Shown here piece by piece: positions 1 to 33,709 of a stretch of 33,709 nucleotides of DNA. The position numbers and the translations under genes are program-made. Under the pieces are notes generated by a model, which was given only the letters and a program-made list of their open reading frames with translations, was not told the DNA's origin and did no database searches. Numbering within the stretch: the stretch's first letter is position 1; each line of letters opens with the position of its first letter. Origin of the DNA: an uncultured Opitutia bacterium (GTDB lineage: Bacteria > Verrucomicrobiota > Verrucomicrobiia > Opitutales > Opitutaceae); contig CAIJZY010000040.1 of the NCBI GenBank assembly GCA_903825285.1, positions 1 to 33,709 of the forward strand. The letters run 5' to 3'.

Positions 1-1
1 C

Positions 2-70
2 CCCGAGGGCCGGACCAAATTCTGGAACCCCACTGCCGCCGGCCAAAGCCGTCCGCCCGTCCCGGAGTGA
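2..70 (+). CDS. Possible C-terminal tail of a gene entering from the left
   Basis: An open frame runs from the left edge to a TGA at 68-70 and reads PEGRTKFWNPTAAGQSRPPV plus PE. This is only 22 codons, so no family can be assigned. It would be convergent with the amidase gene at 132-1673. It is proposed only because the frame is open from the edge and the codons look like those of the neighbouring genes; it could be noncoding. Confidence 0.25.
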   Translation, partial: PEGRTKFWNPTAAGQSRPPVPE

Positions 71-76
71 CGGGCG
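54..76. terminator. Stem-loop at a convergent gene end
   Basis: CGCCCGTC (54-61) and GACGGGCG (69-76) form a perfect 8-bp stem with a 7-nt loop, lying over the stop codon of the partial frame and between convergent coding ends. There is no U-tract, so it is at best a transcript-end hairpin rather than a classical intrinsic terminator. Confidence 0.3.
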
Positions 77-131
77 CGGGCTTTCACCGCGAAGCAACGA
101 CGGGCGGATAGGCTAAGCCGCGACCGCGACC

Positions 132-1673
132 TCACGGCAGCACCGGCTCGCGGCGCGCGTGCGTGTGTTTTTCGAAGTCGGCGGCGAGCGAGAGGAGCTT
201 CGTCTCCGTCCAGGCCTGGCCGTAGAATGAAATTCCCACGGGCAGGCCACGGAACTCGCCGGCCGGTACGCTCACGCTGGGATAACCCGCGACAGCCGCC
301 GGTGAGCTGCTGCCACCGGTGTAGGAGTCGCCATTGATCGAATCGGTCAGCCACGCCGGGCCGTTGGTCAGGCTGACCAGGGCGTCGAGCTTGTGGTCCC
401 GCATCAGCGCATCGATGCCCTCCGCGCGGGTGGCGAGCAGGCAAGTGGCCCGGGCCGCGAGGTAGGCCTGGTCCGTGAGCGGGCCCTTGGCCTGCGCCTT
501 CACGAACAGCTCCTGGCCGAAGAATGACAGTTCCTGGTCGGCATGCGCGGCGTTGAAGGCGATCAGGTCCGACAGGCTCTTCATGCGGGAATCCGGCCCG
601 AGCGAGCGGAGGTAGGCGTTCATGCCGTCCTTGAACTCATAGAACAGCACGTCCAGCTCCGGCGCGCCGGCGCGGTCGAAGCCGGGAAATTCGCCGAGGT
701 CCACGACCTCCGCCCCGGCGGCCTTCATCGCCGCCAGGGCGCGGTCGAGGAGCGGCTCGAGCATCGGGGCCAGCCCGAAGTTGCCGCGCACGACGCCAAT
801 GCGCGCCCCGTGCAGCGCCCCGGGGACCAGCTGGGCGGAAAACCGCGTCGCCATGCCGGCCGGCCGGGCCTGGGTGGCGGGATCGGCGGGATCGGCGGCG
901 GACATCGCCTCGAGCAGCAGCGCGGCGTCGCGGACGGTGCGGGCCAGCGGACCGGCCGTGTCCTGCGAGATGGAGATGGGGATGATGCCGGCGCGGCTCA
1001 CCAGGCCGACGGTCGGCTTGACGCCCACGATGCCGCAGACGGACGCGGGGGACACGATGGAGCCGTCCGTCTCGGAGCCCACCGCGATCGCGCAGAGGTT
1101 GGCGGCCACGCCGGCCGCGGAGCCGGAGCTGGAGCCGGACGGGTTGCGTTCCAGCGCGTAGGGATTGCGCGCCTGGCCGCCGCGGGCGCTCCAGCCGCTG
1201 ACGGCCTTCTCGCCGCGGAAATTGGCCCACTCGCTGAGGTTGGTCTTGCCCAGGATCACCGCGCCGGCCTTCCGCAGGGCCGCCACCAGCGTCGCGTCCC
1301 GGGGCGGCCTCGTGCCGACGAGGGCCAGCGAGCCGGCGGTCGTCTCCATCCGGTCACGCGTCGCGATGTTGTCCTTCAGGAGCACCGGGATGCCATGCAG
1401 CGGCCCCCGCACGTGTCCGGCCTTGCGCTCGGCGTCGAGGGCGGCGGCGATCGCGAGCGCGTCGGGATTCACCTCGATCACGGCATGCAGCTGCGGCCCG
1501 GACTGGTCCACGGCGGCAATGCGCGCGAGGTAGGCCTGGGTCAGCCTCACGGACGTCAGCGTGCCCGACTGCATCTGCGCCTGCAGCTGCTCAACCGTGG
1601 CCTCGGCGTAGGGAAACCCGGCCCGCGCCGTGGCGAGGACGAGTGAAAAAATCAGGAAGAATTTGGCTTTCAT
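132..1673 (-). CDS. Secreted amidase (amidase signature family)
   Basis: A 513-aa amidase-signature hydrolase, which cleaves carboxamide bonds. It shows the Ser-cisSer-Lys triad: Lys100 in VLLKDN, a cis-Ser near 182 in the GSSSGSAAG loop, and nucleophile Ser205 in ETDGSIVSPAS. The ATG at 1673 is chosen over an upstream in-frame start (1703) because it begins a typical signal peptide (MKAKFFLIFSLVLATARA), so the enzyme is probably exported. GatA homologues are cytoplasmic and work with GatB/C; neither condition holds here, so this is not expected to be tRNA amidotransferase subunit A. It is the last gene of a minus-strand run, 39 bp downstream of the VOC gene. The natural substrate cannot be told from sequence; peptide amidase-like enzymes share this architecture. 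Confidence 0.9.
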   Translation of the reverse strand: MKAKFFLIFSLVLATARAGFPYAEATVEQLQAQMQSGTLTSVRLTQAYLARIAAVDQSGPQLHAVIEVNPDALAIAAALDAERKAGHVRGPLHGIPVLLKDNIATRDRMETTAGSLALVGTRPPRDATLVAALRKAGAVILGKTNLSEWANFRGEKAVSGWSARGGQARNPYALERNPSGSSSGSAAGVAANLCAIAVGSETDGSIVSPASVCGIVGVKPTVGLVSRAGIIPISISQDTAGPLARTVRDAALLLEAMSAADPADPATQARPAGMATRFSAQLVPGALHGARIGVVRGNFGLAPMLEPLLDRALAAMKAAGAEVVDLGEFPGFDRAGAPELDVLFYEFKDGMNAYLRSLGPDSRMKSLSDLIAFNAAHADQELSFFGQELFVKAQAKGPLTDQAYLAARATCLLATRAEGIDALMRDHKLDALVSLTNGPAWLTDSINGDSYTGGSSSPAAVAGYPSVSVPAGEFRGLPVGISFYGQAWTETKLLSLAADFEKHTHARREPVLP

Positions 1674-1712
1674 GGAAAAGTATTGCCGGCTGCGGACCGG
1701 CACGACCGGGAA

Positions 1713-2138
1713 TCACAGGACCACGTTGCCGTGCTCGTCGAAGGTCCCCTGCGGCACCCAGGCCACTTCCCAGTAGTGGCCGTCGGGATCCGCAAAGTAG
1801 CCGCTGTGCCCGCCCCAGAACACGTCCTGGGCGGGTTTCACGATCCTGCCGCCCGCCTGCTCCGCCAGCGCGAGCACCTGGGCCACCTCCTCCTTCCGCC
1901 GGACGTTGTGCGCGAGGGTGAGGCCGGAAAATCCCGGCCGCGGCTTCACCTGCGGGCCGATGTCCTCGGCCAGCTTGTCCAGCGGATAGAGTCCCAGCAC
2001 CACGCCCGTCGTGGTGAAATGGGCGATGCCGTCGGTGTCCTTCGCCTTCGTCTTGAACCCGAGCCCGTCGCGGTAGAAGCGGATCGAGCGCGGCAGGTCC
2101 GCCACCCCGAGCGTGATGATGCTGATGCGTGGTTCCAT
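1713..2138 (-). CDS. VOC (glyoxalase/dioxygenase-fold) family protein
   Basis: A 141-aa single-domain vicinal-oxygen-chelate protein. It opens with the family pattern ISIITLGVADLPRSIRFYRD (beta strand, then helix with FYRDGLGF) and ends with DPDGHYWEVAW, the usual final strand carrying the metal-ligand Glu region. Such proteins include glyoxalase I-like enzymes, dioxygenases and antibiotic-binding proteins; the sequence does not say which. It starts 24 bp after the stop of the C39-like peptidase gene and precedes the amidase gene, so it is probably co-transcribed. No signal peptide is visible, so it is cytoplasmic, unlike its two flanking gene products. Confidence 0.85.
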   Translation of the reverse strand: MEPRISIITLGVADLPRSIRFYRDGLGFKTKAKDTDGIAHFTTTGVVLGLYPLDKLAEDIGPQVKPRPGFSGLTLAHNVRRKEEVAQVLALAEQAGGRIVKPAQDVFWGGHSGYFADPDGHYWEVAWVPQGTFDEHGNVVL

Positions 2139-2162
2139 GGATCGGGTGAGAAGACGGTGGAG

Positions 2163-3254
2163 CTAGGACGGCGGGACCACGGTCTGGCCGGGCGCGGGGC
2201 GGTAGGCGACGCCTTTCTCCTGCTGGATGATGTCGAGTTCGTGGTCCGTGAGATAATACCGGCCCTGCGGACCGTGATTCGAATCGAGCACCTCGAACCA
2301 CTCCTGCCCATCGTGGGAGAAGGCCTTGGTGACCACGATCTCGTGCGCGCCGCGGCCGGCGGAAGGATAGACATTGACCAGGATCGGCCGGCCGGCGCGG
2401 AGGGTGGACGCGAACGCGTCGTGCGACACGACCTCGGCCTCGCCGAGCATCTCGGCCAGCATGATGACCTCGCCGCCGTTGAGGCCGATGCGCTCGATGG
2501 TTCCCTGCGGGTCGGCGTGCTCCGCCCCGGTGCGCCAGTGGCCCTCGCGCAGGAGCTGCGTCGCACGGGCCGCGACCACGCCATACGGCTGGTTGGTCGC
2601 GCTCGCGAGGGCGAAGACGGCGCAGTCATCAAAGTTAGTCTGCTGGCCGGCGCCGATCGCGCCTGGACCCGCGGCGCGGGCCGCCGCGGCCAGCGCCGGG
2701 TCGTCGCCGCGCGCCTTGATGGCCTGCCAGGTCAGCTTGACCTCGCCGACGGTCGTGGGCGCGCCGTCCACGCTGAGCGCGTGCAGCGCCGCGTCGAGCC
2801 GGTCGCGCTTCTCCTGGCTCCAGCCCCACTGCGCGGCGAGAGCGTTGAGGCCGTCGATCACGCGCTGTCCCTTGACCTCAGGGTCCTCCGCGGCCGGGGC
2901 CGCCGCCTGCTCGCGCGCCACCTGGGCGACGCGGGCATTGAAGCGGTCCGCGTCCTCCACGATCGCGTTCGCCTCCTGCGTGAGCTCGGCCTTGCGCTGG
3001 GCGGCCGCGGCCGCCTGCGGCGTGCCCACGCGCGTGCCCGCGAACGCGCTCGCGAACTCCGCCCGGTGCGACTGGAAGGCATCCCAGCGCGCCTGCAGCG
3101 CCGCGCGCTCGCCCTCGAGCCCCGACCGCGCCGCCTCAGGCCAGCCGGCGGGCACCGGGGACAGCTCCAGCGTCTGCGCGAGGAGCGCCAGCGGTCCGAC
3201 CGCGAGGAGCAGTCCCGCCCAGCGGAGAGGCCGGAGAAGGCCGGAAAATATCAT
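2163..3254 (-). CDS. Secreted C39/papain-like cysteine peptidase-like protein
   Basis: 363 aa. An N-terminal signal or anchor segment (about residues 8-26, hydrophobic, ending LLAQT) is followed by a helical, Ala/Glu-rich region (about 40-195, likely coiled coil). The C-terminal domain looks papain-fold: Gln205, then Cys211 in NFDDCAVFALA (a six-residue offset, as between papain Gln19 and Cys25), a repeated-helix middle, His304 in GAHEIVVT, and Asp324/Asn326 in VLDSNHG. This matches C39-like peptidases, but no ABC transporter is attached. Catalysis is inferred from the motif set, not from a confident family match. The start overlaps the stop of the coiled-coil gene (ATGA, 3251-3254), indicating translational coupling. 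A target might be a neighbouring gene product, but nothing shows which. Confidence 0.6.
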   Translation of the reverse strand: MIFSGLLRPLRWAGLLLAVGPLALLAQTLELSPVPAGWPEAARSGLEGERAALQARWDAFQSHRAEFASAFAGTRVGTPQAAAAAQRKAELTQEANAIVEDADRFNARVAQVAREQAAAPAAEDPEVKGQRVIDGLNALAAQWGWSQEKRDRLDAALHALSVDGAPTTVGEVKLTWQAIKARGDDPALAAAARAAGPGAIGAGQQTNFDDCAVFALASATNQPYGVVAARATQLLREGHWRTGAEHADPQGTIERIGLNGGEVIMLAEMLGEAEVVSHDAFASTLRAGRPILVNVYPSAGRGAHEIVVTKAFSHDGQEWFEVLDSNHGPQGRYYLTDHELDIIQQEKGVAYRPAPGQTVVPPS

Positions 3255-4609
3255 GGCTGCTTGGCGGCCGGCACGGGCGAGGGCGGCGCCGGGACGTTGA
3301 GGTCCGTCGGCGGGTGCTGCGCCTTGGGCGTGATGGTGAGATCCATGAGCTGCGAGCCCTCGGCGAGCTTCAGGCCGACGCCCGCCATGTTGGCATCCGC
3401 CTGGGCCTGGGCGATGCCGTTGACGACCTCGGTCCAGGCCTCGGGCTTGGCATCGGCGCCCTGCTGGAAGATTTCCCGCCGCCGCTGGTAGAGCGCATCC
3501 AGCTTGGTGAACGCGTCCGTGCGCTGCTGCGCGAGCGCCTGCAGGACCGGGCTCTGCTTCACGGCCGCCGGCGCATCCTCGCGCGCCGCCGGGGCCGGCG
3601 GGACCACGAGCGGCACGGCGTCGGCCGGCGAGGCCTCCGGGGTCGCGACCGAGGGCAGGTCCGCCTTGCCCAGGCCGCCGCCGGTGTCGAATTCATAGCC
3701 GCTCTGGGTCTTGCCAACGGGGGCGGAGGCGTCGACGGTTTCGGCGCCGCTGACCGAAGACGCCACCACCACGCGCACCTGATCGAGGGCGTGGGTGTTG
3801 CTGCCCGGGCCAATCGGCGGCTTCACGACGGGAACCGTGCCCGCGTCCTGCGGGGCCACGCCGTGGGAGAACGGCGTGAGCGGCACCGCCACGGTGGCGG
3901 GGAGCGGCTGATTGTCGGCCGCCTCCAGCGCCTCGGCCATCGGCGCGCGCGACTCGACATATTGGTTCGCCGTCTCCTGAAAACGCGCGGCCGCCTGCTC
4001 CCGCTTGGTCGCGGTCTCGCTGTATTCCTGCTGGGCCTTGGTCCAAAGCTGCAGCGCGGCATCGAGCCGCTCCTTGAACTCCCGCCGGCCTTGATCAAGC
4101 CGCGTGTTCAGGGCATTGCGCCGCGCCTCCAGCGCCTCCCATTCGGCGTACTTCGCCAGATAGGCGGCATGCTCCTCCTTGGTGAAGCTGAGCTGTCCGC
4201 TACGATAGACCGCCACGGCCTGATCGAGCGCCGCCACGTCCCGTTCGCCGTCCCGGTTCCAGTCCTCAAATTCCTGGCGCAGCCGATCCACCGCTCGCTC
4301 CTTGGGGCCGAGCTCCATGTCCTTGAGATACTGGAGCCGGCTGTCCTTCGTGCCGATCTCGTCGGCCTGTTCCTTGAGGTCGGACAGCAGCGACTTCAGC
4401 TTGGCCTCGGTGGTCTCGAGCGTCGCCAGCCGCTGCTCCCCCTCCGGCGTGGTCCGGAGCGAGTAGCGGTGCTGCGCGAGCTTGCTGGCGAGAAAGGCCA
4501 CGTCGCGCTCGTACCGCTCGGTGGACGGCGCCTCGGCGCGCGCAGCCGCCGCCAGCGCCAGCAGCAGGACGAGGCGGCCCGCGAAAAACCTGGGCAAGTG
4601 CGTCGTCAT
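3251..4609 (-). CDS. Secreted coiled-coil protein of unknown function
   Basis: 452 aa, family not recognised. A Sec-type signal peptide (residues 1-25, ending AARA) is followed by a long charged helical region of about 30-215, rich in Glu, Arg, Ala and Leu with heptad-like spacing, likely coiled coil. A low-complexity Pro/Ala/Val/Asp stretch (about 215-345) contains a Gly-rich patch, EFDTGGGLGKADLP. A second helical part (about 345-410) and a Pro-rich tail complete it. It probably acts as a periplasmic scaffold or adaptor; this is inferred from composition only. Both ends overlap neighbours by 4 bp: its ATG overlaps the stop of the DUF805/Sel1 gene and its stop overlaps the ATG of the C39-like gene. 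The three proteins are therefore likely made in fixed proportion. Confidence 0.7.
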   Translation of the reverse strand: MTTHLPRFFAGRLVLLLALAAAARAEAPSTERYERDVAFLASKLAQHRYSLRTTPEGEQRLATLETTEAKLKSLLSDLKEQADEIGTKDSRLQYLKDMELGPKERAVDRLRQEFEDWNRDGERDVAALDQAVAVYRSGQLSFTKEEHAAYLAKYAEWEALEARRNALNTRLDQGRREFKERLDAALQLWTKAQQEYSETATKREQAAARFQETANQYVESRAPMAEALEAADNQPLPATVAVPLTPFSHGVAPQDAGTVPVVKPPIGPGSNTHALDQVRVVVASSVSGAETVDASAPVGKTQSGYEFDTGGGLGKADLPSVATPEASPADAVPLVVPPAPAAREDAPAAVKQSPVLQALAQQRTDAFTKLDALYQRRREIFQQGADAKPEAWTEVVNGIAQAQADANMAGVGLKLAEGSQLMDLTITPKAQHPPTDLNVPAPPSPVPAAKQP

Positions 4610-6210
4610 TTCGCGTCGCCTCCTTCCTGATGCTTCAGAAATTCGCTCACCACCAGCGGCCGCGGCGCGCTCACAATGTTCTGGGCGAGCGCATCCACGA
4701 CAGTCTTCCGATAGTCCGCGTCAGAATCCAGCTGGTCCACATGGACGCCGTTGTCGGTGAGCTTCGACCCGCCGACCGCGTACTCGAGGGTTGGCTTGCC
4801 GCCCTCGGGCGTCACCACCTGCGCGGCCTGCGCATCGGTCCGCATCGTCTGGAGATACTGGCCCACCGCGCGGCCCTCGTCGGACGCCGCCCAGGACGGG
4901 TCCGCCTGGCTGCGCTCCGCGTAGGCGGTGTTGAGCGCGACGTACTCGGGCCGGGCGCGGACGCTTGCCAGGACCTCCTCGCCGAGTCCGGCGGCGGTCT
5001 CGGCCGGCGGATTGTCGGCCGGGGCCGGCGTCTCGGTGGTCTCCGGCGTCTTGGGCGGTTCAACCGGGGCCGGCGGCGTGATTGGGTCGGGCTTGCCCTG
5101 CGCCAGGCGGCCGAACACCTGCGTGGTGATTTCCTCCAGCGTCTCCGGGGGCACGGTCGCCCAGACGTGCTGGAGCAGCCCGCCCACGGTCTCGGCGCCG
5201 CCGCGCCGCGCGCTTTCGAGGTAGTAGAGGGCGAGGGTCAGGTTTTCCTTGCCGTCGCCCTGCTCGCGGCGCGCCAGGAACATGGAGCCCAGCAGCGACT
5301 GGGCCCACGGGTCGCCCGCGGCCGACGCCTCCTCCCACAGCAACTTCGCCATCTCGCGGCCGGACTCATCCGACTCCTGCAGCAGCCCGAGCAGCGTCTT
5401 TGCGGGCACGTAATTCTGCGCGACAGCCGCCTGCAGCAGGGTCTTCGCCCGGGCCGGGTCGGCCGGCACGCCCAGGCCGTAATAGTACAGCACGGCCAGG
5501 TCATACTGGCCCTGGGCCAGGCCATGGTCGGCGGCCCGCTCGAACCAATGCGCGGCGCGCGCAAAATCCTGCGGCACGTCCTGACCGGTCCGGTAGCGCC
5601 AGGCCAGCGCCTGGCAATCGGCCGCCGAGCCCAGGCTCGCCCGCATCCAGCTCCGCCGCACTTCCCAGGTGTTTCCCGGGACAAACACGAAAACGATCGC
5701 CGCCAGCAGGACCGCCAAGACCGCGAGCCCGAGCATGGCGGCCAGCAGGCGTTTTCCCCCGCGGGATTTCGGCGCGGAGGGTTTGGCCGGCGACAGCAGC
5801 GGCGGCTCCGTGGCCGATGGTGGCGAGGGCGGCGGGGGCGGCGGGGGCGGGGCGACCGCCACACCCGCGGCGTCAAAGCGATTCGGCCCGGCGGTGCCCT
5901 TGATGAATCCCAGGTAGATGACGGCCACGAGCAGGCCCAGGAACGGGATGAAGTTGATCAGGACCATCCAGCCCGTGCGGTCCAGGTCGTGCCAGCGCTT
6001 GACCTGGGTCGCGAGCGACAGCCAGCACGCGGCCCCGGCGCCGGCGATGCCCAGGAGAGCGCCGATGATCGCCGCGACCTGGCCGAGGGGGGCAAGCGCG
6101 CCGATCAGCGCGACCGACAGCACCAGCGCCAGCATCGCACCGCACCAGTACAGCCAGAACTGGCCGCGGCGAATGCGTCCCTGAAACGAGAGGCACCGGG
6201 GTACTTGCAC
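4606..6210 (-). CDS. DUF805 and Sel1-repeat membrane protein
   Basis: 534 aa from a GTG at 6210; an in-frame TTG at 6246 would add 12 residues, and the start is uncertain. Domains: DUF805 at about 8-113 (FQGRIRRGQFWLYW, then membrane helices, KRWHDLDRTGW, and the closing GTAGPNRFD); a Pro-rich linker with eight consecutive prolines; a further membrane helix (about 154-178); and two to four Sel1/TPR-like repeats (about 194-343, e.g. ARAAHWFERAADHGLAQGQY). A Pro/Thr/Glu-rich linker and a helical C-terminal domain follow. The Sel1 part should lie outside the cytoplasm or across from DUF805, depending on helix count. Sel1 repeats mediate protein-protein contacts, so this may be the membrane anchor for the two secreted proteins encoded next. 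Confidence 0.8.
   Translation of the reverse strand: MQVPRCLSFQGRIRRGQFWLYWCGAMLALVLSVALIGALAPLGQVAAIIGALLGIAGAGAACWLSLATQVKRWHDLDRTGWMVLINFIPFLGLLVAVIYLGFIKGTAGPNRFDAAGVAVAPPPPPPPPSPPSATEPPLLSPAKPSAPKSRGGKRLLAAMLGLAVLAVLLAAIVFVFVPGNTWEVRRSWMRASLGSAADCQALAWRYRTGQDVPQDFARAAHWFERAADHGLAQGQYDLAVLYYYGLGVPADPARAKTLLQAAVAQNYVPAKTLLGLLQESDESGREMAKLLWEEASAAGDPWAQSLLGSMFLARREQGDGKENLTLALYYLESARRGGAETVGGLLQHVWATVPPETLEEITTQVFGRLAQGKPDPITPPAPVEPPKTPETTETPAPADNPPAETAAGLGEEVLASVRARPEYVALNTAYAERSQADPSWAASDEGRAVGQYLQTMRTDAQAAQVVTPEGGKPTLEYAVGGSKLTDNGVHVDQLDSDADYRKTVVDALAQNIVSAPRPLVVSEFLKHQEGGDAK
5827..5850 (-). other. Eight-proline codon run / G-rich strand
   Basis: Eight consecutive Pro codons lie between the DUF805 and Sel1 parts of the membrane protein. 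Poly-Pro runs of this length stall ribosomes unless EF-P acts (established knowledge). The complementary plus strand carries four closely spaced runs of 3-5 G, a potential quadruplex in the template strand. Confidence 0.6.
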
Positions 6211-6319
6211 GGCTCCCGGGATGGCTGATGCGCGGGCCCATGGCAATCACGATGCGGCCGCCGTCCCGGCATCGACAAAGCCGTCCGGTTCCTCCAGCGT
6301 CCGCGGCCGTCGCCCACCC

Positions 6320-7267
6320 ATGTCCCCCGCCGCCCCCGCCCCCCGGCCCATCAGCAAGTCGGAATTTGTCGACTCCACGCCGCTCCTCTCCGATCCCGCC
6401 GCCCTGCAGGCCCGCGCCGAGGAGGACGGCTACCTGTTCTTCAAGCGCCGCCTGCCCCGGGAGGAACTGCTCGCGATGCGCGCCGAGATGCTCGCGGTCG
6501 TCGACAAGTACGGCTGGCGCCAGCCGGGCCAGGACGCGCTCGGCGGGCTGATTGACTACGACGCCATCAACCGCGTCACCGAGGAGCAGATGCACCGCAC
6601 CGACGTGGGCGTCACGGCCGACGCCTACCACGACATCCAGCGGCTCGAGCGCTTCCACCGCATTCCCCACCACCCGCGGCTGCTCGCGATCTACCGCGCG
6701 CTCTTCAACCGCCCGGTGTTCGTGCACCCGCGCCACATCGCGCGGCTCGTCACCCCGCACACGTGCATGGTGCCCACGCCGCCGCACCAGGACTTCCCGT
6801 ACATCCAGGGCACCACTCACACCTGGACCGCGTGGTTCCCCGTCGGCGACTGCGCCCGCTCGCTCGGCGGGCTCACCGTGCTGCGCGGCTCGCACCGCCA
6901 CGGCTACCTGCCCGTCCAGCCGGCGAAGGGCGCCGGCGGATTCGCCGTGCCGCTCTGCCCGTCGGAAACCGAGTGGATCGAGGGCGACTATGAGACTGGC
7001 GACGTGCTCACCTTCCCCAGCCACACGATCCACAAGGCCCTGCGCTGCCAATTCAAGGACCGCATCCGGCTCTCGATGGACGTGCGCTACCAGCCGGCCG
7101 ACGAGCCGATCGAGAGCCGCTCGCTCAACCCGCACTGCCCGCTGACCTGGGACGAGATCTACCGCGACTGGCAGCACGACGACCTGAAGTACTACTGGAA
7201 AGACCTCCCGCTGAAGCTCAGCCCGTGGGACGACGGCTACCTGACCCCGAAGCGGCGGATCTGCTAG
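6320..7267 (+). CDS. Phytanoyl-CoA dioxygenase (PhyH) family protein
   Basis: A 315-aa Fe(II)/2-oxoglutarate-dependent oxygenase of the PhyH family. The iron facial triad is visible: His156 and Asp158 in PPHQDFPY and His238 in SHTIHKAL. Arg248 or Arg250 in DRIRLSMDVRYQ is placed to bind 2-oxoglutarate. The ATG at 6320 is preferred to an in-frame ATG at 6221 because the upstream 33 codons read as low-complexity Pro/Arg/Ser sequence without family similarity. Bacterial members hydroxylate varied small molecules, and the substrate is unknown here. The gene is alone on its strand, divergent from the DUF805 operon and convergent with the cbiX-like gene. Confidence 0.85.
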   Translation: MSPAAPAPRPISKSEFVDSTPLLSDPAALQARAEEDGYLFFKRRLPREELLAMRAEMLAVVDKYGWRQPGQDALGGLIDYDAINRVTEEQMHRTDVGVTADAYHDIQRLERFHRIPHHPRLLAIYRALFNRPVFVHPRHIARLVTPHTCMVPTPPHQDFPYIQGTTHTWTAWFPVGDCARSLGGLTVLRGSHRHGYLPVQPAKGAGGFAVPLCPSETEWIEGDYETGDVLTFPSHTIHKALRCQFKDRIRLSMDVRYQPADEPIESRSLNPHCPLTWDEIYRDWQHDDLKYYWKDLPLKLSPWDDGYLTPKRRIC

Positions 7268-8100
7268 ACGCCGCGCGAGCGCGCGGCCCGGTCCGCCAGG
7301 ATCTCGACCAGCCCGGGGTGATCCCCGAGTAGCCTGGTCCGCGCGACCCGCAGCCGCGGTTGCCTCGCTCGCGCTGCGCGCACAATCGCCGCGATGTCTC
7401 CGTCCGGGCCGGCATGGCGCCCGGGCAGCAGGAAAAGCTGTGCCACGACGACCGGGCCGGCGTTGAACGGCGGCGTCGCGAGCAGGTTCGCCAGCAGCGG
7501 CTCGTTGAACGCGTACGCCGGCCCTGGCCGGCGCTCCATGCTGGCCGCGCGCACGCCCGCGACGGCGCGACCCAGCCGCCGGCGCAGCTGCGCCGCGAGG
7601 CGATTGCGCACCTGCGTGACCGCCCGCACCGGACTGCCGTGGTCAACCAGCACAACCCGCGCCTTCACGCCGCGGAGAAAGGCGGATTTCAGCCGCGCGC
7701 GCACCTGCGCCTCCAGCAACTCGACCAGACGCGGGTCCGCCGTCGCCGCCAGCGGAACCGCCAGCCGGACCCGCAGGTCCGGGTAACGTCGCCGCACATT
7801 CGCCACGCTCGCTGGCAGAAATTTTGTGATCGCCTGGCTGCGTCCGAGAAACAGCGGCACGATCAGGAAATCACGCGCCCCCGCCGCCGCGCGACGGCGC
7901 AATGCCGGCTCCAGTGTTTCGGCCGGACGTCCGCCCAGCGCCTTCGCGGGCACCTTGTCCGAGTACAGCAGCGAAACGGGTTCCACCGGCCGACCCAACC
8001 GCCGCCCCAGCGTTGCGGCCAACCGGCGCAGTCCGCGGACCGCCGCCGGACGCAGCGAGCCGTTGTCCACCAACAGGACGGTTGCAGCCGAGGCGGCCAT
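7264..8100 (-). CDS. Sirohydrochlorin chelatase, duplicated CbiX/SirB-like
   Basis: 278 aa containing two tandem CbiX-type domains. It probably inserts Fe2+ into sirohydrochlorin to make siroheme for the sulfite reductase encoded nearby; CbiX relatives also insert cobalt. The second half keeps the metal-binding histidines (His154 in LVDHGSP and His229 in LLPGRHAGPDGDI). The first half has VDNGS (Asn13) and FLGRSQ (Ser88) at the same places, so it has lost both and is probably structural. The start is 6 bp from the cobA stop, so the two form an operon. Its stop overlaps the stop of the PhyH gene. The chelatase role is supported by the siroheme context, while metal choice is inferred. Confidence 0.8.
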   Translation of the reverse strand: MAASAATVLLVDNGSLRPAAVRGLRRLAATLGRRLGRPVEPVSLLYSDKVPAKALGGRPAETLEPALRRRAAAGARDFLIVPLFLGRSQAITKFLPASVANVRRRYPDLRVRLAVPLAATADPRLVELLEAQVRARLKSAFLRGVKARVVLVDHGSPVRAVTQVRNRLAAQLRRRLGRAVAGVRAASMERRPGPAYAFNEPLLANLLATPPFNAGPVVVAQLFLLPGRHAGPDGDIAAIVRAARARQPRLRVARTRLLGDHPGLVEILADRAARSRGV

Positions 8101-8106
8101 GCAACC

Positions 8107-8913
8107 TCAGCGTCCCGCCGCGCCAGCCGTGCGGACCTCCGCCATGGCGAGCGGCAGGACCTCGGCGATCCGCACCACCTCGCCCACGATGATCAGCGCC
8201 GGCAGGCCCGGCTCCGGCGTCAGCGTGGCCGCCGCGTCCAGGTCCGCGATCCGGACCGTCTGGTCGGGAAGCGTGGCCCGCGTCACGACCGCCACCGGCG
8301 TGCTGCCCGCGAGCCCGCCCGCGCGCAGTTCGGCCGCGATCACTTCGAGCCGCCGCCCGCCCATATAAATGCAGAGTGTCGCGCCCGTGCGCGCCAGCGC
8401 GCGCCAGTCCACTGATGCCGCGGGTGTCTTGCCGTGACATTCGTGGCCGGTCACGAACACGACCGCGGACGCGTATCCGCGCTGCGTGAGCGGAATTCCC
8501 GCCATCGCACCCGCAGCGGCGGCCGCCGTCACTCCCGGCACGATCTCAAAGGGAATCCCCGCCTCTGCCAGCACTCGGGCTTCCTCCCCGCCCCGGCCAA
8601 AAATCAGCGGATCCCCGCCTTTCAGCCGCACAATATGACGCCCTTGACCGGCCTCCCGGACCAGAATCTCGCCAATTTCCTCCTGCGAGGTGCAGTTCTT
8701 CCCCGCGCGCTTCCCGATGTAAATCCGGGTCGCCTCCGGCGGGCAGAAGTCCAGTAGCTCCGTATTCGCCAAGTCATCGTATACCACGACATCTGCCTCC
8801 ATCAGAGAATGTTGCCCGCGCAGCGTGATCAGATCGATCGCTCCTGGACCTGCGCCGACCAACGTCACCCGGCCGATTGCGTCATAGGACTGGATTGCTT
8901 CTTTACTGGACAT
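8107..8913 (-). CDS. cobA: Uroporphyrinogen-III C-methyltransferase (SUMT)
   Basis: 268 aa. Transfers two methyl groups from SAM to uroporphyrinogen III to give precorrin-2, the first step of the siroheme and cobalamin branch. Family motifs: VGAGPGAIDLITLRG (residues 19-33), RLKGGDPLIFGRGGEE (about 96-111), IVPGVTAAAAA and PLTQRG. There is no N-terminal precorrin-2 dehydrogenase/ferrochelatase part as in E. coli CysG; ferrochelation is supplied by the cbiX-like gene 6 bp downstream, and the dehydrogenase must lie elsewhere. It diverges from cysI across a 50-bp AT-rich intergenic region, so siroheme supply and its main user are probably co-regulated. Confidence 0.93.
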   Translation of the reverse strand: MSSKEAIQSYDAIGRVTLVGAGPGAIDLITLRGQHSLMEADVVVYDDLANTELLDFCPPEATRIYIGKRAGKNCTSQEEIGEILVREAGQGRHIVRLKGGDPLIFGRGGEEARVLAEAGIPFEIVPGVTAAAAAGAMAGIPLTQRGYASAVVFVTGHECHGKTPAASVDWRALARTGATLCIYMGGRRLEVIAAELRAGGLAGSTPVAVVTRATLPDQTVRIADLDAAATLTPEPGLPALIIVGEVVRIAEVLPLAMAEVRTAGAAGR

Positions 8914-8963
8914 TAATCCACTACATTAGTTCATTAGTCATTTAATCAACTATAAAGTACGCG
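8914..8963. promoter_or_regulatory. Divergent cobA/cysI promoter-operator
   Basis: A 50-bp strongly AT-rich gap in a GC-rich window. TATAAA (8951-8956) ends 7 nt before the cysI ATG, a good -10 box whose start site would fall on or next to the ATG. Related octamers CATTAATC (8911), CATTAGTT (8924), CATTAGTC (8932) and ATTTAATC (8940) suggest a repeated operator. AGTTCATT (8928-8935) also occurs before the Rrf2 gene (15049-15056). Promoter activity and operator role are inferred. Confidence 0.6.
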
Positions 8964-10679
8964 ATGCCCAACCCCTCTCTTGCCACTCCGACCAAGAACG
9001 AGCTCCTGAAACAGGAGATTCCGACCCTGGCCGGAAACATTGCCGGCACCCTGGCGGACCCGGTGGCTGATCGCTTCAGCGAGGATGACGAGCAGTTCCT
9101 CAAGTTTCACGGGGTCTACCAGCAGGACGACCGTGATCTCCGCAAAACGGGCAAGAAGTACATGATGATGATCCGTGGCCGGATCCCGGGTGGCGTGATG
9201 ACGGCGGCGCAGTGGATCGTGTTTGACGACCTCGCGACAAACTACGGCAACCAGACCCTGCGCCTCACGACGCGCCAGAGCATCCAGTTCCACGGGGTGC
9301 TCAAGTCCGGCCTCGGTGCGGTCATCCGGCACATCAACGAGTCGCTGCTTTCCACCCTCGCGGCCTGCGGCGACGTCAACCGCAACATCACCGCCTCGCC
9401 CACGCCCGCGTACACGCGCGCCCGCGAGCAGGTCTTTGCCGACAGCGTGCGCCTGGCGCATGCGCTCGCGCCGCAGACGCAGGCCTACCACAGCATCTGG
9501 ATCGAGAACGTGCAGCTGAACCTCGACGAGCCGGCGAACAAGGACTTCGTCGATCCGCTCTATGGCCGCACCTACCTGCCGCGGAAGTTCAAGGCGTCGT
9601 TCGTGATCCCGCCGGTGAACGACATGGACGTCTACACGAACGACCTCGGGTTCATCGCCGTGGTCGAGCAGGACGAGCTGATCGGCTACAACCTCGCGGT
9701 CGGCGGCGGTATGGGCCGCAGCCACGGCAACGTGCAGACCTTCCCGCGGCTGGCAGACGTCATCGGCTTCCTCCCGCCCGAGCAGGTGGTCGAGGTCGCC
9801 AAGGCCGTGCTCACGATCCACCGCGACTTCGGCGACCGCACCAACCGCAAGCACGCGCGGCTGAAGTACGTGGTCGAGGAGCAGGGCGTGCCGTGGCTGG
9901 TGGCGGAGATCAACCGTCGCATCGCGCGGCCCCTCGCCGGCGTGCGCCGCTTCGAGTTCACCACCACCGGCGATCGCTACGGCTGGCACCGCGCCATCGA
10001 CGGCTCGCTGTTCCTCACGCTGTTCGTGGAGACCGGCCGCATCAAGGACGCACCCGGTCACGCGATGAAGACGGCGCTGCGCCGGGTCGCGGAGAAGTTT
10101 CCGCACGTGGAGTTCCGGCTCACGGGCAACCAGAACGTCATCCTCGCGAACGTCCCCACCGCCGACCGCGCCGGCCTGACCGCGCTGCTCGCGGCGCACG
10201 GCGTGAAGGTGGACCAGCAGGCCTCGATACTCCACGCGGCCGCCATGGCCTGCCCCGCGCTGCCCACCTGCGGCCTGGCCCTTGCGGAGTCCGAGCGCAT
10301 GCTGCCCGGCCTCCTCGACCGCATCGAGAAGCTCGGCGGCGAGCTCGGCCTGGGCGGCGAGGAAATCGTCATCCGCTCCACCGGCTGCCCGAACGGCTGC
10401 GCTCGTCCCTACATGGCCGAGATCGCGTTCGTCGGCAAGGCGCCCGGCCGCTACCAGCTCTGGCTCGGCGGCAACGCCGCCGGCACGCGGCTCAACCGCG
10501 TGCACAAGGAAACCGTCAAGGACGCCGACATCGAGGCCGAGCTGCGTCCGCTGTTCACCCGCTGGAAGGAGGCGCGCACTGCCGGCGAGCGCTTCGGCGA
10601 CTTCGCCGCCCGCGTGCTCTGGCCGGAGACCGCCGCGGCCGCCGCCGCGGTCGCGGAACCCGGGATTCGGGATTCGTAA
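8964..10679 (+). CDS. cysI: Assimilatory sulfite reductase hemoprotein subunit
   Basis: 571 aa. Reduces sulfite to sulfide with siroheme and a 4Fe-4S cluster. Cluster cysteines Cys430, Cys436 (ACPALPTCGLAL), Cys475 and Cys479 (TGCPNGCARP) match the C-x5-C...C-x3-C pattern and nearly the numbering of E. coli CysI. The two sulfite-reductase repeats are present (e.g. LRLTTRQSIQFHG near 100-111). N-terminal start residues resemble CysI rather than plant-type ferredoxin enzymes, but no CysJ flavoprotein is in the window, so the electron donor is open. The last residues EPGIRDS and the stop codon fall in a repeated-word element (10660-10722). First gene of cysI-cysH-cysD-cysN. No Shine-Dalgarno is evident, and the transcript may be leaderless. 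Confidence 0.93.
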   Translation: MPNPSLATPTKNELLKQEIPTLAGNIAGTLADPVADRFSEDDEQFLKFHGVYQQDDRDLRKTGKKYMMMIRGRIPGGVMTAAQWIVFDDLATNYGNQTLRLTTRQSIQFHGVLKSGLGAVIRHINESLLSTLAACGDVNRNITASPTPAYTRAREQVFADSVRLAHALAPQTQAYHSIWIENVQLNLDEPANKDFVDPLYGRTYLPRKFKASFVIPPVNDMDVYTNDLGFIAVVEQDELIGYNLAVGGGMGRSHGNVQTFPRLADVIGFLPPEQVVEVAKAVLTIHRDFGDRTNRKHARLKYVVEEQGVPWLVAEINRRIARPLAGVRRFEFTTTGDRYGWHRAIDGSLFLTLFVETGRIKDAPGHAMKTALRRVAEKFPHVEFRLTGNQNVILANVPTADRAGLTALLAAHGVKVDQQASILHAAAMACPALPTCGLALAESERMLPGLLDRIEKLGGELGLGGEEIVIRSTGCPNGCARPYMAEIAFVGKAPGRYQLWLGGNAAGTRLNRVHKETVKDADIEAELRPLFTRWKEARTAGERFGDFAARVLWPETAAAAAAVAEPGIRDS

Positions 10680-10722
10680 TTCGCCCGGCCTCTCCTCCCC
10701 TCTTCCCAATTTCGAATCTCGA
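10660..10722. repeat. GGGATTCG-word inverted element overlapping cysI 3' end
   Basis: GGGATTCGGGATTCGTAATT (10662-10681) is answered downstream by CAATTTCGAATCTCG (10707-10721), which is close to the reverse complement of CGGGATTCGTAATTCG. A pyrimidine-rich spacer separates the arms. The element covers the final codons and TAA of cysI and fills the gap before cysH. Confidence 0.5.
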
Positions 10723-10731
10723 CCTCCGCCC

Positions 10732-11400
10732 ATGCCTCCGTCCGCCGACACCCTTGCCCGCTGGAACGCCGAGCTGCGCGACCACTCCCCGCGCGCGATC
10801 ATCCGCTGGGCCCTCGCGCACGCGCCGGGCCGCGCGATTGTCTCCACCAACTTCCGCCCGTACGAGGCCACCATCCTGCATGCGGCGGTCTCCGCGCAGC
10901 CGGACATCCCGGTCCTCTGGGTGGACCACGGCTACAACCGCGCCGCCACGTACCGCCACGCGCAGGAGCTCAAGGCCCGCCTCGGCCTCAACCTGAAGGC
11001 CTACCTGCCGCTGCTGACGCCCGCGCACCGCGATGCCCTGCACGGTCCCCTGCCCGATCTCGCGGACGAGGCGGGCCTGCAGCGCTTCAGCCGCGAGATG
11101 AAGCTCGAGCCCTTCCAGCGCGGCATGCGCGAGCTGGCGCCCGCCGTCTGGCTCACCGCCCTGCGCCGCGTGCAGAATCCCAACCGCGCCGGCCTCGACA
11201 TCGTCACCCACGACGCGAACTTCGGCACGCTCAAGGTCAGTCCGTTCTTCCACGCCACCGACGCCGAGCTCGACGCCTACCTGGCCGAGAACGGGCTCCC
11301 GAACGAGTGGGACTACTTTGATCCCGCCAAGGCCGACGAGAAACGCGAGTGCGGCCTGCACGCCGCGTGGGGTGGTCGGGCTGCGCACGGCGCCGCGTGA
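10732..11400 (+). CDS. cysH: Phosphoadenylyl-sulfate (PAPS) reductase-like protein
   Basis: 222 aa, adenine-nucleotide alpha-hydrolase fold. Reduces activated sulfate to sulfite using thioredoxin-type thiols. The nucleotide loop is STNFRPYEATILH (residues 38-50), followed by VLWVDHGYN where classical CysH has a DTG motif. The catalytic C-terminal KRECGLH holds the only cysteine (Cys207). Without the CC...CxxC cluster cysteines of APS reductases, it should be PAPS-type by the usual rule, yet no APS kinase is seen nearby. ATG 10732 is chosen because the long upstream extension of this frame reads into cysI. It lies 52 bp after cysI. Confidence 0.88.
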   Translation: MPPSADTLARWNAELRDHSPRAIIRWALAHAPGRAIVSTNFRPYEATILHAAVSAQPDIPVLWVDHGYNRAATYRHAQELKARLGLNLKAYLPLLTPAHRDALHGPLPDLADEAGLQRFSREMKLEPFQRGMRELAPAVWLTALRRVQNPNRAGLDIVTHDANFGTLKVSPFFHATDAELDAYLAENGLPNEWDYFDPAKADEKRECGLHAAWGGRAAHGAA

Positions 11401-11476
11401 CCCGAAACTTCGTCCTCTCCGTCGGCCCCGCGATGCTTTCCCGCTGATCGCCGGACCCAGCGATCCCAATCTTTCC

Positions 11477-12379
11477 GTGTCGAACTACCATCTAGACCAC
11501 TTGCAGTACCTCGAGACCGAGGCGATCCACATCATGCGCGAAGTCGCGGGCGAATTCGAGCGGCCCGCGCTGCTGTTCTCCGGCGGGAAGGACTCCATCT
11601 GCCTCCTGCGGCTCGCGGAGAAGGCATTCCGTCCGTCCGACCTGCCGATGCCGCTGCTGAACGTGGACACGGGCCATCATTTCCCCGAGCTGAACGCGTT
11701 CCGGGACCACCGCGCCCGCGAGCTCGGCACGCGGCTCATCATCCGCAAGGTCGAGGACGCCATCGCCGCCGGCATCGCGATCCCTGCGCCGGGCGAGATC
11801 AGCCGCAATCGCCTGCAGATCCCGACGCTGCTCGCCGCAATCGAGGAGTTCCGGTTCGATTGCTGCATCGGCGGCGCGCGCCGCGACGAGGAGAAGGCCC
11901 GGGCCAAGGAGCGCTTCTTCAGCTACCGCGACAGCTTCGGCCAGTGGGACCCGAAGAACCAGCGGCCCGAGATCTGGAACCTGTACAACGCGCGGCTCAA
12001 CCCCGGCGAGAACATGCGCGTCTTCCCGCTGAGCAACTGGACCGAGCAGGACGTCTGGGAGTACATCCGGCGCGAGCGGCTCGAGGTCCCCACCATCTAT
12101 TTCAGCCACCGCCGCGCCTGCGTCCGACGCCACGGCCAGTGGCTGCCCGTCAACGACCTCGTGCCGCCGAAACCCTCCGAGGAGGTCCGCGAGTTGGTCG
12201 TCCGCGTCCGCACCATCGGCGACATCATCAGCACCGGCATGGTCGAGTCGCCCGCTGACACCGTGGACGACATCATCACGGAAATCGCGGCTGCCAGAGT
12301 GACCGAGCGCGGCTCCCGCGCCGACGATCATTCGTCCGAAGCCGCCATGGAAGACCGGAAGAAGGCGGGATATTTCTGA
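11477..12379 (+). CDS. cysD: Sulfate adenylyltransferase subunit 2
   Basis: 300 aa. With CysN it forms APS from sulfate and ATP. The PP-loop motif SGGKDS (residues 35-40), NVDTGHHFPE, GGARRDEEKARAKER and RVFPLSNWTEQDVW are diagnostic, and the C-terminus MEDRKKAGYF matches the family end. GTG at 11477 is chosen because the protein then begins VSNYHLDHLQYLETEAIHIM, aligning with the E. coli start, and its length matches (302 aa). An in-frame ATG at 11318 lies inside cysH and would add 53 unrelated residues. It is separated from cysH by 76 bp. Confidence 0.93.
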   Translation: MSNYHLDHLQYLETEAIHIMREVAGEFERPALLFSGGKDSICLLRLAEKAFRPSDLPMPLLNVDTGHHFPELNAFRDHRARELGTRLIIRKVEDAIAAGIAIPAPGEISRNRLQIPTLLAAIEEFRFDCCIGGARRDEEKARAKERFFSYRDSFGQWDPKNQRPEIWNLYNARLNPGENMRVFPLSNWTEQDVWEYIRRERLEVPTIYFSHRRACVRRHGQWLPVNDLVPPKPSEEVRELVVRVRTIGDIISTGMVESPADTVDDIITEIAAARVTERGSRADDHSSEAAMEDRKKAGYF

Positions 12380-12422
12380 TGTGTCCGCCTTGATCCGCTC
12401 AGGCGGCAAAAAACTGATTTTC

Positions 12423-13796
12423 ATGTCTGTCGTCCCCTTCACAACTAACTCCCATCCCCGAACCGCGATCGCCGCGCCGCCGGTCGAATCTCGGCCAGCG
12501 GTCGATATACTCCGCTTTAACACCTGCGGAAGCGTCGACGACGGCAAGTCGACCCTCATCGGGCGGCTGCTGTACGACTCGAAGTCGCTGATGGAGGACC
12601 AGCTCGAGGCGCTGGAGCGCTCGGCGGACATCACGGGCGGCGGGCAGGTCAACCTGGCCAACCTCACCGACGGGCTGCGCGCCGAGCGCGAGCAGGGCAT
12701 CACCATCGACGTCGCTTACCGCTACTTCGCCACGCCGCGCCGGAAGTTCATCATCGCCGACACCCCGGGGCACATCCAGTACACGCGCAACATGGTGACC
12801 GGCGCCTCGACCGCGAACCTCGCGATCGTGCTGGTGGATGCGCGCGCCGGCCTGATCGAGCAGAGCCGCCGCCACACCTGCCTGACCGGACTACTGCGCA
12901 TTCCGCACCTGGTCGTCGCAGTGAACAAGATGGACCTCGTCGGCTGGAGCGAGGAGCGGTTCACCGCCATCCGCGCCGAGTTCGAGCAGTTCCTGCCCCG
13001 GCTCGGCATCCAGGATGTGAAGTTCATCCCCATCAGCGCCCTGCTTGGCGACAACGTCGTGGATGCCTCCGCGCACATGCCGTGGTATCCCGGCCCGACC
13101 CTGCTGCAGCACCTCGAGACCGTCCACATCGGGAGCGACTGGAACCTCCACGGCTTCCGCCTGCCGGTGCAGTGGGTGAACCGCCCGCACAGCCCCACCG
13201 ACCCGAACCTGCACGACTTCCGCGGGTTCAGCGGCCAGATCGCCGGCGGCATCGTCCGGGTCGGCCAGCCGGTCCTGGTTCTGCCCGGCGGTCAGACCAC
13301 CACGGTGAAGGAGATCCACACCTTTGACGGGCCCGTCGCCGAGGCGTTCTGCCCGCAGTCGGTCACGCTGCGGCTGGCGGATGACGTGGATGTCAGCCGC
13401 GGCCAGATGATCATCGGCCTCGACCACCTGCCCGGCGGATCCTGCGACCTGCGCGCCAACGTCTGCTGGATGCACCCGCGGGTGCTGCAGCCCGGCCGAA
13501 AATTCCTGCTGAAGCACACCACGCAGACCGTGCAGGCTGTCGTCACGGCGATCGAGCACCGCCTCGACATCAGCACCTACGAGACCGCGCCGGCGCCGGC
13601 CGGGCTCGCGCTCAACGACATCGGCGAGATCCGCCTGCGCACCGCGCGCCCGGTGTTCTTCGACGGCTACGAGCTCAACCGCCTGACCGGCTCCTTCATC
13701 CTGATCGAGCCCGGCACCCACGCCACCGTGGCCGCCGGCATGCTCCACGCCCCCACCGAGATCGTGCGTCCCGACTCCACCGATTTCGTCATCTGA
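12423..13796 (+). CDS. cysN: Sulfate adenylyltransferase subunit 1 (GTPase)
   Basis: 457 aa from ATG 12423; an in-frame GTG at 12381, one base after the cysD stop, would add 14 residues. GTP hydrolysis by CysN drives APS synthesis by CysD. G motifs: GSVDDGKST (about 36-44), DTPGH and NKMD, with switch region LRAEREQGITIDVAYRYF; EF-Tu-like domains 2 and 3 follow. The protein ends after domain 3, so no CysC kinase is fused, unlike many bacterial CysNC proteins. It is last in the cys operon; a small hairpin lies at 13821-13838. Confidence 0.93.
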   Translation: MSVVPFTTNSHPRTAIAAPPVESRPAVDILRFNTCGSVDDGKSTLIGRLLYDSKSLMEDQLEALERSADITGGGQVNLANLTDGLRAEREQGITIDVAYRYFATPRRKFIIADTPGHIQYTRNMVTGASTANLAIVLVDARAGLIEQSRRHTCLTGLLRIPHLVVAVNKMDLVGWSEERFTAIRAEFEQFLPRLGIQDVKFIPISALLGDNVVDASAHMPWYPGPTLLQHLETVHIGSDWNLHGFRLPVQWVNRPHSPTDPNLHDFRGFSGQIAGGIVRVGQPVLVLPGGQTTTVKEIHTFDGPVAEAFCPQSVTLRLADDVDVSRGQMIIGLDHLPGGSCDLRANVCWMHPRVLQPGRKFLLKHTTQTVQAVVTAIEHRLDISTYETAPAPAGLALNDIGEIRLRTARPVFFDGYELNRLTGSFILIEPGTHATVAAGMLHAPTEIVRPDSTDFVI

Positions 13797-13820
13797 CCCC
13801 GCCTGCAACCGACTTTGCCT

Positions 13821-13838
13821 GCCGCGCCTCCACGCGGC
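13821..13838. terminator. Stem-loop between convergent cysN and URO-D-like gene
   Basis: GCCGCG (13821-13826) pairs with CGCGGC (13833-13838) around a 6-nt loop in the 44-bp gap between two convergent genes. There is no T-tract on either strand, so termination activity is a guess from position. Confidence 0.35.
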
Positions 13839-13840
13839 GC

Positions 13841-14902
13841 TCAGTACCAGCCCTCATGCCACGCCGTCTCGTACATCGCGATGATGTTCTCCGTCGGCGT
13901 GACGGGCTGGATGTTGTGGCAGGGCGCAAGGATGTAGCCGCCGCCGGCGCCGAGCTGGCTCATGCAGTCGCGCACCTCGCGCCGCACGTCCTCGGGGCTG
14001 CCGTGCGGGAGCACGTCCTGGTTGTCCACGCCACCGTGGAAGCTGAGCTTCGCGCCGAAGTCCCGCTTTAGCCCGGGCATGTCCATGCCCGGGCACACGT
14101 GCTGGATCGGGTTGAGCATGTCCACGCCGACCTCGATCAGGTCGGGGATGATCCGCCGGATCGCGCCATCGTCGTGGTGCATCACCAGTGCCCCGGCCTG
14201 GTGCGCGAGGTCGATGAAGCGTTTTTGCATCGGCTTGAACCATTTTCGGTAGCAGGCCTCGCTGATCATCAGGTCGTGCTGCGAGCCGTAGTCGTCGGTC
14301 ACCTGGGTGAGATGGATCTTGCCGCGGCCGGCCTCGAAGAACCGGGTCGCGTAGTCCCAGCAGAACTGCTCGATGCGGCCGAGCATGTACGCGGTGAGCT
14401 CGGGCTCCGCGATGAGGTCCATGCAGCTCTGCTCCAGTCCGCGGATGTGGTTGTGCCAGTAGAACGGCGCGGTGTAGCAGCCCTCGATGGCGTGCTCCGG
14501 CCACGCGTCGCACTGCGCCTCGATCGTGGAAAAGTCGTACCAGTCCGCGCTCGGCCAGTTGAACGCCTCCAGCTCGGCCATCGTCGTCGCGTCCTTCAGC
14601 GCCCAGCCCACCGGTTCGCAGTAGCGGCCGGTGCCGTAGTCGATCTCGCGCACCGTCTGCCACCAGATCGGGACCTGCCGCAGGCCTCCGGGCAGCACGC
14701 GCTCGGTCGGGCCGATGTAGCGCGGCGTGACGCCCACGATCTTGTCGAGATGCAGCCGCGTCCAGACCTCGGGCTCCGTCGCCACGCCGAAGTGCGCCAG
14801 CAGGCGGTCGCGGATCTCGGGGGTCATCCAGATATCCAGTGGGATCCGGTCCGGTTTGCCGCGCCGGGTGGCGGTCAGGATGCGTTCGCGGGGAGTCATC
14901 AT
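13841..14902 (-). CDS. Uroporphyrinogen decarboxylase-family, methyltransferase-like protein
   Basis: 353 aa from the ATG-ATG pair at 14902/14899; a longer frame reaches 15079 but its extra N-terminus lacks similarity. URO-D superfamily barrel features: TPRERILTATRRGKPDRIPL at the N-terminus and, C-terminally, LVMHHDDGAI, SFHGGVDNQDVLPHG and GGGYILAPCHNIQPVTPTEN. Absence of the HemE MRQAGRY signature argues against heme synthesis. The His/Cys pattern is closer to MtaA/MtbA-type methyltransferase relatives, which are often found in corrinoid-linked demethylation. The substrate is unknown. It lies on the opposite strand inside the sulfur locus, divergent from the Rrf2 gene. Confidence 0.8.
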   Translation of the reverse strand: MMTPRERILTATRRGKPDRIPLDIWMTPEIRDRLLAHFGVATEPEVWTRLHLDKIVGVTPRYIGPTERVLPGGLRQVPIWWQTVREIDYGTGRYCEPVGWALKDATTMAELEAFNWPSADWYDFSTIEAQCDAWPEHAIEGCYTAPFYWHNHIRGLEQSCMDLIAEPELTAYMLGRIEQFCWDYATRFFEAGRGKIHLTQVTDDYGSQHDLMISEACYRKWFKPMQKRFIDLAHQAGALVMHHDDGAIRRIIPDLIEVGVDMLNPIQHVCPGMDMPGLKRDFGAKLSFHGGVDNQDVLPHGSPEDVRREVRDCMSQLGAGGGYILAPCHNIQPVTPTENIIAMYETAWHEGWY

Positions 14903-15062
14903 GGGATGTCCGGGCTTGCCGCCCGTGCCCCAAGTAACCAGCGGCCGCGATTCGGGACCAAGCGAAAAGGCCCCGACCGCAAGAAACGCGCAGCAATTTA
15001 CCAAGCATGCACAGCGCAGAAGGGGATTGCCCCTTTTCCCTCCCCTTGAGTTCATTTCTTGA
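14903..15062. promoter_or_regulatory. Divergent URO-D-like / rrf2 intergenic region
   Basis: A 160-bp gap between divergent genes. AAGGGG (15020-15025) and CCCCTT (15030-15035) form a hairpin with an ATTG loop followed by TT. AGTTCATT at 15049-15056, just before the rrf2 GTG, repeats an octamer from the cobA/cysI operator. No clear -10 box was found. Confidence 0.35.
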
Positions 15063-15476
15063 GTGAAGATCTCGGTCAAAGTCGACTACGCCTGTCGGGT
15101 GCTGGCGGAGATGGCCCGGCTCCACGGCTCGGGTGAGTTCACCCGCATCGAGCACCTGGCCGAGGTCGAGGCGGTGCCCGCGAACTTCCTCGCCCAGATT
15201 CTCTGCGAGCTCCGCGAGAACGGGCTCATCACGAGCAAGCGCGGCATCCAGGGCGGCTATGCGCTCGCGCGGGCGCCGGACCAGATCACGCTTTTCGACA
15301 TCATGAAGGCGATTGATGGCGAGCTGGTGGAGTTCAGCGGCAACCACCAGGGCCGCACCGGCCGCCGCATGCGGGAGGTCTGGACCGACCTGCGCGCCGC
15401 CGTGGAGGAGAAGGCCCGCAGCCGCACGCTCGAGAGCCTGGTCACCAAGAGCGGCAGCGAGATGTATCATATCTGA
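15063..15476 (+). CDS. Rrf2-family transcriptional regulator
   Basis: 137 aa, GTG start. Winged-helix Rrf2 pattern: MKISVKVDYACRVLAEMA, the recognition region IEHLAEVEAVPANFLAQILC, and the wing KRGIQGGYALARAPDQITLFDIM followed by KAIDG. The three clustered cysteines that bind Fe-S in IscR are absent; Cys appears only at 10 and 68. This favours a CymR-like regulator of sulfur and cysteine genes, consistent with cysE downstream and the cys operon upstream. Regulation of those genes is inferred from context, and a shared AGTTCATT octamer gives weak support. Confidence 0.85.
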   Translation: MKISVKVDYACRVLAEMARLHGSGEFTRIEHLAEVEAVPANFLAQILCELRENGLITSKRGIQGGYALARAPDQITLFDIMKAIDGELVEFSGNHQGRTGRRMREVWTDLRAAVEEKARSRTLESLVTKSGSEMYHI

Positions 15477-15493
15477 GCCGGGACGGCTCAGAT

Positions 15494-15627
15494 GGTTGAA
15501 AGCGGCTGGTTGAAAGTTGAAAGACCGAGGGCCTCCTTTTCGCTCTGACCAGATGGCCGCTGGAATTTTCGCGTCCTATTTGAATCCGCGGTTCGACCTT
15601 TCAGCTTTCACCCCTCAACTTTCCACC
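15494..15627. repeat. GTTGAAAG-word inverted element
   Basis: The left arm 15494-15526 (containing GGTTGAAAGTTGAAAG) and right arm 15595-15627 (containing CTTTCAGCTTTCACCCC) are imperfect inverted repeats, matching at 24 of 33 positions. They enclose 68 bp of unrelated sequence. The element fills most of the 173-bp gap between rrf2 and cysE. No transposase or coding sequence is present. Confidence 0.55.
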
Positions 15628-15649
15628 GCAGCCAGCCTGGCTGCCGGAC

Positions 15650-16573
15650 ATGAACCTCCTCCCCATCAAGCAGGCCCTGCTCGCCTCCTACCAGCAGCAC
15701 GGCGGCATCAACCATCTCGACGGGGTCAATCTCCCGGCGCAGGACTCCGTGCAGCGCCTGGCCTCGGACTACATGCATCTCATGTTCCCGGGCTTCTTCG
15801 AGGCCTCGGCCCTCACGAAAAACGACGTGCCCGACCATGTGGACCGGCTGCTGTCCGGCCTGCACCAGCAGCTCACGACCGAGATCGCCAAGTGCCTGGG
15901 CTTCGCCCGTGAGCCCGATCCCGCGGGCCGCGCGCGCGCGCTCGCGGCCGACGCCCTCGGCCGCCTGCCCGCGCTGCGGCAGATCATCCAGACCGACGTC
16001 AACGCCGCCTACCGCGGCGACCCCGCCGCGCGCAGCATCGAGGAGATCATCCTCGCCTACCCCTGCGTCCTCTCGATCTCCCTCCAGCGCTTCGCCAACG
16101 TGCTCTACCGCCTCGGCGTGCCGCTGCTGCCGCGCATGCTCACCGAGTTCGGCCACGAGCGCACCGGCACCGACATCCATCCCGGCGCCACGATCGGCAC
16201 GGACTTCTTCATCGACCACGGCACCGGCGTCGTCATCGGCGAGACCGCCCGCATCGGCAACTTCGTGAAGCTCTACCAGGGCGTCACCCTCGGCGCGAAG
16301 TCGTTCGAGACCGACCCCGCGGGCAATCCCGTGAAGGGCATCAAGCGCCACCCCGACATCGGCGACCACGTCACCATCTACGCGCACGCCACCATCCTCG
16401 GCGGCGACACCCAGATCGGCGCGCGCTGCGTGATCGGCTCCAACGTCTGGATCATGCGCTCGGTGCCCGCCGATTCCGTCGCCTACTTCAAGGGCGACCA
16501 GCTCGTGATCCGCGACCGCCGCGAACCGTCCGGCAACGACCTGCTGGGCGACGCGGGCAGCTGGGAAATTTAG
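15650..16573 (+). CDS. cysE: Serine O-acetyltransferase
   Basis: 307 aa. Acetylates serine to O-acetylserine, the carbon acceptor for sulfide in cysteine synthesis. The helical N-terminal domain (about 1-165) is followed by a left-handed beta helix of hexapeptide repeats (about 175-285). Catalytic region: His177 in TDIHPGATIG, IDHGTGVVIGETARIG, and His234 in KRHPDIGDHVTIYA. It is longer than E. coli CysE (273 aa), resembling the extended type, and lacks the usual C-terminal tail ending in Ile with long linker, though it does end in I. It is probably controlled with the Rrf2 gene upstream. A REP pair follows. Confidence 0.92.
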   Translation: MNLLPIKQALLASYQQHGGINHLDGVNLPAQDSVQRLASDYMHLMFPGFFEASALTKNDVPDHVDRLLSGLHQQLTTEIAKCLGFAREPDPAGRARALAADALGRLPALRQIIQTDVNAAYRGDPAARSIEEIILAYPCVLSISLQRFANVLYRLGVPLLPRMLTEFGHERTGTDIHPGATIGTDFFIDHGTGVVIGETARIGNFVKLYQGVTLGAKSFETDPAGNPVKGIKRHPDIGDHVTIYAHATILGGDTQIGARCVIGSNVWIMRSVPADSVAYFKGDQLVIRDRREPSGNDLLGDAGSWEI

Positions 16574-16594
16574 CTCCGCACCGCCCGCTCATGC

Positions 16595-16668
16595 ATGTAG
16601 GGCGGGGTCGCTGACCCCGCCTCCGCGTTGCCAACAAATAAGGCGGGATCAGCGATCCCGCCCTACAT
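16595..16668. repeat. Pair of inverted REP-like GTAG hairpins (BIME-like)
   Basis: Copy 1: GTAG at 16597-16600 then a 21-nt palindrome (GGCGGGGTC...GACCCCGCC, 16601-16621). Copy 2, inverted: palindrome 16642-16662 then CTAC 16663-16666. Twenty spacer bases separate them, and the flanking AT bases match too. The conserved GTAG before an imperfect palindrome is the hallmark of REP sequences moved by RAYT (TnpA-REP) proteins. It lies between convergent genes and could stop transcription from both sides. Confidence 0.85.
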
Positions 16669-16692
16669 CAGGCTCAGTCTTCGACCGGGGGC

Positions 16693-17154
16693 TCAGTCCT
16701 CGTCGGGCTTCCGGAAGTCCTGGTGGCCGGACTTCATCACATCCGTCACCTCGCTCACGAGCCGGCCCGCCGTCGTGTTGTCTCCGGCGGTCAGCGCGGC
16801 CTCCAGCTTTTCCAGTGAGGCGGTGAGCTTCTTGAGCTGCGCCAGATAGGCGGCGTGAAACTTGGCCTGCTCGGCCGCCGGCTTCTCCTTCTCGAGCATG
16901 GGCGTGAGCTTCGCGGCCGCCTCGGCGTTCGTGCGGACCGTCGCCACGAGCGTCGCCGTGGCCGGCGTGAGCTGGCCGGCGCGCGCGGCCTTGCGCACCT
17001 CGCGCCAGGCCTTGCCCATCTTGGACATGGTCTTCTCCAACTCGGTCTCCGGACGCTCCGGCTTGGCCGCGGGCGGCTTGGGGGCGTCGGCCGCAGGGAG
17101 GGAAACAGGGACGATGGCCACGGCCAGCGCGAGGAGCAGGAGGCGGAGTTTCAT
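16693..17154 (-). CDS. Cytochrome b562-family periplasmic protein
   Basis: 153 aa. ATG 17154 begins a signal peptide (MKLRLLLLALAVAIVPVS, cleavage near LPAADA); an upstream frame start at 17238 is rejected. The mature protein is all-helical. LEKTMSKMGKAWREVRKA resembles the first helix of cytochrome b562 with candidate heme ligand Met43 (or Met46), and the last helix carries GHQDFRK with His144 in the place of the distal-end His ligand. Spacing (about 100 residues) is close to the family value of 95. Heme binding is inferred. It lies 70 bp downstream of the DUF885 gene on the same strand. Confidence 0.65.
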   Translation of the reverse strand: MKLRLLLLALAVAIVPVSLPAADAPKPPAAKPERPETELEKTMSKMGKAWREVRKAARAGQLTPATATLVATVRTNAEAAAKLTPMLEKEKPAAEQAKFHAAYLAQLKKLTASLEKLEAALTAGDNTTAGRLVSEVTDVMKSGHQDFRKPDED

Positions 17155-17224
17155 GGGGAGTGGGCGGGAGTGATGGTCGAAGCCGGGCCGGCTGGCGATT
17201 TCTTTTCGGCCGGCCGGGCGGGAA

Positions 17225-18964
17225 TCAGAGAATCTCATCCCAGGAGGCCGGGTCCTTTAGCATTTTTTCCCGCAGGAGGCGGATCGGGGGCATGCCGTGA
17301 CGCAGCGCCTCGTCGTGGAATCGCTTCAGCGAATACGCCGACCCCTCCTGTGCCTGCCAGTCCCGGCGCAGCTTCAAAATCTGCAGCTTGCCGAGCGTGT
17401 AGTAGAGGTAACCGGGATCGAACGTGCCCCGCAGCGCTTCCTGATGCGCCGGCTTCTCCTCGTAATGGCAGTTGTCCACGAAGAACTTCGTCGCCGCGTC
17501 CACGTCCAGGCCCTCGCAGTGCATCTTGATCGAGACGCAGAGGCGGCAAATGCGGAGCAGCGCCTCGTCGGACTGCGCCAGGCGGTACTTCGCCGCCCGC
17601 ACCGGGTCGCCGTCGGCCCCGAAGCCCTGGTCGAGCAGCATCTGCTCGGCATAGTGCGCCCAGCCCTCGATGAAGGCATAGCTGCCGAAGATCTTCTCGA
17701 CCCGGCCGACGGACGAGGCGTTGAGGTTCAGGAACTGCACGTAGTGTCCCGGGTAGGCCTCGTGGATCGAGACGACGTCGGTCGTGTAGTAGTTGAACGA
17801 GGTCAGCCACTCCTCCTTCTGCACCGGGGTCCAGTTGGTCTCCGGCGGCGTGACAAAATAATAGGCGTCGGTCGCCGTGGTCTCGAACGGCCCGGGCGAG
17901 TCCATTGACGCGAAGGTGCCCGCCCGCATGTACTGCGGCGTCGCGGCCGTCTTGGCGCGGGTTTCCGAGGGGATCGTGACGATGCCGTGGTCCACGACGA
18001 ACTGCCGGATCTGCTCCAGGTGCTTTTGCACGTCCGGCAGCAGGCTGGCCTCGGTCGGGTGGTCGTGCTGGATCGCCTTGAACACCTCCACCGCCGGCTT
18101 CGTCGGGTCGATCTGGTGCGCCGCGGCTTCAAACACCGCCTGCTCGCGCTTCAGCTCCTGGAGGCCGATGGCGAGGATCTTCTCCGGCGGCAGGTTCACC
18201 AGCTCGCCGGCGCGGAGCATGCCCGCGTATTTCTCGCGGCCCAGCGCGAAGTGGTCGTGCGCCTTCGGCAGGCGCGCCTGGCGGAGCCAGTCGGCATAGC
18301 CGCGCATCTCGGCCGCGGCCCGGGCGTTGGCCGCCTGGAATTCCGCCCAGAGCGCGGGCTCCGTGCCGTCCTTCAGCGCCGCCACCAGGTCCTTTTCCAT
18401 GAAATCCGCGTTCCCCTGGGCGATGTCGATGGCGAGCTCGATGAAGGGGCGCGGCAGCGACTCCTGCAGGTTCGCGCGGCCCGCCTGCAGGAGCGCCGGG
18501 ATCTGGCGCTCCACCGCGATGATCGCGCGCACGCGCTGCGCCCGGGGCGCATAGTCGCGCTTGATGTAGGTGTTCAGGTCCACGGCCTCCGCGTACGTCA
18601 TCGGGTTCACCACGTAGCTCTGCTGCACGTCGAAGCCGAACAGCTCGTTCTGGATCGCCGCCTCGATCAGCCGGCAGCGATGGCGGGCGTCGGGCGAGAG
18701 CGCGGCGTGGTCCACCGCGGCGAAATCCCGCGCGGCGCGCACCAGCCGCGCATGCTCGGCCGCCAGCGAGGCCGCCGACAGGTCCGTGATCCGGCCGTCG
18801 TACTGGTGCAGGCCGAGCGCGGTGCCCTGCTGCGGCCGCCACGCGAGGTACTCGTCCACAAAGGTGTCCACTTGCCGGTCAAAGTCCGCCGCCGGCGCCG
18901 CGGGTGCGCCGTGTGCCAGCAGTCCCGCCGCCATCCAGCCAGCCAACGCGAGGTGTTTTTTCAT
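17225..18964 (-). CDS. DUF885-family secreted metallopeptidase-like protein
   Basis: 579 aa with a signal peptide (cleavage near AHGAPAA). DUF885 hallmarks: HEAYPGHY (residues 401-408), whose two histidines resemble an HExxH-type zinc site, and EGWAHYAE (433-440), which supplies the downstream Glu/His. The rest is helical. Family members are thought to be peptidases acting on small peptides; most are uncharacterised, so activity is inferred. It is the first of two minus-strand genes with the cytochrome b562-like gene, and starts 37 bp after the aldehyde dehydrogenase stop, so it may be read through from the lysine cluster. Confidence 0.88.
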   Translation of the reverse strand: MKKHLALAGWMAAGLLAHGAPAAPAADFDRQVDTFVDEYLAWRPQQGTALGLHQYDGRITDLSAASLAAEHARLVRAARDFAAVDHAALSPDARHRCRLIEAAIQNELFGFDVQQSYVVNPMTYAEAVDLNTYIKRDYAPRAQRVRAIIAVERQIPALLQAGRANLQESLPRPFIELAIDIAQGNADFMEKDLVAALKDGTEPALWAEFQAANARAAAEMRGYADWLRQARLPKAHDHFALGREKYAGMLRAGELVNLPPEKILAIGLQELKREQAVFEAAAHQIDPTKPAVEVFKAIQHDHPTEASLLPDVQKHLEQIRQFVVDHGIVTIPSETRAKTAATPQYMRAGTFASMDSPGPFETTATDAYYFVTPPETNWTPVQKEEWLTSFNYYTTDVVSIHEAYPGHYVQFLNLNASSVGRVEKIFGSYAFIEGWAHYAEQMLLDQGFGADGDPVRAAKYRLAQSDEALLRICRLCVSIKMHCEGLDVDAATKFFVDNCHYEEKPAHQEALRGTFDPGYLYYTLGKLQILKLRRDWQAQEGSAYSLKRFHDEALRHGMPPIRLLREKMLKDPASWDEIL

Positions 18965-19001
18965 CGGCGCAGACTAAGAATCCCGCGCCGTCTGCAAATC
19001 C

Positions 19002-20561
19002 TTATTTTGCCCCGCCGCGCCCGAAGGCGATCCCCTGCGCCAGGGGCAGCTCCTTGGAGAAGTTGATGGTCGCGGTCTGGCGGCGCATGTACGCCTTCCA
19101 CGCGTCGCTGCCGCTCTCGCGGCCGCCGCCGGTCTCCTTCTCGCCGCCGAACGCCCCGCCGATCTCCGCGCCGCTCGTGCCAAGGTTGACGTTGGCCAGG
19201 CCGCAGTCGCTGCCCCGCGCGGCGAGGAAGGTCTCCGCCTCGCGCAGGTCGTTCGTGAAGATCGCCGAGCTCAGGCCCTGCGGCACGCCGTTCACCAGCG
19301 CGATCGCCTCGTCGAGCGTGCGGTAGGTCATGACGTAGAGGATCGGGGCGAAGGTCTCGTGCTGGACCACGCCCCAGGCGTTCTCCGCCTCGATGATGCA
19401 GGGGGTCACATAGAGCCCGTTCGCGTAGGCCGCGCCGGTCAGCCGCTTGCCGCCGCAGCGCACCTGCCCGCCGTGCTGCCGCGCCTCCGCGACCGCGTTC
19501 AGGAAGTTCTCCACCGTCGCGACATCAATGAGCGGGCCCATCAGGGTGTCGGGATCGAGCGGGTTGCCGATGCGCACCTGCCGGTAGCCCTCCAGCAGGG
19601 CCGCGAGCAGCTTGGTCTTGACCGACTCGTGCACGATGAGCCGCCGCGTGGTGGTGCAGCGCTGGCCCGCCGTCCCGACCGCGCCGAAGAGGATGCCGCG
19701 GACCGCGAGGTTCAGGTCGGCCGAGTGGGTGACGATGACCGCGTTGTTGCCGCCGAGCTCGAGCAGCGACCGGCCGAAGCGCCGGGCCACGACCTCGCCC
19801 ACCCGCCGGCCCATGCGCGTCGAGCCGGTGGCGGACACCAGCGGCACGCGTGGATCGGCCGCCATCCGCTCGCCGACGTTCGCGCCGTCGCCGGTCACCA
19901 GCGAGAAGACCGCCGGGTCCGCCCCGCACTCGCGGCAGACCCGTTCGGCGAGCTTCACGCACGCCAGGGCCGTGAGCGGGGTCTTCTCCGAGGGCTTCCA
20001 AAGCGTCGTGTCGCCGCACACGGCGGCCAGCGCGCTGTTCCAGGCCCAGACCGCCACGGGAAAATTGAAGGCCGAGATGATGCCCGTCACGCCGAGCGGA
20101 TGCCACTGCTCCATCAGCCGGTGGCCCGGCCGTTCCGAGGCGATCGTGAGCCCGTGGAGCTGGCGCGCCAGGCCGGTGGCAAAGTCGCAGATGTCGATCA
20201 TCTCCTGCACCTCGCCCACGCCCTCGGCCAAAATCTTGCCCGTCTCGAGCGTGACCAGCCGGCCCAGGTCGCGCTGGTGGACCCGCAGCGCCTCGCCGAA
20301 GCGGCGCACGACCTCGCCGCGCTTCGGCGCCGGGACGTCGCGCCAGGTGCGGAACGCCCGCTGCGCCGCGCCCGCGGCCCGGTCGTAGTCGCCGGATGAG
20401 GCGGTCGTCACGGTGCCGAGCACGCTGCCATCGATCGGTGAGCGCTTTTCAATTGGCGCCCCCTGGCCGAACCATTCGCCGGTGAACACGCCGGGATTGC
20501 GGGCCTTCAGGCCCAGCCGGGCAAAGACCTCGGCGGTGGTTTTCTTGACCTGGGTGGCCAT
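19002..20561 (-). CDS. amaB: Aldehyde dehydrogenase, probable L-aminoadipate-semialdehyde dehydrogenase (ALDH7 type)
   Basis: 519 aa. Catalytic residues: Asn166 (ISAFNFPVAV), Glu268 (LLELGGNN) and Cys302 (GTAGQRCTTTRR). The sequence style, with VTGIISAFNFPVAVWAWN and the GQRCTTTRRLIVHESV region, is that of the ALDH7/AMAB group, which oxidises 2-aminoadipate 6-semialdehyde to 2-aminoadipate in lysine breakdown. The upstream saccharopine-dehydrogenase-like gene supports this substrate: saccharopine cleavage yields that semialdehyde. It starts 132 bp after that gene, so it may have its own promoter. Substrate assignment is inference from family and context. Confidence 0.85.
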   Translation of the reverse strand: MATQVKKTTAEVFARLGLKARNPGVFTGEWFGQGAPIEKRSPIDGSVLGTVTTASSGDYDRAAGAAQRAFRTWRDVPAPKRGEVVRRFGEALRVHQRDLGRLVTLETGKILAEGVGEVQEMIDICDFATGLARQLHGLTIASERPGHRLMEQWHPLGVTGIISAFNFPVAVWAWNSALAAVCGDTTLWKPSEKTPLTALACVKLAERVCRECGADPAVFSLVTGDGANVGERMAADPRVPLVSATGSTRMGRRVGEVVARRFGRSLLELGGNNAVIVTHSADLNLAVRGILFGAVGTAGQRCTTTRRLIVHESVKTKLLAALLEGYRQVRIGNPLDPDTLMGPLIDVATVENFLNAVAEARQHGGQVRCGGKRLTGAAYANGLYVTPCIIEAENAWGVVQHETFAPILYVMTYRTLDEAIALVNGVPQGLSSAIFTNDLREAETFLAARGSDCGLANVNLGTSGAEIGGAFGGEKETGGGRESGSDAWKAYMRRQTATINFSKELPLAQGIAFGRGGAK

Positions 20562-20693
20562 GGCGGGGAGCGAAAAGCAGGGATTGGAATTGGGCGGACT
20601 GGGGCGCGCACCTTCGGAGTTCAGACGGAGAATAATGGGAATGTTCGCGGAAGGAAACGCGAAAGGCCGAATCTGGCGATTTTTCCCGGCGGC
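20562..20693. other. Intergenic gap in lysine cluster with one small hairpin
   Basis: A 132-bp gap between the saccharopine-dehydrogenase-like and ALDH genes. TTCGCG (20644-20649) and CGCGAA (20658-20663) could form a 6-bp stem with an 8-nt loop. No repeat family, terminator U-tract or clear promoter was recognised. Confidence 0.4.
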
Positions 20694-21770
20694 TCAGGAA
20701 CCGTAGACCTTGCCGCCCCACTGCGTGGCGAGGAAGTCCTTCAGGACCACCGACTCCTGCTTGACGAATCCCGGGCCAAGCCGCCCCCGGGCGAACAGCT
20801 CGAGCACGGCCACCACCCCGGCCGCCGTGGTGAGCTGGATCGCGTTCAGCCGGCGGCCGCGCACCGTGCCGCCGCGCAGTTTCTTGATGAAGCTGCGCTG
20901 CTTGAGGCCGCCGCCTTTCTCCGTGCCCACGACGCTGACGTAGAATACCACCACGTCGGACTCGGTCTGCGGCACCTCCTGGTCGAAGATCTGCGTCACC
21001 AGGTCCTGCCGCGGCGCGAGATTCAGGTCCTGCAGCAGGAACTTCATCAGGTCGCGGTGCCCGGGGTACCGCATGGTCTTGTAATTCAGCTCCTGCACGC
21101 GGCCCGCGAAGGTCTCACACATGGTCGCGACGCCGCCGGAGGTGTTGAAGGCCTCGTACTCCGTGCCGTCGATCGTGATGCGCTCCACGCCGTCGAGCGG
21201 CATCGTGGTCACGCGGCGCCCCGCGTGCAGCGCCTCGCCGACCTGGCAGTACTCGTTGATCAGACCGGCGGTGCTCCAGCTGAGGTAGTACTTCATTTGG
21301 TTGCTCGCGTTGAGGGGCAGCGCCCCCACCCGCATCTCGCAGAGGCGGACGGAGGACAGCGACGCCGCCAGCGAACCGCCCACGATGTTGATCGCCCCGG
21401 GCGCCAGGCCGCACTGCGGCATGAACGTGACCTGCGGCTTCTTCTCAGCCAGCGCGCGGACGAAGTTCGTCGTGTCCACGTCCTCCGTGAGGTCGAAATA
21501 CGCCACGCCGGTTCGCGCGGCCGCCTCCGCGATCGACTTGTTCAGAAAATAAGGCGCGGCGCTCACGACGGCGTCCATGCCGCGCACGAAGACTTCCAGC
21601 TCGGCGCGGCGGGCGACGTTCACCTGCCGGAGCTTCGCCTTGGTCAGGCCGCGCAGCGTCACGTCGGTGCGCACGTCCGCGAGCGTGACGCCCCGGCAGA
21701 ACCGGCAGGTCTCGAGGAGCGTGGCGATGGTGGCGCCGACCTTGCCGGATCCGATGATGCCAATTTTCAT
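20694..21770 (-). CDS. Saccharopine dehydrogenase-like protein
   Basis: 358 aa from ATG 21770, where an NAD(P)-binding Rossmann motif starts at once (MKIGIIGSGKVGATIATLLE). A GTG at 21845 would add a 25-residue unrelated leader. Later family features: DAVVSAAPYFLNKSIAEAAA, YFDLTEDVDTT, MPQCGLAPGAINIVGGSLA and YPGHRDLMKFLL. These fit the saccharopine dehydrogenase C-terminal (LYS9-type) class, which converts saccharopine to glutamate plus 2-aminoadipate semialdehyde or the reverse. Pairing with an ALDH7 gene points to lysine degradation. No lysine-ketoglutarate reductase gene is seen here, so the first step, if used, is encoded elsewhere. Confidence 0.78.
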   Translation of the reverse strand: MKIGIIGSGKVGATIATLLETCRFCRGVTLADVRTDVTLRGLTKAKLRQVNVARRAELEVFVRGMDAVVSAAPYFLNKSIAEAAARTGVAYFDLTEDVDTTNFVRALAEKKPQVTFMPQCGLAPGAINIVGGSLAASLSSVRLCEMRVGALPLNASNQMKYYLSWSTAGLINEYCQVGEALHAGRRVTTMPLDGVERITIDGTEYEAFNTSGGVATMCETFAGRVQELNYKTMRYPGHRDLMKFLLQDLNLAPRQDLVTQIFDQEVPQTESDVVVFYVSVVGTEKGGGLKQRSFIKKLRGGTVRGRRLNAIQLTTAAGVVAVLELFARGRLGPGFVKQESVVLKDFLATQWGGKVYGS

Positions 21771-21841
21771 GGGTCGAGAGGGGTTGAGGTTTTTCCCGCG
21801 CACCTTCTCTGCCCGGTTGTCGTGGTCGAGCCCGAAGTCGG

Positions 21842-23248
21842 TCACGCCGTCACATGGACGGGATGGATCCGGCGGGGATCGGTCGCGGCGATGATGGCGC
21901 TGACCGCCTTTTGGTTGAAGCCCTTGAAGCCGCCCTTGCGCTGGAGGTTTTCCAGGTGGCTGCCGAGCGCGCCGTCACGGGTGAAGTCCGCCGCCTGCTC
22001 CGGGGTGATCAGCCCGCGCTCCCGGAGCACCGCGACGCGCTCCGGCCGCACCGGCCACCGCTCGCCCTCGGTGAAGGCCTGCTTGAGGAAGGCGAAGTCC
22101 GAGAACGGCTTCATCGTCGCCACGCCCTCCGCCGCCAGCTGGTCGCGGAGGCGCGCGAAGTCGAAGCGGGCCTCGAGGTGGTGCATGCCCGCCTGCAGGA
22201 AGCTGTCCCCGTGCAGGCCGCACCAGAGTCCGACGGTGCGCAGCGCCGGCAGGTCCGGCAGCCGCTGGGTCGCGAAGTCGATGTCGATCTCGCCGGCCTG
22301 CAGGTCCACGTCGGCAAAGACCACGATGCCCACCGCCGGCGCCTCCATGATCTGCGCGCCCCACCCGGCCTCGTCGCCGGCGTAGTAACGCTCGCGCTTC
22401 TCCAGCCCCAGCCGCGACAGGAACCCGATCAGGTCGGGAAACAGCGCCCGCGAGCACCGGAACGTGTGGTGGTCGTGGTTGCCCCAGCCGAGGCCGAGCC
22501 GGTCCTGGCGCCGCCGCTGGACCCGGCCCGCGCGGTTGCGGAACTCCCAGTAAGCCCGCTCCTCCGCGAAGAACAGCTCGCACGCCACGTCGCGCGGCAC
22601 CAGCGCCAGCACCTGGTCGAGCACCGCGAAGGCGTGCCGCACTCCGTCGGGGTCCGACGCAAAGTGCCGACGACGCGCTCGAAAAAGCTCCCGGGCCTTC
22701 ACCACCGCCGCGGCGAAACCTGGCGCGGGTGGCTCGATCGTGAAGCCCCGCCAGCCCAGCCGCTCCACCGCCTCAAGGCGCCGGCCGGACACCTCCGCCA
22801 CGACCGCCCGGCGCAGGCGCGAGCCGAATTCGCCCTCGATCGGTCCCGGCAAATCGTGATGCGCGAGAAAATCCACCAGCGATTCGGGCCGCACCGCCAG
22901 CGTCGCCGGCACGCCGTCGCGACCGCCGTCCGCGCACAGCAGCACGCGGGGCATCATCGCCCGCGGATGGTGCAGGACCGTCACGCCCGCCGACGCCGGC
23001 ACCGCCTCATCCACCAGCCCGACCGCCCGCAGCGCCGCCGCGTGCTCGGGGGCGAGGACCAGATGGTCAACCCATTCGTAGAACTCGGTGCCGGTTTCGT
23101 CGCGCATCCGGTCCGCCAGGCGGCGGGCGGGCTCGTGATGACGGAGGAAGGCCTCGATGTAGCGCCCGAGCTGCCGCTCGGCGTCATAGGCCAGCGGCCA
23201 GTCAAAGCCAGCCGGGGCAAGATCGGACGAAGCGGCGGAAGAGACCAT
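21842..23248 (-). CDS. Unrecognised protein in lysine cluster, DUF1338/VOC-like motifs
   Basis: 468 aa from ATG 23248 (an in-frame GTG at 23284 is less likely). No confident family. There are two suggestive regions. In the first half, FYEWVDHLVLAPEHAAALRA looks like a VOC-type strand-helix start. In the second, GNHDHHTFRCSR (about 256-267) followed by PDLIGFLSRLGLEKRERYYA resembles the His-x3-Arg plus helix pattern of DUF1338 proteins (HglS/FLO7, Fe(II)-dependent 2-oxoadipate dioxygenase/decarboxylase), and GMHHLEARFDFARLRDQLAA (about 354-373) could supply further ligands. Context, upstream of saccharopine-dehydrogenase-like and ALDH7 genes (71-bp gap), would suit a 2-oxoadipate-processing enzyme, but this is a hypothesis. 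Confidence 0.55.
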   Translation of the reverse strand: MVSSAASSDLAPAGFDWPLAYDAERQLGRYIEAFLRHHEPARRLADRMRDETGTEFYEWVDHLVLAPEHAAALRAVGLVDEAVPASAGVTVLHHPRAMMPRVLLCADGGRDGVPATLAVRPESLVDFLAHHDLPGPIEGEFGSRLRRAVVAEVSGRRLEAVERLGWRGFTIEPPAPGFAAAVVKARELFRARRRHFASDPDGVRHAFAVLDQVLALVPRDVACELFFAEERAYWEFRNRAGRVQRRRQDRLGLGWGNHDHHTFRCSRALFPDLIGFLSRLGLEKRERYYAGDEAGWGAQIMEAPAVGIVVFADVDLQAGEIDIDFATQRLPDLPALRTVGLWCGLHGDSFLQAGMHHLEARFDFARLRDQLAAEGVATMKPFSDFAFLKQAFTEGERWPVRPERVAVLRERGLITPEQAADFTRDGALGSHLENLQRKGGFKGFNQKAVSAIIAATDPRRIHPVHVTA

Positions 23249-23387
23249 GGGATACAGGGGTAGGATCCTTGTCTGGACCGACACTCAGGGCCCCGAATGG
23301 GTCCGAGGGAAGCGCAAATCCGTCCAGAGCCGGCCGTGGTTCTCCTTTCCGCTTGGCGTCAGGCTTTTCCGCCGGTTCTCTCCGGTC

Positions 23388-23840
23388 GTGTCCGAGCCGT
23401 CCGAGCCCACTCCCGAGGCCCCGCGCCGCGAATTCCGCTTCAAGTCCGCGGAATTCGAGCGCACGAATCGGCCGCTCGACGAGGATGATCACCTGCCGGC
23501 CATCGACGCGCGCACCATCGCCCGCCAGGCCCATTCCATGGGCGACCCGCCGCCCGTCGCGCCGGAGCCGCCGAAGGAAAACGAGGTCCATGAGATCCTG
23601 CGCGCCAACCTCGAGCGCGCGAATGAGCTGGGCCTGAACGACGTCGACCTCACGCCCCGGCCTCCCTCGCGCCGCAAGGTCGACTACTGGACCCTGATGA
23701 TCGTCGGAAACCTCGGCTTCGCCGGCCTCGCGCTGCTGCTCTCCCGGAATGTCGTCACCCTGGTCTTCGCCGGCTCCGGCATGGTGCTCTTTTCCCTCGG
23801 CGTCACCTGGATCATGTGGTTCGTGATGGACAATTACTAA
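23388..23840 (+). CDS. Small two-helix membrane protein, unknown function
   Basis: 150 aa from GTG 23388; an ATG at 23247 in frame would extend it to 197 aa but sits right at the divergent neighbour's start codon. It has a hydrophilic, Pro/Glu/Arg-rich N-terminal 95 residues (FRFKSAEFERTNRPLDEDDH), then two adjacent membrane helices (YWTLMIVGNLGFAGLALLL and VVTLVFAGSGMVLFSLGVTW), ending IMWFVMDNY. The N-terminus is probably cytoplasmic. No family recognised and no operon partner. A REP hairpin follows its stop codon. Confidence 0.65.
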   Translation: MSEPSEPTPEAPRREFRFKSAEFERTNRPLDEDDHLPAIDARTIARQAHSMGDPPPVAPEPPKENEVHEILRANLERANELGLNDVDLTPRPPSRRKVDYWTLMIVGNLGFAGLALLLSRNVVTLVFAGSGMVLFSLGVTWIMWFVMDNY

Positions 23841-23849
23841 GGCGCCTTT

Positions 23850-23874
23850 GTAGGGCGGGGTCGCCGACCCCGCC
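23850..23874. repeat. REP-like GTAG hairpin, single copy
   Basis: GTAG (23850-23853) followed by a 21-nt palindrome (GGCGGGGTC...GACCCCGCC, 23854-23874). It differs from the first copy at 16597 by a single base in the loop. It fills the 45-bp gap between two convergent genes, as the other REP locus does. Confidence 0.85.
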
Positions 23875-23885
23875 GATTGGAATCC

Positions 23886-24818
23886 TCACTTCCGGGCGAG
23901 CAGCTCCCACATCAGCACCGCCGCCGCGACCGAGACGTTGAGCGACTCGACCTTGCCGCTGCCGGGAATGGTCACGAGGCGCGTGCAGGCCGCGGTCACG
24001 TCCGGTGCCAGGCCCTGCTCCTCGTTGCCGAGCACGAGCGCGACGGGCTTCGGATGCGTGCCCTTCGCCGGCTCGGCGCTGCGCGCCTGGCCCAGCTTGC
24101 CTCCGCGCGTTGCCGCGCCGATGACCTCGAATCCCGCCGCCGCCAGCTCGCGGGCAAAGGCCGGCAGGCCGGGCACGCGCCAAACCTCGAGATGCTCGAA
24201 TCCGCCCTCGGCCACGCGGTAGGCCGCGTCGTTGGGCCGCGCCGCCGCGGGATCATCCGGGATCACCAGCCGAGGGACGCCGAAAAACGCCGCCGTGCGC
24301 GCGACCGCTCCGAGGTTGTGGGCATTGCCGATGCGATCGAGCACCAGCAGGCCCTCGCCGCGCTTCGCCCAGGCCTGGATCTCCGCGACGCTCGGCGTCC
24401 GCAGCGGCGGCGCATAGACGACCGCGACGATCCCGCCGTGGTGCACCGAGCCCGCGATCTTCTCGAGCTCCGCCGGCTCCACCTGACGGTAGATCTTCTT
24501 CTCGCGGGCGAGCACCTTGCAGATCACGCCGATGCGCTGGCCGGTGTCCCGGTCGAAAAACAGCCGCTTGATCGAACCCGGCTCGCGCGCGAACCGAGCC
24601 CGCACCGCCGCGAGCCCGCACAGCTTCAGCTCGTCATGGCGCGCCGGTCCGCTGCGCGAGCCGCCCGGACCCTCGTCGCCCGTCGGGGCGGCCTTGGCCG
24701 CAGCCGGTGCCCCCGGCGGCAAGCCGGACTCGCCCCGCCGCCGCATGCCGCTCGCCGGGGCGACAAATTCGCCGGAGTCCTCCGGCGGGCGCGGGTTCGG
24801 TCGGGAGAAGGAAGCCAT
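23886..24818 (-). CDS. SpoU/TrmH-family RNA 2'-O-methyltransferase
   Basis: 310 aa. The N-terminal 60 residues are low-complexity and probably disordered, followed by a SpoU substrate-binding (L30e-like) domain (about 64-140) and the SPOUT knot. Knot motifs: DRIGNAHNLGAVARTA (161-176, with the conserved Asn and Arg), LVLGNEEQGLAPDV (261-274) and TIPGSGKVESLNVSVAAAV (283-301). It methylates a ribose in rRNA or tRNA; which one cannot be decided, as RlmB-, TrmH- and TrmG-like proteins share these motifs. The disordered N-terminus resembles E. coli YfiF-type members. Confidence 0.88.
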   Translation of the reverse strand: MASFSRPNPRPPEDSGEFVAPASGMRRRGESGLPPGAPAAAKAAPTGDEGPGGSRSGPARHDELKLCGLAAVRARFAREPGSIKRLFFDRDTGQRIGVICKVLAREKKIYRQVEPAELEKIAGSVHHGGIVAVVYAPPLRTPSVAEIQAWAKRGEGLLVLDRIGNAHNLGAVARTAAFFGVPRLVIPDDPAAARPNDAAYRVAEGGFEHLEVWRVPGLPAFARELAAAGFEVIGAATRGGKLGQARSAEPAKGTHPKPVALVLGNEEQGLAPDVTAACTRLVTIPGSGKVESLNVSVAAAVLMWELLARK

Positions 24819-24871
24819 GGCGGACGGTGAGGCGCCGCGCAGGGGCGCGCAATGGAGATCGGGCTCTCGCA

Positions 24872-24953
24872 GAGCGCAGTTCGCAGATCAGCAACGGGGC
24901 AAATGCCCGGTGGTATTTCCGAACTACGAACTGCGATCTACGAACTGCGTCCC
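24872..24953. repeat. CTACGAACTGCG-word inverted element
   Basis: CTACGAACTGCG occurs twice in direct order (24924-24935 and 24938-24949). The left arm 24872-24889 (GAGCGCAGTTCGCAGATC) is the inverted match of 24935-24952 at 15 of 18 positions. It occupies much of the 158-bp gap between the SpoU gene and the GxGYxYP gene. It is noncoding and of the same design as the elements at 10660 and 15494. Confidence 0.5.
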
Positions 24954-24976
24954 CTCTCCGGCGCCCCGCGCGCCGC

Positions 24977-26620
24977 TTAGTATCCCTTGAAGTGCTTCGG
25001 GTCCTCCGGCAGCTGGTAGCGCGTCGTGTAGGTCTTCTTGTCCGCCGCGTACTTCATGAAGAGGTCGAGTGGGACCACCTCGACGGGGCCGTTGAGCTGC
25101 TTGATGACGCCGACCAGGCTGTTGACGTCGTTCGACTCGCGCACGTGCACGAGCAGGAAGTAGGGCCGCTTCGGGTTCAGGGCGATGAGCTCGTTCATGT
25201 CCGCCTGGACCTCCTCGCGCGGGCGGCGCGGGTCGATGTAGTAGTCGTAGGAGATCAGCGGCCGCGAGTCCCGGAGGTCGCGCGTGCGCGCCGGGCCGTA
25301 GCCGTTGATGAACCCGGTCACGTCGGGGAAGTTCGCGTAGTAGCGGTCCACGGTCTCCTTGGTGAGGTCCGCGTTGCCCAGGTTTCCATCCGCGGCGGAG
25401 TTGTCCATGATCTCGAAGATGCGCTCGTCGAGCACGGCCATGAGGTCGCTGGCCTCCTTCATCAGCAGGCCGAAGCGGTTCGCGGGAATGTGGTTCGGGT
25501 ACATGTACGACGGGCCGGAGAGCCCGCCGATGAAGTAGTCCGCCGGCGTCGCCGACTCGTGGAAGTACTCGAGCGCGGCCGGGGAGAACTTCACCCAGCC
25601 CATGATCGCGCCCCAGGCCAGCGGCATGCGGCCGCGGCCGGGCTTGGTCCACACGCCGATGCCGATGCCGTCCGACTGGACGAAGGAGATGTAGACCTTG
25701 TCCTGCGCCGCGAGCTTCGCGTCGCGGGCCACATGGTGGTGGTTCGTGAACTTGAAGCCGGGCGTGAAGGTGAACTGGCAGTTGAAGCTCAGGTTGGGCA
25801 GGCTCTGCAGGCCTTCCATCTTGAGGCCGTAGGTTGAGATCAGCGTGGTGTGCTGCTCCTCGGTGTCCTTGCCGTAGACGTGCCAGCCGAAGATCGTGCC
25901 GCCGGGGTTCAGCTCGGAGAAGAACTGCTTCTCCAGCGCCAGCTCCTCGGCATGGATCGGGTTGGCTGACAGCTCGTGGAAGAACATCTTCTGGCGCACC
26001 CCCCAGTCGGCGATGGCCGGGATGCGGATGTCGCCGCGCTGGCCGCCGTCGAGCAGCAGCTGGTCGTGGCTGCAGCGCGCCCAGTAGCGCTGCTTCGCGT
26101 CGGCGAAGATCTGCGCGTCCGTCCGGCCCGTGTACCGGCCGCGGAGGTCGTCGATCAGCTTCAGCCCGTGCTTTTCCGCCAGCGGGATCAGCGCCGGGGT
26201 CACCACGAGGGCGTCCTCCAGCCCCGCGATCGTATAGGCGACGTTCATCGTCGGCATCACCGCCGGGTCCCAGACCACGTAGCCCTTGGCGTATTGCGCG
26301 AGGTGCGCGAGCGCCTCCTCGGCCGTCGTCAGCTCGGTGAAATGCACGCCGTGCTTGCGCTCGTAGAAGTCCTTCAGCGGGCCCGTGATCTCCCACGGGA
26401 AGTCGGCCGCGTGCACGATGTAGAGCCGCGGCTCCGTCCGGTTGGCCAGGCCCTGCAGGCCGATCAGCAGCACCTTCTCGGGCAGGCCGGACGCGATCTT
26501 CCAGTCGGAGTTGAAATGCATGACGTACGCCTCGCGCGCGGGGGTCGCGGGCGCGGCGGCGGCCCGGAGGACCGGGGCCAGGGAACAGGTCAGCAGCAGG
26601 GAGAGCAGGATGCGTTTCAT
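24977..26620 (-). CDS. GxGYxYP putative glycoside hydrolase
   Basis: 547 aa with a signal peptide (MKRILLSLLLTCSLAPVLRA). It resembles the GxGYxYP family, with the eponymous region as GLSGPSYMYP (residues 366-375, Ser in place of the second Gly), preceded by FVQSDGIGIGVWTKPGRGRM and an N-terminal domain typical of the family (VLLIGLQGLANRTEPRLYIV). Members are believed to be glycoside hydrolases from gut and environmental Bacteroidota and Verrucomicrobia, but substrates are mostly unknown. It starts 4 bp after the small secreted protein gene, so they are co-transcribed. Catalytic residues are not assigned. Confidence 0.82.
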   Translation of the reverse strand: MKRILLSLLLTCSLAPVLRAAAAPATPAREAYVMHFNSDWKIASGLPEKVLLIGLQGLANRTEPRLYIVHAADFPWEITGPLKDFYERKHGVHFTELTTAEEALAHLAQYAKGYVVWDPAVMPTMNVAYTIAGLEDALVVTPALIPLAEKHGLKLIDDLRGRYTGRTDAQIFADAKQRYWARCSHDQLLLDGGQRGDIRIPAIADWGVRQKMFFHELSANPIHAEELALEKQFFSELNPGGTIFGWHVYGKDTEEQHTTLISTYGLKMEGLQSLPNLSFNCQFTFTPGFKFTNHHHVARDAKLAAQDKVYISFVQSDGIGIGVWTKPGRGRMPLAWGAIMGWVKFSPAALEYFHESATPADYFIGGLSGPSYMYPNHIPANRFGLLMKEASDLMAVLDERIFEIMDNSAADGNLGNADLTKETVDRYYANFPDVTGFINGYGPARTRDLRDSRPLISYDYYIDPRRPREEVQADMNELIALNPKRPYFLLVHVRESNDVNSLVGVIKQLNGPVEVVPLDLFMKYAADKKTYTTRYQLPEDPKHFKGY

Positions 26621-26624
26621 GGGA

Positions 26625-27158
26625 TTATTTCTTGGCCGCCTCCTCCGGCACCTTCGTGAAGTGATAGACCAGCGCGCGGTCGCGCGTGTTGTGGAGCTCG
26701 ATCAGCACGAGCTCGGTGCCGCCCTCGCCGAGACGGTACTCGTCATAGAGCCGCATCGTGGTGTTGCCCTGCGAGGTCTCCAGCGGCACCAGCGCCTCGA
26801 CGCGCAGCGTGCGGCTGGCGTCGAGCCACGCGGCCTGGACCGTCGCGGCCTCCTTCGGGCGGGCGTAGACGGCCATGTGGCGCTGGTCGAGGCGGAAGAA
26901 GTTCACGAGCACCGCGGGCTGCGCGGTGTCCACCACGTTGGTGGCGGTGACCTGCGTGGAGTGCCAGGTCAGTTCGTGGTGGAGCGTGACCTTGGGTCCG
27001 TCCACCGAGATCACGAGGTCGAGCGTGGACCAGCCGTCAAGGGCCGTGCTGCGGGCCACGTCGAGCCGCCAGCGGCCGTTGAACGCCGGATCGGCGGCCC
27101 GCGCCGCCAGCGGCAGCAGCACCGCGGCGAGGAGGAGATGCACTAGGATGCGTTTCAT
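26625..27158 (-). CDS. Small secreted protein, lipocalin/beta-barrel-like
   Basis: 177 aa. ATG 27158 starts a signal peptide (MKRILVHLLLAAVLLPLAARA), so the longer frame to 27305 is rejected. The mature start DPAFNGRWRLDVARSTALDG resembles small lipocalin-like extracellular proteins that begin with a G-x-W-x-L-x-x-x-x-S pattern. Alternating hydrophobic/polar strands follow. No enzyme motif. It is the first gene of the pair with the GxGYxYP protein (4-bp gap), whose signal peptide starts with the same MKRIL, so both are exported together. It could bind the ligand of that protein; this is a guess. Confidence 0.75.
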   Translation of the reverse strand: MKRILVHLLLAAVLLPLAARAADPAFNGRWRLDVARSTALDGWSTLDLVISVDGPKVTLHHELTWHSTQVTATNVVDTAQPAVLVNFFRLDQRHMAVYARPKEAATVQAAWLDASRTLRVEALVPLETSQGNTTMRLYDEYRLGEGGTELVLIELHNTRDRALVYHFTKVPEEAAKK

Positions 27159-27201
27159 GTTGGGAAGGATGCCCCATGAAGCACCTCCCGGCGGCGAATT
27201 A

Positions 27202-28230
27202 CTAGCCCGGAAACCGGGCGCCGATGAATTTTCGCGCCCGCTCGCCCACGACGGTGAACTCCTCGCGGTCGTGGTAGAGGTGGACGACCCGGAAGCCGGG
27301 CGCATGCCGCGCGAGCGGCGAGTCGGGGGCGGACAGCTCCCGGAGGAGCGCCACGGGGTCCACTCGGCCGAACTTCAGGTTGACCACGAAGCGCCGGCAC
27401 CAGTCCTGCGCCAGCCAGGGCGCCACGATGTGCTGCAGCACGTGGTGCGGCTCCTCCACGAGGTCGCAGAAGAGCCAGTCGAAGCGCCCGTCCGGCCCGA
27501 CCGTGAACCGAAACGCGTCCTCGAGCCGGTGGGCGATGCGCGGATGGTTGAGCGCCCCGCCTTTTAGCGGGCCGTTGTCCACCGCCACCACCTGCGCCCC
27601 GCGCTTGGCCGCGCTGTAGCTCCAGCCGCCCGGCGCCGCGCCGAGGTCGCAGACCGTCTCGCCCTCCGCCGGCTCGCGGCCCAGTACGAGATAGGCCTCC
27701 TCGACCTTCAGGTAGGAGCGCGAGGGGGCAAGGTCGTCGTCCGCCATCCGGCGCTGGCCGTGGCCCCACGCGTCGCGCGTCACGAAGGCGCGGCCGAAGT
27801 CGGTGAAATACACGAAGAGCCCCCGCGCCGGACCCGCGCCACGCGGCCGGTCGGCCACGGCGAGTTTCGCCACGCGCGAGAGCCGCTTCCGCAGCAGCTC
27901 GCCGCAGGCCGCCTGCACGGCGGCGATGCGTCGGCCCAGCCCGACGATCTCCGCCGGGCCCAGCCACACGTTGGGCCACGCCGCCTCGACGCGCTCGCCC
28001 TGCAGGCTGGCGAGGAAGTAGTCGGCCACCTTCTGCGCCAGGGCGTTGACCGAGTCGCCCTGCAACTCCACCGGCGCGCGCAGCTCCAGGTGCGGGAACG
28101 CGAGCGATTCCCGGTGGACGGTCTCGTCCGTCCGCACCCAGCCCGGCCCGGACTCGACCGACGCCGCCCCGGCCGCGGCGAGTTCGCGCAGCAGCAGCGG
28201 TTCAAAGCCAGCCTGGCAGGTCAGCAGCAT
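27202..28230 (-). CDS. rlmM: RlmM-like 23S rRNA 2'-O-methyltransferase
   Basis: 342 aa (E. coli RlmM 366). An N-terminal THUMP-like region is followed by a FtsJ-type SAM domain. SAM motif: DLGAAPGGWSYSAAKRG (195-211) and VVAVDNGPLKGG. Candidate K-D-K-E tetrad: Lys175 (SYLKVEEA), Asp256 (WLFCDLVEEP), Lys286 (VVNLKFGR) and Glu324 (YHDREEF). The sequence around DWLFCDLVEEP and NLKFG follows RlmM, which methylates C2498 of E. coli 23S rRNA. It is a single gene, 43 bp upstream of the small secreted protein gene on the same strand. Confidence 0.85.
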   Translation of the reverse strand: MLLTCQAGFEPLLLRELAAAGAASVESGPGWVRTDETVHRESLAFPHLELRAPVELQGDSVNALAQKVADYFLASLQGERVEAAWPNVWLGPAEIVGLGRRIAAVQAACGELLRKRLSRVAKLAVADRPRGAGPARGLFVYFTDFGRAFVTRDAWGHGQRRMADDDLAPSRSYLKVEEAYLVLGREPAEGETVCDLGAAPGGWSYSAAKRGAQVVAVDNGPLKGGALNHPRIAHRLEDAFRFTVGPDGRFDWLFCDLVEEPHHVLQHIVAPWLAQDWCRRFVVNLKFGRVDPVALLRELSAPDSPLARHAPGFRVVHLYHDREEFTVVGERARKFIGARFPG

Positions 28231-28274
28231 GCTGCGACCCTGCCCTCCGCCGCCCGGGCCGCGAGCGGATTTTT

Positions 28275-28462
28275 TTCACCACGAAGGACACGAAGCCCGA
28301 ACCGCGACTTCGCGGTCTTGGCGGTCTTCGCGGTGCCCACGGGTTGGATTCCAATCCGTATCACTGCAAAGGTCGCGAAGCCCGCAAAGGCTGCCGCCTT
28401 GGCGACGTGCGCTTCGCCAGCCCTCCGTAGCCTTGGCGAAGGAGCGGGTCCTTCGTGGTGAA
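28275..28462. repeat. 188-bp CACGAAGG-type palindrome-bounded element, copy A
   Basis: Perfect 14-bp inverted ends: TTCACCACGAAGGA (28275-28288) and TCCTTCGTGGTGAA (28449-28462). The interior is made of related words such as CACGAAG, CGCGAAG, CGCAAAGG and GCGGTCTT/GCGGTCTTCGCGG. It lies upstream of rlmM and downstream of nrdJ. No ORF of note. Related to the element at 32072-32235. Confidence 0.75.
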
Positions 28463-28480
28463 CCCAGGCTCCGTCGCCGC

Positions 28481-31009
28481 TCAGGTGATCTCGCAGGCGC
28501 CGCCGGCGCAGGCGATGACCTGCTTCAGCTCCGTCTCGTCGGAAACCTCGCGCATCTCGGTGTAGTCGACGCGGTCAGGCCGCAGCGAGTTCCACTTCTG
28601 CACGTCGGCCTCGGTCGTGACCTCCTCGCGGGGGGCCTGCAGGTAGGCCTTGTCCCCGGCGTCCTGCAGCAGCGAGATGCCGGTGAAGAACTGCCGGTTC
28701 GCCCAGATGAAGTCCGCGACCTCTTCCCACTCGTCGGGCCGCACGGTGCAGGTGTTCGACACGTTGTGGTGCAGGTCCGGCGAGCGCGAGGCGGGATCGC
28801 CGCCCGGGATGACCCAGCACTGCTGAACGAGCTTCACGAGCTCGAGGAACTGGATCGCGGTGAGGTCCTTCCGGAGGATGGCCTTCTTCGGCGCCTCGAC
28901 GGGGAAGGTGATGACGTCGTCGGTGTCGGGATTGTAGACGGACGGCTCGGTCATCTGCGGGTTGACGCCCTTGAAGAACGTGTAGATCGGCTCCTTGCGG
29001 TTGGCCTGCACGCGGCGGAAGTAGCGGCGGGCGTGGTGCGGGTGGATGCCGGATGCGGCGTTGAGGATGAGCGATGCCGTGCCCTCGGGCTTGCAGGTGG
29101 CGAGCTTCGCGGCCGGGCGGATGCCGATGAGCGCCGCGACCACGTGGTTGGCCGCGCGGCAGAGGCGGGCGCCCTGGCTGAGGACCTCCTGGTCGAAGAG
29201 CACCGAGGGGTTGTCCATGAAGCCGCAGATGGAGACGCCGAGCAGGGAGTCGTGCTCGTTGATCAGGCGCGTGACCGGGCCGAGGTACGGCATGTCCGTG
29301 TAGGCGGCCTGCAGCGTGCCGATGGCGGCGGCGGCAAGGCACGCCTTGTAGAAGGCCGCCTCGTTGACCGCGGCGTGGCCATTGATGGTCGTCAGGTTGC
29401 AGTGCTGGAAGCCCGACAGGCGCGCCGTGCCGGGCAGGTCGCCCTTGTAGCCGTTGCGGAAGAGGTCATCCAGCTCGGACGCCGACAGCTCCCAGTCGAC
29501 GACCGGCAGCAGGCTGATCTCGGCGCAGGGGTTGCAGCCGGCGTCGGGACGGTCGCAGAAGTAGAAGCCGGGCTCGCCGAACTCCTTCTGGGCCTTGAAG
29601 AGCTTGCGGAAGTGCTCGGCGTTGCGGTCGCTGCGCGAGAGCACGGCGGAGTTGTTCGAGGCCGAGCGCTGCGGGTTCTGCTCGAACCAGTTGCCCGTCT
29701 TTGCGTTCATCATCTCCTCGTCGTCCGGGGAGAAGAGGCAGATGGTCGCGGAGCGGCGGATGCCGCCGGCCAGGACCGCCTTCGCGACGTACATGTTGAT
29801 GTCGTAGACCTCGATCGGCCGGAGGGCGCGGCCCGCCGCCTGATCGAGGACCTCCGCGACGCGGTGCAGCGCCTTGCGCAGCGGCAGGTGGCCGGGGGCC
29901 TTGCCGCCGGAGGTCCGGAGCCGCGCGCCGCGCGGCCGGATGGCGGAGAAGTCGAACTCGATCAGCTTGCCCTCGTAATGCGAGGTGAAGAGCGCGTTCA
30001 GGGCGTCGGACCAGCCCTCGATGGTGTCCTCGATGCGGAAATGCCACACCGGCAGGTCATTCTCCGCCTCGCGGTGCGGGAGCGGGGGCAGCAGCGCGAT
30101 GTGGTGCTTCTGCACCGAGAAGCCGACGCCGCAGCCGCTGAGCAGCAGGAAGAAGTACTCCTTGAAGAAGTCCACGCGGTCCACGTTCGAGAAGCTGCAG
30201 TTGAACATGCGGCTGTGGTTGCGGAGGATCGCCTCGCCGCCGAACTGCATCGAGCGCATGCTCGGCAGCACCTTCTTCGCCGCCACCTGCGCAAAGGCCT
30301 CGTGGATGATCTCGCCGAGGTTCCGGCCGCCCCAGGCGTGCCCCAGCATCCCGGCCTGCCCGCCCGCCAGCTCCGCCACCGCCGCCGTCAGCTCGGCGGG
30401 CACGCGGCGCTCCAGCTTCGACGCGAAGAACCCGAGGTGCATGTCGCGCACGCGCTCCACGCCCTCGATGAAGATCTCGCGCCGGCCGAGCTCCGGACGG
30501 TACCGGGCGTACTTCGCCATCACGATGTAGTCCGCCAGGCCGTTGTTCGCGTACTGGGTCAGCCGCCGCTCGGCGTGACGCGCCCGGTAAAGCATGTAGG
30601 AGCGCGCCTCCTCCCAGTGGCCCGCCGCCGCGATCGCCTTCTCCACCGCGTCCTGGATCTGCTCGATCGTCGGATGCCGGCCCTCGCGATAGTGCAGCTC
30701 CAGCATCAGCGAGACCGCCGCCGCGATGCCCGTGACCTCGCGGTACGCGTCGCCCTCGAGGCCGTAGCACGCCAGCGCGTCGTCGCGGAACGGGTTCGGC
30801 GCGGCATCGGTGCGGACCTCGTGGAACGCGAGCGCGATCGCGCGCGTGATCTTGTGCAGGTCGAAGCGGACCCGCGTGCCGTCGCGCTTCACCACCATGC
30901 GCGCCTCGGCCGCAACGGCACGGCTCAACAGATGCGAGCCTTTGCGATTGGAATTCATCAGAGGGGCGGCGTCGGAATCGGCGGCGGGGGTGGCGGTCAA
31001 TATGCTCAT
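28481..31009 (-). CDS. nrdJ: Adenosylcobalamin-dependent ribonucleotide reductase (class II)
   Basis: 842 aa. Reduces ribonucleotides using a B12-generated thiyl radical. Residues counted from ATG 31009: an ATP-cone-like N-terminus (about 38-145, VVKRDGTRVRFDLHKITRAI), NCSFSN (near 270-275, first redox Cys), LLLSGCGVGFSVQ, the catalytic NPCAEISL (493-500, thiyl Cys with Asn and Glu), GFQHCNLTTING (second redox Cys), and a C-terminal ACAGGACEIT with the C-x4-C shuttle pair known from monomeric RtpR. It is about 100 residues longer than L. leichmannii RtpR. ATG 31009 is preferred to TTG 31030. It needs no small subunit or oxygen. A structured leader precedes it. Confidence 0.9.
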   Translation of the reverse strand: MSILTATPAADSDAAPLMNSNRKGSHLLSRAVAAEARMVVKRDGTRVRFDLHKITRAIALAFHEVRTDAAPNPFRDDALACYGLEGDAYREVTGIAAAVSLMLELHYREGRHPTIEQIQDAVEKAIAAAGHWEEARSYMLYRARHAERRLTQYANNGLADYIVMAKYARYRPELGRREIFIEGVERVRDMHLGFFASKLERRVPAELTAAVAELAGGQAGMLGHAWGGRNLGEIIHEAFAQVAAKKVLPSMRSMQFGGEAILRNHSRMFNCSFSNVDRVDFFKEYFFLLLSGCGVGFSVQKHHIALLPPLPHREAENDLPVWHFRIEDTIEGWSDALNALFTSHYEGKLIEFDFSAIRPRGARLRTSGGKAPGHLPLRKALHRVAEVLDQAAGRALRPIEVYDINMYVAKAVLAGGIRRSATICLFSPDDEEMMNAKTGNWFEQNPQRSASNNSAVLSRSDRNAEHFRKLFKAQKEFGEPGFYFCDRPDAGCNPCAEISLLPVVDWELSASELDDLFRNGYKGDLPGTARLSGFQHCNLTTINGHAAVNEAAFYKACLAAAAIGTLQAAYTDMPYLGPVTRLINEHDSLLGVSICGFMDNPSVLFDQEVLSQGARLCRAANHVVAALIGIRPAAKLATCKPEGTASLILNAASGIHPHHARRYFRRVQANRKEPIYTFFKGVNPQMTEPSVYNPDTDDVITFPVEAPKKAILRKDLTAIQFLELVKLVQQCWVIPGGDPASRSPDLHHNVSNTCTVRPDEWEEVADFIWANRQFFTGISLLQDAGDKAYLQAPREEVTTEADVQKWNSLRPDRVDYTEMREVSDETELKQVIACAGGACEIT

Positions 31010-31233
31010 GGAAAATGCGCCCACGACCAACGGCTGCGCGCCGACGGCTCAAGTGGGGCGGCCACTATCGGTAGTGGCAAACTCGCCGTCAATCCACAGC
31101 AGGTTGTGGCCGAGGGGTATTATGCACTTTGATAGCAATTCACGCTTAACGCTTACACTTTTCACTGCTGACAGAGTTTTTTTCCGCAAAACCAGTCGCG
31201 TGGCAGACAATAAATGCGCACTGCGCCGCCGAC
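31010..31233 (-). promoter_or_regulatory. nrdJ leader with promoter-like AT region and hairpins
   Basis: A 224-bp gap, much richer in A/T than the surroundings. On the minus strand, GCATAATAC (31114-31122) holds a -10-like box. Downstream are a CCACA/TGTGG stem (31094-31109) and a perfect GCCACTA-CCGA-TAGTGGC hairpin (31061-31078), then a GC-rich dyad before the ATG. No B12-box of cobalamin riboswitches and no full NrdR box pair were found. Confidence 0.4.
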
Positions 31234-32016
31234 TCAGAGCCGGTGCAGGTGAAACCCGCCGTCGATGTCGAACACCGCGCCCGTGGAGAACGGGAAGCGG
31301 TCCTCGGCGATGGCGCGCACGGCGCGGCCGATGTCCTGCGGCTGGCCCCAGCGGCGGATGGGCGTGATGCCGCGCTCGTCCGTGAGGATCAGCTTGTCGT
31401 ACTTCTCCTTCACCCCGCCAGTCATGTCGGTGGCGATCACGCCAGGACGGATCTCATAGACGTTGATGCCGTCGTTCGCCAGGCGCTCGGCAAAGAGCTT
31501 GGTCATCATCGCCAGCCCGGCCTTCACCATGCAGTAGTCGCCGCGGTTGATCGAGGCGGTGTAGACGGAGATGGACGTAATGTTCACGATGCGGCCGCGG
31601 CTGCCCTCGGCGTCGGGCGCCTGCTGGAGCATCTGCTTCGCGGCGAGCTGGGTGAGGAAATAGGGGCCCTTGAGGTTGATGGCGAACAGCCGGTCAAAGC
31701 TCTCTTCGCCCGCGTCGAGCAGGTCCGCCCGCACCTTCGGCGCCACGCCGGCGTTGTTCACCAGGAGGTCCAGCCGGCCAAAGCGCTTGACCGTCTCCGC
31801 CACCAGCCGCGCGCGGTCGGCCGCCACCGCGATGTCGCCCTGCACGAGGAAACCCTCGCCGCCCGCGCCCTGCACGAGGGCCAGCGTCTCGGCCGCCGCC
31901 TCGGCGTTGCCGGCGTAGTTGATCGCCACGCGGCAGCCCGCGCGGGCGAGTTCGATGGCAATGCCGCGGCCGATGCCGCGCGACGCGCCCGTGACCAGTG
32001 CTGTTTTCGGAGCCAT
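31234..32016 (-). CDS. SDR family oxidoreductase, FabG-like
   Basis: 260 aa, classical short-chain dehydrogenase. NAD(P) motif TGASRGIG (9-16), VNNAG (86-90), catalytic Ser148 or Ser150 (NITSISVY), and Tyr161/Lys165 (GDYCMVKAG). The end, [17 protein letters not shown], is family-typical. It uses NAD(P)H to reduce or oxidise a carbonyl/alcohol. Annotated members are called 3-ketoacyl-ACP reductase, but with a sugar-type AraC/isomerase locus adjacent it may act on sugars or their acids. A longer frame to 32469 lacks similarity upstream of ATG 32016. Confidence 0.88.
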
Positions 32017-32071
32017 GCCGCAGCGAAACGCTCCCCATGCCGTCGGGCAATGCCGATTCTCACGGTTGCAG

Positions 32072-32235
32072 GGTGCCACGAAGGGCACGAAGACGGGCGT
32101 GGACCGGCTTGGGCTTGGCGCGCTTCGCGGCCTTTGCGGTGACAAGGATCGGTACCCCAGGCGTTTTACCGCCCAGATCGCCAAGCACGCGAAGCCCAAG
32201 CCTCCAGGATCAGGCCTTCGTGCGCTTCGTGGTAA
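32072..32235. repeat. CACGAAGG-type palindrome-bounded element, copy B
   Basis: The left end GGTGCCACGAAGGGCACGAA (32072-32091) and right end CCTTCGTGCGCTTCGTGGTAA (32215-32235, imperfect inversion) bound about 164 bp. It shares the interior words CTTCGCGGCCTTTGCGGTG and CGCGAAGCCCAAG with copy A. It fills the gap between the AraC and SDR genes, both on the minus strand. Confidence 0.7.
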
Positions 32236-32249
32236 ATAATCCCCTCGCC

Positions 32250-33152
32250 CTACCCAGTCCGCCGGTAGCGGAGCAGGGCCCGCGGGGCGACACCGTGCAC
32301 GGCCTTGAACGCCCGGGAGAAATGATACGGGTCGGCGAACCCCAGACGCTGCGCCGCCTCCTTCACCAGGCCGCCGTTCTCTACCAAGTGCTCGGCCGCA
32401 AGGTTCATCTTGCGCCGCAGCAGGTACTGGTAGGGGCTCGTGCCCTGGTACCGGCGGAACCAGCGGCACACGCTGGAGGCCTCCACCCCCGCCGTCGCCG
32501 CGATCTCGGCGAGCGACCGCAGCCGCTCACCCTGCGCGTCAATCAGCGCCTTGCACCGCAGGAACGCCTCGCGCGCCGGCTCGCGCGCATGCGGCGCCCG
32601 CGTCGCCGTGTCCTCGATCTTCAGCAGCAGCAGCTCGAACAGCGCGGCGCAGATCCGGCCCGCCCGCGCCCCGGACCGCTGCCCCTCCCGCACCAGGTCC
32701 TCCAGCACGCTCGTCACCTCCGCCGGCGCCGCCAGCTGCCGCGTCCGCCCCACCGCCACGCCGCACCGCCGCAGCCGGCGCGGCGTGTCCGCCCCGGCCA
32801 GCGACAGGAAATACTTCACCGGCGGGTCCCGCGGGTCCGCCCGGATCTCGCATCGCGTCTCCGGCGTGTACGCGAACACCACCCCGGGCCCGAGCTCGTG
32901 CCAGCGGCCGTCCAGCCGCACCGTGCCCCGTCCCGCCGCCACGTACTCGAGCCCGTGGAACGGGAAGCTCGCCCGGCGCACCGCGTAGTCCGGGTCGCAG
33001 TGCTCCCGCCCGCCCATCACCAGCCGCACCGGGCCCGCGCTCCGCGGCGCGAGGTGGCGGAAGAAATAGCGCGCCTGCGTGACCTGCTGCGAGAGGAGGC
33101 CCGAGGGCAGCTTTCGGTCGATTTTATCCATCTGATTGCCGTTTCTATCCAT
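32250..33152 (-). CDS. AraC-family transcriptional regulator
   Basis: 300 aa. An N-terminal cupin-like sensing domain (about 40-140, e.g. [20 protein letters not shown]) is followed by the C-terminal AraC DNA-binding part with two helix-turn-helices ([20 protein letters not shown] and [20 protein letters not shown], ending [11 protein letters not shown]). ATG 33152 is used; GGAGGA directly precedes it, which is too close to be a good ribosome site, and ATG 33131 is an alternative start. It diverges from the fucose-isomerase-like gene, the classical layout for a sugar-responsive regulator of that gene. The effector is unknown. Confidence 0.9.
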
Positions 33153-33223
33153 TCCTCCATGGGCATTTCGAGTCCATTCTGGTCCGTAGCACGGTCAATT
33201 TTAACTAGCCAACCCCCTTCCCC
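33153..33223. promoter_or_regulatory. Divergent AraC / isomerase-like promoter region
   Basis: A 71-bp gap between divergent genes. TCCATTC occurs twice in the same direction, at 33148-33154 and 33173-33179 (25 bp apart), a spacing usable by an AraC dimer. An AT-rich patch (33195-33206) near the isomerase start could hold a -10. All inferred. Confidence 0.35.
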
Positions 33224-33709
33224 ATGGCCCAATCCAAGACTATCCTCCTCGTCGCCAGCGGCGACCTCCGCCAGTCCGCCAACGAAAAGACCTGGCCCAT
33301 CCAGCAGGCGATGGAAAAGCAGCTGACCGCCGCCGTCGCCCAGTTCGGCTACCGGCTCGTTCGCGCCCATCCGTTCAAGCCGGACGTCGCCCACGGCTTC
33401 ATCAGCTCCCAGAAGGAGGGCATGGCGATCTTCGCCGGGCTCGATCCCAAGGCCCCGCTGATCGTCGCCGAGGCCGTCTGGCAGTACTCCCACCACGTCC
33501 TCGCCGGGCTGAAGTCCCACCGCGGCCCCATCCTGACCGTCGCCAACTGGTCCGGCACCGCCCCGGGGCTCGTCGGCATGCTCAACCTCAACGGCTCCCT
33601 CACCAAGGCCGGCGTGAAGTACTCCACGCTCTGGAGCGCCGACTTCACCGACGACTTCTTCCTGAAAAACCTCGCGGGCTGGCTCAAGACGGGCGTCGTG
33701 CGGCACGCC
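33224..33709 (+). CDS. L-fucose/L-arabinose isomerase-like protein, N-terminal part
   Basis: At least 162 codons, open to the window end, from ATG 33224 ([20 protein letters not shown]). The Rossmann-like N-terminal part includes [53 protein letters not shown] and [17 protein letters not shown]. This resembles proteins annotated as fucose-isomerase-family in Opitutaceae-type genomes; I rely on memory of the family for this. Such enzymes convert aldoses to ketoses with a metal, and the catalytic half lies beyond the window. The divergent AraC gene supports a sugar role. Confidence 0.75.

Follow-up and report, generated by a model that had tools for sequence, protein, structure and literature searches.

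The window, i.e., the whole stretch of 33,709 nucleotides analysed here from an uncultured member of the Opitutaceae, carries on its minus strand three adjacent genes encoding a membrane protein (hereafter the scaffold), a coiled-coil protein and a further protein (hereafter the third protein), the latter two predicted to be secreted. As proposed in a preliminary description of this DNA, each gene shares exactly 4 bp with the next (ORFs 2163-3254, 3251-4609 and 4606-6210, all minus strand). An AGGAGG motif precedes the ATG of the coiled-coil gene, and the three genes are probably translated in a coupled manner. The features of the locus are as follows:

4606 to 6210, minus strand: scaffold gene, DUF805-Sel1 membrane protein (Pfam), 534 aa from GTG at 6210
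5872 to 6192, minus strand: DUF805 domain, residues 7-113 (Pfam, E 2.1e-23)
5680 to 5736, minus strand: last transmembrane segment, residues 159-177 (hydropathy)
5521 to 5610, minus strand: best Sel1 repeat, residues 201-230 (Pfam)
4609 to 4983, minus strand: C-terminal extension of the scaffold, conserved in G011 and G453
4606 to 4609, minus strand: ATGA shared between scaffold gene and coiled-coil gene (junction sequence)
3251 to 4609, minus strand: gene of the secreted coiled-coil protein, 452 aa (ORF call, weak profile matches)
3251 to 3254, minus strand: ATGA shared between coiled-coil gene and third gene (junction sequence)
2163 to 3254, minus strand: third gene, 363 aa, secreted protein with putative docking domain and papain-like C-terminal domain (ORF call)
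2925 to 3173, minus strand: putative N-terminal docking domain, about residues 28-110, constant across the family
2166 to 2672, minus strand: papain-like domain, residues 195-363 (relatives' alignment, structure model)
2640 to 2642, minus strand: codon of Q205, invariant in 4/4 members
2622 to 2624, minus strand: codon of C211, putative nucleophile, invariant in 4/4
2343 to 2345, minus strand: codon of H304, putative catalytic His, invariant in 4/4
2283 to 2285, minus strand: codon of D324, putative third residue, D/E/N/D in G000/G011/G491/G201

ORF calling also offers a TTG start at 6246 for the scaffold, giving 546 aa with the same stop at 4606(-). Downstream of the triplet lies a glyoxalase gene (Pfam). 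Measured in 1.5-kb steps, the triplet has a GC content of 0.695-0.717, which stays inside the range across the window (0.663-0.718) and thus gives no sign of recent transfer.

DUF805, a membrane domain listed by Pfam as of unknown function, and Sel1 repeats had both been proposed for the scaffold, and both were recovered above the Pfam cut-offs (PF05656, 83.3 bits vs 25.7; PF08238, 55.1 bits vs 30.7, E 8.6e-15). Far below cut-off, weak NCBIfam matches to MerG (E 3.4e-5, residues 190-243) and ExoR (E 0.013, residues 211-277) were found. Lys and Arg are more frequent before the last transmembrane segment than after it (four in the 15 residues before, three after), as in 7/7 scaffolds of the family, and this small charge difference suggests that the Sel1 part is probably periplasmic. 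The coiled-coil protein combines a signal-peptide-like start, a long helical-looking part, a Pro/Ala-rich middle and a conserved C-terminal part; it matches SMC and ELKS weakly and no family above the Pfam cut-off. When its tail was compared with the tails of TPR scaffolds, the probability was 1.8% and the score 18.6, with shuffles reaching up to 17.3 (n=99), so that a docking surface shared by both kinds of scaffold would be conjectural.

Distribution of the triplet

Conservation beyond the window's own genome (G000) had been set as a point for checking and held: the coiled-coil gene occurs in 7/252 genomes of the family, own included, in three genera. In all seven, a Sel1 membrane gene (Sel1 by Pfam in 7/7) lies just upstream and a related secreted N-domain gene just downstream, so that the arrangement is more than chance, and an accident of one genome was rejected. 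The first junction is a 4-bp overlap in six of the seven, the genes being 21 bp apart in G492. At the second junction, four genomes show the 4-bp overlap, G374 and G492 have 4 bp between the genes given the starts chosen here, and in G458 the genes abut if the first ATG is the start. All seven genomes are drafts.

The distribution within the family is sporadic, and among 387 genomes drawn from the phylum the coiled-coil profile matched G000 and G374 only. A lone, coiled-coil-looking protein of G075 (E 7.3e-4) was dropped as a chance match. Nothing useful came from viral contigs searched with three profiles, plasmids searched with the coiled-coil protein or phages searched with the third protein.

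The membrane part of the scaffold varies, with DUF805 in four copies (G000, G011, G453, G491) and another membrane part in three (G374, G458, G492); the C-terminal extension is absent from the latter three and, by eye, from G491. In the coiled-coil tree, copies of the DUF805 type and of the other membrane type split with support 99/99, and the papain-like type is grouped (82/85); G201, which has no coiled-coil gene, is not part of this tree. The scaffold tree shows the same first split (100/100) for six of the seven copies, the gene of G491 being interrupted in the assembly, where one base is ambiguous and the frame changes. The N-domain tree is poorly supported, with one of five inner branches well supported.

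A constant N-terminal domain and exchanged C-terminal domains

All-against-all blastp of the third proteins revealed that about 110 N-terminal residues are shared, followed by one of three C-terminal types, between which no significant matches were found. Over the seven triplets, the papain-like type occurs three times, a second type three times and a third type once; the two non-papain types were called helical by eye. For some pairs the N-terminal link is weak (G011-G458, 0.001 to 0.04) or, for G458-G491, gave no N-terminal blastp match. In the full-length AlphaFold model, the N-domain forms helices at residues 40-70 and 79-117, with a block pLDDT of 74-93 over residues 31-110.

This N-domain recurs in a second class of operons, mostly behind TPR scaffolds and also in the window's own genome. 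Compared by hhalign without the signal peptide, the two N-domains matched with a probability of 94.1% and a score of 42.7, while column shuffles scored at most 16.0 in 200 trials and 19.6 in a first set. In reverse, the second-class profile (A17), searched over 45 distinct genomes, found the third gene of the window at E 3.1e-5. C-terminal domains of the second class comprise FecR in two, an unnamed domain in two and another unnamed one in G528. FecR domains are known from sensing or regulation and are not known to act as toxins. For the C-terminal domain of G000:C31, a motif seemed to point to the NlpC/P60 or YiiX type, but Pfam, NCBIfam and PDB sequences gave no match, and it was therefore left unnamed.

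A constant N-terminal domain joined to several C-terminal domains is likewise the layout of polymorphic toxins (CDI, T6SS, Rhs), in which the N-terminal part would serve targeting and the papain-like domain would be one of several variable toxic domains, i.e., an interbacterial protease toxin. The available text of one report describes Cpe1 as a papain-like interbacterial toxin family (PMC12136450). Moreover, the Foldseek matches listed for the domain model are headed by two from a papain-like pair of toxin and immunity protein (9l5u) and include a CdiA-CT toxin. Still, no known delivery domain (PAAR, VgrG, Rhs or CdiA) was among the Pfam matches of the proteins scanned. No constant downstream gene qualifies as candidate immunity over the seven triplets: the next gene is convergent in G011, a kinase-looking gene follows after 231 bp in G491, and the glyoxalase gene follows in the window. 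FecR as an output fits poorly with antagonism, and for the third protein of the window PADLOC gave nothing up to E 0.1, while the best PHROG match had E 0.044. We regard a role in antagonism as very doubtful. Weak PADLOC matches of two other third proteins (G453 to DrmD, E 7.4e-5; G374 to DruD, E 0.016) are read as coiled-coil similarity.

The papain-like domain

The preliminary description had assigned Gln205, Cys211, His304 and Asp324 to a C39-like peptidase. All four residues are present at these positions; Q205, the putative oxyanion-hole Gln, C211 and H304 are invariant in the four papain-like members, with the relatives 41-56% identical to the window protein, whereas D324 is E in G011 and N in G491. 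The window protein has a Gln before the Cys and the order Cys-His-Asp/Asn, and given the variation at the third position, three of four members fit the papain-like residue pattern fully. This order is shared with papain-like cysteine peptidases, including the C39 domains of peptidase-containing ABC exporters (PCAT1, ComA) and Cpe1-type toxins.

The C39 label itself found no support. No C39 profile was among the Pfam matches of the window protein up to E 1, nor among those of the four domain members up to E 10, a search in which filters drop most matches above about 0.1, and no ABC exporter domain was detected in the 363-aa protein or in the eight other window genes scanned. With the domain in three of seven triplets, a dedicated C39 protease system was rejected. 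The third protein further differs from these peptidases in the signal peptide and helical N-domain in front and in the Glu third residue of one relative. It matched no family above the Pfam cut-off, and no peptidase family above cut-off in NCBIfam, PHROGs or PDB sequences either.

A papain fold is suggested by AlphaFold models of low confidence (full-length mean pLDDT 53.6, pTM 0.32; domain mean pLDDT 50.0, pTM 0.46). In the domain model, secondary structure follows the papain order, with the Cys near a helix start and the His starting a long strand, as in papain-like peptidases; the full-length model places C211 mid-helix instead. Among the best 50 Foldseek matches listed for the domain model, 31 had a probability of at least 0.90, including 18 named papain-family proteases (among the matches listed e.g., the toxin pair, cathepsins, falcipain-2 and mite allergens) and seven chains of one WYL protein. 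These fold matches are weak: none reached E 0.001, the best had a query-length TM of 0.37, and the Z values from VIA (5.9-8.2) lie in or near the range that the tool calls common.

Alternatively, the domain could be a transferase, or have a papain fold that is degenerate or serves binding only, in an operon acting as structural scaffold. The variable third residue, the missing peptidase profile and the fact that the other triplet C-terminal types share no Cys common to all would fit this option. It appears rather unlikely, as Q205, C211 and H304 are kept at this level of divergence and none of the four members has a Cys other than C211 after the signal peptide. One of the outputs is a predicted and probable cysteine peptidase.

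A dedicated protease switch was also considered, by analogy with LapD/LapG, in which the membrane protein would hold or release a periplasmic cysteine protease. Such logic would suit a coupled operon in which a secreted papain-like protein accompanies a membrane protein that probably reaches into the periplasm. The available text on LapD/LapG (PMC3032553) offers a precedent, and Shewanella BpfD/BpfG, as far as the available text goes, likewise pairs a membrane protein with a periplasmic cysteine protease, the likeness being one of analogy. However, no GGDEF, EAL or LapG-type Pfam match up to E 1 was found in the three window proteins, a coiled-coil partner is added, and the output is swapped between relatives. 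The domain profile matched in 4/252 family genomes, the fourth being G201, where Sel1 and coiled-coil partners are missing and a TPR protein accompanies the papain-like one instead; four of seven triplets lack the domain, and the profile detected none elsewhere in their genomes. Overall, such a switch seems improbable.

A possible modular envelope platform

The membrane-anchored envelope protease complex with a scaffold envisaged at the outset thus stands in part. A conserved, tightly coupled unit of scaffold, coiled-coil and secreted protein exists, and so does the papain-like residue order; a dedicated protease complex does not follow, since four of seven triplets carry a C-terminal domain for which no similarity to the papain-like one was detected, and DUF805 is replaced in three.

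Judging from sequence, we favour, with a probability of about one half, a modular platform in the envelope that has a docking domain and outputs that can be interchanged. The polytopic inner-membrane protein would expose its Sel1 repeats, probably into the periplasm, where the secreted coiled-coil protein would join it. The third protein could then dock on this scaffold via its constant N-terminal domain and present an exchangeable C-terminal output domain. The output encoded here would be the papain-like domain with its putative Gln-Cys-His-Asp residues. It would most likely be active as a cysteine peptidase or amidase, and its substrates in the periplasm may be proteins or peptides of the envelope. 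The scaffold would hold this output in place and control it, and coupled translation could provide the three proteins in matched amounts. Points that weigh against this reading are the poor AlphaFold models and weak fold matches, the Glu at position 324 in G011, the missing peptidase profile match, the TPR partner in G201, the weak N-domain link of some pairs and the small number of triplets.

Periplasmic Sel1/TPR scaffold or regulator proteins such as ExoR have the Sel1 solenoid in common with this operon, here probably periplasmic as well, whereas the triplet adds DUF805 as membrane anchor, with coiled-coil and output genes in overlap. In the literature searched, we found no named system of such composition, no publications pairing DUF805 with Sel1 or coiled-coil, or Opitutaceae with Sel1, and none on FecR/tetratricopeptide operons of Verrucomicrobia. 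Papers on DUF805 with peptidases were, judging by title and opening lines of the abstract, off topic, DUF805 being absent from the main text of one of them, and papain-like proteins with Sel1 repeats and the periplasm led to Legionella secretion only. Tentatively, the operons could represent a previously undescribed platform class, a somewhat less than even prospect in our view, in which Sel1/TPR solenoid scaffolds with coiled-coil parts accompany overlapping secreted proteins that share the docking domain and swap their outputs (papain-like, FecR, at least two unnamed and the two further triplet types).

The triplet provides a testable handle on DUF805, since it ties this domain to Sel1 repeats, to a coiled-coil protein that is secreted and to a defined client that is secreted as well. 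Should the docking reading be true, it would represent a modular way of placing enzymes or sensors in the envelope, and further outputs could be sought with the docking domain as bait. If the operons indeed form one platform class, a single platform would have been re-purposed in these bacteria by swapping its output.

Conservation and exchanged parts of the triplet

ORF calling confirmed all three minus-strand window genes as genuine open frames, and both the 4-bp overlaps and the Gln/Cys/His/Asp positions of the preliminary description were recovered on them. The scaffold gene most likely starts at GTG 6210, the point at which relatives align. Its product matches DUF805 and Sel1 in Pfam, and hydropathy gave four membrane segments, the last of which (residues 159–177) lies ahead of the Sel1 part. 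The coiled-coil and third proteins both begin signal-peptide-like according to hydropathy, and no Pfam family was found above cut-off for either. Divergent from the scaffold lies a PhyH-family gene (window 6221–7267), whose listed start is 10 bases from the scaffold start, leaving almost no intergenic space unless a later start applies. The adjoining genes at 7264–10679 (CbiX-like, tetrapyrrole methylase and nitrite/sulfite reductase by Pfam) probably represent an ordinary sulfur-assimilation set.

The coiled-coil and third genes were present in two of 57 genomes, own genome included: that of the window and G011 of the same genus, in which the gene order is unchanged and both junctions again overlap (ATGA, GTGA), at 56–60% identity and with different flanking genes. 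Among 252 family genomes, a profile of the coiled-coil protein matched in seven; the phylum was covered by a sample of 387 genomes.

Triplet carriers (genome; genus; membrane part of the scaffold; C-terminal type of the third protein)
G000 (window genome); g1; DUF805; papain-like
G011; g1; DUF805; papain-like
G491; g16; DUF805; papain-like
G492; g16; other; A
G374; g53; other; A
G458; g53; other; A
G453; g53; DUF805; B (alone)

In all seven neighborhoods, the coiled-coil gene is preceded by a Sel1 membrane gene and followed by a secreted gene, and the proposed triplet is thus conserved in the same order beyond the window genome. All seven are draft genomes. Sel1 exceeded the Pfam cut-off in every scaffold and DUF805 in four, the two pieces of the broken G491 gene being scanned separately; this gene (L054:6579-7943) is split across two frames with one ambiguous base, probably an assembly fault. 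A 4-bp overlap occurs at the first junction in 6/7 triplets (21 bp between genes in G492) and at the second in 4/7 (4 bp apart in G374 and G492, abutting in G458).

Pairwise blastp revealed about 110 N-terminal residues common to the third proteins, with E-values between types from 2.5e-19 (G453–G491) to 0.04. G458 and G491 gave no N-terminal match by this method; the G458 protein is joined to the family via G374 (72% identical). No significant C-terminal match linked any two types, of which A and B may be distantly related. Type A members share 39–72% identity across 310–339 residues of the protein, and among 252 genomes their profile matched exclusively in the three source genomes. The split between DUF805 and the other membrane part is supported by the trees of the coiled coil (99/99, seven copies) and the scaffold (100/100, six copies). 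Both sides of this split include members of g16 and of g53, so either the operon moved between lineages or its two types are old and have been lost in places. Directly 3' of the third gene, two type A operons carry a membrane protein (L042:6331-7461 and L052:5618-6715, 75% identical), whose G374 copy matched no Pfam family up to E 1; no such gene was seen behind the third gene of other triplets.

The papain-like domain

Among 252 genomes, the papain-like profile matched in G000, G011, G491 and G201 only. Q205, D210, C211 and H304 are unchanged in all four proteins, position 324 is D, E, N and D, and C211 is the sole cysteine beyond the signal peptide in each of them. Structure models from two sequences were of poor quality: in the domain model, C211 lies near a helix start, H304 opens a long strand and D324 ends the next, while C211 is mid-helix in the full-length model. 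Top Foldseek matches comprised a papain-like toxin paired with its immunity protein (E 1.9e-3, TM 0.37) and cathepsins among unrelated proteins; the 31 listed rows with probability ≥0.90 included 18 named papain-family proteases and seven chains of one WYL protein. VIA returned chiefly papain-like chains at Z 5.9–8.2, in or near the range the tool calls common. On account of these weak and mixed matches, the domain is predicted to be papain-like, without assignment to a family, and the C39 identity initially suggested was not adopted.

The putative docking domain in a second operon class

A profile of the seven N-domains, i.e., the putative docking modules, matched weakly at five further places (E 4.3e-6 to 3.0e-4).

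Second-class sites (upstream gene; junction; C-terminal domain)
G000:C31: TPR; 4-bp overlap; unnamed kind shared with G011, no Pfam match
G011:C25: TPR; 4-bp overlap; unnamed kind shared with G000, no Pfam match
G169: TPR; 4-bp overlap; FecR (E 2.3e-10)
G433: fragment without Pfam match; 21-bp gap; FecR (E 2.7e-12)
G528: TPR; 7-bp gap; another, unnamed kind

Pfam thus found TPR repeats upstream at four of five sites, in proteins whose tails appear coiled-coil-like and Pro-rich by eye; three junctions overlap. Without signal peptides, both N-domain classes aligned in hhalign with 94.1% probability and a score of 42.7, compared to a mean of 10.3 and a maximum of 16.0 in 200 column shuffles (maximum of a first set, 19.6). 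The papain-like protein of G201, which has a TPR partner, carries an N-domain of the second class: it scored 56.8 against that class (shuffles ≤17.4) and 23.9 against the first (shuffles ≤17.9). Profile A17, built from four second-class rows and G201, was searched in 45 distinct genomes: among 12 of the genus, it retrieved second-class copies from G000 and G011, also recovered the window third gene (3.1e-5) and its G011 counterpart (2.6e-7), and gave no match in the remaining 10; among 35 family genomes drawn, only G000 matched.

The second operons of the window's own genome (G000:C31, L076:7886-8989) and of its relative G011 (G011:C25, L077:6157-7263) encode a C-terminal domain with PGD...SH...CSE residues, perhaps of a permuted papain or NlpC type. 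Nearby, L076:10180-14178 encodes a large protein with many YD-type repeats, presumably RHS-like. In genus g49, the docking-domain gene is followed by runs of secreted TPR-like proteins (L078:6558-10489 in G528, L041:7938-9995 in G201; related by eye).

A polymorphic-toxin system or a LapD/LapG-like one would each explain parts of this picture, but these readings fall short over constant delivery or immunity genes and over FecR and other non-papain outputs. Of the envelope protease complex originally proposed, the conserved scaffold/coiled-coil/secreted unit stands, whereas a papain-like output occurs in only 3/7 triplets. Gene overlap and co-inheritance are directly observed; translational coupling, binding, membrane side and catalysis are putative parts of a platform. 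In the best supported reading, the scaffold would carry the third protein through the latter's docking domain, and the exchangeable output domain is a putative peptidase or amidase in the window genome.
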